A stretch of 64,000 bases of DNA, taken from assembly GCF_003992725.1 (NCBI RefSeq), contig NZ_RZNF01000012.1:62001-126000 (forward strand), given 5' to 3'. The first letter of the stretch is position 1. Each line of letters begins with the position of its first letter. A program made the position numbers and the translations under genes. The DNA is from Rhodomicrobium lacus (GTDB lineage Bacteria > Pseudomonadota > Alphaproteobacteria > Rhizobiales > Rhodomicrobiaceae). The notes beneath the pieces are model-generated. The model worked only from the letters and a program-made list of their open reading frames with translations, was not told where the DNA came from and searched no databases. Below are positions 1 to 64,000 of the stretch, piece after piece.

Positions 1-2664
1 ATCATGGTGGACATTGATCCGGTTGCCCTGCTTGCGCACGGCCTGCGTCCGACAGACATTGTAAATGCCGTCAATGCCCAGAACCTCACTGTTCCGGCCG
101 GCGACGCCAAGATCGGCGACCGGCAGTATATCGTCAGCGTCAATTCCCAGCCGCCCAACATGGAGGCGCTGAACAACATTCCGATCCGGCAGGTGAACGG
201 CGCGACCATCTATCTGCGCGATGTCGGCAATGTCCGAGACGCATGGGCCGTGCAGCAGAACATCGTGCGCGCCGAAGGCAAGCGCAGTGTACTCCTGACC
301 GTCATCAAGAATGGCGATGCTTCCACGCTTGACGTTGTGAACGGCGTCAAGGCGGCGCTTCCCGCGATCCGGGCAGCCGCGCCACCCGGAATGGAAATCA
401 AGGAACTGTTCGATCAGTCGGTTTTCGTCTCGAACTCCATCGACGGAGTCTTGCGCGAGGCAGCGATCGCGGCGGGGCTCACGGCGCTGATGATCCTTGT
501 TTTTCTTGGAAGCTGGCGGTCGACGCTGATCGTGCTGATCTCGATCCCGCTGTCCATTCTGACATCCATTGCGATCCTCTCCGCGCTCGGCGAAACGATC
601 AACACCATGACGCTCGGCGGACTGGCGCTCGCTGTCGGCATCCTCGTGGACGACTCGACCGTTACCATCGAAAACACGCATCGCGTGCTCGAAGAAGGCA
701 TGGAATACGACAGGGGGATCGAGGAAGGCGCGGCGGGCATAGCGCTGCCGACGCTTGTCTCGACGCTGGCGATCTCCTGCGTGTTTGTGTCGGTGGTCTT
801 CCTGCAGGGCGCGCCGCGCTACCTGTTTTCGCCGCAGGGCTTCGCGGTCGTTTTCGCCATGCTTGCATCATACGGCATCTCGCGAACGCTTGTGCCGATC
901 GTCAACCGCTTCCTTCTGCGAAAGGAATACGAGCCGGGCTATCGTGAGAGCCTCGGCGTCTTCGGCCGGTTTTCGGATTTGTTCAATCGCGGTTTCGAAA
1001 ATTTCCGCAATTTTTACGCCTGGCTGCTCGAAGGCATTATTCGGGCCCGTTTCGTGATACCCGTGATCGCACTGGCGGCCCTGACGGGGGCCGGTTATCT
1101 CGCGACCTTTGTCGGGCGCGACTTTTTCCCGACCGTCGATGCGGGGCTGATCCAGCTACACGTGCGCGCCCCGGCGCGCATGCGCATCGAGGATACGGAG
1201 AAGTATTTCCAGCGCATCGAGGATCGCATCCGGGATTTGATCCCGGAATCCGAGCGCGATCTCATCCTCGACAACATCGGCCTCCCCGCGCGTGCCTATA
1301 ATCTTGCCTTCACCGACGGCAGCACCATCGGGGTGAACGACGGCCTCATCCAGATCTCGTTGAAGGAAGGCCACCGGCCGACCAGCGAACACATCGCCCG
1401 GCTGCGGCGCGAATTGCCCGAAGCTTTTCCGGACGTATTGTTTTACTTCCAGGCCGCCGACATGGTGACGCAGATCCTGAATTTCGGCGTGGCGACGCAG
1501 ATCGATTTGCAAATCCAGGGCCGCGATCCGCAAAACGTCGAGCTTATCAAGGAAGCGCTCAAGCGGATGTCCAGCATTCCCGGCGTCGTGGACTCGCACA
1601 TTCATCAGGAGCTTGACGCGCCCAACCTCTACTTCGACATCGACAGGAGCCGCGCACAGGGGCTGACACTTCAGGCGTCCCAGATCGTCAGCGACATGAC
1701 CATCAGCCTCAGTTCATCGCAGCAGGTCTCTCCAAACTTCTGGACCGACCCGGCCCAACAGAACCCTTACTACCTCGCGGTGCAGACTCCGGAGCGCCTC
1801 GTCTCCACCGTGAACGATTTGCAGAACACGTCAATCGCCGCTGCGGGAGGGAGCGCGCAATCTCCCATTCCGAACACGCTCGGCAACGTGGCGACGATGT
1901 CCCGGCGCTATATCCCGTCGGTCATCAACCACAACAACGTGAACCCGGTGTTCGACGTTTATGCGAGTGTCGCAAGCCGCGATCTCGGCAGCGTCTCGTC
2001 CGCAATTAACAAGATCATCGAGGACATCAAACCGCAGCTGAAGCCTGGCAACACGATTTCGTTGCAGGGGCAGGCGGCGAGCATGGATTCGGCGTTCAGC
2101 CGCTTCACCATCGGGCTCCTCTTTGCCGCCGTGTTTGTTTACCTCCTCATGGTGGTAAACTTTCAGGACTTCCTCGATCCCCTTGCTGTCATCCTCGGCC
2201 TTCCGGGCGTGGCTTGCGGAATTGTGCTGATGCTGTTCGTCACGGGAACCACGCTCAGCGTTCCCTCGCTCATGGGGGCGATCATGGCGATTGGCGTCGC
2301 ATCGGCGAATTCGATCCTGCTCGTCACTTTCGCGCGCGAGCGCCTTCTGGAAGGCATGCACCCGATGGAGGCAGCCGTGGCGGCTGGCCGAACACGCCTT
2401 CGACCGGTGCTGATGACGGCGAGCGCGATGATCGTCGGCATGCTGCCGATGGCCCTCGGCGGACCGGGCGAGGAGCAGAATGCCGTGCTGGCTCGAGCCG
2501 TCATCGGCGGTCTTCTCGTGGGGACGGTTACAACGCTTCTCGTCGTCCCCTACATCTACACCACCATCCACGCCTTGAAGGAGCGCGTCCAAGGCCCGCA
2601 ACAAGGCGGCAAACGCCTGAGCCGAGACGACACCCCGATGGCGCAGCACGGAGGTACCGCATGA
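1..2664 (+). CDS. RND-family efflux pump inner-membrane subunit (5' truncated by window edge)
   Basis: This is a proton-driven multidrug or solute exporter of the resistance-nodulation-division family in the inner membrane. The frame is open at base 1, so the gene starts upstream. About 887 residues are visible against roughly 1,040 for the family, so the first transmembrane helix and part of the porter domain are missing. Near visible residues 145-230 come clustered membrane helices and the GILVDDSTVTIEN stretch, with the paired aspartates of helix 4 that relay protons. A second porter domain and a second helix bundle follow, and the tail is hydrophilic. The stop overlaps the ATG of the adaptor gene (ATGA), so the two are translationally coupled. 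No outer-membrane channel gene follows. The substrate cannot be read from sequence. Confidence 0.93.
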   Translation: MMVDIDPVALLAHGLRPTDIVNAVNAQNLTVPAGDAKIGDRQYIVSVNSQPPNMEALNNIPIRQVNGATIYLRDVGNVRDAWAVQQNIVRAEGKRSVLLTVIKNGDASTLDVVNGVKAALPAIRAAAPPGMEIKELFDQSVFVSNSIDGVLREAAIAAGLTALMILVFLGSWRSTLIVLISIPLSILTSIAILSALGETINTMTLGGLALAVGILVDDSTVTIENTHRVLEEGMEYDRGIEEGAAGIALPTLVSTLAISCVFVSVVFLQGAPRYLFSPQGFAVVFAMLASYGISRTLVPIVNRFLLRKEYEPGYRESLGVFGRFSDLFNRGFENFRNFYAWLLEGIIRARFVIPVIALAALTGAGYLATFVGRDFFPTVDAGLIQLHVRAPARMRIEDTEKYFQRIEDRIRDLIPESERDLILDNIGLPARAYNLAFTDGSTIGVNDGLIQISLKEGHRPTSEHIARLRRELPEAFPDVLFYFQAADMVTQILNFGVATQIDLQIQGRDPQNVELIKEALKRMSSIPGVVDSHIHQELDAPNLYFDIDRSRAQGLTLQASQIVSDMTISLSSSQQVSPNFWTDPAQQNPYYLAVQTPERLVSTVNDLQNTSIAAAGGSAQSPIPNTLGNVATMSRRYIPSVINHNNVNPVFDVYASVASRDLGSVSSAINKIIEDIKPQLKPGNTISLQGQAASMDSAFSRFTIGLLFAAVFVYLLMVVNFQDFLDPLAVILGLPGVACGIVLMLFVTGTTLSVPSLMGAIMAIGVASANSILLVTFARERLLEGMHPMEAAVAAGRTRLRPVLMTASAMIVGMLPMALGGPGEEQNAVLARAVIGGLLVGTVTTLLVVPYIYTTIHALKERVQGPQQGGKRLSRDDTPMAQHGGTA

Positions 2665-4238
2665 ACGAATACCGAAGCGGCGAATTTGGCACGGCGAACC
2701 GCGATGGCGAGCGCCATGACGAGAACCGCGAGGTGGGTAGCCCCGACGAAGCAAACTCCGTGCGCCTCGAAGCGGACGGAGCAAAACAAACAGGCCAAGG
2801 CGCCCCCAAAAGATATTGGGGGCGCCGCATCGTCCTGGCGATTGTCGTTCTTGTCGTGGCTGGAGCCCTCGGCGTCGTTGTGAACGCCGGGTTCGACCGT
2901 CACGCGGCGAGCGAAGCAGCCGCACGGCAGGAACTCGTCGGGCGGCAAAATCGAGTACCCGCGCTTCGCATCGAAAAAGTGAAGGCGGTTGACACACCGA
3001 AGGAGGTGCGCCTCCCAGCGACCACGCAAGCTTTCGAATCCGCGACGCTTTTCGCGCGCCAGAGCGGCTATATCGAGAAGCGTTTCGTGGATATCGGCTC
3101 AAGGGTGAAGGCGGGCGAGTTGCTTGCCCTGATTTCAGCGCCCGAGGTCGACGACCAGCTCAATCAGGCGCGCGCTCAGCTGAAGCAGATGGTGGCCACG
3201 CTCGAACAGGTGACAGCGCAGCGCGACCTCGCGAACGTTACCAATCAGCGTAATGCGCCGCTCGTCCGCGAAGGCTGGCAGACAAAGCAGAGCGGCGACC
3301 AGACGCGCCTCACCCTTGCGGCGCAGAACGCGGCCGTGAACGTCGCCAACGCGAACATTGAAGCGCAGAAAGCGCAGATTTCGCGGCTCGAACGCATGCA
3401 ATCCTATGAGCGCGTGACTGCTCCGTTCGACGGCGTGATAACCCAGCGCAGCATCGATACCGGGAGCCTTGTCACGGCTGACACCTCTTCCGGCTCGCCG
3501 CTTTTCTCCATCGCGCGCGACAACGTGTTGCGCGTGCAGGTGCACGTCCCGCAGGACGTCGCCTTGCAATTGAAGCCGGGAATGGAGGCGGCGCTGGACG
3601 TGCCCGAATTGCCGGGCCGGAGGTTCGTGGGCGAAGTGGCGCGAACGGCGACCGCGCTTGACGCAAACAGCCGCACGCTGCTGGTCGAGGTGGACATCAA
3701 GAATGCTGACTACAAGCTATCGCCCGGGCTTTACGGAACAGTCCGGTTCGATGTGCCGAGACCCGTGCCCATCATGATGATTCCGTCTTCCGCGCTCATC
3801 TTCGATCAGCACGGCACAAGGGTGGCCACGAACGTGGACGGGGTGGCGCGCCTCCATAAGGTTACCCTCGGTGACGATGAAGGCGCGAAGGTCCAAATCA
3901 TTGGCGGTCTTGCGCCGGGGCAAAATCTGATCGTGAACCCGCCAGCCGGCATCGAGAATGGAGCGAAGATAGCGGTTGCCGCGCCGGCTCATCCGGTACC
4001 GGAAGCAGCGGCTTCCGCTTCCCATGTCACGCAGGCGGCACAACCTTCAGAGAGAAGCGATAATGCTTCGCTGCGCGATACTGGTCTGGTGCCCCTGCCT
4101 GCGCCGAAAGGCGCGGAAGCGAATAATGTCGGCGCTGAATCTGCCGCTAGGACCGAAGTTGAGCGAGTGAAGCCGGGTGTGGCGGCCAGCACGCCCAGTT
4201 TTCGGCGAGGCGGCGACGAAGCCCACCAGTCACGTTGA
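2661..4238 (+). CDS. RND efflux periplasmic adaptor (membrane fusion protein)
   Basis: This is a periplasmic adaptor of about 525 residues that links the RND pump to an outer-membrane channel. The first 50 or so residues are hydrophilic and cytoplasmic. One membrane anchor follows at about residues 54-73 (RRIVLAIVVLVVAGALGVVV). Next come the half-lipoyl and coiled-coil hairpin segments (FARQSGYIEKRF, then long Gln/Ala-rich helices), a second lipoyl half (YERVTAPFDGVITQR) and a beta-barrel. The last ~95 residues are Ala/Pro-rich and extend past the normal family end. The start is set by the 4-bp overlap with the pump stop codon. A longer frame is open upstream but lies inside the pump gene and is not used. 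Confidence 0.9.
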   Translation: MNEYRSGEFGTANRDGERHDENREVGSPDEANSVRLEADGAKQTGQGAPKRYWGRRIVLAIVVLVVAGALGVVVNAGFDRHAASEAAARQELVGRQNRVPALRIEKVKAVDTPKEVRLPATTQAFESATLFARQSGYIEKRFVDIGSRVKAGELLALISAPEVDDQLNQARAQLKQMVATLEQVTAQRDLANVTNQRNAPLVREGWQTKQSGDQTRLTLAAQNAAVNVANANIEAQKAQISRLERMQSYERVTAPFDGVITQRSIDTGSLVTADTSSGSPLFSIARDNVLRVQVHVPQDVALQLKPGMEAALDVPELPGRRFVGEVARTATALDANSRTLLVEVDIKNADYKLSPGLYGTVRFDVPRPVPIMMIPSSALIFDQHGTRVATNVDGVARLHKVTLGDDEGAKVQIIGGLAPGQNLIVNPPAGIENGAKIAVAAPAHPVPEAAASASHVTQAAQPSERSDNASLRDTGLVPLPAPKGAEANNVGAESAARTEVERVKPGVAASTPSFRRGGDEAHQSR

Positions 4239-4399
4239 GACGCGGATCCCAGCACCAAGCCCGATCGTGCACAGAAGTGCCATGGCAAAGACCGCCATCA
4301 GCCAGCTCGCCGGGGCCGACGGCAAGAAGGGTCTGAGCCGCAGCGCAAGCGGCGCGTAGAGGAGCAGCCCATCCTCAAGCTTGACAAGGGGTATATAAT

Positions 4400-4421
4400 C
4401 GTATTCTTGTACCATAATACC
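4400..4421. promoter_or_regulatory. 22-bp palindromic operator candidate upstream of gcdH (site 1)
   Basis: This is an imperfect 22-bp inverted repeat of the form GGTA-WW-N3-GTAC-N3-WW-TACC, with three mismatched pairs between its arms. It sits 19 bp before the gcdH ATG. It matches the site upstream of had (28271-28292) at 19 of 22 positions in the same strand orientation, sharing GTACC and TAATACC. A TTGACA lies at 4381-4386, but no -10 box at normal spacing is convincing: TATAAT at 4394-4399 is only 7 bp away and TATTCT at 4402-4407 is 15 bp away. A dimeric repressor site over the core promoter is the inference. Confidence 0.6.
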
Positions 4422-4440
4422 ATTTATAGGAGATCCGCCC

Positions 4441-5628
4441 ATGTCCGTCGGCAAGAACGCTTTTCACTGGGATGATCCGCTCTTGCTCGAAGACGCCCTG
4501 ACGGAAGAGGAAACGATGGTTCGCGATTCCGCGCGATCCTACTGTCAGGAACAGTTGCTCCCGCGCATCCGCGAGGCGAACCGGCATGAAGTCTTCGATT
4601 GCGCGGTCATGGCGGAGATGGGCAGTCTCGGCTTTCTCGGTTCGACGCTGCCCGAGACTTACGGCGGCGCAGCCGTGAACTACGTCTGTTACGGTCTCAT
4701 TGCACGAGAGGTCGAGCGCGTGGACTCCGGCTACCGCTCGGCTATGAGCGTGCAGTCGTCGCTCGTGATGTACCCCATCTACGCCTATGGCTCCGAGGAC
4801 CAGCGCCGCAAATACCTGCCAAAACTCGCTCGTGGTGAGTGGATCGGGTGTTTCGGCCTGACAGAGCCGGATGCTGGCTCGGACCCCGGCAGCATGAAAA
4901 CCCGCGCGCGCAAGACGGATGGCGGGTGGATCCTCTCAGGCTCCAAGATCTGGATCACCAATTCGCCCGTTGCCGATGTGTTCATCGTGTGGGCAAAGGA
5001 TGACGGCGGTATCATCAGAGGCTTCATTCTCGAAAAAGGGATGAAGGGGCTTTCCGCTCCCAAGATCGAAGGCAAGTTCTCGCTGCGTGCCTCCGTCACC
5101 GGCGAAATTGTCATGGAGAGCGTTTTCGTTCCCGACGAGAACAGACTTCCGAATGTGGAAGGACTGAAAGGCCCGTTCGGCTGCCTCAACCGTGCGCGCT
5201 ACGGCATCGCCTGGGGCGTGCTGGGCGCGGCCGAGTTCTGCTTCCATGCGTCGCGGCAATACACGCTCGACCGCAAGCAGTTCGGGCGGCCGCTGGCCAA
5301 CACCCAGCTCGTTCAACTGAAACTCGCCAACATGGAAACCGAGATTGCGCTCGGGCTTCATGCGTGTCTCAGGCTCGGACGCCTCTTCGATGAACAGAAG
5401 ATGGCGCCTGAGATGATCTCCATGCTGAAGCGCAACAATTGCGGCAAGGCGCTCGACATCGCGCGCGTCGCGCGGGATATGCACGGCGGCAACGGCATTT
5501 CCGACGAGTTTCACGTCATTCGCCATGCGATGAACCTTGAGGCCGTCAACACCTATGAAGGAACGCACGACGTTCACGCGCTGATCCTCGGGCGTGCGAT
5601 CACCGGCCTCAGCGCGTTCGGCGGTTGA
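4441..5628 (+). CDS. gcdH: Glutaryl-CoA dehydrogenase (decarboxylating acyl-CoA dehydrogenase)
   Basis: This is an FAD enzyme of 395 residues that oxidises and decarboxylates glutaryl-CoA to crotonyl-CoA, passing electrons to electron-transfer flavoprotein. It has the acyl-CoA dehydrogenase N-terminal helical domain, the middle beta domain ([16 protein letters not shown]) and the C-terminal helical domain. The catalytic glutamate falls in [20 protein letters not shown] (Glu at about 373), the typical glutaryl-CoA dehydrogenase form of this motif. Its role follows from context: the benzoyl-CoA pathway ends in glutaryl-CoA, and the other enzymes for that route lie 11-24 kb downstream. The operator-like palindrome in its promoter also occurs upstream of had. 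The ATG has AGGAG-like purines (4428-4433) ahead of it. Confidence 0.9.
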
Positions 5629-5631
5629 TCC

Positions 5632-6717
5632 ATGGAAACATGCTCGACATCCCCGCTCGAAGCGCGCCCGCGCCTCGAGACGACTGGTGAGACGTCGCCG
5701 CGCGCGCCAGCGAGCACTCAGCTTCAGAAGCCTCCCGAGGGTTCGCTCGTCGAGGTAGCGGACGGCGTTTTCTGGGCACGGATGCCTCTGCCCTTTACGC
5801 TCGATCACGTGAATGTCTGGCTGCTGCGCGACGGCGAGGGCTTCACCCTGATCGATACGGGGATGGCCGATGCAAGAACGCGAGGCCTGTGGCAGCGGAT
5901 CTTCAAAGATCAGCTTGGCGAGATGCCCATCACCCGGCTGATCTGCACCCATCACCACCCGGACCACATGGGCCTTTCGACCTGGCTTCATGCGCGGTTC
6001 GGCGTGAGAATGACTGCCACCGTCGGGGAATGGACCTATGGGCGCCTTGGCTGGCTTGAAAGCGGCGAAGACTTCCTTTCACTGGCAAGCGATCACTACA
6101 TCCGTTTCGGACTTCGTGACGAGCCGCTTCGTCTGGCGATAGCCGAAGGCAACAATTACCGCAGATATGTGGATCCGATCCCGCTCGATTTCTTGAGGAT
6201 CGAGGATGGCGACCGCCTTTCGGTCGGGGGCCGCGAATGGCACGTAATGACCTTCAGCGGACACTCTCCGGAGCACGCCTGCCTGTGGTGTCCGGAAGCC
6301 GACGTGCTGATTTCCGGCGATCAGGTTCTTCCGAAGATCAGCCCGACGATCGGGGTCTGGAGCAACGAACCCGAGGCCAATCCGCTCGCGGGATTCTTCG
6401 CCTCGCTGGACCACCTGATGACGCTATCGGACAGCGCGCTGGTCTTGCCGTCGCACGGGCTTCCGTTCACCGGGTTGCGGCAGCGTTGCAGGGCGTTGAA
6501 GGCGCATCACGACGAACGGCTGAAGCATACACTGGACAGCTGCAGCGATCCGTCATCGGGCGCGGATGTCATGGAGGAGCTTTTCCCGCGCATGCTTAGC
6601 GGCCACGATCTCCTTTTTGCCGTCGCGGAGACGCTGTCGCATCTCAATTATCTCGTCGCGGAGGGATACATAGAATGTAGCGTTGAGAAACAAAATATCA
6701 AATATAAAACGAAATAA
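5632..6717 (+). CDS. Metallo-beta-lactamase-fold hydrolase in the benzoate cluster
   Basis: This is a soluble 361-residue metallo-beta-lactamase-superfamily protein. It has the dimetal motif THHHPDHMG near residue 105, a second histidine in SGHSPEH, the bridging aspartate in ISGDQVLP and the late histidine in LPSHGLPF, so the active site appears intact. The first ~40 residues are a low-complexity Thr/Pro/Ala leader before the fold. The gene begins 3 bp after the gcdH stop and must share its transcript, so it is probably under the same operator. It could be a thioesterase that releases free CoA from stalled pathway intermediates, but that is a guess from context. No substrate is visible. Confidence 0.85.
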   Translation: METCSTSPLEARPRLETTGETSPRAPASTQLQKPPEGSLVEVADGVFWARMPLPFTLDHVNVWLLRDGEGFTLIDTGMADARTRGLWQRIFKDQLGEMPITRLICTHHHPDHMGLSTWLHARFGVRMTATVGEWTYGRLGWLESGEDFLSLASDHYIRFGLRDEPLRLAIAEGNNYRRYVDPIPLDFLRIEDGDRLSVGGREWHVMTFSGHSPEHACLWCPEADVLISGDQVLPKISPTIGVWSNEPEANPLAGFFASLDHLMTLSDSALVLPSHGLPFTGLRQRCRALKAHHDERLKHTLDSCSDPSSGADVMEELFPRMLSGHDLLFAVAETLSHLNYLVAEGYIECSVEKQNIKYKTK

Positions 6718-6729
6718 TTGCATTTATTA

Positions 6730-6747
6730 CCCTGAATGATATCAGGG
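6730..6747. promoter_or_regulatory. Small inverted repeat between the hydrolase and the porin
   Basis: CCCTGA and TCAGGG flank a 6-bp AT-rich loop, 12 bp after the hydrolase stop and about 60 bp before the porin ATG. No T-run follows, so it could be a weak terminator or a protein-binding site. It lacks the GTAC centre of the 22-bp benzoate sites. Confidence 0.3.
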
Positions 6748-6810
6748 ACGATGCAAACCGGCTCGATCGGCTGTCGAACCGGTAAATAAAGGGCACTTAG
6801 GGGTGGGGAA

Positions 6811-8241
6811 ATGACGAAGAGAAATGCGCGCCTTCGCGGCGCGAGCGGGCTGTTTGCGTGCGCAGCGACGGCGTTGGTGATGCTGTCGCCGGCCAGTGCG
6901 GCGGATTACTGGATCGATACGATCAAGGATCCGCTGCCCGAGAAACTCAGTTGGAAGGGTATCACCGTGTACGGCGTCATCGACGTCAACTACACGTGGC
7001 AGTCCAAGGGCCAGCCATTCGACGACGATCTCTATCCCGGCACCATTTACGGTCTGCTTGGAGCACCCGGCGCTCACAAGGCCTATTGGGGTTTTGCCCA
7101 AAGCGGGCTTTCCCAATCCTCCGTCGGCGTCAAGATCGAAGAGCCGCTGGCCGAGGGGTGGTCTGTCGTCGGAAAATTCGACACCGGTTTCAATCCGCTT
7201 TCGCTTGAGCTTTCCGATGCCTGCGCGAGCGTCTCGAACAATTCCGGGAAATCGCTGCGCCAGCAAAGCGCGAACGTGGACGGCTCACGCTGCGGGCAAG
7301 CCCTCAACGGCTCTGCCTTTGCCGGTATCAGCAACGCGAATTACGGCACGCTGACTTTCGGCCGGCAGAACGCGTTCAATCTCGACTCCGTCATCGCGTA
7401 CGATCCGATGGGAGCCTCGTACGCGTTCTCCTTCATCGGCATGGTTGGCATCACGGCGGGCATGGGGTCTACCGAAGCCGCACGCTGGGACAACTCCATC
7501 CGCTACACCTACAATTTCGGCCCCTTCCACGCAGGCGCGATGTACGCCTTCGGTGCTGAAGACAGCGCCATCCACGCCGATGCCTACGGCCTCAATATCG
7601 GCGGCAAATGGCAGGGGCTTTCCGTCGACGCCGTGTTTGCGCAGGAGAACAGCGTCGTCAATGCAGGCAGACTTCCCAACTTCGAGAAGAATGCGCTGGC
7701 CGCGACCATCACCGACAATACGTCGGCCTCCATCATGGGCAAGTATACCTTCAATCTTGGTGGCGGTTTGAAGGATGCTCCCGGCGACAAGCTGACCGTA
7801 TATGGCGGATATCAGTACACGGTGCTTTCAAACCCCGACAATCCGTTGACCGGTTATCACACGACCATTGGCGGCTACAGGCTGGCGACGATCAACAATC
7901 AGGCTTACCAGACCGACCGCATCCTCAATCTCGTCTTCGCCGGCGCGAAATACGAGATGCCTTCCGGCTGGAGTTTCGCCGCCGGTTGGTATCACTTCAG
8001 CCAGGACTCGTGGGTGGCGCGGTCGCTCACGAATGTTGACAGCGCCAAATGTTCGACCAGCGTTCGGGCAAACTGTAGCGGCGATTACGATCAGGTGTCG
8101 TTCATGGTGGACTACGCCATCAACAAGCATCTCGATGTCTATTCGGGCATTGGCTACACGGCAGGAAGCGACGGCCTCGTGTCCGGCTACCTCGCGGATA
8201 GCGACACCTATGTCGTGACGGGCATGCGCCTGAAGTTCTGA
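6811..8241 (+). CDS. Outer-membrane porin
   Basis: This is a 476-residue beta-barrel porin of the type common in Rhizobiales and Burkholderia-like bacteria. The N-terminus has a Sec signal peptide (Arg/Lys start, Ala/Leu-rich core, cleavage near ASAADYW). The rest shows alternating amphipathic strands, aromatic girdles, YGTLTFGRQN in the early barrel, and a C-terminal strand ending in phenylalanine (TGMRLKF), as outer-membrane insertion requires. Gly/Asn-rich loops lie between. It sits between the hydrolase and the ABC importer of the benzoate block, so it may admit aromatic acids. Specificity cannot be read from sequence. A strong hairpin follows the stop. Confidence 0.87.
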   Translation: MTKRNARLRGASGLFACAATALVMLSPASAADYWIDTIKDPLPEKLSWKGITVYGVIDVNYTWQSKGQPFDDDLYPGTIYGLLGAPGAHKAYWGFAQSGLSQSSVGVKIEEPLAEGWSVVGKFDTGFNPLSLELSDACASVSNNSGKSLRQQSANVDGSRCGQALNGSAFAGISNANYGTLTFGRQNAFNLDSVIAYDPMGASYAFSFIGMVGITAGMGSTEAARWDNSIRYTYNFGPFHAGAMYAFGAEDSAIHADAYGLNIGGKWQGLSVDAVFAQENSVVNAGRLPNFEKNALAATITDNTSASIMGKYTFNLGGGLKDAPGDKLTVYGGYQYTVLSNPDNPLTGYHTTIGGYRLATINNQAYQTDRILNLVFAGAKYEMPSGWSFAAGWYHFSQDSWVARSLTNVDSAKCSTSVRANCSGDYDQVSFMVDYAINKHLDVYSGIGYTAGSDGLVSGYLADSDTYVVTGMRLKF

Positions 8242-8249
8242 CGGCGGGT

Positions 8250-8278
8250 ACCGAACGAGCCAAACCGGCTCGTTCGGT
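8250..8278 (+). terminator. Strong hairpin after the porin gene
   Basis: A perfect 12-bp stem (ACCGAACGAGCC with its complement) closes a 5-base loop 8 bp after the porin stop. The T-run of a classical intrinsic terminator is missing, so it may act as a transcript-end stabiliser or a weak terminator that separates the porin from the importer genes. Confidence 0.6.
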
Positions 8279-8547
8279 TGGATGCTGGCTCACATAAGGT
8301 GAGCTGATCCGTTCAGCTATGAAGTTCGAAAGCCGTTCGGCGATCCAGCGATCACCGAGCAGAGCTGGCCTGCGCCTTGTCGCAGGGACGATCACGCCGA
8401 AGAGGCGCGCCCCTATAGGCAAATTGTTCGGGGGCTTCTTCGGTCCGCACCAGAAGAGGTGAGCACCAAAGCATTAGCGCAAAGGCCCGCAGAGGTCCTG
8501 CCTGACGAACGAAAAAACGAAGCGAAAGCTCAAAAGGGGAGAGGAAC
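8279..8547. other. Intergenic leader before the importer operon
   Basis: No gene is visible here. There is a short imperfect repeat around the paired AGCTGA/TCAGCT words near 8301-8318, and purine-rich sequence (GGGGAGAGGAAC) just before the ATG acts as the ribosome-binding site. No copy of the 22-bp benzoate palindrome was seen. Confidence 0.4.
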
Positions 8548-9732
8548 ATGATCAACAGACGCCGCCTACTGATACTCGCAGGGGCCGCTGGCGCATCCAC
8601 CATCGCAGCACCGTTCGTTCGGCCTTCCTGGGCACAGTCGAACACCCTGAAGATCGGGCTGCTTCTCCCATCCTCGGGTACGTATGCTCCGCTCGGCGAA
8701 GCGATCACCCGCGCGGTGGAGCTTTACGCCAAGCAACAAGAGGGCAAGCTTGCGGGCCGCGACATCGTATTCGTCAAGGTTGACGACGCGTCAGAACCGG
8801 CCAAGGCGACCGAGAATACGACGAAGCTGATTTCCGGCGAGAAAGTCGACGTGCTCGTGGGCACGGTCCACTCGGGCGTTGCCATGGCAATGGCCAAGAT
8901 TGCGCGCGAAGACGGGCTGCCGACCCTCGTTCCGAATGCCGGAGTGGATGCGCTGACGCGAGGCGCCTGCGCTCCAAACATTTTCCGGACTTCGTTCGGT
9001 AACGGACAGATCGGCGATGCGACCGGGCAAGCTATGCTGAAAGCTGGCATAAAGAGGGCCGTCACCGTCACCTGGAAATATGCGGCAGGAGAGGAAATGG
9101 TGGGTGGCTTCAAGAAAGCGTTCATCGCTGGCGGCGGCGAAATCATCAAGGACATCACCCTGCCCTTCCCGGACGTAGAGTTTCAGTCGATCCTCGCAGA
9201 GGTCGGCTCGCTGAAGCCGGACGCGGTCTATTCGTTCTTCGCTGGCGGCGGTGCCTTGAAGTTCATCAAGGACTATGCGGGCGCCAGGCTCAACGAGCGG
9301 ATTCCGCTCTGGGGTCCGGGGTTCCTTACGGACGGCATCGAGAAGGCGGCCGGATCTGCGGGCGACGGCGTCAAGACCGCGCTTCACTACGTCGAGAGCC
9401 TCGACAATCCGGAAAACAAGAAGTTTTCCGAGGAATTCATGGCGGCATACAAGGTGACGCCGGACGTCTATGCCGTACAGGGCTGGGACGCCATGCAGTT
9501 GCTTCGCATCGGCCTGGAAGCGGTCGGCGGCGATACGAAGAAGCGGCCTGAGATGTTGGTCGCGATGCGCAACGCCTCGTTCGACAGCCCGCGTGGACCT
9601 TTCAAACTCGGTCCGTCGCACAACCCCATTCAGAATTTCTACCTGCGCGAATTGCGCGGCGGCGAAAACAAGCTGATCGGGATCGCGGCGGAGAAGCTCG
9701 CTGGCGACACGACCGGCTGCAAGATGACCTGA
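8548..9732 (+). CDS. ABC transporter periplasmic substrate-binding protein (branched-chain/aromatic acid type)
   Basis: This 394-residue periplasmic binding protein belongs to the LivJ-like (Peripla_BP_6) class. The N-terminus has twin arginines (MINRRRLLILAG) followed by a hydrophobic stretch and cleavage near SWAQS, so Tat or Sec export is likely. The mature protein starts with the family pattern TLKIGLLLPSSGTYAPLGEA. It is the first gene of a four-gene importer. Proteins of this class often bind aromatic acids in catabolic clusters, and the flanking genes suggest benzoate or a related acid. The actual ligand is inference. Confidence 0.9.
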   Translation: MINRRRLLILAGAAGASTIAAPFVRPSWAQSNTLKIGLLLPSSGTYAPLGEAITRAVELYAKQQEGKLAGRDIVFVKVDDASEPAKATENTTKLISGEKVDVLVGTVHSGVAMAMAKIAREDGLPTLVPNAGVDALTRGACAPNIFRTSFGNGQIGDATGQAMLKAGIKRAVTVTWKYAAGEEMVGGFKKAFIAGGGEIIKDITLPFPDVEFQSILAEVGSLKPDAVYSFFAGGGALKFIKDYAGARLNERIPLWGPGFLTDGIEKAAGSAGDGVKTALHYVESLDNPENKKFSEEFMAAYKVTPDVYAVQGWDAMQLLRIGLEAVGGDTKKRPEMLVAMRNASFDSPRGPFKLGPSHNPIQNFYLRELRGGENKLIGIAAEKLAGDTTGCKMT

Positions 9733-9808
9733 ACGACGGTCTCGAATTTCTCATTCATCGCGGGGGCGTGTCGATATCGACCGCTCCCGAAGCCCCCGGA
9801 TTGTGTTC

Positions 9809-10669
9809 ATGAGCCTCGTCCTCGTCCAGATATTGAACGGGCTGCAATACGGCCTGTTGCTATTCCTCGCGGCCAGCGGCCTGACGTTGGTCTTCGGCAT
9901 TCTCGGCGTCATCAATCTCGCTCACGGCTCGTTCTACATGCTCGGAGCCTATCTGGCGGTGACGCTGACGGCGCAGTTCGGTGACATTTTCGTCGCGCTT
10001 GCGGTGGGCATCCCGCTGGCCTTCCTGTTCGGCGCGGCGATCGAATGGCTGTTCATCCGCCACCTCTACAAGCGCGATCACCTCCAGCAGGTTCTGTTGA
10101 CATTCGCGCTCATTCTCGTGTTCAGGGAGGTGCAGCAGACGCTGTGGGGCAATCACCCGCTGTCCATTCCGACGCCGTCCTACCTCTCGTCGAGCATCGC
10201 CCTCACACCCGATCTCGGCTACCCGGTTTATCGCTTTGCGCTGATGGCGATCTGCGTCGCTCTGGCGCTCGCGATGATGTTCGTTATCCAGCGAACCCGC
10301 GTCGGCCGTCTGATCCGTGCAGCCGAATCCAATCCTGAAATGGTCGAGGCCCTCGGCTACGATTCGCGCATCCTGTACCGGATGGTCTTTGCGGCGGGCG
10401 TGACGCTGGCGGCGGCTGCGGGCATCCTCGCCGCGCCAATCGAGAGCGCCTATCCGGGGATAGGCGATCGCGTCTTGATCATCTCCTTCGTCATCGTCGT
10501 TGTCGGCGGCATTGGTTCCATCCGAGGCGCGTTTCTCGGCTCGCTGCTGATCGGCCTCGCCGACGCTTTCGGCAAGGTGTTCGTACCGGAATTTTCCAGC
10601 GTGCTGATCTATGCGGTGATGGCGCTGATCCTGGTCGTGCGGCCGTCTGGCCTGTTCGGGAGGGCGTGA
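9809..10669 (+). CDS. Branched-chain-type ABC transporter permease (LivH-like)
   Basis: This is an inner-membrane permease of about 286 residues with around eight helices. It carries the LivH signature GILGVINLAHGSFYMLGAY near the N-terminus and RAAESNPEMVEALGYDS in the cytoplasmic coupling loop. The ATG at 9809 is preferred over the in-frame GTG at 9803. The stop lies one base before the next ATG, so the importer genes form one operon. It works with the fused permease-ATPase, the second ATPase and the binding protein. Confidence 0.92.
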   Translation: MSLVLVQILNGLQYGLLLFLAASGLTLVFGILGVINLAHGSFYMLGAYLAVTLTAQFGDIFVALAVGIPLAFLFGAAIEWLFIRHLYKRDHLQQVLLTFALILVFREVQQTLWGNHPLSIPTPSYLSSSIALTPDLGYPVYRFALMAICVALALAMMFVIQRTRVGRLIRAAESNPEMVEALGYDSRILYRMVFAAGVTLAAAAGILAAPIESAYPGIGDRVLIISFVIVVVGGIGSIRGAFLGSLLIGLADAFGKVFVPEFSSVLIYAVMALILVVRPSGLFGRA

Positions 10670-10670
10670 A

Positions 10671-12464
10671 ATGTTGAAAACACCGTCTGCGCGTGCGTTG
10701 GTTCTGCTCGCCTGTCTCGCGCTGCTGTTCGTCGCGCTGCCGTTTTTCGTCGGGCCGTATGGCATCAAGTTCGCGACGCGGCTTGTCATCCTGTCGATTT
10801 TCGTCGTCAGCCTTGATTTCGCGCTCGGCCTCGCCGGGCTCATCTCCTTCGGACACGCGGCTTTTTTCGGCGTGGGCGCCTATGCCGTCTATTTCGTGTC
10901 ATCGGATGAGGGCGCGGCCAATGTTTTCGTCGCGCTCGGCGCTGGCGTCGCGGTGGCGGCGGCCTGCGCCTTGGTCATCGGCACCTTCGCCTGTCTGACG
11001 CGCGGCTTCTATTTCATCATGGTCACACTGGCGGCGGGCCAGATGATGTTCTCGCTGTTTCACGACACGGGGATCGCCAAGGGCGCCGATGGTGCATACA
11101 TCAACATCAAGCCGGACCTGACGATATTGGGTCATACGCTGATCGATTTCGACGACCGCCGGGCGTTCTTCTATGTGTGCCTGGGGCTGCTCGCGGTCAC
11201 GGTCGTTGCCCTGTACATGCTCGCCAGAACACCATTCGGGCGCGTCGTTCAGGGATTGAAATCGAACGAAACGCGGCTGTCGGCGCTCGGCTTCGACGTC
11301 TACCGCTTCAAGCTCGCGGCCTTTGTCGTCTCCGGAGCGTTTGCCGGTCTCGCCGGAGCGCTGTTCGCCTGCATCGACGGCTTCGTAACGCCCGATCTCT
11401 TCTCGTGGCATCAGTCCGGTCTCGCGATCATGATGGTCGTTCTGGGCGGCGCGGGGACTTTGTTCGGGCCGATCCTTGGCGCCTTGTTCTATGTCTCGCT
11501 CGAAGAGGCGCTGAAGACCGCCAGCCTCGTCGGCGATGTCGTTTCTTCTCACTGGCTTCTGGGCACCGGCGCTGTGCTCGTCGTCGCCGTTCTGTTGTCG
11601 CCCGATGGGCTCGCCGGGTTCTTGCAGAGCGCCCCTCGCACCGTGAAGAGGCGAGCGCTGAGGCCCTCCGGCGATGGGCCCGCCGAGCCGCGCAGGGCGT
11701 CGGTCCTGGCGACAAGGGATCTTGCAAGAACCTTCGGCGGCCTGCGCGCGGTCGACGGTGTCACCATCTCCTTCGAGCCCGATCTCGTGCACGCGATAAT
11801 CGGGCCCAATGGAGCCGGGAAAACGACCTTCACGAATCTCCTGTCCGGCGCGCTGAAGCCTTCGGCGGGTGAAGTGACCGTCGACGGCGTCGATGTGGCG
11901 GGGGCGCCGTCATACAAGATTGCGCGACGTGGCGTCGGCCGCTCGTTCCAGCGGACGAATATCTTCGCAACCTTCACGGTCGAGGAAAATTGCCGCCTCG
12001 CGGCACAGGCGCGCCATCCATCGGTGTTGCGTCTGACCGAGCGCCTGAGCGAGGCCGAACAGGCCAAAGTCGATCACGCGCTCGTCGTCGCGGGACTTGC
12101 CGACAAGGCGGACACCATTGCCGGTGCGATGTCCAACGGCGAGCAGCGCCAGCTCGAAATCGCCATGCTGATCGCAAGCGGCGGGAGCATCCTCATTCTC
12201 GACGAACCGCTCGCCGGGATGGGACCGGAGGAGACGCGGCGCGTGATCGACCTGCTGCGCGACCTCAAGAAGAACCACACGATCGTGCTGATCGAGCATG
12301 ACATGGACGCCGTCTTCGCTGTGGCTGACACGCTGACCGTGCTGGCGCTGGGTCGTCTTATTGCACACGGCACCCCCGACGAAGTTCGACGCAACGAAGA
12401 AGTGATTACCGCCTATCTCGGCGGTCACGCGCCGGAGCATCAGACCGAGGGAGCGAAGTCATGA
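10671..12464 (+). CDS. Fused ABC permease (LivM) and ATPase (LivG)
   Basis: This is a single 597-residue polypeptide with two normally separate subunits. Residues ~1-325 are a LivM-like permease of about ten helices (GLAGLISFGHAAFFGVGAY). Residues ~345-590 are a LivG-like ATPase with Walker A GPNGAGKTT, signature MSNGEQRQLEI and Walker B ILILDEPLAGMGPEE. The linker is short and Arg/Pro-rich. Such fusions occur in some aromatic-acid importers of Alphaproteobacteria. The frame is continuous with no stop, so this is a true fusion. The last codons overlap the start of livF. Confidence 0.92.
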   Translation: MLKTPSARALVLLACLALLFVALPFFVGPYGIKFATRLVILSIFVVSLDFALGLAGLISFGHAAFFGVGAYAVYFVSSDEGAANVFVALGAGVAVAAACALVIGTFACLTRGFYFIMVTLAAGQMMFSLFHDTGIAKGADGAYINIKPDLTILGHTLIDFDDRRAFFYVCLGLLAVTVVALYMLARTPFGRVVQGLKSNETRLSALGFDVYRFKLAAFVVSGAFAGLAGALFACIDGFVTPDLFSWHQSGLAIMMVVLGGAGTLFGPILGALFYVSLEEALKTASLVGDVVSSHWLLGTGAVLVVAVLLSPDGLAGFLQSAPRTVKRRALRPSGDGPAEPRRASVLATRDLARTFGGLRAVDGVTISFEPDLVHAIIGPNGAGKTTFTNLLSGALKPSAGEVTVDGVDVAGAPSYKIARRGVGRSFQRTNIFATFTVEENCRLAAQARHPSVLRLTERLSEAEQAKVDHALVVAGLADKADTIAGAMSNGEQRQLEIAMLIASGGSILILDEPLAGMGPEETRRVIDLLRDLKKNHTIVLIEHDMDAVFAVADTLTVLALGRLIAHGTPDEVRRNEEVITAYLGGHAPEHQTEGAKS

Positions 12465-13177
12465 GCGCAACACCGCTGCTAGAGGCGCGCGGCCTCAACA
12501 CCTACTACGGCGCAAGCCACGTGCTTCGGGGCGTCGATTTCCATGTCGGGCGCGGTGAGACGGTCAGTCTGCTCGGCCGCAACGGGATGGGGAAAACGAC
12601 GCTGATGCGGTCGCTCATGGGCCTCGTCGTGCCGAAGAGCGGCGAGATTTGCTTCGCCGGTGCCGAGGTGAGGGGCTGGCGTCCGAGCGCAATCGCACGC
12701 GCCGGAGTCGGTTTCGTGCCGGAGGGGCGCGGCATCTTCCCGAACCTGACGGTCGAGGAAAACCTCCTTTTCGCCGAGCGCGCAGGCGCGGACGGGCAGC
12801 GCGACTGGACACGCGAGGCGATCTACGAGTTGTTTCCGAGGCTCGCGGAGCGACGCACCAACTGGGGCAATCAATTGTCCGGCGGCGAACAGCAGATGCT
12901 TACAATCGGCCGCGCGCTGATGAGCAATCCTTCGCTGCTGCTGGTCGATGAAGCGACGGAAGGGCTTGCGCCGCTCGTGCGCGGCGATATCTGGCGCACG
13001 TTGAGACTTATTGCGGACCGGGGCGTTGCCATAGTCGTGGTCGACAAGAACCTCGACGACATCATGAAGCTTTGCCGCCGCCATGTCATTCTGGTGAAGG
13101 GCCAGGTCGTTTTCGAAGGCGATACGCATGCCTTGGCGGCAAACGACGACTTCGTGCGGAGCCAGTTGGGCCTTTGA
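12461..13177 (+). CDS. ABC transporter ATP-binding protein (LivF-like)
   Basis: This is the second ATPase of the importer, 238 residues. Walker A is GRNGMGKTT, the signature is LSGGEQQMLTIGRAL and Walker B is LLLVDEATEGLAP. It overlaps the previous gene by 4 bp (ATGA), which indicates translational coupling. It is cytoplasmic and pairs with the ATPase half of the fusion protein. Confidence 0.93.
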   Translation: MSATPLLEARGLNTYYGASHVLRGVDFHVGRGETVSLLGRNGMGKTTLMRSLMGLVVPKSGEICFAGAEVRGWRPSAIARAGVGFVPEGRGIFPNLTVEENLLFAERAGADGQRDWTREAIYELFPRLAERRTNWGNQLSGGEQQMLTIGRALMSNPSLLLVDEATEGLAPLVRGDIWRTLRLIADRGVAIVVVDKNLDDIMKLCRRHVILVKGQVVFEGDTHALAANDDFVRSQLGL

Positions 13178-13318
13178 GCAAGGCTTTCTCAAGCGGGGCG
13201 CGGGATCGCCGCGTCTTAGATCGTTCTTCCTTTCCCGGATCGTCCTGAAATCCTATATCTAAACCCGCAGAGATATTCGACATTTGATGCCCGGTTGCAG
13301 AGTCCGAAAGGCGACTGC

Positions 13319-15973
13319 ATGTCCATTCAGAATTTGCAGTATTTCTTCGCTCCGAAATCGATAGCGGTGATCGGTGCGAGCGAGCGTCCGCGTTCGGTCG
13401 GCAATATTGTCATGCGCAACCTTCTGGATGGGCGTTTCGCCGGGCCGATACTTCCAGTCAATCCGCGAAGAGAGGCGGTGGCCGGCGTTCTCACCTACAA
13501 AAGCGTTGCCGATCTGCCGCTTTGCCCGGAATTGGCGGTGATTTGTACGCCCGGCCCGGCAGTCCCCGGCGTCATCGACGATCTCGGCAAAAGGGGAACT
13601 CGCGCCGCCATCGTTGCGGCCGACATGAGCGACCCCGATGCTCTGCTCGACGCCGCCCGTCGATACGACCTGCGTCTTCTCGGCGGCGCGAGCCTCGGCG
13701 TTTGCGTGCCGAAAGCTAACCTCTACGCGAACTTCGCCCACATGCAGGCGCACCCGGGTCGTGTGGCTTTTGTCTCCCAGTCTGGCGCCTTGTGCGCGGC
13801 CGCTCTCGATTGGGCGAAGCCCCGCGGTATCGGCTTTTCCTGCGTCGTGTCGCTCGGTGACGCGGTCGAGATCGATTTCGCCGACTTGATGGACTATCTG
13901 TCCAAGGACGAAGAGACGAAAGCGATCCTGCTCCACATCGAGACAATTCGCGAACGGCGCGGGTTTGTTTCCGCCGCGAGAGCCGCCGCGCGAAACAAGC
14001 CGGTTCTTATCCTCAAGGGCGGCAATCGCGCCTCCAGCCATTCCATCGGTCACTTTCTGTCCGAGACGCTTGCTTCGCCGGATGGCGCTTTCGATGCGAC
14101 CGTCAGGCGCGCTGGAGCACTGAGAGTGTACTCCATCGATGAGTTGTTTGCGGCGGTGGAAACCTTGTCTCGGACGAAGCAGGTACGCGGCGAGCGTCTC
14201 GCGATCCTGTCGAACGCCGGCGGTGCGGCCCTCATGGCAATCGACGAGATCAACACGGCGGAGCGCGGCTCTATTGCCGACCTTTCGGAGAAGACGCTTT
14301 CGCAGCTGGCGAAGGTGCTCCCGCGTGGCCGACTCATTGCAAATCCCGTCGATCTTGGCGCAGGCGCGTCGGCGGACGACTACGCGGCCGCGCTGAAGGT
14401 ACTGTCCGAGGCGCTTGAGGTTGACGGCATCCTCATCATTCACGCACCGAACGCGATGACGGACAGTTCCGAAATCGCGCGCTCTGTCATCGAGGCGCAG
14501 AAGCGCTACCGAAGCGGCGTGCTGGCCTGCTGGCTCGGCGGCGAAACGGCGAGCGCCGCGCTCGCCCTTTTCGCTGAAGCGGGCCTTTGCAGCTATAATT
14601 CCATCGGCGCGGCGGTTGGCGGTTTCGGCCATATCGTACAGCACCGCCGCAATCTTGCGATGCTGATGGAAACGCCTCCGGCGGATCTCGCGAACTTCGC
14701 GCCCGACCGTGCGACGGCGCGATCCATCGTGGAGAGCGGGCTTTCGCGTCCCGATGGCGTGCTGAGCGAGCCAGATAGCCGCCGCCTGCTTGCTTCCTAC
14801 GGCATTCCGACGCTCGAAAGCATTCTCGTCGAGACCGCCGACGAAGCAGCGGTGGTGGCCGAGCGCATCGGCTATCCCGTGGCCGTGACGCTCTCCTCTC
14901 CCGATCTGCCTCGCAAATGGGATGCAGGCGCGGTCGCGCTGAACCTCGAAAACGCCGAGGCCGTGCGCTCCGCCGCCGACGGCATCATGCGGCGCGTCCG
15001 GAATATCGCCCCCGAAGTCCGGATCGAGGGCTTTGCGCTCCAGCGCATGGTGGTGTGGCCGCATTCGCGCCAGTTGATGATGGGCATTTCCTGCGATCCG
15101 CTGTTCGGACCGGTTCTCGTCTTCGGGGAGGGGGGGCGCGCCGTAGAGCTCGTGCGGGATCACACGGTTGCGCTGCCGCCGCTGAACCTTCCGCTTGCAC
15201 GCCAGATGATCGACCGCACGCGCATTTCAAAGCGGCTTGAAGCGCACGGCCTGCGACCGAAAGCTAATCGGGACGCCATCGCTCAAGCGCTCGTGCGTCT
15301 TTCGGCCTTGCTCGTCGACAACCCGGAGATAACGGCCTGCGATATTAACCCGTTATTCGCGAACCATCAGGGTGTCGTCGCGGTCGACGCTCGCATTCAG
15401 CTCGCGGCTTCTGACGACACGGACTCGCGCCGTTTCTCGATCCTGCCATATCCCTCCGGGATGGAAGAAGCAGCAACGCTTCATGACGGCTCCCCGATCG
15501 TTCTGCGACCAATCCGACCGGAGGACGAGCCCGCTCACGCCGATCTCATCGGCCGAACGAGCCCGCAAGATCTGCGCTATCGCTTTTTTGGCTCCACGCA
15601 GAAATTGCAGCATCACCAACTCGCCCGCATGACGCAGATCGACTACGACCGGGAAATGGCGTTCATCGCCACCGCCACGGGAACGGATGGTCACGCGTCC
15701 ACGCTTGGCGTGGTGCGCACGGTTACCGATCCCGACAACAAGCGGGCGGAACTTGCCATCCTCGTACGGTCGGATCTCAAGGGAACCGGCCTCGGCAGCA
15801 TCCTGATGGACAGGATCATTCGCTATCATCGCACGAGGAAGACTGACGAGATCGGAGCGCAGGTGATTTCCGGCAACGAGCCGATGCTGAGGCTTGCCGC
15901 CAAATTCGGCTTCGCGGCCGTGACCGGAGACGATCCGGAACTTGTGGAATGCACGCTGCGCCTTATCGACTGA
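13319..15973 (+). CDS. Pat-like bifunctional acyl-CoA synthetase/GNAT protein acetyltransferase
   Basis: This cytoplasmic protein has 884 residues. Residues ~1-460 are the CoA-binding and ligase domains of ADP-forming acyl-CoA synthetases (KSIAVIGASERPRSVGNIV, VSQSGALCAAALDWA, LILKGGN). Residues ~470-700 are an ATP-grasp domain. Residues ~715-884 are a GNAT acetyltransferase (VLRPIRPEDEPAH, LVRSDLKGTGLGSILMDRII). In Rhodopseudomonas palustris the homologous Pat acetylates and inactivates BadA, the benzoate-CoA ligase, so its place between benzoate uptake and activation genes fits that role. The ATG at 13319 is preferred over an upstream start at 13295. It could also be a real ADP-forming ligase. 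Confidence 0.85.
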   Translation: MSIQNLQYFFAPKSIAVIGASERPRSVGNIVMRNLLDGRFAGPILPVNPRREAVAGVLTYKSVADLPLCPELAVICTPGPAVPGVIDDLGKRGTRAAIVAADMSDPDALLDAARRYDLRLLGGASLGVCVPKANLYANFAHMQAHPGRVAFVSQSGALCAAALDWAKPRGIGFSCVVSLGDAVEIDFADLMDYLSKDEETKAILLHIETIRERRGFVSAARAAARNKPVLILKGGNRASSHSIGHFLSETLASPDGAFDATVRRAGALRVYSIDELFAAVETLSRTKQVRGERLAILSNAGGAALMAIDEINTAERGSIADLSEKTLSQLAKVLPRGRLIANPVDLGAGASADDYAAALKVLSEALEVDGILIIHAPNAMTDSSEIARSVIEAQKRYRSGVLACWLGGETASAALALFAEAGLCSYNSIGAAVGGFGHIVQHRRNLAMLMETPPADLANFAPDRATARSIVESGLSRPDGVLSEPDSRRLLASYGIPTLESILVETADEAAVVAERIGYPVAVTLSSPDLPRKWDAGAVALNLENAEAVRSAADGIMRRVRNIAPEVRIEGFALQRMVVWPHSRQLMMGISCDPLFGPVLVFGEGGRAVELVRDHTVALPPLNLPLARQMIDRTRISKRLEAHGLRPKANRDAIAQALVRLSALLVDNPEITACDINPLFANHQGVVAVDARIQLAASDDTDSRRFSILPYPSGMEEAATLHDGSPIVLRPIRPEDEPAHADLIGRTSPQDLRYRFFGSTQKLQHHQLARMTQIDYDREMAFIATATGTDGHASTLGVVRTVTDPDNKRAELAILVRSDLKGTGLGSILMDRIIRYHRTRKTDEIGAQVISGNEPMLRLAAKFGFAAVTGDDPELVECTLRLID

Positions 15974-16014
15974 AGGAGTCGTAGGCGGGCGCTTCGCTGT
16001 CGCCGCGCCGAGCG

Positions 16015-17214
16015 TCAGGCCCGTTCGAGGACGGCGGCGATGCCTTGTCCGACTCCAATGCACATCGTAACGAGCGCATAGCGGCCGCCGGAACGCTGCA
16101 ACTGCCGGGCCGCCGTCAGCACGAGCCGAGCGCCGGATGCGCCGAGCGGGTGGCCAAGCGCGATTGCTCCGCCGTTCGGGTTGAGGCGACTGTCGGACGG
16201 ATCGATCCCCATCAGGCGGCAGCAGCCGATGACCTGTGTGGCGAAGGCCTCGTTGATTTCGATCAGGTCCATATCGCCAAGCTTGAGCCCCGCGCGTTCG
16301 AGGACCTTTGCGGAAGCTGGCACCGGGCCGACACCCATGATGCGGGGTGCAACGCCAGCGACCGCCGCCGCGCGCAGGACCGCGAGAGGTGCCGCGCCCG
16401 CCCTTTCGCCCGCGCTGCGGCTTCCGAGGATAACCGCCGCCGCGCCGTCATTGATGCCCGAAGAATTTCCCGCCGTGACGAGGCCGCCTTCAGCAAGCGG
16501 CTTCAGCCGGGCGAGAGTTTCGCGGGTGGTTTCGGGGCGCGGATGCTCGTCAGCTGAGACCCTGATAGCCTCTCCGCGCCTGCCGGGGATCTCCACGGCG
16601 ACGATCTCGCCCTCGTAAAAGCCTTCCTTGATGGCGCGCGCGGTCTTCTCCTGCGAGGCGAGCGCGAAAGCGTCAGCTTCTGTGCGCGAAATACCGAGGT
16701 CGTGCGCGATGTTGTCCGCTGTCTCGGGCATCGTGTCATTGCCGTAAGTCCCGACGAGCCGGGGATTGACGAACCGCGCACCGATGGTCGTGTCGTAAAT
16801 CGCGGTATCGCGCCCGTATGCGGCCTGCGGCTTTGCGATGACGAAAGGCGCGCGCGTCATCGACTCGACGCCACCCGCCACAATCAGGTCCGCCTCTGCG
16901 AGCGTAACCGCACGCGCAGCGTCGATTACCGCGTTCATGCCGCTGCCGCAGAGCCGGTTCACCGTCGCGCCGCCAACCTCTTGCGGTAGCCCCGCGAGAA
17001 GCGCCGCATGTCGACCGACGTTGCGCGCATCTTCGCCAGCCTGGCAGGCACAGCCAAGGATGACGTCTTCCACGTCCGCCGGGTCAAAAGGAGAGGCTGC
17101 GAGCGCGGCGCGGATGACGTGCGCCGCCATATCGTCGGGCCGGACGGCGGCAAGCGCCCCCGCGTGTCGGCCTATAGGCGTGCGCAACCCGCCATAGATG
17201 CATGCTTCGCGCAT
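16015..17214 (-). CDS. Acyl-CoA thiolase (probable 3-oxopimeloyl-CoA thiolase)
   Basis: This 399-residue thiolase cleaves a 3-oxoacyl-CoA with free CoA. The nucleophilic cysteine lies in NRLCGSGMNAVI near residue 89, the histidine in GGAIALGHPLG, and the second cysteine in VTMCIGVGQG, so the site is complete. Sequence alone suggests the PcaF/3-oxoadipyl-CoA group of biosynthetic-type thiolases. The gene starts 3 bp after the benzoate-CoA ligase stop. In this pathway the fitting reaction is 3-oxopimeloyl-CoA to glutaryl-CoA plus acetyl-CoA, which then feeds GcdH. The precise substrate is inference. Confidence 0.88.
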   Translation of the reverse strand: MREACIYGGLRTPIGRHAGALAAVRPDDMAAHVIRAALAASPFDPADVEDVILGCACQAGEDARNVGRHAALLAGLPQEVGGATVNRLCGSGMNAVIDAARAVTLAEADLIVAGGVESMTRAPFVIAKPQAAYGRDTAIYDTTIGARFVNPRLVGTYGNDTMPETADNIAHDLGISRTEADAFALASQEKTARAIKEGFYEGEIVAVEIPGRRGEAIRVSADEHPRPETTRETLARLKPLAEGGLVTAGNSSGINDGAAAVILGSRSAGERAGAAPLAVLRAAAVAGVAPRIMGVGPVPASAKVLERAGLKLGDMDLIEINEAFATQVIGCCRLMGIDPSDSRLNPNGGAIALGHPLGASGARLVLTAARQLQRSGGRYALVTMCIGVGQGIAAVLERA

Positions 17215-17217
17215 CCG

Positions 17218-18783
17218 CTATTCCTCCGCGCGCAAACGGTAGCGCTGGATCTTCCCGGTCGCGGTCTTGGGCAGGCTGTCCACGAAATGGAAACGGCGGG
17301 GAAATTTGTAGGGCGCGAGTTTCGTCTTGCAGAAGGTGCGCAATTCGTCTTCGAGCGCTTCGGTCGGTCGTGCCTCGTCGTGCAGCACGATCCAGGCTTC
17401 GGGCTTCACGAGCCCTTCCGTGTCCGCGCGACCGACCACGGCCACCTCGAAAACGGTCGGGTGTTCGATGAGGGTCGATTCGATCTCGAAGGGCGAACAC
17501 CAGATGCCACCGACCTTCAGCATGTCGTCCGAGCGGCCGCAGTAGAAGAAATAGCCGTCTTCGTCGCGATAATAGGTGTCGCCGGTATTGATCCATTCGC
17601 CGAGCATCGTCTCGGCGGTCTTCTCGGGGTTTCGCCAATAGTATTTGGCCATCGAAAGCCCCTTGATGAAGAGGCGCCCCGTTTCGCCGGTCGGCACGGT
17701 GCGGCCCGCCTCGTCGACGACCTTGGCGTCGTAGCCTTCCACGACGAGGCCGCTCGATCCGGGTTTGAACTGGCCGACGCGGTTCGAGATGAAGATGTGA
17801 AGCGCTTCCGTCGAGCCGACCCCGTCGAGGATGAGGGTGCCCGTGTGCTCGCGCCACCGGCGGAAGATATCGGCGGGAAGCGCCTCGCCCGCAGAGACGC
17901 ACATGCGTAGCGACGACAAATCAGGCGTCACATTTTCAAGCGCCTGCAGCTGGGCTGCATAAAGCGTGGGAACGCCGAAAAACAGGGTCGGGCGGTAGGT
18001 CTCGATCATGGCAAACGTGTTCGACGGCGTCGGCTTCTCGTCGAGCAGCACCGCAGTGCCGCCGACCCAGAGCGGAAATGTCATCCCGTTGCCGAGGCCA
18101 TAGGCGAAGAACAGCTTTGCAGCTGAAAAGAACACATCGTCTTCGACCGCGCCGAGCGTTCGGACGCCGTAGAATTCGCTCGAAACGACCATGTCGCGTT
18201 GAAGATGAACAGCGCCCTTCGGATTGCCCGTCGAGCCCGACGAATAAAGCCAGAAGCATTCATCGGTGGGCGAAGCCTCGACGGCGGTGAACTCGGCGGA
18301 ATAGGGCGCGATCCGGCTCGCAAGCGTATCGCCATCGTCGGCAATCTTCAGGACGAGCCCCGGCTGGTGCGGAATACTTGCGAGCGCCGCCTCGACTTCG
18401 CCCGCATATTCCGGCGAATAGATGAGCCCGGCACACGCCGAATTTTCGATGATGAAGGCGTAATCCTTCGCGCGCAGAAGCGTATTGACCGGCACGGGAA
18501 CGACGCCCGCCTTGATCGCTCCCCAGAACACGAAGAAGAACTCGACGCTGTCCTTCACGATCATCAGGACGCGCTCGCCACGGCCGACTGGCGCGGCGTC
18601 AAGGAAGTTGGCCGTGCGGTTCACGCCTTCGTAAAGCTCGCGGTAGGTGGTGTCTCCTTTTCGGGTTCGCACGGCGACCTTCGCCGCCCTACCCTCGCGA
18701 AGGTGGCGGTCGATGAACTCCGAGGCGACATTAAAAACCTGCGGGAAACGAATTTCCGCCCCAGCCCCGACCAGCAGTCCCAT
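17218..18783 (-). CDS. Benzoate-CoA ligase (AMP-forming)
   Basis: This 521-residue enzyme of the ANL superfamily activates benzoate to benzoyl-CoA with ATP and CoA, the entry step. The P-loop motif is YSSGSTGNPKGAVH, the adenylate motif is YYRDEDGYFFYCGRSDDMLKVGG (split across positions ~405-427), and the C-terminal catalytic lysine lies in PKTATGKIQR. That last motif is also the classic acetylation site in Pat-regulated ligases. Length and motifs fit the BadA/BclA group rather than acetate-CoA ligase (about 650 residues). The promoter region carries a 22-bp palindrome, and the thiolase gene follows within 3 bp. Confidence 0.9.
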   Translation of the reverse strand: MGLLVGAGAEIRFPQVFNVASEFIDRHLREGRAAKVAVRTRKGDTTYRELYEGVNRTANFLDAAPVGRGERVLMIVKDSVEFFFVFWGAIKAGVVPVPVNTLLRAKDYAFIIENSACAGLIYSPEYAGEVEAALASIPHQPGLVLKIADDGDTLASRIAPYSAEFTAVEASPTDECFWLYSSGSTGNPKGAVHLQRDMVVSSEFYGVRTLGAVEDDVFFSAAKLFFAYGLGNGMTFPLWVGGTAVLLDEKPTPSNTFAMIETYRPTLFFGVPTLYAAQLQALENVTPDLSSLRMCVSAGEALPADIFRRWREHTGTLILDGVGSTEALHIFISNRVGQFKPGSSGLVVEGYDAKVVDEAGRTVPTGETGRLFIKGLSMAKYYWRNPEKTAETMLGEWINTGDTYYRDEDGYFFYCGRSDDMLKVGGIWCSPFEIESTLIEHPTVFEVAVVGRADTEGLVKPEAWIVLHDEARPTEALEDELRTFCKTKLAPYKFPRRFHFVDSLPKTATGKIQRYRLRAEE

Positions 18784-18856
18784 CCACCCACCTCTTGCTA
18801 AGGCGCGCTCTGCGCGTTTCGTCCCTTGGTCTTTTCTTGCCGGTTTCTTCGTTTGC

Positions 18857-18878
18857 GGTAAACCGGTACTGTTTTACC
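18857..18878. promoter_or_regulatory. 22-bp palindromic operator candidate (site 3), ligase/GNAT intergenic region
   Basis: The near-perfect inverted repeat GGTAAA-N10-TTTACC has a central GTAC and two mismatched pairs. It has the same GGTA-N5-GTAC-N5-TACC spacing as the sites before gcdH and had. It lies just downstream of the ligase promoter and 115 bp before the divergent GNAT gene, so it could serve both directions. Confidence 0.6.
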
Positions 18879-18883
18879 ATTTT

Positions 18884-18912
18884 AAGTAACGCCATTATCA
18901 ACTTCTTGTCAA
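18884..18912 (-). promoter_or_regulatory. Probable sigma-70 promoter of benzoate-CoA ligase
   Basis: Read on the minus strand, a perfect TTGACA (18912-18907) is followed after 17 bp by TTACTT (18889-18884). The palindrome lies immediately downstream, where a bound protein would block transcript start or clearance. The -10 match is weak. Confidence 0.5.
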
Positions 18913-18992
18913 GGCTTCGTTTAAGGCGCAAATCGGTACGAGAATGATGGATTGTGCGATTCGGTGAAGGTGGCGAGGAGACCGAACTATCG

Positions 18993-19445
18993 ATGACGAA
19001 AGAACAGGCCTTCATTATCCGCCCTGCCAGCGCCGCCGATATCGAGCATATCGTTCGCCTCGATGCCGCCGTTACGTCGATGCCGAAGTCGACATACTGG
19101 GAGGCGCTCTTCAAGGATTGCCAGTCGCGGCGGAACCAGCATTTCCTGCTCGTCGCCGTCAAAGGCGATGTCCTTGTCGGGTTCATCGCTGGAGAAATCC
19201 GTGCGTGGGAATTCGGCTCGCCGCCGTGTGGCTGGGTTTTCGCAATCGCGGTCGATCCGAATACCCGGCTGTCGGGCATGGGCGCCGACCTTTTCCAGGC
19301 AATCTGCGACGCCTTTCGCCGCGCCGGTATAACAAAGGTTCGCACCATGGTCGCTCGCGATGCGCAACTCGTCATGTCTTTCTTCCGCGCCCAGGGAATG
19401 ATGGCCGGGCCGTTTGTAGAACTAGAGAAGGATCTCGACGAATGA
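18993..19445 (+). CDS. GNAT-family N-acetyltransferase (possible BadL-like)
   Basis: This small cytoplasmic acetyltransferase has 150 residues. It has the GNAT core: a first strand FIIRPASAADIEHIVRL, a beta4 strand WVFAIAVDPNTRLSGMGADLF with the acetyl-CoA pyrophosphate loop, and a C-terminal FFRAQGM. The ATG at 18993 is preferred because GGCGAGGAG precedes it. Its last codon overlaps the Rrf2 gene ATG. In R. palustris, BadL is a GNAT that acetylates aminobenzoates to produce the ligand sensed by BadR. A small GNAT coupled to a regulator inside a benzoate cluster makes a similar role plausible. It could instead acetylate a protein. Confidence 0.8.
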   Translation: MTKEQAFIIRPASAADIEHIVRLDAAVTSMPKSTYWEALFKDCQSRRNQHFLLVAVKGDVLVGFIAGEIRAWEFGSPPCGWVFAIAVDPNTRLSGMGADLFQAICDAFRRAGITKVRTMVARDAQLVMSFFRAQGMMAGPFVELEKDLDE

Positions 19446-19885
19446 GGCTTCAGGTCGCGACACGGCACGCCATTTTTTCGGTTCTGGAACTGGCCTCTCA
19501 GCCTGACCGGCAGATGTCGGCAGTCGATATCGCGGAGAAATACTCTATCTCGCCGAACCATTTGGCCAAGGTTTTGCGCACGCTTGGCCGGGAGGGGATC
19601 GTCGATGCCGCGCGCGGCGTTGGCGGCGGCTATCGCTTTGTCGGCAATCCAAAGCGCCTGACCTTGTTCGATATCATCGCTATCTTCGAGCCCATCGGAC
19701 CGACAACGGGCGGCATCGAGGCGGGCGACGACACGAGCGAGGGGCAAGCCCTGCGCCTTGTGATGAACGAGATCGAGGATACGGCCCGCGCGACGCTGTC
19801 CTCGATCACCATCGATACCATGCTCAAGATCGCCCGACGCAGCAGCGCGCCAAAGCCGTCAGAGCGTCGAAGCGTCAGCCGATAA
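19442..19885 (+). CDS. Rrf2-family transcriptional regulator (possible BadM-like)
   Basis: This is a 147-residue DNA-binding protein. It has the Rrf2 winged helix at residues ~1-80: the start MRLQVATRHAIFSVLELAS, the recognition helix ISPNHLAKVLRTLGREGIV, and the wing AARGVGGGYRF. It has no cysteine at all, so it cannot carry the Fe-S cluster of IscR or NsrR. BadM of R. palustris is an Rrf2-family repressor of the benzoyl-CoA reductase genes. This gene lies within the same kind of cluster and is coupled to the GNAT gene by ATGA. It is the best local candidate to bind the 22-bp palindromes. Its effector is unknown. Confidence 0.85.
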   Translation: MRLQVATRHAIFSVLELASQPDRQMSAVDIAEKYSISPNHLAKVLRTLGREGIVDAARGVGGGYRFVGNPKRLTLFDIIAIFEPIGPTTGGIEAGDDTSEGQALRLVMNEIEDTARATLSSITIDTMLKIARRSSAPKPSERRSVSR

Positions 19886-19889
19886 GCGC

Positions 19890-20606
19890 TCAGATATACT
19901 GGCCCGCGTCGACCTTCAGCACCTGTCCGGTGATGAAGCTGGCGCGATCGGACAGGAGGAACAGCACCGCATCCGCGATATCGCCGACGCCCGGCAGCTT
20001 TTTCAACGCGCTTTCATCGAGCGCCTTGCGACGGACGTCTTCGGCGAGGGCGAGCGTCATTTCGGTCAGCACCATGCCGGGCGCGACGGCGTTCACGGTC
20101 ACGCCCTTTGGCCCAAGCTCGCGGGCGGCGGTTTTCGTCAGCCCGACGAGCCCCGCCTTGGATGCGGCATAGTTCGCCTGCCCGAACTTTCCGCGCAGGC
20201 CATTGATCGATACGATGTTCACGATGCGCCCGAAACCTTGCGCGCACATCGCCGGAGCAACCGCGCGAAGCATCATGAACGCGCCCGTGAGGTTCACGTC
20301 CAGCACCCCTTGCCATTCCTCGTCGCTCATCTTCGTCAGCGAGCGGTCACGGGTGATGCCGGCATTGTTGACGAGGAGGTCAGCCGGGCGATCGAGCGCG
20401 CCGACCGCCGCCGCAACCGCAGCGCTGTTTGCGATGTCGACCGCGCGGAACTCCATTCCCGTCGCGTCACCTTCGGTGCGGTCGAAGATGACGACGCGCG
20501 CGCCGCCCGCCTTCAACCCTTCGGCAATGGCGCGCCCGATGCCGCGCGATCCGCCCGTCACGATGGCGGTGCGCTCCGCGAAGGCGTCGTTTTCTCTCTG
20601 CGTCAT
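19890..20606 (-). CDS. Short-chain dehydrogenase (probable 3-hydroxypimeloyl-CoA dehydrogenase)
   Basis: This is a 238-residue NAD(P)-dependent short-chain dehydrogenase of the FabG/PhaB type. The nucleotide motif is TGGSRGIG near residue 18, NNAG is in LLVNNAGITRDRSL, the catalytic Ser lies in IVNIVSINGLRG, and Tyr-x3-Lys in NYAASKAG. It is 6 bp after the bcrD stop, so it is the last gene of the had-oah-dch-bcr transcript. The fitting step is oxidation of 3-hydroxypimeloyl-CoA to the 3-oxo form before thiolysis. Acetoacetyl-CoA reductase is an alternative. The ATG at 20606 is chosen because an earlier TTG at 20612 abuts the bcrD stop. Confidence 0.83.
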   Translation of the reverse strand: MTQRENDAFAERTAIVTGGSRGIGRAIAEGLKAGGARVVIFDRTEGDATGMEFRAVDIANSAAVAAAVGALDRPADLLVNNAGITRDRSLTKMSDEEWQGVLDVNLTGAFMMLRAVAPAMCAQGFGRIVNIVSINGLRGKFGQANYAASKAGLVGLTKTAARELGPKGVTVNAVAPGMVLTEMTLALAEDVRRKALDESALKKLPGVGDIADAVLFLLSDRASFITGQVLKVDAGQYI

Positions 20607-20612
20607 GAGCAA

Positions 20613-21455
20613 TCAGGCCGCGACCGCTTCGAGGCGCGACAGCTTCTGATGCCGGAATGCTCCCCAGAGCGCACCGCCGACAGCCCCGGCATAGATCGAG
20701 TCCGGGTGGCTCTCCGCCACGAGTGCGACCTTCTCCTTGACGAGCGCCTCATTCAGCGCCGCGACGAGCCCCGTGTCGAGCGCGAGACCGCCCGTCATCT
20801 GCACCACGCCGTCGGTCGCACCGATGGATTTCAAGAGCTTGGCGAGCCTCACCGCCATCGACAGATGGATACCCTTGAGAATATTCGCCGCTGAAATTCC
20901 CCTCGACACCATGTTGATGACGTCCGTTTCCGCAAGCACCGCGCAAATCGAGGACACGCGCTCGGGGTTGTCGGCCTTCTGGGAAAGCATGCCGATTTCG
21001 TCGTGGGCGATGCCGAGATAGCGCGCGATGTTCTCCAGAAACTGGCCCGAGCCCGACGCACACTGGCTCGTCATCTTGTAGGTCAGCACCTTGCCGCCGC
21101 CGTCGATGCGGATCGCGCGGCCGTTGAGAGCGCCGATATCGAGCACCGCGCGGGCGTCCGGATTGAGGTAAACTGCCCCGCGCCCATGCGTCGTCATCGA
21201 ATAGAAATGACCCGTCGCAAAGCGCAGGTTTTCCGCATCGCCGGTGGAGGCGACATACGCGACGTCGCCTCGGGAAACGCCAGCCTTGGAGAGCATCGCG
21301 TCGTAGATTTCATCGGCGAGCAGAAACGGATCGCGACTGCGGATTCGCGACAGCTCTTTTCCGAGCCAGCGCGTCTTGTCACCATCGATCTCAAACAGAA
21401 CCGTCTTGACGCAGCCAGAACCGATGTCCACGCCCGCTGTAATGATAGCACTCAT
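20613..21455 (-). CDS. bcrD: Benzoyl-CoA reductase ATPase subunit (BcrD/BadG-like)
   Basis: This is a 280-residue ASKHA-fold ATPase of the BadF/BadG/BcrA/BcrD family. It has the phosphate loop GVDIGSGCVKTVLF at the N-terminus, a cluster-binding segment SQCASGSGQFLENIARYLG near residue 130, and a second ATP motif GGLALDTGL. With BcrA it hydrolyses two ATP to drive low-potential electrons through a bridging [4Fe-4S] cluster to the aromatic-reducing BC module. It lacks the N-terminal extension of BcrA, consistent with the shorter delta subunit. It is the fourth reductase gene in the order C-B-A-D. Confidence 0.94.
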   Translation of the reverse strand: MSAIITAGVDIGSGCVKTVLFEIDGDKTRWLGKELSRIRSRDPFLLADEIYDAMLSKAGVSRGDVAYVASTGDAENLRFATGHFYSMTTHGRGAVYLNPDARAVLDIGALNGRAIRIDGGGKVLTYKMTSQCASGSGQFLENIARYLGIAHDEIGMLSQKADNPERVSSICAVLAETDVINMVSRGISAANILKGIHLSMAVRLAKLLKSIGATDGVVQMTGGLALDTGLVAALNEALVKEKVALVAESHPDSIYAGAVGGALWGAFRHQKLSRLEAVAA

Positions 21456-21476
21456 GATTTCGTCCTCTCCGCAGGC

Positions 21477-22769
21477 TCAGTTCAGGACCGCGCGCACGGC
21501 AAACGCCGCGCCGCCAAGCGCCCCGGTGTAGATGGAGTCCGGATTGATGTTGATCTGCACGTCGCCGTAGTTTTCCTTGATGAGCTTCCGCAGTTCGCGC
21601 ACCGCAGCCTCATTCTTCGCGACGCCGCCGGTAAACGTGAACTGGTCCTTCACGCCACCGGCGCGCGACAGGATCGACATGGCGCGCAGGATGATCGCCC
21701 GATGCAGCCCCGCCAGGATGTCCTCGCGCTTCTCGCCGAGCGCGAGGCGGTCGCGAAGTTCGGCGCCCGCGAACACGGTGCAGGTGGAGTTGATGCGCAC
21801 CTGCTTCGTCGACTGCATGGCGAGCGGCCCAAGCTCCTGAAGGCCCATGTTCATCTCGTCCGCGATGTAGCCGAGATAGCGCCCGCAACCCGCCGCGCAG
21901 CGGTCGTTCATCTGAAAGTTTTCGACGATGCCCGCCGGATCGACCTGAATACCCTTCGTGTCCTGTCCGCCGATGTCGAGCACGGTGCGGGTTCCCGGAT
22001 ACATGATGTGCGCGCCGAGCCCGTGGCAAAGGATTTCCGAGCGGATGTGCTCCTTCGGGAAGGGAAGTCGCACGCGGCCGTAGCCCGTGCCGACGACGTA
22101 GGTTTCTTCGAGCGGGATAGAGAGAGCGCTTTTCACCGGCGCGGCGATCAGCGACTGATCAAGCGATTCCATTTCCAGCGCGCGAACGAACTTGCCTTCG
22201 ATGTCCCCCGCAGGCGGACGGTTCTCAACCTTGATGATCGACTTGTCGTAGATGTTGAGAATGAGGTCGAAGGCGAGCCCCGCCTCGCGGCAGACGGCCT
22301 CGCCATTGTGCATGAAGTCGCCGCCCGCGAGGTCGCGGAAAAAGTCGGACTTGCGGCGAAAACCGGGGGCGAACTGGGTCGCCGAGTGCTCGCGAAGCCG
22401 CCGGAACGTCTCCGCCAGCGCTTCGATGACCGGCTTTTCGCGCCCCGCGAAGCGCGGGCCTTTCACGTTGCCGATGCAGGTGCGCTCCAGATCTTCAAGT
22501 TGTTCGACGAACTGGATGTGTCGGAAATTCCGTTCAAGGTCGGCCAGAACCGCTTCTGCGACGTCTGCTGTTCCGGGAACGGCTTCGAGCGAGCGGCGAA
22601 ATAACGTGAGCCGCGTATCGACGAGCGCTTCCTGCTTCGAGACCGCTGCGGCGGTGTCGTAATTGGAGCGCGAGTTGGTGATGCCGCGACCGAGCACAGT
22701 CTGGTTTTCGTCCATCACCACGGCTTTCGTGGTCGTGGAACCGAGGTCGATGCCGATGAAGCAACGCAT
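21477..22769 (-). CDS. bcrA: Benzoyl-CoA reductase ATPase subunit (BcrA/BadF-like)
   Basis: This 430-residue larger ATPase subunit couples ATP hydrolysis to electron transfer onto benzoyl-CoA. The ASKHA phosphate 1 loop is [16 protein letters not shown] at residues 6-21, the second is [12 protein letters not shown], the cluster ligand region is [19 protein letters not shown], and the adenosine motif is [10 protein letters not shown]. The insert between the first two motifs (residues ~90-230) is what distinguishes BcrA from BcrD. It lies 21 bp upstream of bcrD and 14 bp after bcrB. Enzymes of this class are oxygen sensitive and work under anoxia. Confidence 0.95.
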
Positions 22770-22783
22770 GATGGTGTCCTTTC

Positions 22784-24067
22784 TTACGCTGCCTTGGCCG
22801 TGCCGAGACGCTTCTGTTCGATCATCTGGAAGTAGCTTTCCAGACGGTTCTTCACGTTCGCCGCCGAGAAATAGCGGGGGTCGACAAGATCGGTTTCGAT
22901 GAACGCTCCGGGTTTGCCGGTTCGCCGCTCGACCTCGTTCATGATCATGAGCTGGCCGGCTGAGAAGCTGTTGCAGCTCTTGATCGAGTTGATGAGCAGT
23001 CCATCCGCCTCGTATTCTTCGATATACTTCGCGAGGATGTCGACGCGTGTCGGGAGATTGCGGTTCGTGTAGCAGCCGAGGCAGTAATCCGCGAGTGTTT
23101 CGAGCGGGTTATCGGCGTCGTGGCGGAAGCCCAAGTCGTACATGCCGCCGACCTTGGTATAGCTCGACGCGACGACGACCGCGCCTTCGTCCGAAAACAT
23201 CTTCCAGAATTCGCGGAAGTTGGTCCAGTTCGGCGGCCCTTCGACAATGAGCCGATAGCGCTGATCGTTGAAGTTCGACCCGTCGGGTGTGATCGGCCCC
23301 TGACGCGTCTCGATGCGGGCCTGCACTTCCTTGCGTAGCGCGTCGTAATAGGCGATGGCGTCGCGCGTGCCGCGAAAGGCGGTGAAGATCGGGCCGATAT
23401 AGTAGACGCCGCCGAAATAGGCGTCTATTGGCGACGGCTTGTGCTTGCCGGATTCGAGCACCCAGACGAGGTTGTCTTCGGCCTTCGCCGAGTTGCGCAG
23501 CGCTTCGCGCAGGCGGTCGATGTCGAACTTGATGCCCGACACCTCTTCAAGCCCCGGAATGATGACTTCCTTCAACTGCTTGACGATGTAGTCGCGCATG
23601 TTTTTCGTCGAGTGCCCGTCGCCCTCATACGGCACATGCAGCATCAGCGTGGGGCACTTGTATTCCTCACGCAGAAGCTCGAACCACTTCATGAAGGTGT
23701 AGCAGCCCGTATAGGAGAGCAGCAGCACGTCCGGTTTCGGAAAAGGCTTGCCGTTCGGTGCAATGTTGCCCGCACCCATCATCCCGATGTCCGCCTTCAC
23801 GTATGTGCAGACGTCTTCGGAATGGCCCGCCTTCTCGGCATCCATGATGTAGTTGCCCGACAGCTTCCTCATGCCGTTCTGGATCGCATTGATCTCGGGT
23901 AGATTGTTCACGATGTCGAAGCAGAGCAGCAACTCGTTGAGGTTGCCGGGTACGAAGGTGGATGACACCTTGCGGCCCGTCTCATGCTTCGAGGTAATGG
24001 CCTCGTAGTTGCGCGCGATCATCTCCTTCTGGAGGAGCATCGACGGTTCCTTGACGATTTCGCTCAT
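22784..24067 (-). CDS. bcrB: Benzoyl-CoA reductase subunit (BcrB/BadE-like)
   Basis: This is a 427-residue subunit of the HgdB/BcrB superfamily that forms the substrate-reducing module with BcrC. Cluster-ligand cysteines appear in [29 protein letters not shown] and [11 protein letters not shown]. These modules carry [4Fe-4S] clusters and bind benzoyl-CoA. It starts 3 bp after the bcrC stop. Length matches the BadE family (about 430). The dehydratase HgdB is the main look-alike, but the neighbouring ATPase and ring-opening genes settle the call. Confidence 0.94.
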
Positions 24068-24070
24068 GTC

Positions 24071-25234
24071 TCAGCTCCAAAGCTTGATGGAATCGGCGAA
24101 TGTGCCGGCTTGCTCGCGAACCGGCTGCATCTGGCCTGAGTTCTCGGCGTATTTGAACGAGATGTGCGGGATGCCCTCCTCGGTGAGCTTCTTGCAGATC
24201 ATCGGGCGGTCGAGCAGGGCGGGGTCGCAGAAGCTCGGCGTCGCGTAGATCACGCCCTCCGCGCCCGCTTTGCGGATCTGATCGACGTGGAACTTGCCCT
24301 TTTCGCCTTCGCGCGGGACGTATTTGCAGGAGGTCTCGACCGAATGGCCGATGTAGGCGGCGGCGAGCGCCTGAAGCGGATCGATATCGAGCGCTACGTC
24401 TTCAGTCAGGAAGCGGTTGACGAGGATATAGTCGTCCTCGACCACGTAACAGCCCGCCATCTCGATCGACTTGATGAGGTTTAGCGGCGGCTGCTCGCAG
24501 AAGGAGCCGTAGATCGCGACACGGACATTATCGCGCTTCGGCCGATCTTCCTTCTCTGCCGCGGCCATGTAGCCGACGAGAAGCGCATTATGTTCCGCAA
24601 CGTCCATCATCAGACCGGCCCGCATCAGCAGATAGACCTCCGACGTCGGCGCTTTCCACGGTTGGCGCGCACGGAACGCATAGAGCTGGCGCACGAGACG
24701 GCGGTTCTCGTTGTAGAGCGCAATGGAACGCCTGAGATCGTCGTCGCTGATTTTCCGGCCCGTGAGCGCTTCGAGCCCCTCGCGCATCTCCTGAAGTTCG
24801 GCCACGTAATAGCTACCGCCGATTTCAGGATCGAAGTTCTGCGGCGTATCGAAGAACTTGGTCCAGACGTTCGGGAACATGATCTTCCACATGCCCGACA
24901 GATTGCGGATCACGTCGCACACAAACGGGAAGATCATGCCGTCGACGAAGTCGAGACGCCTCGTCATGCCGAGTTCGACGGTCGAGCGCGGGATGCGGCA
25001 GATGTAGCTCTGGTAGAAGGCATCGCCGTGGATGACTTCCAGCTTGTCGCCGCCGCCGAACAGACCGAGCGGCAGGCAACCCGCTGCGTGGATCAGTTCC
25101 AGCGGCGCGTAGAGCGGCAGGAAGCCGACCACTTTACGACCGGGGACCGCGTCTTTCCAGGCGCGAGCGGCAGTAAAGTCCAGATCTTCGAAGATGGCTT
25201 CGCAGCGCGAAACGATTTCGGCCGTGCTTGTCAT
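24071..25234 (-). CDS. bcrC: Benzoyl-CoA reductase subunit (BcrC/BadD-like)
   Basis: This is a 387-residue partner of BcrB in the BC reducing module, also of HgdB/BcrC type. Conserved segments are VVGFLPLYAPLELIHAAGCL near residue 40, YICRIPRSTVELG and GMIFPFVCDVIRN, each with a cluster-ligand cysteine. The ATG at 25234 lies 2 bp after the dch stop and is preferred over a start at 25252 that would overlap dch. Being first in the bcrCBAD order, its expression depends on the had promoter 3 kb upstream, since no promoter is evident in between. Confidence 0.93.
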   Translation of the reverse strand: MTSTAEIVSRCEAIFEDLDFTAARAWKDAVPGRKVVGFLPLYAPLELIHAAGCLPLGLFGGGDKLEVIHGDAFYQSYICRIPRSTVELGMTRRLDFVDGMIFPFVCDVIRNLSGMWKIMFPNVWTKFFDTPQNFDPEIGGSYYVAELQEMREGLEALTGRKISDDDLRRSIALYNENRRLVRQLYAFRARQPWKAPTSEVYLLMRAGLMMDVAEHNALLVGYMAAAEKEDRPKRDNVRVAIYGSFCEQPPLNLIKSIEMAGCYVVEDDYILVNRFLTEDVALDIDPLQALAAAYIGHSVETSCKYVPREGEKGKFHVDQIRKAGAEGVIYATPSFCDPALLDRPMICKKLTEEGIPHISFKYAENSGQMQPVREQAGTFADSIKLWS

Positions 25235-25236
25235 GG

Positions 25237-26007
25237 TCAGCGCGCCTCCCATTGGGCCGGGCGCTTCTCGATGAACGCCGTCAAGCCTTCCAATGCGTCC
25301 TTTGTGGACATCAGCTTTTCCAGATAGAGATGTTCGAGGTTGCAGAGCTTCGTCCGAACGCGCTCGACCATGTCGAGGCGGGCTGCCTTTACGGCGATAC
25401 GCAGCGACGACGGGCTAAGCCCTGCAAGCGCGTGGTCGAAGTAGGAGAGCGCTGCCGCCTCCGGTTCGGGCGTAATCTCGGAAACAAGGCCAAGCGCGAA
25501 TGCCTGCTCGCCGGAAATCGAGCGCCCCGACAGGAGAATGTCTTCCGCCGCCGCACGCGCGATCTTCTCCGGCAGGATGCACGACGCCGGCGGCGCGAAC
25601 ACGCCGAGGATGATCTCGGGCTGACCGAATTTCGCATCCGGCGTGGCGAAGATCCGGCTACCCGCGATGGCGACTTCCATGCCGCCGCCGAGGCACTGGC
25701 CGCGCACCGCTACCAGGACGGGAACCGGAGCCGCGACTAGCCGCATGACGAGTGCGTTGAACGATTTCAGCATCGCATCGCATTGGTCCGGCAGATGCTC
25801 CTGCACACTGGCGCCAAAGCTGAAGTGCGGCCCCTCGTGATCGATAAGCACGGCAAGGATCGCCGGATCGTTCATATGTGCGTCGAGCGCTGCCGTCAGC
25901 GCGGCGATCATCTGCGCGTCGACAATATTCGCCTTGGGCCGCGCGAGCCGCAATCGCAGAAGCTTGCCATCGCGGTCATGCCATACTTTCAAGGGCTCGA
26001 TGGTCAT
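25237..26007 (-). CDS. dch: Cyclohexa-1,5-diene-1-carbonyl-CoA hydratase
   Basis: This 256-residue crotonase-fold enzyme adds water to the dienoyl-CoA made by benzoyl-CoA reductase, giving 6-hydroxycyclohex-1-ene-1-carbonyl-CoA. The crotonase oxyanion-hole regions are HFSFGASVQEH near residue 66 and GQCLGGGMEVAIAGSRIFA near residue 104. The stop of oah overlaps its ATG (ATGA). Its position between oah and bcrC is what identifies it among crotonases. A generic enoyl-CoA hydratase is the alternative. Confidence 0.9.
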   Translation of the reverse strand: MTIEPLKVWHDRDGKLLRLRLARPKANIVDAQMIAALTAALDAHMNDPAILAVLIDHEGPHFSFGASVQEHLPDQCDAMLKSFNALVMRLVAAPVPVLVAVRGQCLGGGMEVAIAGSRIFATPDAKFGQPEIILGVFAPPASCILPEKIARAAAEDILLSGRSISGEQAFALGLVSEITPEPEAAALSYFDHALAGLSPSSLRIAVKAARLDMVERVRTKLCNLEHLYLEKLMSTKDALEGLTAFIEKRPAQWEAR

Positions 26008-27140
26008 TTAGTCCCCCGCGCGGCCGGGAGAAGCGATTCTGTCAGTTCCGGCGTCCACGGGGCGCCCGCCGCGAGTGCCTGCCGCAGCGCGATGAAATCG
26101 ATTTCGCGGTCGTCCTTGGTGCCTTCGTTGAAGGCGCGAAAGCCGGCGCGCGCCTCTGTCATCATGTTGAGCGCGAGCCAGGAGCGGCTGTTCTCCTTGT
26201 TGGCGTTCCAAGCGTCGATCTTGGGCTTCCGCAGTTCCTCGATGGTCTTCGTGAAGCAATCCGGGAACGTCAGCAGGATCTTGCCGCAGAGCTCCTCGAC
26301 CTTGGCGTCGAGCAGCGAGAGGTCGACCGTGCCCTTCTTCAGCACGTCCTTGCCCGCTGCCAGTTCGGCGCCCGTCTTCGGTTCGCCGTGCACGATGCGG
26401 CCATATTCATCGACATAGCGGTCGGTGATGACGAGCGGGTTCGCGACGAACCGTCCATCGACCTTGAGCGCGGGCACGATGTCCGTGATCATGCCGAGCC
26501 GGTAGGCCTTGTGCGCCGTCCACGGCTCGCAAAGGGAGCCGGACACCATCGCCATTTCCGCGCCGACCATGACGGGAAGGAAATCGGTCGCTCCGCCAAT
26601 CGGGGCCGATCCATGCTTCGGCCCCGCCTGACCGAAGCGCGCCAGATCCTGCGCAATGGTGAAATCGCAGGCCATGCCGATTTCCTGGCCGCCGCCGATG
26701 CGCATGCCGTTGACGCGACAGACGACAGGCTTGTCGCATCCGAGGATCGCGGACACCATGTCGTTGAAAAGGCGCATATATTGCCGGTATTCCTGCGGAT
26801 TTCCCGCGTAATATTCGGCGTATTCCTTGGTATTGCCGCCCGTGCAGAAGGCCTTGTCGCCCTCCCCCGTGAACACAGTCGCCACCACGTCGCGTGCATT
26901 CGATGCAGCGCGGAAGGCAAGGATCACGCCCTTGACCATCTCGGTCGTGTAGGAATTGTACTGCGCGGGGTTATCGAGCGTGATCCACGCATTGAAAAGA
27001 CCGGGCACGATTTCGCCGTCCGGTGTGCGTGCTGGCCGCTTCTCATAGCGAACGCCGGGAACCACGATTTCCGCGAGGTTGTGGTCGTGCAGGGCTTCGG
27101 GTGCCGTGGCTCTCGCAATCGACGCTGTATTCAGGGTCAT
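26004..27140 (-). CDS. oah: 6-oxocyclohex-1-ene-1-carbonyl-CoA hydrolase (ring opening)
   Basis: This is a 378-residue member of the crotonase superfamily that hydrates and cleaves the alicyclic ring to form 3-hydroxypimeloyl-CoA. Features include FTGEGDKAFCTGGNTKEYAEYY (positions ~95-116 in two blocks), VCRVNGMRIGGGQEIGMACDF and a C-terminal extension beyond ordinary crotonases. That length and the TGGNTKEYAEYY segment fit Oah rather than BadI. The start at 27140 has AGAGGA 4 bp upstream and is preferred over longer frames that run into had. Confidence 0.92.
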   Translation of the reverse strand: MTLNTASIARATAPEALHDHNLAEIVVPGVRYEKRPARTPDGEIVPGLFNAWITLDNPAQYNSYTTEMVKGVILAFRAASNARDVVATVFTGEGDKAFCTGGNTKEYAEYYAGNPQEYRQYMRLFNDMVSAILGCDKPVVCRVNGMRIGGGQEIGMACDFTIAQDLARFGQAGPKHGSAPIGGATDFLPVMVGAEMAMVSGSLCEPWTAHKAYRLGMITDIVPALKVDGRFVANPLVITDRYVDEYGRIVHGEPKTGAELAAGKDVLKKGTVDLSLLDAKVEELCGKILLTFPDCFTKTIEELRKPKIDAWNANKENSRSWLALNMMTEARAGFRAFNEGTKDDREIDFIALRQALAAGAPWTPELTESLLPAARGTK

Positions 27141-27174
27141 TTCCTCTGTCTCTTCTTTTTTCGTTTCTTGATGC

Positions 27175-28242
27175 TCAGGGAACGAGAATGGCGCGACGCG
27201 TAAGCTTGTGCTCATGCGCAAGGGCGAAGATCTCGTTGATGCTGTCGAGCGGATGCTTTTCGATAAAGGCGGCGAGTTCGATCTTGCGGTCGAGAACGAG
27301 GTCCAGCGCGCCCGGATAAAGCTCCGTGGCGCAGCCCCAATTGCCGAGCGCGCGCGCATGAAACGCCATCAAGTTCGAGAGGCGGACCTCGACCTTGTCC
27401 ATGGTGAAGCCGACGACGGCGAGCGTTGCGCCATGGACGAGGAGGCTCCACGCGGTCGACTGACCGGCAGCCGTTCCCGAGCACTCGAAGATCACCCATT
27501 CACGCGTCGGAAGGCCGTGGCCTTTTGCAAAGGCCGCGATCTCCTTCTTGAGCGTCTTCGGATCCACGCTGCGCGCATTGAAGGTCTTGGCGACGCCGTG
27601 AGCAGCGACGGCTGCGAGCTTTGCATCGTCGACGTCGATGGCGACGACCGTGCCGCCGAACGCCGCCGCAACCTGCGCGCAATGACCGCCGACCCCGCCA
27701 ACCCCGATCACGATGCAGAGCGTGCCGGGACCGACTCCCGCCTGAATGACAGCCTGATAGGGTGTCGTAACCGCGTCCGCGACAACGGATACATCCGCGA
27801 GTTTGAGCCCAGCGGCTTCAAGGCGGTTCTCATCGACAGCGCAGAGCCCGAATGCGGGCACGGTGATGTGGGAAGCGAAGCCACCCTCGATATCGTTGCC
27901 CGGCATGACCTGTTTCGCGCAGATCGTGCCCTTGCCGCGCGTGCATGCATCGCAGCTGCCACAGGGAATGACGGCAGGGATGATGACGGCCCGCCCTACC
28001 CAATGTTCGGCGCCGGCTCCGGCTGCGATGACGCGTCCGCTTACCTCATGACCAAGCGTCAACGGCAGGGGCTGGTTCGTGCGGACACCATCGTAATAGT
28101 ACCCGAGATCGGTATGGCAAACGCCACAGCCGGCGACTTCAACCGTAACCTCGCCCGCAGCAGGTGCGCCAAGTTCGAACGACTGCCGGATCAACGGTTT
28201 CCCGACACTCGTCATCACCCATCGGTAGGCTGCTATCGGCAT
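27175..28242 (-). CDS. had: 6-hydroxycyclohex-1-ene-1-carbonyl-CoA dehydrogenase
   Basis: This 355-residue zinc-type medium-chain alcohol dehydrogenase oxidises the hydroxy-alicyclic CoA ester to the 6-oxo form with NAD+. Catalytic zinc ligands appear in [15 protein letters not shown] and LGHEVSGRV, structural-zinc cysteines in [19 protein letters not shown], and the nucleotide loop [11 protein letters not shown] in the second half. It is the first gene of the eight-gene minus-strand transcript had-oah-dch-bcrCBAD-SDR. Its promoter carries the 22-bp palindrome. Confidence 0.92.
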
Positions 28243-28270
28243 CTGTCCCTCTTAGTACATTAGTTAATTT

Positions 28271-28292
28271 CGTATTATGGTACCTTAATACC
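28271..28292. promoter_or_regulatory. 22-bp palindromic operator candidate upstream of had (site 2)
   Basis: This almost perfect 22-bp inverted repeat (GGTATTA arm, central GGTACC, two mismatched pairs) lies 28 bp before the had ATG. It shares 19 of 22 bases with the gcdH site. It begins 6 bp after the likely -35 box, so it covers the -10 region. Confidence 0.65.
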
Positions 28293-28298
28293 GAATTT

Positions 28299-28304
28299 GG
28301 TCAA
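28299..28304 (-). promoter_or_regulatory. Probable -35 box of the had-bcr operon
   Basis: The minus strand reads TTGACC here. The expected -10 falls inside the palindrome (TACCAT after 16 bp, or CATAAT after 19 bp), so the exact pairing is uncertain. The layout is that of a repressor-occluded promoter. Confidence 0.4.
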
Positions 28305-28343
28305 GCAAATTCCACTCATCATCAGGGTCGTTCAAGGCCGGGC

Positions 28344-28787
28344 TTACCCCGGTCTTTTCAAGGCGGCCTTTCTTGCCAAGCTTGCCGCCGATGTGCGCCG
28401 CGCCGCTGCTTCAGGCGGGTCGTTATTGCGCCCGTCGAGGACCGATCTGACGAGGTCGGGCTGATCGGCGGGCGCGCAGATGCAGCTGGGCGAAGTTGTG
28501 AGTGAATTCCCCGTTGGCGAAGTAGCGCTCCCGAAAATAGGCCAGCTTCCCATCATACTTCTCGGCGTCGAGCGTGCCCGCATCGCGCGTCGCGCCTTCG
28601 CGCAAATCAGGTCGGCGCGGGCAAAATTGCCCATGACCTTGCCTCGCTCGCGAGCTTCGACGTGACAGATATCGAAAGCGGGCGCCGCGTCGGGGCGCAC
28701 GACGAAGATTCTCGATTGCACGACAAGCAGGCGGCCCTGACGACGCTTTTGAAGCATTTGGGAGGCTTGCCCACGCAGGTGGATCAT
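28344..28787 (-). pseudogene. Possible decayed coding region between had and benE
   Basis: Two overlapping minus-strand frames each read as plausible protein over part of this stretch. One gives RIFVVRPDAAPAFDICHVEA and GKVMGNFARAD. The next, from about 28605 to 28423, gives DAGTLDAEKYDGKLAYF and RERYFANGEFTHNFAQLHLR. Joined by a frameshift near 28600-28612 they would make one ~100-residue protein. I do not recognise the family. It may also be chance open frame in GC-rich DNA. Confidence 0.3.
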
Positions 28788-29992
28788 CGCGTGGCCGATG
28801 TCACGACGACCTTTCCGGAATGTTCGGTTCGGGTCGTCACACGCGGTAGAAGAACAAGCGCTGCCGTAACGCCGACCGCGAGCCCCCAGAAAGCAGAACC
28901 GATCCCAAGGAACGACATGCCGGAAGCCGTCACTAAAAAGGTAAGAACAGCGGGTTCGCGCTCCCGCTCGACGTCCATCGCGCCAGCAAGGCCGTTCATG
29001 ATCGCGCCAAGCAGAGCTAGGCCTGCCACGGCCGCCACCAGTTCTTTCGGTAACGACGCGAAAAGAGAGGCGAGCGTCGCTCCAAATAGGCCAACGATGA
29101 TATAAATGACGCCGAGGGCGACGCCAGCGATGTAACGCTTGCCGGCATCGTGATTGGCTTCCGTGCCGGAGCAGATCGCCGCCGTGATCGCCGCGAGATT
29201 GACGCCATGCGAACCGAACGGCGCCATCACGACCGAGAGCGCCGATGTGTTCCAGACGAGCGGCCCTGATGGTGTGCCGTATCCGAAGGCGCGCAACACG
29301 GCGACGCCTGTCAGGAACTGCCCTGTCAGCGTCACCAGGGCCAGCGGCACGCCGAGCCCGATGATGGCAGCCAGCGAGAATTCCGGTGTGGTCCAGACGG
29401 GGCGCGCCAGTTCAATATGGAAGGCGTCGAAATGAAGTTCGCCACCGATCGCGGATAGCCCGACGCCCAGAACCAGCACCAGCGCGATGGCATAGCGGGG
29501 CAGAAGACGTTTCAGCACGACGTAAGCGGCGAAGAGCGTGCCGACCAGGACGGGCGAAGCAGGGAAATTCGTGAAGACCTCCGCGCCGAACCGGAACAGG
29601 ATGCCAGCGAGCATGGCAGACGCGATGGATTTCGGAATGCGCGCCATCACGGCATCGAACAGTCCCGAAATGCCGATCACCATGATGAGCGCGGCGGCGA
29701 AGACGAAGGCGCCGATGGCTTCCGGATAGGAATAGGCCGGCAATGAGGTAACGAGCAGCGCGGCCCCCGGCGTCGACCATGCCGTGATGACCGGTGCGCG
29801 AAAGAAGAGCGACAGCGCGATAGCCGAAATGCCCGCCCCGATGGAGATCGCCCATATCCAGGAAGATAGTTCCGCGTGGCTGAGATGGGCCGCGCTCGCC
29901 GCCTGAAAGATGATGAGCGACGGCCCCGCGTACGAGACGACAACCGCGATGAACCCGGCAACTGTCGCCGAAAACGAGAAATCCTTCCACAT
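28784..29992 (-). CDS. benE: BenE-type benzoate transporter
   Basis: This is a 402-residue inner-membrane carrier of the benzoate:H+ symporter family, with about eleven or twelve hydrophobic helices. The family hallmarks GISAIALSLFFRAPVITAWS and TPGAALLVTSL lie near residues 55-85, and TGQFLTGVAVLRAFGYG in the middle. The ATG at 29992 (MWKDFSFSATVAGFIAV) is preferred; a longer frame runs to 30079 into the MocR gene's control region. It is divergent from a MocR-type regulator, which may control it. It gives a second uptake route next to the ABC importer. Confidence 0.9.
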   Translation of the reverse strand: MWKDFSFSATVAGFIAVVVSYAGPSLIIFQAASAAHLSHAELSSWIWAISIGAGISAIALSLFFRAPVITAWSTPGAALLVTSLPAYSYPEAIGAFVFAAALIMVIGISGLFDAVMARIPKSIASAMLAGILFRFGAEVFTNFPASPVLVGTLFAAYVVLKRLLPRYAIALVLVLGVGLSAIGGELHFDAFHIELARPVWTTPEFSLAAIIGLGVPLALVTLTGQFLTGVAVLRAFGYGTPSGPLVWNTSALSVVMAPFGSHGVNLAAITAAICSGTEANHDAGKRYIAGVALGVIYIIVGLFGATLASLFASLPKELVAAVAGLALLGAIMNGLAGAMDVEREREPAVLTFLVTASGMSFLGIGSAFWGLAVGVTAALVLLPRVTTRTEHSGKVVVTSATR

Positions 29993-30057
29993 TGCGACTT
30001 TGCTCCGCTTATGATGAGGCCGGTTTAGCGTTCGACCGGGGCTTGCGGCAGGGGCAG

Positions 30058-30110
30058 TTTCATGAAAAGTGAGCGGCACAGTTTGTGATGGCCGCTTTCA
30101 TGAGCAGTGA
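30058..30110. repeat. Two direct repeats in the benE-mocR intergenic region
   Basis: TTTCATGA-NN-AGTGA occurs at 30058-30072 and again at 30096-30110, 38 bp apart and in the same orientation. MocR-type regulators typically bind direct repeats. The second copy covers the likely start codon of the regulator, which would suit autorepression. Confidence 0.5.
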
Positions 30111-31545
30111 CTTCAAACTCCTCTATCGCGCAATTGCCGGGCAGATCGCAAACCAGATCGAGGCCGGTCTCTATCGCGAAGGCGAGCGGCTTCCCTCTGT
30201 CAGGGCGCTGGCGAAAACGCACGAGGTCAGCGCCACCACGGCGGCGCGCGTGCTCATCGAACTTGAACAGAACGGCTTCGTTGAAGCGCGCGCCCGTTCG
30301 GGGTTTTATGTCACAAGCAGGACGCAGGCCGGAAATACACCTTCCGCGACGCGAACCGCGCCAATACCCGCTTCGGCCAAGGTTAACGAGCTGATCGGGC
30401 GGATTTTCAGGGCCACGATCAGCACAGGCGCGGCTCGCCCCGTCATGCCTCTCGGCGCGGCTGAGTTGGACGAAGCCCTGCTGCCTCACAAGGAACTCGC
30501 CGTCGCCGTTGCAAGAGCGGTTAGAGAAGGCGGTGCATCGCTTCTCGCCTACGGCCATCGAAACGGCGATCCAGCCCTGCGCCGCCGCATCGCCCATATT
30601 CTTGGATTGCGTGGGGTGTCGCTCATCCCGGACGACATCGTTGTGACCACGGGAGAGAGCGAGGCGCTCGGACTGGCGTTGATGGCGCTGACCTCTCCCG
30701 GCGCTGCGGTCGCGGTCGAGTCCCCGTGCTTTTTCGGCATCCTGCAATGGATCGAGACGCTGGGCCTCCGCGCTGTCGAGATCGCAACCGATCCGCATCG
30801 CGGCATAGACATCGACGAGTTGGAGCGTATCGCAGAAGCCACGCCACTGGCGGCGCTTGCACTTAACCCGACATTTCATAACCCTTTCGGCTTTGCCATG
30901 CCGCCAGAAGCGATGCGCCGTCTCATGTCAGTTGTTGAGCGCCACCGACTGCCGGTGATCGAAGACGACGTGTATGGCGAGCTTCATCATGCCGGGCGGG
31001 TCAGGCTGCCGCTCAAGAGCTTCGACCGGGACGGGTGGGTTATTTATTGCTCTTCATTCTCGAAGACGCTCGCGCCTGGTTTCCGCATCGGATGGTGTGT
31101 GCCCGGCCGCTTTGGCGATAATTTCGAGCGTGTGCGCGCCCCCTGCAACGCAGGCGTCACGACGCTCACGCAGAGAGCCCTTTCCGTTTATCTCGACGGG
31201 CGCGCTTATCGTCGGCACCTTGACGGACTGCGCCGATTATTCGGGTCGCAGGCATCTGCAATCCGTAAGCTCGTGCTGGAGAGCTTCCCTATCGGAACCC
31301 TCATAAGTGAGCCGGGAGGTGGATTTGTCTTCTGGGTGGAAATTCCCGCACCATTCGACGTGATGCGCTTCAGCGAACTCGCGCTTGCCGAAGGTATTTC
31401 AATCGCACCCGGCCCTATCTTTTCGGCGTCAGGTGGGTTCGACAGCGCCTTTCGTCTCAGCGTTGGGCGGCGTCTTACGCCAGATGTTGAAGCCGCGATC
31501 CGCAGCCTGGGACGAATTGCAGTCGAGATGAAAACTGTCCGGTAG
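30100..31545 (+). CDS. MocR-type regulator (GntR winged helix fused to aminotransferase fold)
   Basis: This is a cytoplasmic transcription factor of about 481 residues. Residues ~1-70 form a GntR winged helix (GLYREGERLPSVRALAKTHE, SATTAARVLIELEQNGFVEA). Residues ~110-480 form a fold-type I aminotransferase domain with the PLP lysine in CSSFSKTLAPGFRIGW. Three starts are possible (GTG 30085, ATG 30088, ATG 30100). The last is chosen because the alignable region begins at once. The divergent partner is benE, so it may sense PLP or an amino compound linked to aromatic uptake. The target is inference. Confidence 0.87.
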   Translation: MSSDFKLLYRAIAGQIANQIEAGLYREGERLPSVRALAKTHEVSATTAARVLIELEQNGFVEARARSGFYVTSRTQAGNTPSATRTAPIPASAKVNELIGRIFRATISTGAARPVMPLGAAELDEALLPHKELAVAVARAVREGGASLLAYGHRNGDPALRRRIAHILGLRGVSLIPDDIVVTTGESEALGLALMALTSPGAAVAVESPCFFGILQWIETLGLRAVEIATDPHRGIDIDELERIAEATPLAALALNPTFHNPFGFAMPPEAMRRLMSVVERHRLPVIEDDVYGELHHAGRVRLPLKSFDRDGWVIYCSSFSKTLAPGFRIGWCVPGRFGDNFERVRAPCNAGVTTLTQRALSVYLDGRAYRRHLDGLRRLFGSQASAIRKLVLESFPIGTLISEPGGGFVFWVEIPAPFDVMRFSELALAEGISIAPGPIFSASGGFDSAFRLSVGRRLTPDVEAAIRSLGRIAVEMKTVR

Positions 31546-31783
31546 TCATCTATCGATAGCGCAGATGATCTGCCAAGGCGCCGTCTGTATCCACAGCGAG
31601 CGGCGCGGCGTGTCACCGCGCGAGCGCTCATCGCCGCACTTGCGGCCGAGCGCCAGCGGCTCTTTGGAACGAAAATCGGCTTGAAAAGCGGCTTTCCGAA
31701 CTTGAGATAATGAGGATTTACGCAAGTCGGCGGCGCTGTCGCCTTCACCCGAGCGTCGAAACAGAGCTTCGGATTTTAAAGCG

Positions 31784-32224
31784 ATGACAACCCTTTTTCA
31801 GATACTGCCGGACCCTCAAGACCTTTTGAGCCTGCCGCCTGAAGTGCTTGCGGGTACCATCATCGAATGCATCCCCGACTATCGGCGTAACGAGGGGCGT
31901 TTCCAGTTGGCGGACTTGATTCACGGCTGTTTCCGATCGCATGGAAATGAGAATGCCTATTCTCAAGCTTACGAAAGGCCGATCACCCTTGCCATCGCCG
32001 AAGCCTTGAACTGGCTTACGGCTCAGGGACTGGTCATGCTCGATCCTACGCAGCCAGTGCAAGCGCAATGGTTGACGTTAACCCGTCGAGGACAATCTCT
32101 GAAAACAGGCGCGGACGTCGAAGCATCCCTATCGCTTGTTGACCGCGAGTTTTTCTTGGGGCCAAGGCTTGATGTAAAGAACGCAGCCCTGATGGACATC
32201 TCAAGGGAAGGAATTTCGTCGTAG
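31784..32224 (+). CDS. Hypothetical protein
   Basis: This is a 146-residue soluble protein of no family I recognise. It starts MTTLFQILPDPQDLLSLPPE. Its middle (PITLAIAEALNWLTAQGLVM) and the following strand (QWLTLTRRGQSL) look like a winged-helix turn and wing. No signal or membrane segment is visible. It is flanked by the MocR gene and the siderophore importer but not coupled to either. The C-terminus (ALMDISREGISS) is abrupt, so truncation is possible. Confidence 0.45.
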   Translation: MTTLFQILPDPQDLLSLPPEVLAGTIIECIPDYRRNEGRFQLADLIHGCFRSHGNENAYSQAYERPITLAIAEALNWLTAQGLVMLDPTQPVQAQWLTLTRRGQSLKTGADVEASLSLVDREFFLGPRLDVKNAALMDISREGISS

Positions 32225-32413
32225 GCGAGTTTCGCGCGCTTTGCCCAAGCAGCATGAACGGCTTCATGGTTGAGACCGTCGACCCATCTGGCTTTCGGAT
32301 CGCCTGCCGCTTCACTGGCCCGACTGGGTAGTACTTCTCCTGCGGCCCCCATCGCCGCAAAATTGGACCGGCAAAAGCTTCAGCTTACCAAAAAGCGCGA
32401 GAACGCCTCATCG

Positions 32414-33214
32414 TCAGAGCGTTAAGACCGGCACCAACGTCTCAGCTTGCTTGCCGTCATGCACGAACGGTAACCGCCTAATCGGCACACCATAAAGCCG
32501 CTCCAACTCCGGCTCAGCAAGGACGGTCGCCGCCGGTCCCAAAACATAGTCTTCGCCTCCGAGCATCAAGGCGGCGAGATCGGCCACGGCAAGCGCGTGA
32601 TGGGGATGGTGCGTTGTAAAGATAACCGTAATCCCTTCCTGCGCGGCAAGTCGGCGAATCCATTGCAGCACGATGCCCTGATTTTTCAAGTCGAGAGCAG
32701 AGGCAGGTTCATCCAGAATCAGAATGCGCGCCTCCGCGACGAGGGCCCGCGCGAAGATGACGAGTTGTCGCTGTCCGCCCGACAATTCGTGAAACGGACG
32801 GTTCGCAAGATGCTCAAGAGAAAAGCGGGCGAGCGCCGCGAGTGCTGCTTCCTCGTCTTTACGCGAAGGCTGCGAGAAAAGCCCGACCTTCTTTGCACGT
32901 CCCATCAAAACCATATCGAGCGTTGTGTAGTCGAAAGCTGTCTGAAAGAGTTGGGGAACAAACGCCATCTCATCGAAAGTCTGCGTATTGCCTTCAGTAG
33001 GCTGAAGAACTCCCAATAGGATTTTTAGAAGCGTTGTTTTTCCACAGCCGTTCGGCCCCAGCAATGAAAAGACGCTGCCGCGCGGAATATCGTAACTATA
33101 CTTTCGGAAAAGCCATCTTTCGCCCTGATAGGCGTGTCCTACTTCTGAAAGACGTAAGGCCGGATCATTCCGCGCCCCTACCGCTGGCTCGGCGCAGATC
33201 GCACGTTCAGTCAT
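32414..33214 (-). CDS. Iron-siderophore-type ABC transporter ATPase
   Basis: This 266-residue ATPase of the FecE/FhuC class energises metal-chelate import. Walker A is GPNGCGKTTLLK, the signature is LSGGQRQLVIFARAL, Walker B is ILILDEPASALD, and the switch histidine lies in IFTTHHPHHAL. It is the last gene of the four-gene TonB-receptor operon, and its start overlaps the permease end by 8 bp. The chelate transported (siderophore, haem or cobalamin) is not decided by sequence. Confidence 0.9.
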   Translation of the reverse strand: MTERAICAEPAVGARNDPALRLSEVGHAYQGERWLFRKYSYDIPRGSVFSLLGPNGCGKTTLLKILLGVLQPTEGNTQTFDEMAFVPQLFQTAFDYTTLDMVLMGRAKKVGLFSQPSRKDEEAALAALARFSLEHLANRPFHELSGGQRQLVIFARALVAEARILILDEPASALDLKNQGIVLQWIRRLAAQEGITVIFTTHHPHHALAVADLAALMLGGEDYVLGPAATVLAEPELERLYGVPIRRLPFVHDGKQAETLVPVLTL

Positions 33215-34265
33215 GATTCCATCCCTTCGCTTGCGCCCGCCAGAACAGCACGGCGAAAACAGGGGTGCCGACCGCCGCCGTGATCAGGCCGATTGGTAGT
33301 TCCTGCATGGTGATGGAGCGGGCAAGATCGTCCATCAGCAAAAGGAAAAGACCGCCGATAAGCGCCGCGGACGGCAAAAGTCTCGTATGGTTGGGCCCGG
33401 TCAGCATTCGGGCGAAATGCGGCACCACCATGCCGACCCATCCGACGATGCCGCTCACTGAAACCTGCGCGGCGACGATGAAAGAGACGAGAGCGATGAT
33501 CGCCCAGCGCAGGCGCGTGACATTCACGCCGAGAGCTGCCGCGTCGATTTCCCCGAGCGACAACAGATTGATGCGCCATCGCAACGCCATGAGTAAGCCG
33601 CCACCGACAAGAACAGGCACCGCAAGAATCGCAAGCCGCGTCTGATCGGCGGAGGCGAAGCTTCCCATCAGCCAGTAGACCATGCTCGGAAGCTTGGTTT
33701 CCGGGTCAGCGGTGTATTGAACGATACCCTGTATCGCATGAAAGAAGGCGCTGACGATCACGCCCGCGAGAACAAAAGCCAGCACGCCGCCTCCCTTTGC
33801 CGCGCGTGCGAGCGTGGAGGCGCACAAGAGGGCGAGCATGCCTCCCGCGAATGCCGTTGCTACGATGGCAATGGACGGGAAGCCGAACAGAATTGCGAGA
33901 ACGGCGCCCGTCGCGGCACCCGCAGAGATGCCGACGAGATCGGGCCCGACGAGCGGATTGCGCATCATCCCCTGCAACGCAGCACCCGAAATCCCAAGCC
34001 CCATGCCCGCGAGCGTGACAAGGAGCACTCTCGGCAACCGGATAACCTGAACGGCGACCTGCTCGGCATCGGTCCAGTTCACATCGACCTGCCAGGGAAC
34101 GATCAACGACCAGAGAATCTGAGCGGTGCGGTCCAACGGAACCGGATAAACACCGATGCAAAGCGAGGCCAGAACTGCCGCGATCAGCGCAAGGACGAGA
34201 AGAAACTCGATTGCAAGACCGGGAGGCGAGACGAGGGGTTGTGTTTGCTCGCACGTCGTTGTCAT
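33207..34265 (-). CDS. FecCD-family ABC transporter permease
   Basis: This is a 352-residue inner-membrane permease of the BtuC/FhuB/FecCD family with about ten helices. The family segments RLPRVLLVTLAGMGLGISGA and MRNPLVGPDLVGISAGAA are at residues ~70-125, and the ATPase-coupling region GWVGMVVPHFARMLTG is near residue 270. A single permease suggests a homodimer. It overlaps the binding-protein gene by 4 bp and the ATPase gene by 8 bp. Confidence 0.93.
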   Translation of the reverse strand: MTTTCEQTQPLVSPPGLAIEFLLVLALIAAVLASLCIGVYPVPLDRTAQILWSLIVPWQVDVNWTDAEQVAVQVIRLPRVLLVTLAGMGLGISGAALQGMMRNPLVGPDLVGISAGAATGAVLAILFGFPSIAIVATAFAGGMLALLCASTLARAAKGGGVLAFVLAGVIVSAFFHAIQGIVQYTADPETKLPSMVYWLMGSFASADQTRLAILAVPVLVGGGLLMALRWRINLLSLGEIDAAALGVNVTRLRWAIIALVSFIVAAQVSVSGIVGWVGMVVPHFARMLTGPNHTRLLPSAALIGGLFLLLMDDLARSITMQELPIGLITAAVGTPVFAVLFWRAQAKGWNHD

Positions 34266-35410
34266 GGTGTCGTTGTCTCGGAATGAGGGAGAGATACCGC
34301 CGAAAACCGCCCGGAATCGGCCATCCCGACATTGGCGGCGACAGAGAGGATGCGGTCGAGTTCGGCTTCTGAAGGATGGAAGTTAACGGCCGACGCATAA
34401 GTCTTTGCGGCCATGACGCGCAGCTTGGGAGCCAGGTCACGCGGATGGAAAAGTTCTGCCATCCAGCGCAGCCGGATCGGAGTTTCCACGATGCCCGAAA
34501 GCCCGAGAACCAACCCTTCCGGCTCGCGATAGACACGACGCAACCGCGATGCTCGAAAGATGCGCCAGCGCGGGTCTTCCACGAAAGCGGCGGCGCTTGC
34601 CACCGAAGACGATGCGGAAATCAGAATGACGTCTGGATCGAGTGAGAGCACCTGTTCGGCCGAAAGCATCGGCTGCTTGACGATCCCGCCGAAGCTGCCG
34701 CCGACGATATTGGTCCCGCCAGCGCGTTCGATGAGCCGTCCGGTCAACGTCGAAGGGCCCTGAGCGCGAACAGACCCATCGGCCAGCACCGTAACAGCAA
34801 GCACCCGTGGCCGGTCGGAAAATTTCGACGTGATCGCAGTTGTTTCGTCGAACGAAGCTTGCCAAGATGCTTGCAACGTCTTGCAACGCTCCGAACGCCC
34901 CGCGACGGCGGCAAAAACGCAGGCCGTCATCACGACGCCCTGTTCGTTCCCTGGCAACATCACCGGCAAGGCCGGGAGGCCGATGCGTTCCAGAGGTTCG
35001 GCGAGGAAGCTCATGACCATGATCGTGCCCGGATCTAGCTTCATCACGGCTTCGAGGTTGATTGCGTGCGGCGTCGGAAAACTCCGGCTTTGTCGCGACA
35101 GTTCGGCGATGCGCGGATAGAGCTTCGATATCAGGCCCCCATCGAGACTGGCACTGCTGAGATGCGTTAGCCCCGACGCGGTTTCAGGCGCGTCTGTCGC
35201 GAGGAAATACTCCGCAGCCAAAGGTGGTAGCATCAGGAGCGTGCCGCGAAACGGCATCTCAATGGAAAGATCGCGTCTTGGCAAATGAACCAAACGCGTC
35301 GCGCCCGTCGGTTCATGCAGGCTGACGGGCGCGCGCATCGCGGCTGTCGCGAAACACGCAAACGCCATCAGAGCCAGAATGCGCAGCGGCCATGCCGAAC
35401 GCCGATTCAT
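34262..35410 (-). CDS. Periplasmic iron-chelate-binding protein
   Basis: This is a 382-residue exported protein of the FecB/BtuF class (Peripla_BP_2). The start at 35410 gives a clear signal peptide (MNRRSAWPLRILALMAFACF, cleaved near ATAAM). Longer frames upstream are not plausible. The body has the two-lobe pattern with LDPGTIMVMSFLAEPLERIG and LDPDVILISASSSV. It delivers the chelate from the TonB receptor to the FecCD permease. Confidence 0.87.
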   Translation of the reverse strand: MNRRSAWPLRILALMAFACFATAAMRAPVSLHEPTGATRLVHLPRRDLSIEMPFRGTLLMLPPLAAEYFLATDAPETASGLTHLSSASLDGGLISKLYPRIAELSRQSRSFPTPHAINLEAVMKLDPGTIMVMSFLAEPLERIGLPALPVMLPGNEQGVVMTACVFAAVAGRSERCKTLQASWQASFDETTAITSKFSDRPRVLAVTVLADGSVRAQGPSTLTGRLIERAGGTNIVGGSFGGIVKQPMLSAEQVLSLDPDVILISASSSVASAAAFVEDPRWRIFRASRLRRVYREPEGLVLGLSGIVETPIRLRWMAELFHPRDLAPKLRVMAAKTYASAVNFHPSEAELDRILSVAANVGMADSGRFSAVSLPHSETTTP

Positions 35411-35474
35411 TCGTAAACGCCTTTGGATTGGTCGGAGAGAGGGCGACCGGAATTTGGCCGGCCGCCCTTTGTTA

Positions 35475-37784
35475 TCAGAACGTCGTCTTGAGCCGCAAAA
35501 CCGCATTGAAGGGCGCGCCGGGATACAGCCACGTGTAACTGGTCGCGCTTTCATAGTAGCGGTGGTCGAAGATGTTGTTCAGGTTCAGGCTGATCTTCCA
35601 CTTGGGATCGATCTTGTAGGAAGCCATGAGATCGAATTCCGCATAGCCCGGAAGTGTGGCGACCAGATTGGGCGACGATTGCGAGACAAGGTTCGTTGTC
35701 GACGAGGAGACCGCCCGCATACCGCCGCCGACCGTCAGACCTTCGAGCTTGCCGCTGTCAAATTCGTAGGTCGTCCACAGCTTGAAGGAATGCTCCGGCA
35801 CATGGGGAACGACCGATCCGACAAGGTAGCTTTCGCTGTCGATGATCTTGGCGTTTGTGTAGGCGTAGGACGTGAGCAGGTTCCAGCCCGGAAGCACATT
35901 ATAGGTGCCATCGAGTTCAACGCCGCGGCTTCTGGTCTTGCCGCTTTCCACCTCATATCCGAGAGTTGCTTTTGTCGGGTCTGGGTCCGACTGCAATTGG
36001 TTTTCAAGCGTCAACTGGTAGAGCGCCGCCGTCACAACAGCGCGCCTTCCAATATCGGTCTTGACGCCGATTTCGTACTGATCGCCCTGAAGCGGCGAAA
36101 ACTGCTGGATGGTCCCGTCCGTTGTAACGTTGTTGCCTTGCGGCTTGAAGGTCGTTGCGTAATCGGCGAACAGCGCTGTACCGGGGATCATCTCGTAAAT
36201 CAGACCGATGCGCTTCGCCGTTCCGTCTCCGTCGACGCCACTGCCGGATTGAGAACGTGCGCTCATTCCAGACTGCGACCATGAGCTGTAATCAGTGTAA
36301 TTGAATCCAGCCGAAAGCTTCAGCTTCGATGTTATTGAAAGGAGTTCGTTTACATAACCGTTGATCTGGGACATTTCGGAATATCCCCAGATTGAGCGAT
36401 GAAGCCCGACAATCGGCTTGTACCACGCCGGATTGTTTATATCGGTGAAGGTGTAGGTGGAAAAGCTGGTGGTCGGCGCGCTCATGTTCATATCGAACCA
36501 GTCCTTGGTGTATCGCACACCGGCGGTCAGGTCGTTGTTAAATCCGAATAACGCGAATTTGCCGTTAATGAGGTTATCCGTATCGATATCCTCAACCGGA
36601 CCCATATGGATTTCGCTGTAGCTCTCCCTATAGTTGATCGCTCCACCTGAATAGATTGGCGAAGCTGTGATCGAAACCATGCTCCGAGCGGTCGTCGTGT
36701 ATTGCGCTGCTGAGCGGAATGTCCAATTCGAGTTGAAAGCGTGCGTGTATTCCGCTCGAACCGTATCGCTCTCGAAGGACCAGTAAGAGCGCGGATCGTA
36801 AAAGTTGAAGCTCAGACCCTGTTTGGGCAGCCGTAGCAGTGTGGCGGTGCTTCCGCTGCCTACCGAAACGTAACCGGGCGTGCCGCTGTAGGGTTGGGCT
36901 TCCTGCCATCGTTTTTCGTAGGACAAAAGCACCGTATCGTCGGGTGTTATCTTGCCCTGGAGGGCAACGCTTCCGGCCCGTTTTTCATACTCGGAGCGGT
37001 TCGGGAAATTCTCGTAAACGCCTTCCTCAAGATTGACCCTCATTGCCCAGTTTTGCGAAATGGGCTGATTGATGTCGACCTTGACAGTTCGCGTCCCGAA
37101 GGAATCGACGGTTTCCTCGAATGTATAGGCGCGTTCTTCCGTCGGCTTCTTTGTAACGATATTGATGATGCCGCCAATGTCGCCCGTATAGACGCCGTTC
37201 AAGAGTCCCGCAGGGCCCTTGACCACTTCGATGCGCTGGACATTCCCGAGCCAGGAGTTGCCTTGCGGTGTCGGATCCCACATCCCGTCGCGCAGCGTAG
37301 CGCTGACCTGAAAGCCGCGAACATAGAGGCTGTTCATGTAATCGAGCGGATAATATGAAGGATAGGCGCTGGACACACCCGCCACATTTTGAGCGGCTGC
37401 TGTCACGCTGCGCGGATCCTGCTCCTCGATGATCTTCTTTGGCACAACCGCCACGCTTTGCGGAATATCCAGGATGCTCGTCGGAACTTTTGCGCCCGTT
37501 ATGCTCTGGGTGACGACGTAATCCGCAACGCCTTCAGAGGCGGGATCTTTCGGCGTTTTGTCTGCGAGCGCGCTCGGTGCCGGACCGTTGTTGTCGCGCT
37601 CGGTGACGGATTTTTTTGGCTGCTGCGACGTGTTTTTCTTCTTTTTCTCGGGAGTCGTCACCCGGACAGGCGGAAGCTCCGAGGTATTTCTGGCCTCTGG
37701 CATCGCGGACTGTGCGATCGCGGCCTCGGGGAAGTCTCCCGCTACAAGGAGGAATGCCGAAACGAGCGCCAAATTTCTACGCAT
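35475..37784 (-). CDS. TonB-dependent siderophore receptor
   Basis: This is a 769-residue outer-membrane receptor. The signal peptide MRRNLALVSAFLLVAGDFPE is followed by a Pro/Lys-rich segment and the plug domain (SVAVVPKKIIEEQDPRSV, RIEVVKGPAGLLNG, GGIINIVTKKPT). The 22-strand barrel ends with NAVLRLKTTF, whose last phenylalanine is the usual insertion signal. Plug and barrel place it in the ferrichrome/catecholate siderophore group (FhuA/FpvA-like). It lacks an obvious N-terminal signalling domain. It leads the operon with the ABC importer genes. Confidence 0.92.
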   Translation of the reverse strand: MRRNLALVSAFLLVAGDFPEAAIAQSAMPEARNTSELPPVRVTTPEKKKKNTSQQPKKSVTERDNNGPAPSALADKTPKDPASEGVADYVVTQSITGAKVPTSILDIPQSVAVVPKKIIEEQDPRSVTAAAQNVAGVSSAYPSYYPLDYMNSLYVRGFQVSATLRDGMWDPTPQGNSWLGNVQRIEVVKGPAGLLNGVYTGDIGGIINIVTKKPTEERAYTFEETVDSFGTRTVKVDINQPISQNWAMRVNLEEGVYENFPNRSEYEKRAGSVALQGKITPDDTVLLSYEKRWQEAQPYSGTPGYVSVGSGSTATLLRLPKQGLSFNFYDPRSYWSFESDTVRAEYTHAFNSNWTFRSAAQYTTTARSMVSITASPIYSGGAINYRESYSEIHMGPVEDIDTDNLINGKFALFGFNNDLTAGVRYTKDWFDMNMSAPTTSFSTYTFTDINNPAWYKPIVGLHRSIWGYSEMSQINGYVNELLSITSKLKLSAGFNYTDYSSWSQSGMSARSQSGSGVDGDGTAKRIGLIYEMIPGTALFADYATTFKPQGNNVTTDGTIQQFSPLQGDQYEIGVKTDIGRRAVVTAALYQLTLENQLQSDPDPTKATLGYEVESGKTRSRGVELDGTYNVLPGWNLLTSYAYTNAKIIDSESYLVGSVVPHVPEHSFKLWTTYEFDSGKLEGLTVGGGMRAVSSSTTNLVSQSSPNLVATLPGYAEFDLMASYKIDPKWKISLNLNNIFDHRYYESATSYTWLYPGAPFNAVLRLKTTF

Positions 37785-38150
37785 GGGCGCCTCGACAGAA
37801 AAGTGTGGTGACGAAAGTCGGTAGTTCTCGCCGCACAAGCCTCACGGCCTGCGGTCGGCAGGTTGATCGTGTTGTCATTGCCCAAATGCCCCAAACTCGG
37901 TTCTACGCGAGTGGCCCTCTCGCGTTCTGGACAAGATAGAGCGCTCCTTCTCGCTCATCCTATGATCGTAATCATACAGCTCGCCGCGCCAGGGAGATTC
38001 GAGGTCATTCCCGCAAAGCTGTTGCGTTCGTGATACAGGATCGGGTTGGATGGCGTGGGGTTTCGATGCGTCTTGGATTAAATTAATTATTTAATATCAA
38101 TGCATTATTGATGGCATGATCGTCGATATTAAATCCGGTCCGGTTGCGGC
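37785..38150. other. Intergenic region between TonB receptor and Crp-family gene
   Basis: No gene is visible in these 366 bases. They hold the promoter side of the TonB receptor, a Fur-like repeat at 37961-37976, and an AT-rich end (38081-38140) with the inverted words ATCAAT/ATTGAT and TTAATATC/GATATTAA, which may end the Crp-family transcript. Confidence 0.4.
37961..37976. promoter_or_regulatory. Fur-like inverted repeat upstream of the TonB receptor
   Basis: TATGAT and ATCATA flank CGTA, forming a perfect 6-bp inverted repeat that resembles half of the Fur consensus (ATGAT...ATCAT). It lies 177 bp before the receptor ATG, which is rather far. Iron repression of the uptake operon is the obvious reading but unproved. 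Confidence 0.4.
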
Positions 38151-38756
38151 TTACGTGATGACCGGAGACAGAAGCATTATGGTCCGTCCCGAACGAGCGA
38201 TCTCGCCGTCTTCCACCATTCGCACGAGCGTCCGATAAAGCACTTCGTGCGTTAATCCGAGTTCGGCGGACAGGTCTTTTAACGTGCCGGGCAACTCTAC
38301 CGTAAGCGCGTCTTTGCATGTGTTCAGGACGAGAAAGTGTCGGATGCGATCCCGTGCGGAATGCATGGAAAGACACTGCACCCGAGTTCGCGCATCCATG
38401 AGCTGTCGCGCTAACATCAAAGTGTACGCTTTTGCGAAAGTCGGATTCCCCTCGAAGTGGGACAGCAGCAGCCCCTTGGGATAAAGGCGGACCACCGACT
38501 TTGTCATCGCGGTAGCATCGCAATGATAGACCGGCATAAAAATCGACGCTTCGGCCAATGGATCTCCGGCCCTTGCCACGTGAAGAACGGCTTCTTTCCC
38601 GTTTGGATCGACTCGTGTCAGACGAACGCTGCCTGAAACGACCTCGAACAGCCCTTCGGTCGGATTACCTCGATAGAAAAGAGTTTCGCCCGATTGCAGC
38701 GTTCGGAGTGTGCACGCATTCCCGACGATGTCTCCAAGGTCTTCCTCGATCGTCAT
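38151..38756 (-). CDS. Crp/Fnr-family transcriptional regulator
   Basis: This 201-residue regulator has an N-terminal cyclic-nucleotide-type sensor barrel (LQSGETLFYRGNPTEGLFEVV) and a long dimer helix. The C-terminal winged helix is LPGTLKDLSAELGLTHEVLY. Only isolated cysteines occur, not the Fnr N-terminal set, so oxygen sensing by a cluster is unlikely. The ATG at 38756 (MTIEEDLGDIVGNA) is preferred over a start at 38921, which would add 55 unrelated residues and run into the recombinase remnant. Neighbour control of iron uptake is possible but not supported directly. Confidence 0.82.
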   Translation of the reverse strand: MTIEEDLGDIVGNACTLRTLQSGETLFYRGNPTEGLFEVVSGSVRLTRVDPNGKEAVLHVARAGDPLAEASIFMPVYHCDATAMTKSVVRLYPKGLLLSHFEGNPTFAKAYTLMLARQLMDARTRVQCLSMHSARDRIRHFLVLNTCKDALTVELPGTLKDLSAELGLTHEVLYRTLVRMVEDGEIARSGRTIMLLSPVIT

Positions 38757-38867
38757 CGAACAAATCTCCCGTAAATACTCTATACAAGCCGGCGGAACGA
38801 AGCTCTTAGGTTGTGGCGTCCTATTTTGCAACGCAGCATCGAATCGCGCTCGATAAGAAACATAGCT

Positions 38868-39135
38868 ATGCTTTTCATAGCCCCTTGTGTCTCGCGTCAG
38901 CACAGCCGACCAGGATCTCACGATTCAGCAAGCCGCCCTCGAAGGGGTGGGCTGCCTGAAAATCTTCGCTGAGAAGAAGAGCGGGACGCGGCGCGATGAT
39001 CGCAGGGAGCTTCAGATTCTACTCGAATGCGTTCGCGAGGGCGACGTTGTTGTGTCACCCGGATCGACCGGCTCGCGCGCTCGGTGAAAGACCTCCAAGA
39101 TCTTGTCCTTGAGCTTCGCGAGAAGGTGTGTCGCT
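38868..39135 (+). pseudogene. Frameshifted serine recombinase (resolvase) fragment
   Basis: Fragments of the resolvase catalytic domain lie in different frames. The region RVSTADQDLTIQQAALEG is followed by IFAEKKSGTRRDDRRELQ and VREGDVVV. A one-base shift near 39055 then gives VTRIDRLARSVKDLQDLV. The start MLFIA and RVSTADQ are also out of frame. The catalytic serine region is present but the DNA-binding half is missing. This is a dead remnant of a transposon or plasmid resolvase. Confidence 0.8.
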
Positions 39136-39392
39136 TCAAGCGGCGGGGACCGCAGGCGTTCCGCCCATAGCCGGCCGATGATTATTGTCACTTGCGATAG
39201 ACTGGCGTGATCCCACCTTCTGCAAGCCGTTCACCTGAAAACCGTCTGAATTACAATTCAGGCGCATGTCTTCGCTTGCGACGCCCCGATCGAGGATTCG
39301 CAGCCGAAGTTGACCGATTTGGCGCAGTTGTTGGCCGATAGCGCCGCGAGCGCACGCGAAGCTTGTGAGACGGATCCACCTCCATCATCCAG

Positions 39393-39398
39393 AGGAGG
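39393..39398 (+). promoter_or_regulatory. Ribosome-binding site that fixes the hydrolase start
   Basis: A full AGGAGG lies 4 bp before the ATG at 39403. It rules out the in-frame ATG at 39310, which lacks such a site. Confidence 0.7.
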
Positions 39399-39402
39399 CG
39401 TC

Positions 39403-40299
39403 ATGCGCACCGACATTGAATTTCTATCCGAGGGGCGAAAGTTGCGGGGGTGGCTTTACCGCCCATCAACCGAGCTGACATCAATCCCCGCCATCGTCAT
39501 GGCCCATGGCCTGACGTGCGTTAAGGAGCAGTATCTAGATCGTTATGCCGAGGTGTTCGTGAGAGCCGGGTTTGGCGTCGTGCTTTACGATCACGCCAAT
39601 TTCGGCGCGAGCGAAGGGTCGCCCCGGCAAGAGGTTGATCCCGTGCTGCAACGGCGTGGCTATCGAGATGCGATCAGCTTCGCGCAGACGGTGCCGTGGA
39701 TCGATGCGGCGCGCATCGGTATCTGGGGGACCAGCTACAGCGGCGGGCATGTGCTTGAGATTGCGGCGCTCGACCGGCGCGTGAAATGCGTCGTCTCTCA
39801 GGTGCCGACCGTAAGCGGCTATCAGTCGGCGCTCCGGCGCACCCGCGCCGACCATGTGCCCGCGCTTCTCGCTCGCTTTGCGGCGGATCGCGCAGCGCGG
39901 TTCCTGGGCGAGGCTCCGGCGACGATCCCGGCCGTTTCAGACGATCCTGCGGTCGGTTGCGCGATGGGCGGTCGCGATGCCTACGATTTTTTCATGGGCA
40001 CGAAGAGTTTCGCGCCTACCTGGCGCAACGAAATGACATTGCGGAGCGCCGAGATGGCGCGGGAAAATGAGCCGGGCATCCATATCGCCCGTATCAGCCT
40101 GACCCCGCTTTTGATGATCGTTGCGGAAAACGATATGCTGACGGCGACCGATCTCTGCCTTGAAGCGTTTCAGCGGGCGCTCCCGCCAAAACGTCTTGTG
40201 ACCGTGCCCGGAGGGCACTTCGAACCTTATGTCCGTCATTTCGAAAAGACGAGCGGGGCCGCTCGCGACTGGTTCCTCGAACATCTCGGCCGGGAATGA
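39403..40299 (+). CDS. Alpha/beta hydrolase
   Basis: This is a 298-residue soluble hydrolase of the dienelactone/X-Pro-peptidase-like alpha/beta fold. Conserved features are IVMAHGLTCVKEQYLDRYAE, the turn DHANFGASEG, the nucleophile elbow GIWGTSYSGGH with Ser as nucleophile, an acid region in LLMIVAENDMLT and a late histidine in VPGGHFEPY. These suit a fold-typical Ser-Asp-His triad. The substrate is unknown. It is followed by an overlapping AraC-type gene that may regulate it. Confidence 0.85.
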   Translation: MRTDIEFLSEGRKLRGWLYRPSTELTSIPAIVMAHGLTCVKEQYLDRYAEVFVRAGFGVVLYDHANFGASEGSPRQEVDPVLQRRGYRDAISFAQTVPWIDAARIGIWGTSYSGGHVLEIAALDRRVKCVVSQVPTVSGYQSALRRTRADHVPALLARFAADRAARFLGEAPATIPAVSDDPAVGCAMGGRDAYDFFMGTKSFAPTWRNEMTLRSAEMARENEPGIHIARISLTPLLMIVAENDMLTATDLCLEAFQRALPPKRLVTVPGGHFEPYVRHFEKTSGAARDWFLEHLGRE

Positions 40300-41083
40300 T
40301 CTGAAGCCGCCGGCTGAGACTGCATTCATAAAACGAGTGACGGTGCTCGCACGCGAATATCCGAACGGCTGGTTTATAGGGCCGCATTGCCATAAGGAAG
40401 GCCAGTTCGTCCACGCGACGTCCGGCGTCATGGAAGTCCGGGCCGAACGCGGCCTTTGGCTCGTGCCGCCGGGGCGTGCCGTGTGGATGCCGCCCCGCAT
40501 CGTTCATGAACTCAGGGCGCGCGGGGCAGTTCGGTTGCGCACGCTGTACATCGAACCAGACGCGATCGACGTCGACTTGGGGAATACGCCCCGGGGCTAC
40601 GCCGTCACCCCGCTTCTGCGCGAACTCATCGTCCGCGTCGTCGGTTCCGCCTCGGACGAAAGAGACCCGAGCCGACTCGCGCGCCTCGTAGCCGTTCTGA
40701 TTGATGAACTCGCCGAAGCACCACCCGACGAATTCTCAATCAGGATACCTGTCGATGCGCGTCTCGAACGCGCCTGCAAGGTCATTTTCGAGGAACAGGG
40801 AAGGCCCCGCCCGATCCGTGAACTTGCGGCAGAATGCGGGGCCTCGCCACGGACACTCGCGCGCCTCGCCAATGACGAACTCGGTTGCCCCCTTTCGGTA
40901 TGGAGGCAGCAGGCGCGCATTCTTGAAGCCGTGCCGATGCTTGTTGCGGGCGAATCCGTGATGCGGACGGCGCTTGCCCTCGGCTACGAAACGCCGAGCG
41001 CGTTCGCGGCCCTGTTCCGGCGTTTACTCGGCATCAATCCAAGTGCCTTCGCGGCGCAGCGGCGAAAGAAAACTTCGTCTTGA
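40229..41083 (+). CDS. AraC-family transcriptional regulator with cupin sensor
   Basis: This is a regulator of up to 284 residues. An N-terminal cupin barrel (HCHKEGQFVHATSGVMEV, WLVPPGRAVWMPPRIVHEL) is followed by a C-terminal double helix-turn-helix at ~190-280 (RELAAECGASPRTLARLAND, VMRTALALGYETPSAFAALF). The 40229 ATG overlaps the hydrolase gene by 71 bp. A GTG at 40337 would avoid that and still keep the cupin core. Either way it is in the same direction and probably co-transcribed with the hydrolase. Confidence 0.85.
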   Translation: MSVISKRRAGPLATGSSNISAGNDLKPPAETAFIKRVTVLAREYPNGWFIGPHCHKEGQFVHATSGVMEVRAERGLWLVPPGRAVWMPPRIVHELRARGAVRLRTLYIEPDAIDVDLGNTPRGYAVTPLLRELIVRVVGSASDERDPSRLARLVAVLIDELAEAPPDEFSIRIPVDARLERACKVIFEEQGRPRPIRELAAECGASPRTLARLANDELGCPLSVWRQQARILEAVPMLVAGESVMRTALALGYETPSAFAALFRRLLGINPSAFAAQRRKKTSS

Positions 41084-41469
41084 TCGTCCCCTCCCTGGAC
41101 CGGAAAACACACGAACGCAAAGCACTCGCATCGCCGTTTTTCACCCGCTGTTTCAATCTCGCTATAATACACCGCGATGCGCTCAAGAAGCGCGCCTGAA
41201 CACGGCTGCCACCCGCGCTGTGACCGTGACCATGCCGGCGATGCGTCAATCTTGTCGCGCCAGGCCATGGTGACACCGCCGGAACCGCCGGCCATTCTCT
41301 CGAAATCGCGGAGTATGCAATGCGCCGCTCGAAGATGGACTCTTCGAGCTTCCATACGAATGCAGCTTCGCCAGAAACGTGTCGCGCGCAAACGCATATT
41401 GTTCGTCTTGGCATCCCCTGAACGGCGCTGCTCTCAATTCCAAGGTGACCCGCCCCCATTTTCAGACGT
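41084..41469. other. Gene-free stretch before the integrase remnant
   Basis: No convincing coding region is seen on either strand. The minus strand has broken open frames without recognisable motifs. The stretch is probably decayed mobile-element DNA, as it leads into the recombinase fragment and tRNA-Ser. Confidence 0.4.
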
Positions 41470-41660
41470 GCGCCCCATCCGCGCCGAAGCTTCAGCGCGA
41501 TGCCCCACAGGCAGGCTGCACCGCGCACCAGATCGCGGCGATTACCGGCCATCAGACTCTCAAAGAGGTGGAGCGATACACCCAGAGGCGAACCAGCTTC
41601 GCCTTGCCAAGGCGGCTTATGCAACCCTCGGTAAGAACGGTTGAAGAACAAGGTGTTTGA
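41470..41660 (+). pseudogene. Tyrosine recombinase (integrase) C-terminal remnant
   Basis: The frame reads AGCTAHQIAAITGHQTLKEV and ERYT, which is the conserved C-terminal catalytic block of phage and island integrases (the GH after AAITGH is the box II histidine region). The continuation QLRLAKAAYATLGKNG is in a different frame, so a shift has occurred after ERYTQ. The tyrosine of ERYT is kept but everything N-terminal is gone. It lies 70 bp from the 3' end of tRNA-Ser, where such genes usually insert. Confidence 0.75.
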
Positions 41661-41728
41661 AACCAAGGCTCGATGGTTTCAAAAATGGAGAAGCAAGTCT
41701 TTGATAACACGTATCTTTTTGGGATAGT

Positions 41729-41820
41729 TGGCGGAGACGGAGGGATTCGAACCCTCGAGACCCTTTTAGGGGTCTGCTCATTTAGCAAACGAGTGCCTTC
41801 AGCCTCTCGGCCACGTCTCC
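41729..41820 (-). tRNA. tRNA-Ser (anticodon GCU)
   Basis: The minus strand folds as a class II tRNA. The acceptor stem GGAGACG pairs with CGTCTCC, and the anticodon stem CTCGT/ATGAG closes a TTGCTAA loop with anticodon GCT. The variable arm is long (GACCCCTAAAAGGGTC) and the T-arm is GGGTTCGAATCCC. The CCA end is encoded. It reads AGC/AGU serine codons. The integrase remnant sits at its 3' side. Confidence 0.97.
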
Positions 41821-42418
41821 ACGCACGTCGAAAGCCCGGACGGTGGAACCGCCGGGCCCCGAGTTCGCCGTTTCTATCATCGGAGTCGGGCAGACGCAAT
41901 CCATGCCGCGCCGATTTTTGCAGGAAGATGCGGCGGCAAAAGCGCGGCGAATTTCGGGCCGTCAGCAGCAGGATCTATTGGCCGCCCGATGCGGACGCGG
42001 TCGGGCGCGTTCACGATTTCTGCGTCATGCGAAAAATCACGGTTAACCATTTGCGGTAGCGGCTTTCGGATGTTACCACGCTTGAGCATGCGTCCTGTCC
42101 CAGCTACACAACCTTGCCTCGCCCTCGCTGCGTCCGTCAGGGCCATCGGTCGCGCGAGCAAGACGGCTTTCGGGAACGGGAGCCGCACCATATGTTTATG
42201 AAGACGACGTGAGCTGATCCATGGCCAGCCTTCACCCCCTCCAGCTCGCCTTAGACATGACCGTGAAAATCCTTGAAACCAATCTGCGCCTCGCAGAAAG
42301 TTTCGCCACGATCATGGATGGACGACTGCACCCGGGAGAAGCGGCTGCGGCGGGATCATGCGAAGGAAAATCTGGCGACGGCTCGGGGGCAGCCGCCTGC
42401 GAAAATCGGAGCAATGAA
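41821..42418. other. Intergenic region between tRNA-Ser and ppdK
   Basis: Nothing but short unconvincing frames is seen here. It contains the tRNA promoter side and the ppdK leader. An in-frame ATG at 42221 would give ppdK a 66-residue Ala/Gly-rich extension that I do not think is translated. Confidence 0.4.
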
Positions 42419-45121
42419 ATGTCGGGCGCGCAAAAATTCGTTTACCGCTTCGGGGCTGGCAAGGCCGATGGTTCGGCCGAGATGCGCGAGCTTCTGGGCG
42501 GCAAAGGTGCCAATCTCGCCGAGATGTCGAATCTCGGCTTGCCGGTGCCGCCCGGCTTCACGATCACGACCGAGGTCTGCAACGCCTATTACGCCAACGG
42601 CAAGAAGATGCCGGAAGGTCTCGCGGCCCAGGTCGACGAGTCGGTGCGCTATATCGGCGAGACAGTCGGTGCAACGCTCGGCGATGCCGCCAACCCGCTC
42701 CTCGTTTCGGTGCGCTCCGGCAGCCGCGCGTCGATGCCCGGCATGATGGATACGATCCTCAATCTGGGCCTCAACGACGAGACGGTGGAAGGGCTCGCCG
42801 CCCGCTCCGGCGACCGCCGCTTCGCCTATGACAGCTACCGCCGCTTCATACAGATGTATTCGAACGTCGTTCTCGACGTGAAGCACGAGAACTTCGAGGA
42901 GATCCTCGAACACTACAAGCATCAGAACGGCTATGACCTCGACACCGATATCACCGCCGACGACTGGCGCACGCTGATCGAACAATACAAGGCCGTGGTG
43001 CAGAAAAAGCTCGGCAAGCCGTTCCCGCAGGATATCAAGGAACAGCTCTGGGGCGCTATCTCGGCCGTGTTCGACAGCTGGAACAACGCGCGCGCCATCA
43101 AGTACCGCGAGCTGAACCATATTCCGGAAAGCTGGGGCACGGCGGTGAACGTGCAGGCGATGGTGTTCGGCAATCGTGGCGACACGAGCGCGACCGGCGT
43201 CGCCTTCACGCGCAACCCGTCCACGGGCGACGGGCGGCTCTACGGCGAATTCCTCGTCAACGCGCAGGGCGAGGACGTGGTGGCGGGCATCCGCACGCCG
43301 CAGAACATCACCGAAGTCGCGCGCATCGAAGCTGGCAGCGACAAGCCCTCGCTCGAAACCGTCATGCCCGAAGCGTTCAAGGAATTCGTGGCGATCTGCC
43401 ATACGCTCGAAAATCACTATCGCGACATGCAGGACATCGAGTTCACCATCCAGGAAGGCAAGCTCTGGATGCTGCAATGTCGTAACGGCAAGCGCACGAC
43501 ACCCGCCGCGCTCAGGATCGCCGTCGACATGGCGAACGAAGGCCTCATCAGCCGCGAGGACGCCATCGGCCGCATCGAGGCGGCGCAGCTCGATCAGCTC
43601 CTGCACCCGACCATCGACCCCAAGGCGAAGCGCAACATCCTGACCATCGGCCTGCCCGCCTCGCCGGGCGCAGCCTCGGGCGAAATCGTGTTCTCGCCGG
43701 ACGACGCCGAAAAGCTGAAGGCGCTCGGCAAGAGCGTCATCCTCGTCCGCAACGAGACGAGCCCCGAAGACATCCACGGCATGCACGCGGCGGCGGGCAT
43801 TCTCACCGCGCGCGGCGGCATGACGAGCCACGCGGCCGTCGTTGCACGCGGCATGGGCCGGCCTTGCGTGTCGGGCGCTTCGGCGCTTCGCATCAACGCC
43901 GAACTGAAGACGGTGACAGCCTCGGGCGTCACGCTGAAGGAAGGCGACATCATCACCATCGACGGCTCGACGGGTCAGGTGATCCAGGGCGAGGTTGCGA
44001 TGCGTCAGCCGGAACTCACGGGCGATTTCGCGAAGCTCATGGAATGGGCGGACGGCGTGCGCCGCATGAAGGTCCGCACCAACGCCGACACCCCGCGCGA
44101 CGCCGAGCAGGCGCGCAAGTTCGGGGCGGAAGGCATCGGGCTCTGCCGCACCGAGCACATGTTCTTCGACACCGACCGCATCATGGCGATGCGCGAGATG
44201 ATCGTGGCAAACGATACCGAAGGCCGTCGCACCGCGCTCGCGAAGATCCTGCCGATGCAGCGCCAGGACTTCATCGACCTGTTCGAGATCATGCAGGGCC
44301 TGCCCGTGACGATCCGGCTTCTCGACCCGCCGCTGCATGAGTTCCTGCCGCACGGGCACACGGAAATCGTGGAGCTTGCGCAATCGCTCGGCATTGATCC
44401 GACGGCGCTCCGCGCGCGCGTCAACCAGCTGACCGAGCAGAACCCGATGCTGGGCCATCGCGGCTGCCGCCTCGCGATCACCTATCCCGAAATCGCCGAG
44501 ATGCAGGCGGCCGCCATCTTCGAGGCCGCCGTGGAAGCCGCAAAGCGCACCGGCAAGCCTGTGGTGCCCGAAATCATGGTGCCGCTGATCGCCACGAAGA
44601 AGGAACTCGACATCATCAAGGACATCATCGTCCGCGTTGCGAGCGACGTGCAACTCGCGACGGGCACGAAGATCGACTATCAGGTCGGCACCATGATCGA
44701 ACTGCCGCGCGCGGCGCTCCGCGCGGGCGAGATCGCGGAGTCGGCGGAGTTCTTCTCCTTCGGCACGAACGACCTCACGCAGACGACCTACGGCATCAGC
44801 CGCGACGATTCGGGCGCGTTCCTCGGCGACTACTTGAAAGCGGGCATCTATACGGCCGATCCGTTCGTCTCCATCGATACGGTGGGCGTGGGCGAACTGG
44901 TGAAGCTCGCATCGGAACGCGGCCGCGCCACACGTGAGAAGCTCAAGCTCGGCATCTGCGGCGAACATGGCGGCGATCCGGCCTCAATCGCGTTCTGCGA
45001 GACCGTCGGCCTCGACTATGTGTCGTGCTCGCCGTTTCGCGTGCCTGTAGCCCGTCTTGCGGCGGCGCAGGCCGCCATCGCAAGCAAGAAAGCCGCGAAC
45101 AAGAAGCTCGAAGACCGCTGA
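42419..45121 (+). CDS. ppdK: Pyruvate, phosphate dikinase
   Basis: This is a 900-residue cytoplasmic enzyme interconverting pyruvate, ATP and phosphate with phosphoenolpyruvate, AMP and pyrophosphate. The order is an ATP-grasp N-terminal domain (GGKGANLAEMSNLGLPVPPG, SVRSGSRASMPGMMDTILNL), then the swivelling phosphohistidine domain (ARGGMTSHAAVVARGMG). The PEP/pyruvate TIM barrel ends in FGTNDLTQTTYG and a catalytic cysteine in LGICGEHGGDPAS. The ATG at 42419 has GGAG 7 bp upstream and gives the usual family length (about 890), so it is chosen over 42221. It supports gluconeogenic growth on acetyl-CoA-yielding substrates such as benzoate. Confidence 0.96.
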   Translation: MSGAQKFVYRFGAGKADGSAEMRELLGGKGANLAEMSNLGLPVPPGFTITTEVCNAYYANGKKMPEGLAAQVDESVRYIGETVGATLGDAANPLLVSVRSGSRASMPGMMDTILNLGLNDETVEGLAARSGDRRFAYDSYRRFIQMYSNVVLDVKHENFEEILEHYKHQNGYDLDTDITADDWRTLIEQYKAVVQKKLGKPFPQDIKEQLWGAISAVFDSWNNARAIKYRELNHIPESWGTAVNVQAMVFGNRGDTSATGVAFTRNPSTGDGRLYGEFLVNAQGEDVVAGIRTPQNITEVARIEAGSDKPSLETVMPEAFKEFVAICHTLENHYRDMQDIEFTIQEGKLWMLQCRNGKRTTPAALRIAVDMANEGLISREDAIGRIEAAQLDQLLHPTIDPKAKRNILTIGLPASPGAASGEIVFSPDDAEKLKALGKSVILVRNETSPEDIHGMHAAAGILTARGGMTSHAAVVARGMGRPCVSGASALRINAELKTVTASGVTLKEGDIITIDGSTGQVIQGEVAMRQPELTGDFAKLMEWADGVRRMKVRTNADTPRDAEQARKFGAEGIGLCRTEHMFFDTDRIMAMREMIVANDTEGRRTALAKILPMQRQDFIDLFEIMQGLPVTIRLLDPPLHEFLPHGHTEIVELAQSLGIDPTALRARVNQLTEQNPMLGHRGCRLAITYPEIAEMQAAAIFEAAVEAAKRTGKPVVPEIMVPLIATKKELDIIKDIIVRVASDVQLATGTKIDYQVGTMIELPRAALRAGEIAESAEFFSFGTNDLTQTTYGISRDDSGAFLGDYLKAGIYTADPFVSIDTVGVGELVKLASERGRATREKLKLGICGEHGGDPASIAFCETVGLDYVSCSPFRVPVARLAAAQAAIASKKAANKKLEDR

Positions 45122-45196
45122 GTGAAAAAATCCCACGCTTGCCCTTTCGGCCAATGGACGAAGGGGCGGCGCGGGCGTTAACAGCGTGCGGGGGGC

Positions 45197-46195
45197 ATGA
45201 AACAGCACCCTTATCGCAATTCACTTCTGCCGGATGAGCGCATGACAGCGACCGCGCCTATACTCTTTCCGACGCTCGACGCCATCCGCGAAGGCGGCAA
45301 GGGAAAGGTAGCCGCCGCGCTGTCGGCGATCGAAGCCAGTCCCGGACCCGCGGCGGACCTGCTCGACAGGGCGTATGAGGAGCCGAAGGGCACCGCCATC
45401 GGCATCACCGGTCCGCCCGGCGCGGGCAAATCGACCATGATCAACGCGCTGATCGCGGGCTGGCGCAAAGCCGGGCAAACGGTCGCGGTGCTTGCCGTCG
45501 ATCCGTCCTCGCGCGCGAGCGGTGGCGCGCTTCTCGGCGACCGTGTGCGCATGCGAAGCGATCCCGAGGACAACGGCGTGTTCATCCGTTCGGTCGCCGC
45601 GCGCAATCGCCTCGGCGGCCTCGCCGATATCGCCTACCCCGCCGCGATCCTGCTCCGTGCCGTCTACGACCGCGTTATCATCGAAAGCGTTGGCGTGGGC
45701 CAGTCCGAGACGGACATCACATCTGTGTCCGATACCGTGGTGCTGTGCATTCAGCCCGCTTCGGGCGATTCGCTCCAGTTCATGAAGGCGGGCATCGCCG
45801 AAATTCCGGATATAGCCGTCGTAACGAAGGCCGACATCGGCGCCGCTGCCACCCGCGCGCTTTCGGACCTCAAGGGCGCGTTGTCGCTCTCCCATCGCGA
45901 CGCGGATGTATGGGAGCCGGAATGCCTTTCCGTATCGGTCACGAGCGGAGCGGGCCTTTCGCCGCTGTTCGACGCTTTCGCACGGCACGAGACATGGCTT
46001 CACCAGGAAGACCGTCTCGCTCGCCTTCGCGCGGTTAAAGCGCGCAACTGGGTCGAGACCGAAATCGCATCCGAATTCGGCCGCAAAGGTCTGGCGCTCG
46101 CCGAACGCGAATTTTTTAACGACTGGAATAACCGGCCGTTTACCACGATCCGGCGCGCCGCCGCCGAGTTTCGCGTTTCGCGCTCGGCCTCCTGA
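45197..46195 (+). CDS. meaB: MeaB/ArgK-family GTPase for methylmalonyl-CoA mutase
   Basis: This is a 332-residue G3E GTPase that protects and loads B12-dependent acyl-CoA mutases. The P-loop is GITGPPGAGKSTMINAL, the switch region is VLAVDPSSRASGGALLGDR and DRVRMR, the metal motif is VIIESVGVGQSETD, and the base motif is VVTKADIG. The start is uncertain: ATG 45197 has GGGGGG upstream, while ATG 45242 (MTATAPILFPTL) would also suit the family. The mutase gene itself is not in this window. Confidence 0.92.
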   Translation: MKQHPYRNSLLPDERMTATAPILFPTLDAIREGGKGKVAAALSAIEASPGPAADLLDRAYEEPKGTAIGITGPPGAGKSTMINALIAGWRKAGQTVAVLAVDPSSRASGGALLGDRVRMRSDPEDNGVFIRSVAARNRLGGLADIAYPAAILLRAVYDRVIIESVGVGQSETDITSVSDTVVLCIQPASGDSLQFMKAGIAEIPDIAVVTKADIGAAATRALSDLKGALSLSHRDADVWEPECLSVSVTSGAGLSPLFDAFARHETWLHQEDRLARLRAVKARNWVETEIASEFGRKGLALAEREFFNDWNNRPFTTIRRAAAEFRVSRSAS

Positions 46196-46335
46196 AGCGC
46201 GCAAAAGCCCACCGCGCAGTACTTCCGTAATTTTGACACCAAAGAAGCTATAGCTGGAACGCTCGATTTGTACGGCGTCCCCTAACGGGCTGTTAACCGT
46301 TCGGACGTTATGTTCTGCGTTGCGTAGGAGTGTCG

Positions 46336-47451
46336 ATGAGAAGTAGCCGTCCGATGACCGGATATCAGGGGCAAAGCAGGGCGCTCGTTTCGCGGCCCCA
46401 GCAGAAATTCGAGGTCATCCGGAAACCCGTGTACGCTGTGGAAGCGCCGCGCGCCGTTCCGCTTACTCTGAAAGCACGCAGATCTGTCGCGAAACTTGCG
46501 GGGTACACGATACTCGCGGGCATTTTCGCCGTCGGCGGATACGCCTGGCGCGATCCGGACATCCGCCGCGCTATCGATTACCGCGTGACGATGCTGACGA
46601 CGACCGGCGTTTCGCAGGTCGCGCCTACCCTGGTCGAAACAGCCGAAGTGACCGAACCGCTTCCGCCGCAGGCCGCGCATCTCTTTTACGACAGCCAGAA
46701 AGGCCCGCGGGCCGACAAGTTCGCCTATGCGCTGAAGGCCGCCGGCAGCGACACGATCGCGCGCCGCATGAAGGCCGATCCGCTGCGTCTCGATCTTGCG
46801 AAGGCGGGCCCCGATCCCGAAGAAAACGCCGCCCTCGCAAGCGCCTCGCTGTTCATGACGGCATTCGCCCCTCGCGACGAAGCGCCAGCCGCGATGGATA
46901 TGCCTCCCCCGACGGTCGAATCGCGCGACACGCAGTGGGCGGGGCTTCTCAAGAATGCGAGCCTCTCGCCCGAGCAGCCGAAAACGCTGTTCGGCGGTCT
47001 GACCGAAGACGAATTCCGCGCGCGTGAACTGCGCTGCATGGCCACCGCGATCTATTTCGAGGCGCGCGACGAGCCGGTGAAGGGACAGATCGCGGTCGCG
47101 CAGGTGGTCATGAACCGTATCAGGAGCCCGTTCTATCCGAAAACCATCTGCGGCGTCGTTTATCAGGGCGAAAGGCTGCGCACCGGCTGCCAGTTCTCGT
47201 TCACCTGCACCGGCAAGCGCAACGCGGTGAAGGAACGCGAGGAGTGGGCGACGGCCGTGAAGCTTGCGAAGCAGGTCATCGCGGGCGAGGTGTGGCTTGA
47301 CGATGTGGGCTACGCCACGCATTACCACGCGACCTATGTGCACCCGTCCTGGCGGCATGAACTGATCAAGATCACGCAGATCGGCGGCCATATCTTCTAC
47401 AAGATGAAGCCGGGGACGGTGCAATTGGCGCTATTGAGCGAAGGGCTCTGA
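46336..47451 (+). CDS. SleB-type cell wall hydrolase
   Basis: This is a 371-residue protein with a cytoplasmic N-terminus, one membrane helix near residues 52-72 (AGYTILAGIFAVGGYAW) and a periplasmic C-terminal SleB/CwlJ domain. That domain has the catalytic glutamate in IYFEARDEPVKGQIAVAQVV and the MNRI, CGVVYQ and CQFSFTC segments. It cleaves peptidoglycan as a lytic transglycosylase-like hydrolase. The ATG at 46336 follows AGGAG by 5 bp and is preferred over the GTG at 46330. It is often called a hydrolase of unknown physiological role in Alphaproteobacteria. Confidence 0.88.
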   Translation: MRSSRPMTGYQGQSRALVSRPQQKFEVIRKPVYAVEAPRAVPLTLKARRSVAKLAGYTILAGIFAVGGYAWRDPDIRRAIDYRVTMLTTTGVSQVAPTLVETAEVTEPLPPQAAHLFYDSQKGPRADKFAYALKAAGSDTIARRMKADPLRLDLAKAGPDPEENAALASASLFMTAFAPRDEAPAAMDMPPPTVESRDTQWAGLLKNASLSPEQPKTLFGGLTEDEFRARELRCMATAIYFEARDEPVKGQIAVAQVVMNRIRSPFYPKTICGVVYQGERLRTGCQFSFTCTGKRNAVKEREEWATAVKLAKQVIAGEVWLDDVGYATHYHATYVHPSWRHELIKITQIGGHIFYKMKPGTVQLALLSEGL

Positions 47452-47689
47452 CGCGGGGCCGCGAGGCTTTCCGCCCGTCCGCGCCAGATGAACAGCACTC
47501 AGCGCGCCAAACGAACGGGCTCAAATTGCCATGTGAACGTGTCGCTGGAACCGGTTCTGCAACGCATGCAGTGCCCCATAAAAAGCCGTTTCGGTTTTTG
47601 TTTCTTTGATTCCAGCCATCCGAGAGCCATCTGCTTTTCGGCAATATCCGCACGGCATGCAGCTCGTTTCAGCCGCTTCTCGATATTTG

Positions 47690-49060
47690 TCAGCCCACGG
47701 TGCTTTCGCGTACGACGGCCGTATAGGTGCGTTCGAGAAGCTGGAGCGCTCCTCGATAGCCGACATAGCTGCGCGAAAGGACAACCTCGTCGGTCGCCGG
47801 ATGCGCGATCTCGATGAGCGGTGCGCCGATGCGTTTGGCGAGTTCACCTTCCCACGTCGAGCCGAAAACAACCGGGTAGTGGCCCGTAAAGTCGCTTTCG
47901 ATCACCCGTCGATGCGCCTCAAATCCATCTTCGATGAAGGCAATGTCCGCATGCACGCCCTCGGCAAGGTTGGCGAATTGCGCACGGATCGAATCGCGTT
48001 CCGTGTCGGGCGGATTTTCGGTCGCGATCTGAACGCCGGGGAGGAGCCCGAGCTGATCGGCGAGAAAGCGAGCGACAGCCAGCGTGTAAGCGCTCTCGCC
48101 GATGATGACGAACTGCGACGGGAGCCGGTACTGGCTGGTGCAGCCAGCGTAGAAAGCTGAAAAATCGCGCAGGTAAAGGTAATAATCTCGCTCCTCGCGT
48201 GCAATGAAGGCTTCGACCGGCTCCGGCGGCAGCCCGGCGAAGGACGCCACATCGCGCAGGAAACGGCCCGTCAACCGCGCCCCGATGGGGATGGCGGGCA
48301 CGTGCAGAAACGGTTGCCCATATTTCGTTTCGAGGTGGCGTGCAGTTTCAAGCCCGAGCCACGGCGACAGCACGAGGTTGAACTTCGCGCGTGGTATGGC
48401 TTTCCATTCCGAAACCCCATCTGACGCGGGGCCGAACAGGATGTTCACCTCAAGGCCGATGCCTTCGAGGATGCGGCGGATTTCCGCAAGATCGCCGCGC
48501 CAGAACGGGTTCTGATAAGGCAGCAGCGACCAGACATTCACCAGTCGCTCGTGTTTCGGGCCATCGTAATCGCGCGCGTGCTGGTCGATGATGGCGCGCG
48601 CAATCGTCTCGTGGCCAGTGAAGTTGTTGCCGCGATAGCCGGCCGTATCAGCAAACACGATGGGCGCCCCGCGCCTGCGGTAGCGGTTCACCACGCTTTC
48701 CACATCGTCGCCGATGAGGCCGGGGATGCAGCCTGTCTGCACCACGAAAAGATCGGCTTCCATCACGCGCAGCGTCGCCGCAATCAGCTCGTCCAGCCGA
48801 TCCGCGCCGCCGAAGATGACTTCGCGGTTTCCCATGTTCGTGCTTGGCACGTAGCACTCGCCGCCCTGGTAGGCGTTGATGCCGGACAGCGCGTGAAACT
48901 GCTTCGTCGCGCAGCCCGGGCCGCAATGTGTGATGGGAACCGCGCCCGGGATGGCGATGACGCTGGCGAGCGCTCCGAGCGTGCAGCCGTAGCGGACCTG
49001 CTCGATTGGACCGGAGTGGGGACAGTCCCCGGTAAGCGACGTGTTTTTCAGAGGGGGCAT
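47690..49060 (-). CDS. marK: Nitrogenase-like beta subunit (MarK-like, methylthio-alkane reductase)
   Basis: This is a 456-residue nitrogenase-like component 1 subunit. Three P-cluster-type cysteines are in place at residues 26 (YGCTLGA), 50 (HCGPGCATK) and 111 (QTGCIPGLIGDD), matching NifK Cys70, 95 and 153. It pairs with the MarD-like product immediately upstream (gap 15 bp). In Rhodospirillum rubrum the related MarDK complex splits methylthio-alkanes such as ethylthioethanol to give methanethiol, which is then used for methionine. The upstream sulfhydrylase gene makes the same role likely here. It is shorter than NifK (about 520) and could be another nitrogenase-like family. Confidence 0.75.
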   Translation of the reverse strand: MPPLKNTSLTGDCPHSGPIEQVRYGCTLGALASVIAIPGAVPITHCGPGCATKQFHALSGINAYQGGECYVPSTNMGNREVIFGGADRLDELIAATLRVMEADLFVVQTGCIPGLIGDDVESVVNRYRRRGAPIVFADTAGYRGNNFTGHETIARAIIDQHARDYDGPKHERLVNVWSLLPYQNPFWRGDLAEIRRILEGIGLEVNILFGPASDGVSEWKAIPRAKFNLVLSPWLGLETARHLETKYGQPFLHVPAIPIGARLTGRFLRDVASFAGLPPEPVEAFIAREERDYYLYLRDFSAFYAGCTSQYRLPSQFVIIGESAYTLAVARFLADQLGLLPGVQIATENPPDTERDSIRAQFANLAEGVHADIAFIEDGFEAHRRVIESDFTGHYPVVFGSTWEGELAKRIGAPLIEIAHPATDEVVLSRSYVGYRGALQLLERTYTAVVRESTVG

Positions 49061-49075
49061 GCGGGGTGGATCCGA

Positions 49076-50581
49076 TCAGGCGGGCTCGATGATGGGGGCG
49101 AAAGGATCAGTCTCTTCGAGCCACCATTTCTGATAAGGGAAGCGCGAATGTGCGCTGACGTCCTCGTAGAAGCGCCGTCGCGGCAACACGCGAAGGATCG
49201 CGCGACCGATGGTGATAAGCCCCTGATAGCCGATGCCGTCGTTCGAGTAGAAAATCGGCAGCACCGGAATGCCCATGCGAGCGGCCAGTGAGGCGAACGT
49301 GCCGGAGTGACGGCAGACCACAAAGTCGGGTTTGGAGCGCTGCAAGGCCGCATGCGCCTGAAAATGCTGGTCGGGACTGACGGTGTAGTTCGGAATATCG
49401 CCCCAACCGTCGACGAGATTGCTGAGCGTGTCCTGGGTCGGGTCGCCGCTGTCGGACGCCGGGTCGTGATGGTAGGAAAAGGCGCTGTCGACCTCGACGC
49501 CGAGTTCGCGCAGAACGACCAGCAGGCCGTGCGCGAAGGCGGCACCGGCAGCGACGAAGCCCTTTTTGCCGGCAAGCGCCTTGCGGATGCGTTCCAGCTC
49601 GGGCGCGATGCGTTCGCGCTCCGCCGCGATGACGGCCTCGACATTGCCCTGCCGCCCCGTGACGCTCGCGATTTCGCGTAACCACCTGTCGGTGTCGGCG
49701 AGCCCGTAGGGAAGCGGCGCTTTCACTTCAGGCACGCCGTAGTCTTGCTCCAGCCCCGTTGCGAGATAAGACAGTACGAAGCACATGGTGACGGTTGCCT
49801 GCGCCTCGGACATCTGCGCGAGCGTATCGAGGGTGCTACCGCCCATCACGAGATTGGTCTTGAGTCCGAGAGGCGCGAGCAACGGGCTGAACACATCCGG
49901 CCCACCGAGATGGATCACATTGATAAGGTCGGGCTGCTTTTTTCCCTCGCGGCTGACAAGGCGGCGTAGGATGCCATGCTCGATCACGTCCCATCCGCTC
50001 GACCAATGTTTCGAGCGGAAACCTTCGCAATAGAGCGGCACGATCACCACGCCAAGTTCAGCCTCAAGGCTGCGCGCCGCGCTTTCTATATCGTCGCCGA
50101 TGATGCCGCTCGCGCAGGATGCGGCAATGAAGATCACCTTCGGATGATGCCGCTCCCACGCCTCGCGAATGGTCTCCTCAAGCTTGCGGATGCCGCCGAA
50201 GACCATATCCTGTTCGATGAGGTTGGTGCAGATAGCTTTCGGATCTTCCAGCTTCCATCCACGGCGCTCGGCGAGGTCGCGGTAATAGCGGCAGGTGAAG
50301 GTCTGGCTCGCCGCGCAGCCGATGGGCGAATGCTGGATAACGACCGATTCCTGGATGATGGTCGCATTCGTCACCGCGATCTGTTCGGCGCACATCGAGG
50401 CTTGCGAGAAGGGCGTGGACGCCTCGCAAAGACGTCTGCCGCCGTTATCGCAGCCCTTCTGGCACCCATGGGTGAAGGCGGAATCGCGCGCCAGTTGCGA
50501 GGCAGCGCCATCCCATTGAATGATGGTGCCGAGCCGCTGCTCGCGCGTTTCCGCCTGCGGTACTTTGAGATTGAGAGCCAT
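49076..50581 (-). CDS. marD: Nitrogenase-like alpha subunit (MarD-like, methylthio-alkane reductase)
   Basis: This is a 501-residue nitrogenase-like component 1 subunit. Cys64 (SMCAEQI), Cys89 (SPIGCAAS) and Cys156 (AASCASGIIGDD) align with the NifD P-cluster ligands. Cys267 (TVTMCFVLSYLATG) aligns with the cofactor ligand Cys275. Residues needed for nitrogen fixation differ: the FeMoco His442 position is Phe444, and Gln191/His195 positions are Trp193/Trp197, by simple ungapped alignment. So it is not NifD. It carries a cluster-binding scaffold suited to another substrate, most likely a methylthio-alkane as in MarD. The gene is 15 bp after the sulfhydrylase gene and 15 bp before marK. Confidence 0.75.
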   Translation of the reverse strand: MALNLKVPQAETREQRLGTIIQWDGAASQLARDSAFTHGCQKGCDNGGRRLCEASTPFSQASMCAEQIAVTNATIIQESVVIQHSPIGCAASQTFTCRYYRDLAERRGWKLEDPKAICTNLIEQDMVFGGIRKLEETIREAWERHHPKVIFIAASCASGIIGDDIESAARSLEAELGVVIVPLYCEGFRSKHWSSGWDVIEHGILRRLVSREGKKQPDLINVIHLGGPDVFSPLLAPLGLKTNLVMGGSTLDTLAQMSEAQATVTMCFVLSYLATGLEQDYGVPEVKAPLPYGLADTDRWLREIASVTGRQGNVEAVIAAERERIAPELERIRKALAGKKGFVAAGAAFAHGLLVVLRELGVEVDSAFSYHHDPASDSGDPTQDTLSNLVDGWGDIPNYTVSPDQHFQAHAALQRSKPDFVVCRHSGTFASLAARMGIPVLPIFYSNDGIGYQGLITIGRAILRVLPRRRFYEDVSAHSRFPYQKWWLEETDPFAPIIEPA

Positions 50582-50596
50582 GCCTTGGGGCTTGCC

Positions 50597-51892
50597 TTAT
50601 GCCTTGTCGAGTGCCTGCGAGAGATCGGCGAGGATGTCTTCGATATTCTCGATGCCGACCGAAAGGCGCACATAGCCGGGCGTGACGCCGGATGCGAGTT
50701 GCGATTCGGGTGCGAGTTGCGCGTGTGTGGTGGAGGCCGGATGGATCGCGAGGCTGTGCGCGTCGCCGATGTTGGCGAGGTGCAGGAACAGTTGCAGCGC
50801 GTCGATGAAGCGGCGGCCCGCCTCGGCACCGCCCGCCAGTTCGAACCCGACCAGCCCCCCGTAGCCTCCCTTCAGCACATCGTCTACCCGCTGACGCGCT
50901 TCGCCGTTATGCAGGCCGGGATAGATGACGGCTTCGACCTTCGGGTGCCTGGAAAGAAAGTCCGCTGCGCGCGCGGCGTTTTCCGAGTGGCGCGCGATGC
51001 GAAGCGGCAGCGTTTCGAGCCCCTGGATGAGCTGGAAGGCGTTGTGCGGCGAGATCGCCGGACCGAGGTCGCGCAACAGGCCGGCGCGGACCGCGAAAAT
51101 ATAGGCGATCGGCCCGAATGGCCGCGCGATATCGACCCAGGTGCGGCCGTTATAGGATGGATCGGGCGCCGTCAGCAGCTTGTGGCGATCCGCGAAGTCC
51201 TCCCACGGGAAATTGCCACCGTCGACGATCACGCCGCCGATCGTCGTGCCGTGGCCGCCGATATACTTGGTCGCCGAATGGACGACGATGGCCGCGCCGA
51301 GATCGAGAGGCCGGGCGATCAGCGGCGCGACCGTATTGTCGACGATCAGCGGAATGCCGAGCCTGCGGCCTGCTTCTGCCACCTCGCGGATCGGAAAAGC
51401 GTCCAGCTTGGGATTGCCAAGCGTCTCGCCGAAGAACAGCCGCGTGCGGTCGTCCGAAGCGCGAGCGAATGCGTCCGGGTCGGACGAATCGACGAAACGC
51501 GCCTCGACGCCAAACTGTTTCAGCCGGTTCGCGAAGAAGTTCCACGTACCGCCATAGAGACCCGTGCTGGTGACGATGTTGTCGCCCGCCTGAACAAGCG
51601 TAAGCACCGAGAGCGCGACAGCTGCCTGGCCAGACGCAAGTGCGAGCGCGGCAGCGCCATTTTCGATGGCGGCGACCCGTTGCTCCAGAACGTCCGAGGT
51701 CGGATTGCCGATGCGCGAATAGACGAAACCGATCTCGTCGAAATTCACGAGCCTGTCCGCACGGTCGGTGCTCTGAAAGTCGAAGGACGTGCTCTGGTAA
51801 ATGGGAACAGCCGTGGCGCGCGTGGCCGGGTCGACGCGCCACCCTCCGCCGTGAAGCGCAAGCGTGTCGTTATGCTTTGTAATGATCGTCAT
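50597..51892 (-). CDS. O-acetylhomoserine sulfhydrylase
   Basis: This is a 431-residue PLP enzyme of the Cys/Met-metabolism family. It has the start SFDFQSTDRADRLV, the segment GFVYSRIGNPTSDVLEQRVA, and the Schiff-base lysine at residue 209 in VVHSATKYIGGHG. It joins sulfide or methanethiol to O-acetylhomoserine, giving homocysteine or methionine directly. Being first in an operon with the two nitrogenase-like genes, it probably traps the methanethiol they release. It starts after AAGGGG and has an AT-rich promoter. Cystathionine gamma-synthase is the less likely alternative. Confidence 0.88.
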   Translation of the reverse strand: MTIITKHNDTLALHGGGWRVDPATRATAVPIYQSTSFDFQSTDRADRLVNFDEIGFVYSRIGNPTSDVLEQRVAAIENGAAALALASGQAAVALSVLTLVQAGDNIVTSTGLYGGTWNFFANRLKQFGVEARFVDSSDPDAFARASDDRTRLFFGETLGNPKLDAFPIREVAEAGRRLGIPLIVDNTVAPLIARPLDLGAAIVVHSATKYIGGHGTTIGGVIVDGGNFPWEDFADRHKLLTAPDPSYNGRTWVDIARPFGPIAYIFAVRAGLLRDLGPAISPHNAFQLIQGLETLPLRIARHSENAARAADFLSRHPKVEAVIYPGLHNGEARQRVDDVLKGGYGGLVGFELAGGAEAGRRFIDALQLFLHLANIGDAHSLAIHPASTTHAQLAPESQLASGVTPGYVRLSVGIENIEDILADLSQALDKA

Positions 51893-52436
51893 CGTAAGCC
51901 CCTTGCTGCAATATAGTGCATTTTATTTATATAATAAGTCAACTTTTTGATGTCCTGCCGCCTTGGCGGTTCACGCGAGGTCGCCTGATAACCCCCCCGC
52001 CGCCGCAAGCGAAAAGCCGCCGCTCGAATGCGCTGGAGGTTGCCGGGCGGTCGCTGTCGAGATCGCCTAAATGCACCTGCACAGCGCGGATGTGAGCATA
52101 AGCCCAAATCGGCGACGAGACACGCGCCGCCGATGACAACGGCAGTCCGCGTTCTCGATGAGTGGCTTGAACGTCAGCACCGCCACCCTGTCGCGGCCAC
52201 CTCGTCACGAGGCAGGCATGACGGTTAATAGCGCAGCCTTCGCTCTCGGCGTGCCGGGGTCGCACCCGCAGCTGCCATGATCAAAGCCGATCGCCAGCCG
52301 CGCGGCGGGCACAACTCCACAACGGTGCAGCAGGAGCCGCAGAGATTCAGCTCGAATCCGCACGAATACCCTACACACACGCGCGACAAGCAACTTCTCG
52401 GCCTCGCCCGCGAAAGAGTCTTGACTGTAAGCTGAA
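51893..52436. other. Promoter region of the sulfhydrylase-mar operon and gene-free stretch
   Basis: The first 60 bases (51900-51960) are conspicuously AT-rich against the GC-rich surroundings and hold the operon promoter. The remaining ~480 bases show no convincing coding frame and lie upstream of tRNA-Val on the opposite side. Confidence 0.45.
51907..51920. promoter_or_regulatory. 14-bp palindrome in the sulfhydrylase-mar promoter
   Basis: TGCA-N6-TGCA with internal TATA symmetry gives a 14-bp inverted repeat with one mismatched pair. It sits 15 bp before the ATG of the sulfhydrylase and overlaps the expected -10 region, downstream of a TTGACT (51942-51937 on the minus strand). It may be the site of the sulfur-responsive regulator. 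Confidence 0.45.
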
Positions 52437-52511
<75 letters not shown>

Positions 52512-52696
52512 GAACCGGTATGCGAAGCGTCTGGAACCGCGTTTCGGTCCCGCCCCGCCTTTGGAGCCGCTCTCATAGCACGCACGAAATCGCGCTTCAA
52601 GCGGACAATCGCCGGAACATGAGCTTGTCTTGCGACTTTTTCATACGGCCCTCGTCATTTCGGTCCGTCAGCACAGGAACCAACCGGAGGCATTTC

Positions 52697-52840
52697 ATGA
52701 ATGGCATTCCCTTGCAGCCCATTATCGCGATTCTCGCCGGCGTCCTTATCCTGCTCCGCCCCGCGCTCCTCAATTACGTCGTCGCTATCTATCTGATCCT
52801 TGTGGGTGTTTTGGGCCTCGTCGGCTCGCGACGCTTCTGA
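52697..52840 (+). CDS. Small DUF3096-like membrane protein
   Basis: This is a 47-residue protein, MNGIPLQPIIAILAGVLILL followed by RPALLNYVVAIYLILVGVLG and a short Arg-rich end. Two hydrophobic helices separated by RPALLNY match the DUF3096 family seen in many proteobacteria. It has GGAGG-like purines (CCGGAGG) before the ATG. The function is unknown. It lies ahead of the cytochrome bd genes in the same direction but is not tightly coupled. Confidence 0.75.
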   Translation: MNGIPLQPIIAILAGVLILLRPALLNYVVAIYLILVGVLGLVGSRRF

Positions 52841-52944
52841 CGTCACCGCCGCGCAGGGCGCGCGTGATTGCCTGACGCCGCCCGGCGGATGGAGACGCCG
52901 CGCGAGCGACGGTTTGCCGCTCGCCTCATCGCAGGAGACCATCG

Positions 52945-54351
52945 ATGGACTTCGGATTAGACGCGCTACTTCTGGCCCGCATCCAGTTCGCCTTCACGGT
53001 GACGTTTCACATCATCTTTCCGGCGTTCACCATCGGGCTGGCGTCCTACATCGCGACGCTCGAAGCCATCTGGTATTTTCGCGGCGACGACCGCTGTCAT
53101 CGCCTCGCGCGGTTCTGGACCAAGATCTTCGCGGTTTCCTTCGCGATGGGCGTCGTCTCCGGCCTGCCGATGTCCTACCAGTTCGGCACGAACTGGAGCC
53201 GCTTTTCGGTGGCGACGGGCAATGTCATAGGTCCGCTCCTCGGCTATGAGGTGATGACGGCCTTCTTCCTCGAAGCGACGTTTCTCGGCATCATGCTGTT
53301 CGGCTGGAACCGGGTGCCGAAGGGCCTGCACTTCTTCGCCAGTTGCATGGTCGCCTTCGGCACGCTGCTGTCGGCATTCTGGATCTTGTCGGCCAATAGC
53401 TGGATGCAGTATCCCACCGGCCATGAGGTGCGCGACGGCATCGTCGTGCCGGTGGACTGGCTCGCGGTGATCTTCAACCCGACCTTCCCGCATCGCTTCG
53501 CGCATATGGTAACGGCGGCCTACATCACGACCGCAATCGTCGTGCTCTCGGTCGGCGCGCGCTACTGGCTTCAGAACCGCTATGCCGACGAAAGCCGCGT
53601 CATGGTGCGCATGGCGCTCGCGATGATTCTGGTTCTCGCGCCGCTGCAAGCCTTCATCGGCGACCAGCACGGCCTCAAGACGGCGCAATACCAGCCCGCG
53701 AAGCTCGCCGCCATGGAAGCGCATTGGGACGGTGCGAAGCCTGCGAGCCTTGTGCTGTTCGCGCTGCCCAACGCGCGGACGGAATCGAACGACTACGAAA
53801 TCGCGGTCCCCAAACTCGGAAGCCTGATCATCACGCATGACTGGAACGGTCTCTTTCCGGGGCTGAAGGATTTCAAGCCGGAGGATCGCCCGCCGCTCTA
53901 CATGCCGTTCTTCGGCTTCCGGCTGATGGTCGCCATCGGGCTCTGGTTCATCGCGCTGGCGGCCTTCGGCGGCTTCCTCTGGTGGCGCGGGCGGCTGTTC
54001 CAGAACCGAACTTTCATGCGCGCCGCGAAATTCTCCTGGCCGCTCGGCTTCGTCGCCGTGATCGCGGGCTGGATCACGACGGAAGTCGGCCGCCAGCCGT
54101 GGATCGCGACCGGCCTCGTCCGCACATCGGAGGGAGTTTCGCCGGTCGCGTCGGGCGCGGTGGGAACCTCGCTCATCCTTTTCTTCTTCGTCTACCTGAT
54201 CGTGTTCTCGGCGGGCATCGTCTACATCAACCGCCTGATCCACAAGGGCCCCGTGCTTCAGGCGCCGGAAGGGCTCGAAGAAGGCACGCCCGCGCGGCCT
54301 ATCTCCGCGGCGACGGAAACCGGGCGCGGCCCCGCTCTCGAAGGTAAATGA
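52945..54351 (+). CDS. cydA: Cytochrome bd-type ubiquinol oxidase subunit I (CioA-like)
   Basis: This is a 468-residue subunit with about nine helices that holds the haems and the quinol site. His22 in FTVTFHIIFPAFTIG matches the first haem ligand, and the HRFAHMVTAAY region gives the second. The conserved GWITTEVGRQPW lies near residue 374. It lacks the long Q-loop insertion of Escherichia coli CydA, so it belongs to the short-Q-loop, often cyanide-insensitive group. It allows respiration at low oxygen and may protect oxygen-sensitive enzymes. Confidence 0.93.
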   Translation: MDFGLDALLLARIQFAFTVTFHIIFPAFTIGLASYIATLEAIWYFRGDDRCHRLARFWTKIFAVSFAMGVVSGLPMSYQFGTNWSRFSVATGNVIGPLLGYEVMTAFFLEATFLGIMLFGWNRVPKGLHFFASCMVAFGTLLSAFWILSANSWMQYPTGHEVRDGIVVPVDWLAVIFNPTFPHRFAHMVTAAYITTAIVVLSVGARYWLQNRYADESRVMVRMALAMILVLAPLQAFIGDQHGLKTAQYQPAKLAAMEAHWDGAKPASLVLFALPNARTESNDYEIAVPKLGSLIITHDWNGLFPGLKDFKPEDRPPLYMPFFGFRLMVAIGLWFIALAAFGGFLWWRGRLFQNRTFMRAAKFSWPLGFVAVIAGWITTEVGRQPWIATGLVRTSEGVSPVASGAVGTSLILFFFVYLIVFSAGIVYINRLIHKGPVLQAPEGLEEGTPARPISAATETGRGPALEGK

Positions 54352-54363
54352 GGAGGTCGCCCC

Positions 54364-55377
54364 ATGGGTGAAATTGCGTATTGGCTGCCTCTCGTCTGGG
54401 CCGCGCTCATCGGCATCGCCATCGTCATGTATGTGCTGCTCGACGGATTCGACCTCGGCATCGGCCTGCTTTTCCTGTCCGGCGCAAGCGAGGAGGAGCG
54501 CGACCACATGATGAACGCCATCGCGCCCTACTGGGACGGCAACGAGACCTGGCTGGTGCTCGGCGGCGCGGGACTGCTCGTCGCTTTCCCCCTCGCCTAC
54601 GGCACGATCCTGCCCGCGCTGTATATTCCGATCGTCGTGATGCTGCTCGCGCTGGTCTTCCGGGGCGTCGCCTTCGAATTCCGCTTCGTGTCGAAGCCGC
54701 ATCACCACTGGTGGGACCGCGCGTTCGCGCTCGGCTCGACGGTGGCCACCTTCGCGCAAGGCGTGGTGCTCGGCGGGTTCATGCAGGGTATTACCATCCA
54801 GAACCGCGAATTCGCGGGCGGCACGTTCGACTGGCTCACGCCGTTCTCGCTCCTTTGCGGCGCGGGGCTGATGGCGGGCTATATATTGCTGGGCTCCGCG
54901 TGGCTGATGATGAAGACAGACGCCGATCTCGCCCGCCGGTCGCAGCGCCACGCGGAATGGGCGCTTTACGCGACGCTGTTTTTCGTGGCGACGGTGAGTC
55001 TCTGGACGCCGCTCATGTCCGACCACATCGCCGAACGCTGGTTTCGCGGCGAGCACATCGTCTGGCTCTGGCCGGTGCCGTTCCTGACCGCCGTGACCGC
55101 GCTCATCACCTATCACGGCGCGCGCAAGGGCTCGGGCCTGCAAACCTTCCTCGGCGGAATGGTGCTGTTTCTTCTCTGCTTCCTCGGGCTCGGAATCTCC
55201 GTCTTCCCCTATCTCGTCTTCCCGTCGATCACACTCTGGCAGGCGGCGGCCGTGCCGGAATCGCAGATCTTCTCGCTGATCGGCGCGCTCCTGTTCCTGC
55301 CGCTCGTGCTCGGCTACACCGCCTTCGTCTACTGGACCTTCCGGGGTAAGGTCACGGAGGGCGAAGGCTATCACTGA
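54364..55377 (+). CDS. cydB: Cytochrome bd-type ubiquinol oxidase subunit II (CioB-like)
   Basis: This is a 337-residue membrane partner of CydA with about eight helices. It has the family features LPLVWAALIGIAIVMYVLL, DGFDLGIGLLFL, APYWDGNETWLV and ITIQNREFAGGTFDWLTPF. The start follows AGGAGG (54351-54356) by 7 bp. It has a 12-bp gap to cydA. No CydX-like small subunit is seen downstream; the next gene is convergent and overlaps by 7 bp. Confidence 0.94.
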   Translation: MGEIAYWLPLVWAALIGIAIVMYVLLDGFDLGIGLLFLSGASEEERDHMMNAIAPYWDGNETWLVLGGAGLLVAFPLAYGTILPALYIPIVVMLLALVFRGVAFEFRFVSKPHHHWWDRAFALGSTVATFAQGVVLGGFMQGITIQNREFAGGTFDWLTPFSLLCGAGLMAGYILLGSAWLMMKTDADLARRSQRHAEWALYATLFFVATVSLWTPLMSDHIAERWFRGEHIVWLWPVPFLTAVTALITYHGARKGSGLQTFLGGMVLFLLCFLGLGISVFPYLVFPSITLWQAAAVPESQIFSLIGALLFLPLVLGYTAFVYWTFRGKVTEGEGYH

Positions 55378-55982
55378 GCCGCGATGATCTCGCCGACGGT
55401 CGCGATGCAGGCCTGACGGTCGCCCAGCCCTGCGAGTTCGGCTTCATGCAGCACCTTCGCTGGAACAACCTCGCCGCCCAACGGAAGGTCGCGGGTTGCG
55501 CAGGCATCGGCCGCCACCGTGATCTCATGGCCATGATCGAACGCCGCGCGAACCGTGGACGACACGCAATTGTGCGTCATGAAGCCCGCAATGACGATCT
55601 TTGCACCCGCACTGCCGACATGCTCGGCGAGGTTCGTCCCGTAAAACCCGTTCGCGAGCGTCTTCTCGACGACCGCTTCGCCCGGCAGCGGCGCAAGGTC
55701 GGGCATGAAAGCCCCACTTTCAGCCTCGCGGTCGAACGGGCTGCCCGCAGGCCCGCGATGGGCGATGTGCACGATCTTCGCGCCCGCGCGCCGCGCTTCG
55801 GCCAGCAGAACCCCCGCGCGCTCGACGGCCTCGTCGATGCCCGCGAGCCTGAGCGGCCCGGCACGATAGACGTTCTGCGCATCGATGAGGATCACGACGG
55901 CATCGGACAAACGCGGCGGCGTCGGTCTGAGGCCGGACAGGTCAAAGAGCGTGAGCGGCGCATCTGTGGCGGGCAACGGCAT
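55371..55982 (-). CDS. Isochorismatase-fold cysteine hydrolase
   Basis: This is a 203-residue soluble hydrolase. It has VILIDAQNVYRAGPLRL near residue 28 with the catalytic Asp, KTLANGFYGTNL with the catalytic lysine, and IAGFMTHNCVSSTVRAAFDH with the nucleophilic cysteine, so the Asp-Lys-Cys triad is intact. The substrate could be a nicotinamide-like amide or isochorismate. It is divergent from a LysR-type gene, its likely regulator. The ATG at 55982 is used rather than a start at 56000. Confidence 0.85.
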   Translation of the reverse strand: MPLPATDAPLTLFDLSGLRPTPPRLSDAVVILIDAQNVYRAGPLRLAGIDEAVERAGVLLAEARRAGAKIVHIAHRGPAGSPFDREAESGAFMPDLAPLPGEAVVEKTLANGFYGTNLAEHVGSAGAKIVIAGFMTHNCVSSTVRAAFDHGHEITVAADACATRDLPLGGEVVPAKVLHEAELAGLGDRQACIATVGEIIAAQ

Positions 55983-56066
55983 GACAAACCTCCTTTGCAA
56001 AGCCTCGGCTCATGATATTGCTCTTCAAAAATGCCGGAAATCCGCATTATTCGGAGTAGTATCTGC

Positions 56067-56933
56067 ATGGATGCAGAGCGTTGGGCCAATCTCGAAATCC
56101 TCACGCATATCGCCGGGCTCGGCACGTTGAGCGCGGCGGCGCGCGTCCTCGGCGTGAACCAGACCACCGTCGCCCGCCGGCTGAAGACGCTCGAACGGCG
56201 CATCGGCACGGCGCTTTTCGATCGCGTCGATGGCAGGCACATTCCGACCCCCGCGCTCGAAACCGCGCTCGGCAGACTTCGGGCGATGTCGGAGGAAGCC
56301 GCGCTCGCGGTCGCAGCCCTCAAGCGTGCGAAAGCGGAGGTTCAAGGCAATGTCCGCGTGACGAGCATCGGCTTCATCCTGGCCCGCGTGCTGGCCCCCT
56401 CCCTTGGCATCTTCGCGGCACGACACCCCGGCATCGTGCTCGACTTCGTCGCCGACGATCAGGCGCTGAGCTTTACGAGGCGCGAAGCCGACATCGCGCT
56501 GCGGTTCGGGCGAACAGCGGAGGATACAACCCTCGTCAGGAAAATCGGCGCGATCCGCTTCCGGCTCTACAGGCCCGCGCATCTCGCAAGCGGAGGCGAT
56601 CTCCCCGTCATCCGTTACGGCAACGCGCTCGCGCATGTGGCGGAGATGCAGGCGCTGGAGAAGGCGCGGCCGGCGGCGCGTGTCGCCTTCACCGCCAACA
56701 AGCTCGACATCGTGGCGGAAGCCGCGCTTTCGATGGGCGCGGAGGCGATGCTTCCCGAACGCTTCGCGTGCGACGATCCGCGTTTTGCCGTCGTTCTCGG
56801 CGAACCCGTCTTTGCGGACCGTCACGCCTGGCTTATGATCCATCCCGAAAGAGCACGCGTTCCGAGCGTTTCTTTCGCCGCCGCATGGGTTGAGGAAACG
56901 GTGCGCGACTGGGTGCGCTCTCGAAACGCTTGA
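56067..56933 (+). CDS. LysR-family transcriptional regulator
   Basis: This is a 288-residue regulator with an N-terminal winged helix (LEILTHIAGLGTLSAAARVL, VNQTTVARRLKTLERRIGTA) and a C-terminal sensor domain of two periplasmic-binding-like lobes. It is divergent from the isochorismatase-fold gene with 84 bp between starts, the typical LysR arrangement, so it probably regulates that gene. The ATG at 56067 is chosen over 56031. Confidence 0.88.
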   Translation: MDAERWANLEILTHIAGLGTLSAAARVLGVNQTTVARRLKTLERRIGTALFDRVDGRHIPTPALETALGRLRAMSEEAALAVAALKRAKAEVQGNVRVTSIGFILARVLAPSLGIFAARHPGIVLDFVADDQALSFTRREADIALRFGRTAEDTTLVRKIGAIRFRLYRPAHLASGGDLPVIRYGNALAHVAEMQALEKARPAARVAFTANKLDIVAEAALSMGAEAMLPERFACDDPRFAVVLGEPVFADRHAWLMIHPERARVPSVSFAAAWVEETVRDWVRSRNA

Positions 56934-57009
56934 ACTTCGCGGCACACCGTTTCACATATCGTGAGCGGGCGGTTACATCTGCGCCGCCGATCCCCGCTTT
57001 GGAGCACAC

Positions 57010-58173
57010 ATGTTCGCGGCACGGTTCAATCTTTTCACGCTTCTCGGCTTCCGCGTCGTCATCGATGTCACGTGGTTTTTTCTCGCCTTCTACCTCGTCG
57101 TGACCCTGGCAACGCGGTATTTCCCCGGCGTGGTGCCGCATCAGAACTCCTATCTGTACATGGCTATGGGCATAGCGGGTGGGGCGGGCCTTTTCATCTC
57201 GATCGTCCTGCACGAATTCGCCCATGCTTACGTGGCACGCCGCTTCGGCCTTCCCGTCGGCGACATCACGCTGTTCATCTTCGGCGGCGTCGCGGAGATA
57301 CGTCAGGAACCGAAAACCCCCCGCGCCGAGTTCTGGGTGGCGCTCATGGGCCCCGTGGCGAGCGTCGGCCTTGCAGCCCTGTTTTATGCCCTCATGGTTG
57401 AATCCGCGGCCGCACATCCCGCCGCGTCCGGCGTGTTCTCGTTTCTGGCGCTGGCGAATACGATGCTCGCGCTGTTCAACCTCGCGCCGGCGTTTCCGCT
57501 CGATGGCGGGCGCATCATGCGCTCGCTCATCTGGTGGCGGACAGGCAATCTGAGGCGCGCCACGCGTATCTCGGCGTCGTTCGGGTCGGTTTTCGGTGCT
57601 TTCCTCGTCGTGATCGGGCTGTTGCAGATCGTAAACGGCAACATGATGGGCGGCACGTGGCTGCTTCTCATCGGCCTGTTCGTCGCAGCAGCGGCTTCGC
57701 AGGCACGCGGCGTAAACAACGCGGCCGAGAACCTGCGCGGCGTCCACGTCGACGACCTTATGGAGCGCAGCCCTGTGACGGTCGCTCCCGACCTCACCGT
57801 CGAGCAGCTCGTCCGGGACACGATCTACCCGCACAACCGGAAATTCGTCGTCGTGACGGAAGGCGGCCGGGCTTTCGGCTTCATCGGCCCCGAGCAGATC
57901 AGGCGAGTGCCGGAGGCGGAGTGGCCCGAAACCTATGTGCGGGCGATCGCCGAGCCGTTCACCTTCGGCACCGTCGTCGCTCCGACGGCAACAGCCTTCG
58001 AAGCGCTGCGCAAGCTTCAGGCAAACAGCAGCCGCCATCTCGCCGTGCTCGAAGGGACGACGCTTCTCGGCACACTGTCCGAAACCGACTTCCTGAACTA
58101 CGTCACGCTGCGGGAAGAGCTGGCCCTGCCCAAGAAGGCAGCCGCGCCGGAACCTGCGACCACCGGCAATTGA
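57010..58173 (+). CDS. Site-2-protease-type membrane metalloprotease with CBS domains
   Basis: This is a 387-residue M50-family membrane protease. The zinc motif HEFAH lies at residues 68-72 (IVLHEFAHAYVARRFG), and the third ligand appears in AFPLDGGRIMRSLIWW. About six helices form residues 1-230. Two CBS domains follow to residue 365 (VDDLMERSPVTVAPDLTVEQ, LAVLEGTTLLGTLSETDFLN). It cleaves substrates inside the membrane, with the CBS pair sensing an adenine nucleotide. It is a RIP-type regulator whose target is unknown. Confidence 0.9.
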   Translation: MFAARFNLFTLLGFRVVIDVTWFFLAFYLVVTLATRYFPGVVPHQNSYLYMAMGIAGGAGLFISIVLHEFAHAYVARRFGLPVGDITLFIFGGVAEIRQEPKTPRAEFWVALMGPVASVGLAALFYALMVESAAAHPAASGVFSFLALANTMLALFNLAPAFPLDGGRIMRSLIWWRTGNLRRATRISASFGSVFGAFLVVIGLLQIVNGNMMGGTWLLLIGLFVAAAASQARGVNNAAENLRGVHVDDLMERSPVTVAPDLTVEQLVRDTIYPHNRKFVVVTEGGRAFGFIGPEQIRRVPEAEWPETYVRAIAEPFTFGTVVAPTATAFEALRKLQANSSRHLAVLEGTTLLGTLSETDFLNYVTLREELALPKKAAAPEPATTGN

Positions 58174-58265
58174 GTTCGAGCGAAGCCGATACCATAGTTC
58201 GCTCGAACCCGCTGTTCGCATCGGGCCAGCTCTGCTGCCGGGAGAAAGGCGCGACCGGCCGCCGA

Positions 58266-58625
58266 TCAGGCAGCCAGCATGCGATCCACCTCGCGCACCA
58301 GATCCTTCAGATGGATCGGCTTCGACAGGATGCGCGCCTTCTCGGGCGCTTCCTTGTAGTGTTGAAGCGCGACCGCGGCGAAGCCCGTTATGAACATGAT
58401 CTTCATTTCCGGGTCGAGTTCGGCACCGCGCTTGGCAAGCTCGATGCCATCCATCTCCGGCATGACGATATCCGTCAAAAGGAGCGTGACCCGCTTCTCC
58501 TTCAACCCCTCAAGCGCGTCCGCGCCGTTGTCGTAAGACACCACCTCATAGCCCGCGCGCTCCAGAGCCTTAGACAGGAAACGCCGCATCGAATCGTCAT
58601 CTTCCGCCAGCAATATCGTAAACAT
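58266..58625 (-). CDS. cpdR: CpdR-type single-domain response regulator
   Basis: This is a 119-residue receiver domain without an output domain. The acidic pocket is AEDDDS (residues 8-12), the phosphoacceptor is Asp52 (LLTDIVMPEMDG), the switch threonine/serine region is MFITGFAA and the lysine is Lys102 (LSKPIHLKD). The sequence follows CpdR of Alphaproteobacteria closely (VVSYDNGADALEGL). There, unphosphorylated CpdR directs ClpXP to cell-cycle proteins. A CtrA-like word lies 101 bp upstream. Confidence 0.92.
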   Translation of the reverse strand: MFTILLAEDDDSMRRFLSKALERAGYEVVSYDNGADALEGLKEKRVTLLLTDIVMPEMDGIELAKRGAELDPEMKIMFITGFAAVALQHYKEAPEKARILSKPIHLKDLVREVDRMLAA

Positions 58626-59190
58626 GGCACCCGTACTCGAAAATCAAGACGCATTCCGTTCGACCGTCACCGCAGCCGAACAGCTTTCAATCGACGTTTA
58701 TCTCATCTTGAGACAAATGCGATCCTCAACCTTGTCTTAACCTTACCAGAGTGCAAACGCCCGCTAGCCCCTTGGCTCCCCGAGGTTTTTCCGAACCTGA
58801 AGATCCATCCCCGGCGCCATATGGTAACCAATATGCGCAAACTCTGACGTCGTGTCCTCGCTCAAGCCGCGCACGCAGTCACCGGCGTTGCATCCCGGAC
58901 TCGGTCTTCGGCTAATTGGCCCAATGGGAACTCCATCGCTGGCAAACGGGGGGGAATCGGCGCAGAATCCTCCTCGCTTTCACGGCTGCGCCAGCGTGAT
59001 TCGAAGCTCGATTGGCGGCAGGCTCCCGAAAGCTCTCCGGGACAATTTATCCTGTTTTTACCGTGCGTTTACCTCATGTTTGCAGTTCGTCTGCTAGAGA
59101 GAGACGCATGCGCGTATCGTGTTGCGGTTCGGGATTTTCACTTCGACGTACGGCTCAGGGCCAAAAGGCGACGAGCGTGTTTCCATCGGT
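58626..59190. other. Intergenic region between cpdR and the Sel1 gene
   Basis: No convincing gene is seen. It contains divergent promoter space, a CtrA-like motif at 58726-58740, and a frame open from 59119 that could extend the Sel1 protein by 24 residues from a TTG start. Confidence 0.4.
58726..58740. promoter_or_regulatory. CtrA-like site upstream of cpdR
   Basis: TCAA-N7-TTAA differs by one base from the CtrA consensus TTAA-N7-TTAA. It is located 101 bp before the cpdR ATG. A single short match is weak evidence. Confidence 0.3.
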
Positions 59191-61362
59191 ATGGCGGGAC
59201 AGGACAACGTGAAAAAAGGCCGCTTGGAAAACGGCGACCTCGATGTCGAAAACACCCGCGACAGGCGCGCGGCGTGGGACGTCGTGCCCGATGGCGAGCG
59301 CAGTTCTCCGTTTCCCCGCATCGATCCCCCCCCGTCGCCCGCCGAGCGTTCTCCCAGTCAGGAGCAAACGCCTCCTTACGCGCTGTTCGACGACGACAGA
59401 GAGGCGGAATCGCAGCTTTACGCCTATCTCGAAAAGATGCGCGCGCCGCGGCCGAAGGGCTTTCCGCCGATGGACGAGCTGACATCGCGCCTCGGCGAGT
59501 TTTCGTTGCCCAACGTCGCCGAAGCCCCGCATTCAGAGCCGTTCGTGCGCACCGGTGAGACCGCCGCGCCGCGCCAGACAGCGGAACTCGCATGGTTTGA
59601 ACAGAAATTCTCCGAGCTTAAATCCGCCTTCGTACGGCAGGAAGTCGACAAGAGCGAAATCGTCTCCATCAACGAAAGGCTCGCGGAAATCATCGCGCGG
59701 GTCGATCGGCTTGCCGAGGCAATGCCCGGCGAGCAAACCATGGTCGCGGTCGAGACGAAACTTCAGGATCTCTCGCGCTCGCTCGACGCCACGCGCAAGC
59801 AGACGTCATCCGACGCGGAGCGCATCGCGCTTGCCGCAAAGGAAATTCTCGCGGCGACCGGCCGCGCCGAAGCAGCAAGGGATGGCTTTGAGACGGCCGC
59901 GCGGCACACTGTCAGGGAGCTTGGCCAGACGGTTGCCGTGGCCGCGTCGCGAGCCGCTGTCGTGACCGCCGAACACATCGCGGCGGCCCTTCACGAGACC
60001 GGCGATGTCGGCGGCATAGGCCGCGTTGAAAACGAACTTCGCGCGCTCAACGCCCAGTCCCGTGAAAGCGGCGAACGCACAGCCGCCGCGCTGGAACGCG
60101 TGCATGATACGCTCCGCCTGTTTCTAGAGCGCGATCAGTTGGGAGACCGGATCAACGCAGCCTTTACGCCGCCGGCTTCGACGCCAGCGCCGCCGCCTGC
60201 CCAGAAACGTCGGGCCGGTGTTCACATGCCCATCGCCTCGGGCGCTCCGGCCTATACGCGGCCGGACGCCGATTTCGGATCTGCGCCGACACAAAAGCCG
60301 CAGCTCGGCTCCATCACAAGCCGCCCGGCTACAGGGGCGAATGCGAATTTGTTGCGCCAACTCGAAGAGGCGGATCGGAGGCTGCAGGCGACCGGCCAAG
60401 AAGCAGGGGAACGGCAGCAACAAGGCGCCAAGGGTTCGCTTTTCTCCGACGACGACAAGACGTTGCCTCTGGTCGGACTGTCGATCGTCGCCATCGTGCT
60501 TCTGATCGCCAGCGCCGTTCTCTACTATCTTCACTATCAGGCAAAGCGACCCGCCTCGCAGATCCCGGGCGCCGCCCGGACCGGCATCGCGCAACTCGCA
60601 GCTCCCCAGGAGACGCAACCGCTGCTGGCGCCAAAGACAGCCGACGCAAACGCGCAGAATCGCGCCTCCTTGTCGAAATCGCCGACAACCACGCACTTCC
60701 TTCCCTCGCTTTTGTCCGCCTCGGATCAGGATGGCGAGCCGCTCAGGAACGAAGACCTGCAGGAGTTGACGAACGCAGCGAGCCGTGGCGACCGTGAAGC
60801 CCAGTTTCGGATCGCAAGCCGCTTTCTGAGGGAAGAAAACGGCCAGAGCGATCCCGCAGCGGCTTCCCGCTGGCTCGCGCGCGCGGCCGAACAGGGCCAC
60901 GCCGAATCGCAATTCGTCCTCGCTTCGCTGTATGAACGCGGTGCCGGCGTTCCGAAGAGTGAAGACCAGGCCGTGGGCCTCTATCGCCGTGCAGCCGCCG
61001 CCGGTCATGTGCGAGCCATGCACAACCTCGCCGTGCTGCTGACGGCACATGAAACGCCCGATGATTACAAGCAGGCGGCAGCGCTCTTTACCGCCGCTGG
61101 CCAAGCCGGATTGACCGACAGTCAGTTCAACCTGGCTTTGCTTTACGAACGTGGGCTCGGCGTCGCCAAGGATTATCAAAAGGCCTTCTTCTGGTATGAG
61201 GTCGCCTCGCGCGAGGGAGACAAGGAGGCGATCCGCGCTGCCGAACGCGTCAAGCATCTGCTTTCGGCGGCGGAGACGCAGGCCGCGCAGGAAAAAGCGG
61301 GGACTTGGCAGCCTTCGGTGCAGCAATGGCCGCGTGTGGCGAACGGCGCCGGGCGCAGCTGA
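59191..61362 (+). CDS. Membrane-anchored Sel1-repeat protein with coiled coil (PodJ-like)
   Basis: This protein has about 723 residues. Residues ~1-150 are Pro/Ser-rich and disordered. Residues ~155-340 are coiled coil (SEIVSINERLAEIIARVDRL and similar). One membrane helix near 430-455 (LPLVGLSIVAIVLLIASAVL) is followed by a periplasmic Pro-rich linker. At least four Sel1/TPR-like repeats come next (DREAQFRIASRFLREENG, QFVLASLYERGAGVPKSEDQ, QFNLALLYERGLGVAKDYQK). This layout is that of polar-organelle proteins such as PodJ. The ATG at 59191 is a best guess; a TTG at 59119 is possible. The cell-cycle role is inference. Confidence 0.82.
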   Translation: MAGQDNVKKGRLENGDLDVENTRDRRAAWDVVPDGERSSPFPRIDPPPSPAERSPSQEQTPPYALFDDDREAESQLYAYLEKMRAPRPKGFPPMDELTSRLGEFSLPNVAEAPHSEPFVRTGETAAPRQTAELAWFEQKFSELKSAFVRQEVDKSEIVSINERLAEIIARVDRLAEAMPGEQTMVAVETKLQDLSRSLDATRKQTSSDAERIALAAKEILAATGRAEAARDGFETAARHTVRELGQTVAVAASRAAVVTAEHIAAALHETGDVGGIGRVENELRALNAQSRESGERTAAALERVHDTLRLFLERDQLGDRINAAFTPPASTPAPPPAQKRRAGVHMPIASGAPAYTRPDADFGSAPTQKPQLGSITSRPATGANANLLRQLEEADRRLQATGQEAGERQQQGAKGSLFSDDDKTLPLVGLSIVAIVLLIASAVLYYLHYQAKRPASQIPGAARTGIAQLAAPQETQPLLAPKTADANAQNRASLSKSPTTTHFLPSLLSASDQDGEPLRNEDLQELTNAASRGDREAQFRIASRFLREENGQSDPAAASRWLARAAEQGHAESQFVLASLYERGAGVPKSEDQAVGLYRRAAAAGHVRAMHNLAVLLTAHETPDDYKQAAALFTAAGQAGLTDSQFNLALLYERGLGVAKDYQKAFFWYEVASREGDKEAIRAAERVKHLLSAAETQAAQEKAGTWQPSVQQWPRVANGAGRS

Positions 61363-61613
61363 GCCTTTTTCGCCGACCGGTGTCGAACGTTCGCCCGTTC
61401 TGCCGGATAGCCGCGCCCCCAAGCGTCCAGAATCGCAAGATGGCTGCGACCCTTCGGAGTGACGCAACTCGGTCGGAACACGGGCTTCCCACCTTTCAGG
61501 AGACGCCGCCCCAAAGGCTGCGGCAAGCGCCTCGGCTTTTCGCGTGACGATTTTCGCCCTCTCCGCTAAAACCGCCATAGCTTCCAGCCGCCTCGTGCCG
61601 GTTCCGATCTCTC

Positions 61614-62528
61614 ATGCAGATCTATCTCCCCATTGCCGAATTGCCGGTCAACGTGCTGCTCATGCTCGGGCTCGGCGGCGCGGTCGGCTTCCTGTCCGGG
61701 ATGTTCGGCGTTGGCGGCGGATTTCTCATGACCCCGCTTCTGATCTTCGCGGGGGTGCCGAGTGCCGTTGCGGTCGCGACGGGTGCAAACCCGCTCATCG
61801 CGTCATCGATCACCGGTACGATCGCGCAGGCGCGACGCAAGAACCTCGACACGAAGCTCGGCCTGTTTCTGCTCGGCGGCGGCGCGGTCGGCGCTTTCGG
61901 GGGCGTGCTCATCATTCGCTATTTGCGCCAGATCGGACAAGTAGACCTGTTCGTTTCGCTTCTCTATGTCGTTTTCATGGGCGCGGTCGGCTCCATGATG
62001 CTGGTCGAGAGCCTGCGCGCGCTACGCAAGGTGAGGCGCGGCCAGCCATCTGCGAAGCGCACGGGGCGGCACGGCTGGTTGCACGGCCTGCCCTTCAAGA
62101 CGCGCTTTCCGGCATCGAAGCTCTATATCAGCGCCATCCCGCCCGTACTGGCGGGCGTGCTCGTCGGCGTGATGTCCGGCGTCATGGGCGTCGGCGGCGG
62201 ATTCATCCTCGTGCCCATCCTCATCTATCTCCTGCATGTGCCGACCAATGTCGCGGTTGGCACCTCCCTGTTCCAGATCATCTTCGTCAGTGCCATCACG
62301 ACGGTCCTTCAGGCCGCCATGAATCAGACCGTCGACATTGCGCTCGCCCTCCTGTTGATGCTCGGCGGCGCGTTCGGCGCGCAGGTCGGTGCGGCAGCAG
62401 GGCAGAAGCTTCGGGCGGAGGAACTGCGGCTCTTGCTGGCGCTGCTCGTGCTCGCGGTCGGCCTGAGGCTTGGCGTCAATCTTGTCATGCCAGGCGAAAT
62501 CTTCAGCGTCACGAGCGCCGGGTTCTGA
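61614..62528 (+). CDS. TauE/SafE-family sulfite or anion exporter
   Basis: This is a 304-residue inner-membrane exporter with two repeated halves. The first has GGAVGFLSGMFGVGGGFLMT at residues ~18-37 and the second GVMSGVMGVGGGFILVPIL at ~184-202, a duplicated signature of TauE/SafE. It moves sulfite or sulfonate-derived anions out of the cell. The TIGR02186-type gene starts one base after its stop, a pairing seen in other Rhizobiales. Confidence 0.9.
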   Translation: MQIYLPIAELPVNVLLMLGLGGAVGFLSGMFGVGGGFLMTPLLIFAGVPSAVAVATGANPLIASSITGTIAQARRKNLDTKLGLFLLGGGAVGAFGGVLIIRYLRQIGQVDLFVSLLYVVFMGAVGSMMLVESLRALRKVRRGQPSAKRTGRHGWLHGLPFKTRFPASKLYISAIPPVLAGVLVGVMSGVMGVGGGFILVPILIYLLHVPTNVAVGTSLFQIIFVSAITTVLQAAMNQTVDIALALLLMLGGAFGAQVGAAAGQKLRAEELRLLLALLVLAVGLRLGVNLVMPGEIFSVTSAGF

Positions 62529-62529
62529 C

Positions 62530-63339
62530 ATGCGAGGCATTATCGCCGCAGTTGCGCACGAACTGAGACGGATCGCCCTTCCGGCCACGCTCGCAATGGC
62601 CGCATTCAGCACCGGCGCAGCGGCCTCGGCAAACCTCATCGAGGCGGGCGCCGCGCAAAATCAGTTCTACATCGAACCCAGCTATGACGGCACGAGCATC
62701 GTGCTGTTCGGCGCCGTCGACCGGGACCGGCTGAAGAGCGAGCCTTTCGACGTCGCGGTGACGCTTCGCGGCCCCGTTCAGCCTGTCATCGTCTGGAAAA
62801 AGGATCGGCGCGCGGGATTGTGGGTGAACTCGCAACGCCTGATCTTCGACGGCGTACCGAACTATTTCTCCGTTCTTTCCACGCGCCCCCTCGGCGAGAT
62901 CGCGCCCGTTGAGGAACGCGACAGGTTCGAGTTGGGGATCGACGTCTTGAGTCTGCCGATTCGCGACGAACAGAAGAACCCGCCGTCGAAACTCACCCGG
63001 TCGGAATTCGAGGCGGCGCTCATACGTCAGAAGAAGGCAGCGGGGCTGTTCGTGGAGGAGGCGCGCGCCATCGACTTTTTCGGCGTCAGCCTGTTCAGGA
63101 CGAAGACATTCCTGCCCGCTGCCGCCGGACCGGGGCTTTACGTGGCGCATTTCTATGTGCTGCAGGGGGGAAAGGTTGTCGGCGATGCGACGGCGCGCAT
63201 AAGGTTGCGCAAGATCGGGATCGAGGCGAGGGTTTCGTCTGCGGCCTCGGAACATCCGTGGCTTTACGGGGTCATCGCGGTTGTGCTCGCGGCGGCGGTC
63301 GGTGGCGCAACGTCGTTTCTGACCGGTCGCAGGACATAA
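62530..63339 (+). CDS. TIGR02186-type membrane-anchored periplasmic protein
   Basis: This is a 269-residue protein with a signal peptide (MRGIIAAVAHELRRIALPAT, cleaved after AAASA), a periplasmic beta-rich domain (QNQFYIEPSYDGTSIVLFGA) and a C-terminal membrane helix (WLYGVIAVVLAAAVGGATSF). Its place straight after the TauE/SafE gene is characteristic. It is thought to be an accessory of the exporter, but its activity is unknown. Confidence 0.8.
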   Translation: MRGIIAAVAHELRRIALPATLAMAAFSTGAAASANLIEAGAAQNQFYIEPSYDGTSIVLFGAVDRDRLKSEPFDVAVTLRGPVQPVIVWKKDRRAGLWVNSQRLIFDGVPNYFSVLSTRPLGEIAPVEERDRFELGIDVLSLPIRDEQKNPPSKLTRSEFEAALIRQKKAAGLFVEEARAIDFFGVSLFRTKTFLPAAAGPGLYVAHFYVLQGGKVVGDATARIRLRKIGIEARVSSAASEHPWLYGVIAVVLAAAVGGATSFLTGRRT

Positions 63340-63351
63340 GGCGATTGCCGC

Positions 63352-63386
63352 AAAAAAATCCCGGAAGCGCGTGCGCCTCCGGGATT
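63352..63386 (-). terminator. Intrinsic terminator of the PdeM-like gene (bidirectional hairpin)
   Basis: AATCCCGG-AAGCGC pairs with GCGCCTCCGGGATT across 30 bases (63357-63386), and a run of seven T follows on the minus strand (63358-63352). It fits the minus-strand gene. The same hairpin could also end the TIGR02186 transcript. Confidence 0.8.
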
Positions 63387-63413
63387 GGCATGCCCCCATG
63401 CATTCGGAAATCT

Positions 63414-64000
63414 TCAGGCCGCGCGGTCTTCCATGAGCTGCGGCGACGCCACCGGATTCACGCGCTCCTGCGCGATGAACCAGACATAAAGCCCGCCCTG
63501 CCCGAGAAGCGGGTCGAACGCGGAATTCAGCACATTGTTGCCGTGCGAGTAGTCGCCGAGCGACGGCAGCACCATGCGCATGCCGTTCGAGACGAAGCAG
63601 CGGCCGCGCACCATATGCCCGTAATGCGAAACCTGCGCGACCGGATGCAGGCCGCCTGCGATCTCGTTCGCGATGGGCGCGCGCACAGGCTCACCGCGAA
63701 ACTTGATGCCGCCCAGCATGAGCTGCGGCACGAGCGTTCCACCCACGTCGGGCGTCTCGGTAAGGTCGTTTGTCACCCAATACCAGTCGCGGCCTTCCAT
63801 CATGTCCTGAAGCCAGTCGCGCTGATGATGGGCCAGCGCACAGGATGAATGCACCGCGAAGCTGTTGCCGAGCGCCACCACGCGAAGCGGGTCGTAGCGG
63901 TCAAGCGCGTCTTCAAGCTTTTCAAAGGCGGATGCCTGATCGTAAGGCGGAAGGACGACGTCATCGCCCTCAAGGTATGAGCATTGAGACAGCTTCAGGT
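63414..64000 (-). CDS. PdeM-like metallophosphoesterase-fold protein, metal ligands lost (5' truncated by window edge)
   Basis: This protein fits the ligase-associated DNA-damage phosphoesterase PdeM by scaffold (LPPYDQ, LGGIKFRGEP, AGGLHPVAQV, FVSNGMRMVLPSLGDYS). The visible part is about 195 residues up to the stop, and the N-terminus lies beyond 64000. The metal motifs are altered at every point I can check. DxH is now x-L-K, GDxxHD is GNSFAVH, GNHD is TNDL, the His before EP is Gly, and GHxH is GGLH. This implies no phosphoesterase activity. It keeps the fold, so it may be a binding or scaffold protein. The call rests on motif reading by eye. Confidence 0.65.
   Translation of the reverse strand, partial: LKLSQCSYLEGDDVVLPPYDQASAFEKLEDALDRYDPLRVVALGNSFAVHSSCALAHHQRDWLQDMMEGRDWYWVTNDLTETPDVGGTLVPQLMLGGIKFRGEPVRAPIANEIAGGLHPVAQVSHYGHMVRGRCFVSNGMRMVLPSLGDYSHGNNVLNSAFDPLLGQGGLYVWFIAQERVNPVASPQLMEDRAA

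Follow-up and report, generated by a model that had tools for sequence, protein, structure and literature searches.

A putative pseudonuclease of the PdeM/MPE fold kept in Rhodomicrobium and its family, with a recurrent upstream GANTC element

The closest described relative of the gene reported here is the P. putida nuclease MPE, a Mn-dependent ssDNA endonuclease encoded beside the Lhr-Core helicase (gene pair described in PMC7437997). Archaeal DP1 belongs to the same superfamily, as do its relatives, the B-subunits of eukaryotic polymerases, which are described as having lost the motifs and have been proposed to act as a scaffold (PMC4996933). A third point of reference concerns promoters. 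In the consulted portion of another report, TGATTCG was proposed as an extended GANTC motif for GcrA-activated promoters in Caulobacter, while no preference for the extended motif was described for Brevundimonas (PMC7987155). Within the open-licence literature, we found nothing that joined metallophosphoesterases with bacterial pseudoenzymes and nothing that linked GcrA/GANTC to metallophosphoesterases, and none of the reports on bacterial pseudoenzyme nucleases in DNA repair was on PdeM, as judged by titles and the starts of abstracts.

The window analyzed in this study is a stretch of 64,000 bases, located at positions 62001-126000 on a contig of 1.72 Mb in the 3.88 Mb genome of Rhodomicrobium lacus. 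A frame on the minus strand (63414-63998) runs on past the window end; based on this frame, a TIGR04123 match and alignments, the region 63414..64000 was assigned to the C-terminal 195 codons, or four fifths, of a gene that we designated pseudo-PdeM. The N-terminus, which was missing from a preliminary description of the window made from its letters, was recovered: the start is an ATG at about 64145 (L003:1415-2146), approximately 145 bases outside the window, and the whole gene encodes 243 amino acids. The protein showed 95% identity to those of the nearest named relatives, Rhodomicrobium udaipurense and Rhodomicrobium sp. Az07. The match to TIGR04123 (PdeM) covered residues 24-225 with a score of 120.2 bits (7.8e-35), short of the 150 bits set as the cut-off for the family. 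Beyond this, NCBIfam gave a single, weak match to TIGR00024 (18.4 bits, E 0.0014), and no Pfam family matched the protein at E 1. The AlphaFold2 model, for which an alignment of 41 rows was used, had a pLDDT of 82 and a pTM of 0.84. Foldseek revealed the P. putida nuclease MPE as both the top match (6nvp; E 1.2e-13, TM 0.66 on the query and 0.80 on the target) and the second match (6nvo; E 8.3e-12, TM 0.79 on the target), and pseudo-PdeM is thus predicted to adopt the MPE fold. A low-confidence loop in the model was rejected as a mark of catalytic death, because the model of a live PdeM showed the same weak loop.

The metal site was compared at seven ligand positions, taken from the related DP1 fold as given in the excerpted source (PMC4996933), in an alignment of 81 sequences. 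In pseudo-PdeM, these positions are D49, K51, N94, N126, G151, G165 and H167, so that three of the seven ligand letters are kept (D49, N126 and H167), N126 being uncertain since a residue is missing there. In particular, the DxH motif reads D49-L-K51 with the Asp kept, GDSFHD reads G-N94-S-F-A97-V with A97 in place of its His, GNHD reads T-N126-D127-L with D127 in place of its His (G005 carries His at this position), RHEP reads R-G151-E-P, and GHxH reads G-G165-L-H167 with the second His kept. The binuclear ligand set (D-x-H, GD, GN, H, GHxH) is therefore incomplete. The preliminary description had proposed a PdeM scaffold with every metal motif broken; the scaffold and the alteration of the motifs held, with four of seven letters lost, whereas complete loss did not, as shown by the Asp of DxH and the second His of GHxH. 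It had also named a sequencing error as a possible cause, which is unlikely because three other Rhodomicrobium genomes (95% identity) carry identical letters at all seven positions.

Ligand loss is graded within the family: G002 and G003 retain four of seven, namely those of D-x-H and GD and the final His, while three remain in the window's genome and G005-G007 and two in G001 and G004. All seven ligands were present in 67 of the 81 sequences and six in 2, while 12 had five or fewer, namely the 8 family copies and those of G052, G032, G337 and G349; we refer to these as dead copies. The 65 sequences from outside the family, a selection from all matches that gives no frequency, comprised 59 with all seven ligands, 2 with six and 4 with five or fewer. 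Pseudo-PdeM very probably can no longer hold a two-metal centre, and we infer the loss of catalysis from these residues. An altered enzyme, in which a rebuilt site would use a different metal or one-metal or metal-free chemistry, would agree with D49 being invariant in 9 aligned dead sequences and with H167 being kept in 8/8 family copies. However, position 51 is K, Q, C, D or a gap depending on the lineage (His is kept in G002 and G003), position 94 is N, E, S or the original D, and the alignments revealed no new conserved ligand set, so that we consider such an enzyme very unlikely.

The frame of the dead copy is open in all eight family genomes, and the copy was found in all four family genera sampled. 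Among four close Rhodomicrobium genomes (six pairs), the dN/dS of the dead copy was 0.034-0.081, compared with 0.099-0.170 for the intact PdeM of the same genomes, the latter being taken over the homologous core since stop-to-stop frames inflate it to 0.16-0.25. Against the more distant G004, the values were 0.225-0.241 for the dead copy, close to 0.222-0.352 for the intact copy with its frames taken from stop to stop. Judged by its presence throughout the family, the open frames and these ratios, the dead copy is not a pseudogene and is under purifying selection. The earlier suggestion that catalysis has died while a non-enzymatic function is retained is well supported by the presence of the gene in 8/8 genomes, the open frames, the low dN/dS and the intact fold model.

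If pseudo-PdeM were a relic, drifting towards a pseudogene since its takeover by a second PdeM set, it would be redundant with the intact copy and would show stepwise ligand loss across the family, as observed. Genus g113 may provide a case of this kind. There, G337 keeps 5/7 ligands and G349 3/7, while the other four g113 genomes found keep 6 or 7, and the dN/dS of the dead pair is 0.168. The helicase near pdeM is decaying in this genus: it has 858 amino acids in G250 and G324, only a 109-residue end (69% identity) in G361, and short, weak scraps (E 5e-6 to 0.008) in G267, G337 and G349. Ligand loss in g113 may thus be young, or the gene may be decaying. For the family, however, a dN/dS below that of the intact copy, the eight open frames in all four genera and an upstream element kept in 7/8 genomes make a relic highly improbable.

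An intact PdeM, which the preliminary description had suggested looking for, was found elsewhere in the genome (G000:C2:314358-315008; 187.7 bits with TIGR04123, all motifs present), and the dead copy and an intact PdeM co-occur in 8/8 family genomes. The ligase (TIGR04120) and the Lhr-type helicase (TIGR04121) were also over the cut-off in 8/8 family genomes; those of the window's genome are located elsewhere on contig C12. In G001, G002 and G003, the helicase is the direct neighbour of the intact PdeM. By coordinates, none of the eight family genomes has its ligase or helicase next to the dead gene, which differs in this from PdeM genes in the ligase-helicase setting. A check for ligase and helicase neighbours beyond 64000 had been suggested; we found there a HerA-like ATPase gene and a gene for a 338-amino acid protein.

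Outside the family, the dead copies of G052 and G032 keep 2/7 ligands each. Neither genome had a PdeM over the cut-off, an Lhr-type helicase over the cut-off or a ligase match, at an estimated completeness of 99% for G052 (in about 550 contigs) and 100% for G032. These results bear on whether pseudo-PdeM modulates the ligase-helicase-PdeM set, for example as a decoy or as a dimer partner of the intact PdeM or helicase. The presence of the whole set in 8/8 family genomes agrees with such a role, as do live relatives in G009, f2 and f31 that adjoin the helicase; yet the dead homologues persist in G032 and G052, the dead gene is separated from ligase and helicase throughout the family, and the family's intact PdeM is placed in a remote clade. 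We therefore consider modulation of this set unlikely. The specialised regulator of the DNA-repair set that the preliminary description had envisaged was not supported, since ligase, helicase and intact PdeM are all encoded away from the dead gene and the two outside genomes gave no sign of them at these thresholds; the case against such a regulator is weaker within the window's own family, where all three occur.

A search of the order revealed a match at 1e-5 in 253 of 297 genomes, with two matches in the eight family genomes and in three others. The trees placed the dead family clade with the live PdeM of G009 (support 93/78 in a 74-row tree and 80/79 in a 44-row tree), and the eight intact copies from these genomes formed a separate clade elsewhere (100/99, 74-row tree). 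These placements suggest that the usual PdeM of the order is the most likely ancestor of the dead gene and that the intact family copy is a divergent second copy. The first tree, with 74 rows and lacking the g113 dead pair, pointed to separate origins for the family and the G032/G052 copies; the later tree, of 44 chosen rows, was accompanied by AU tests. Grouping all 12 dead rows into a single clade was rejected (p-AU 0.00015), while one clade of the 10 dead rows outside g113 (family, G032 and G052) was not (p-AU 0.113). Since one clade of all dead rows was rejected, the order has seen at least two ligand losses; the best tree shows three, and we limit the claim to at least two. L115 and L112 are located on long branches and were paired in the 74-row tree (98/74) but did not form a supported clade in the 44-row tree.

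On the downstream side, the convergent neighbour of pseudo-PdeM (62530..63339, plus strand) has a tblastn homologue near the dead gene in G003 (37% identity) and G002 (29%), and no tblastn match in the stretches around the dead gene in G001 and G004. Next to it on the same flank is a gene (61614..62528, plus strand) whose product we take to be a TauE/SafE-like permease and whose tblastn matches showed 61% identity in G003 and 59% in G002. This flank is old, because the homologue of the convergent neighbour is also near the dead gene in G002 and G003. A 33-base near-repeat (88% identity, opposite strand) was observed between window positions 63275-63307 and G000:C12:78353-78385.

On the other side lie, both on the minus strand, a gene for a 1018-amino acid protein with an N-terminal AAA domain and a C-terminal HerA/DndH-like ATPase (L003:2380-5436; PADLOC DndH 1.1e-28) and, upstream of it, the gene for the 338-amino acid orphan protein, which is without a convincing family match (L003:5447-6463). 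They possibly form a defence or DNA-transport pair. Both genes adjoin pseudo-PdeM in the window's genome, G005, G006 and G007 and were not found in the stretches around the dead gene in G001-G004; a conserved operon of pseudo-PdeM with the ATPase was therefore rejected. Comparison of the neighbourhoods of the family genomes revealed no family-wide conserved neighbour gene that would point to a partner. In G004 alone (L030:1656-10040), the dead gene is near uracil-DNA glycosylase-like and imuA-imuB-dnaE2-like genes, which were named by eye.

We found that an upstream element, CGAATCAG[G/T]CAT, which contains a GANTC site, recurs before the dead genes. CGAATC(A/G)G(T/G/A)CA is located 109-124 bases before the start in 7/8 family genomes, although their upstream neighbours differ; the element is absent from G006, whose upstream stretch differs. 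The fuller pattern with GTAAC occurs once per genome in 6/8 family genomes, always at the dead gene, and its reversed control gave 0, whereas the short core CGAATCAGNCA is not rare, with 4 sites in the window's genome vs 1 for the control. CGAATCAGTCA also precedes the dead genes in G052 and G032. None of the eight intact family copies has the element within 350 bases upstream, although L018 carries CGAATCA near the start of its match. Among 58 homologues outside the family, 15 had no CGA[AC]TC[AG] in the upstream stretch examined, and some of the matches in the other 43 were at unrelated places. As a counter-example, L184 (G273) is a live PdeM without the upstream element and without a helicase in the stretch examined.

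In live relatives with a helicase-pdeM pair, the element lies inside the helicase 3' end, where it codes for G-R-I-R-H or alike (e.g. L180), and it is therefore older than the free-standing gene. At the element column of 49 helicase ends, counted with one row per genome, Arg was present in 33, and 26 of these used CGA; 7 used another Arg codon, and 16 ends were without Arg. Among the 39 Arg columns compared, the next highest CGA share was 0.12 and the median 0.04. Counted by family, CGA was used in 12 of the 17 having Arg at this column. An earlier codon set gave CGA in 29/42 vs 164/3319 of other Arg codons, with three genomes counted twice; the binomial p of 1.8e-28 derived from this set includes the double-counted genomes and ignores relatedness. 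A second helicase column had GANTC in 29/49 rows vs 27 for the element, which is explained by the conserved protein there, mostly Glu/Asp-Ser (E or D in 44/49, S in 47/49). As this column has as many GANTC sites, we base the case for the element on its rare codon and give no weight to GANTC counts. In all six g113 loci, CGAATCAGGCATA(G/A)T is unchanged while the helicase decays. A mere coding relic of the helicase is thus disfavoured by the codon bias, by survival through helicase decay and by the place of the element upstream of genes without a helicase nearby.

CGAATCA, which is present in 6/8 family genomes, is the reverse complement of the extended motif TGATTCG (YGAKTCK); CGAATCG of G004 also fits YGAKTCK, and G006 has none. 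Three bases on from this motif, CATAGT or CATAAT could be a -10 box. On these sequence features, the element looks like a GcrA/CcrM-type promoter, which we put forward as a hypothesis. LexA/SOS control was rejected because the stretches examined upstream contained no GTTC-N7-GTTC; there were looser or more remote matches in the window's genome (GTTT-N8-GTTT), in G005 (GTTC-N8-GTTC) and in G001 (GAAC-N7-GAAC, 645 bases before the stretch end), and a single perfect LexA box in L003 is within chance and lies inside the ATPase gene.

Taken together, pseudo-PdeM is probably a pseudonuclease of the PdeM/MPE fold that is kept for a role needing only the folded body. It most likely acts by binding, because the frame persists despite the missing ligands and, in two genomes, apparently despite the absence of its partners. 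The best reading is that, besides catalysis, PdeM serves a second role, possibly timed to the cell cycle, which does not depend on cutting and can persist after catalysis and partners have gone. In the ancestral helicase-pdeM pair, the 3' end of the helicase gene would have contained the pdeM promoter, and pdeM would have stayed under this embedded promoter after loss or replacement of the helicase. Selection for cutting would then have ended, while selection for the second function, as a DNA- or protein-binding scaffold, would have continued. The GANTC site and the extended TGATTCG motif suggest that expression may be GcrA/CcrM-dependent and cell-cycle-timed. Extended to the whole order, the proposal that PdeM has a second catalysis-independent function with a GANTC promoter within the helicase gene, and that helicase loss, with the promoter left in place, leads repeatedly to pseudoenzymes keeping only this function, is tentative, and we would not give it quite even chances. 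If it is true, the dead copies separate nuclease cutting from the other role by a natural experiment, strains already without cutting give access to what else a repair nuclease does, and the embedded GANTC element would be a testable cell-cycle promoter that is placed inside the coding sequence of another gene by means of rare codons.

Compared with known systems, pseudo-PdeM resembles PdeM and the P. putida MPE (TIGR04123; 6nvo, 6nvp) in fold, in length and in homology over residues 24-225, and it groups with the order's PdeM in the tree; it differs in scoring under the family cut-off, in the loss of four of seven ligand letters and in its location outside the ligase-helicase cluster. The Lhr-Core helicase-MPE pair, as described in PMC7437997, is retained in live relatives in f2, f31 and G009, whereas no helicase is present at the pseudo-PdeM locus. 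The eukaryotic DNA polymerase B-subunits, which are inactivated relatives of archaeal DP1, share the calcineurin-like phosphoesterase fold and the loss of catalytic motifs, and Pol zeta and delta entries were among the weak Foldseek matches (E 0.02-0.08, TM about 0.3). They are far larger, contain an OB domain and are part of a polymerase, so the likeness is one of analogy and not of membership. A pseudoenzyme of a known fold is nothing new in kind; it is the recurrence, the partner-free survival and the helicase-embedded element that set this case apart and warrant experiment.
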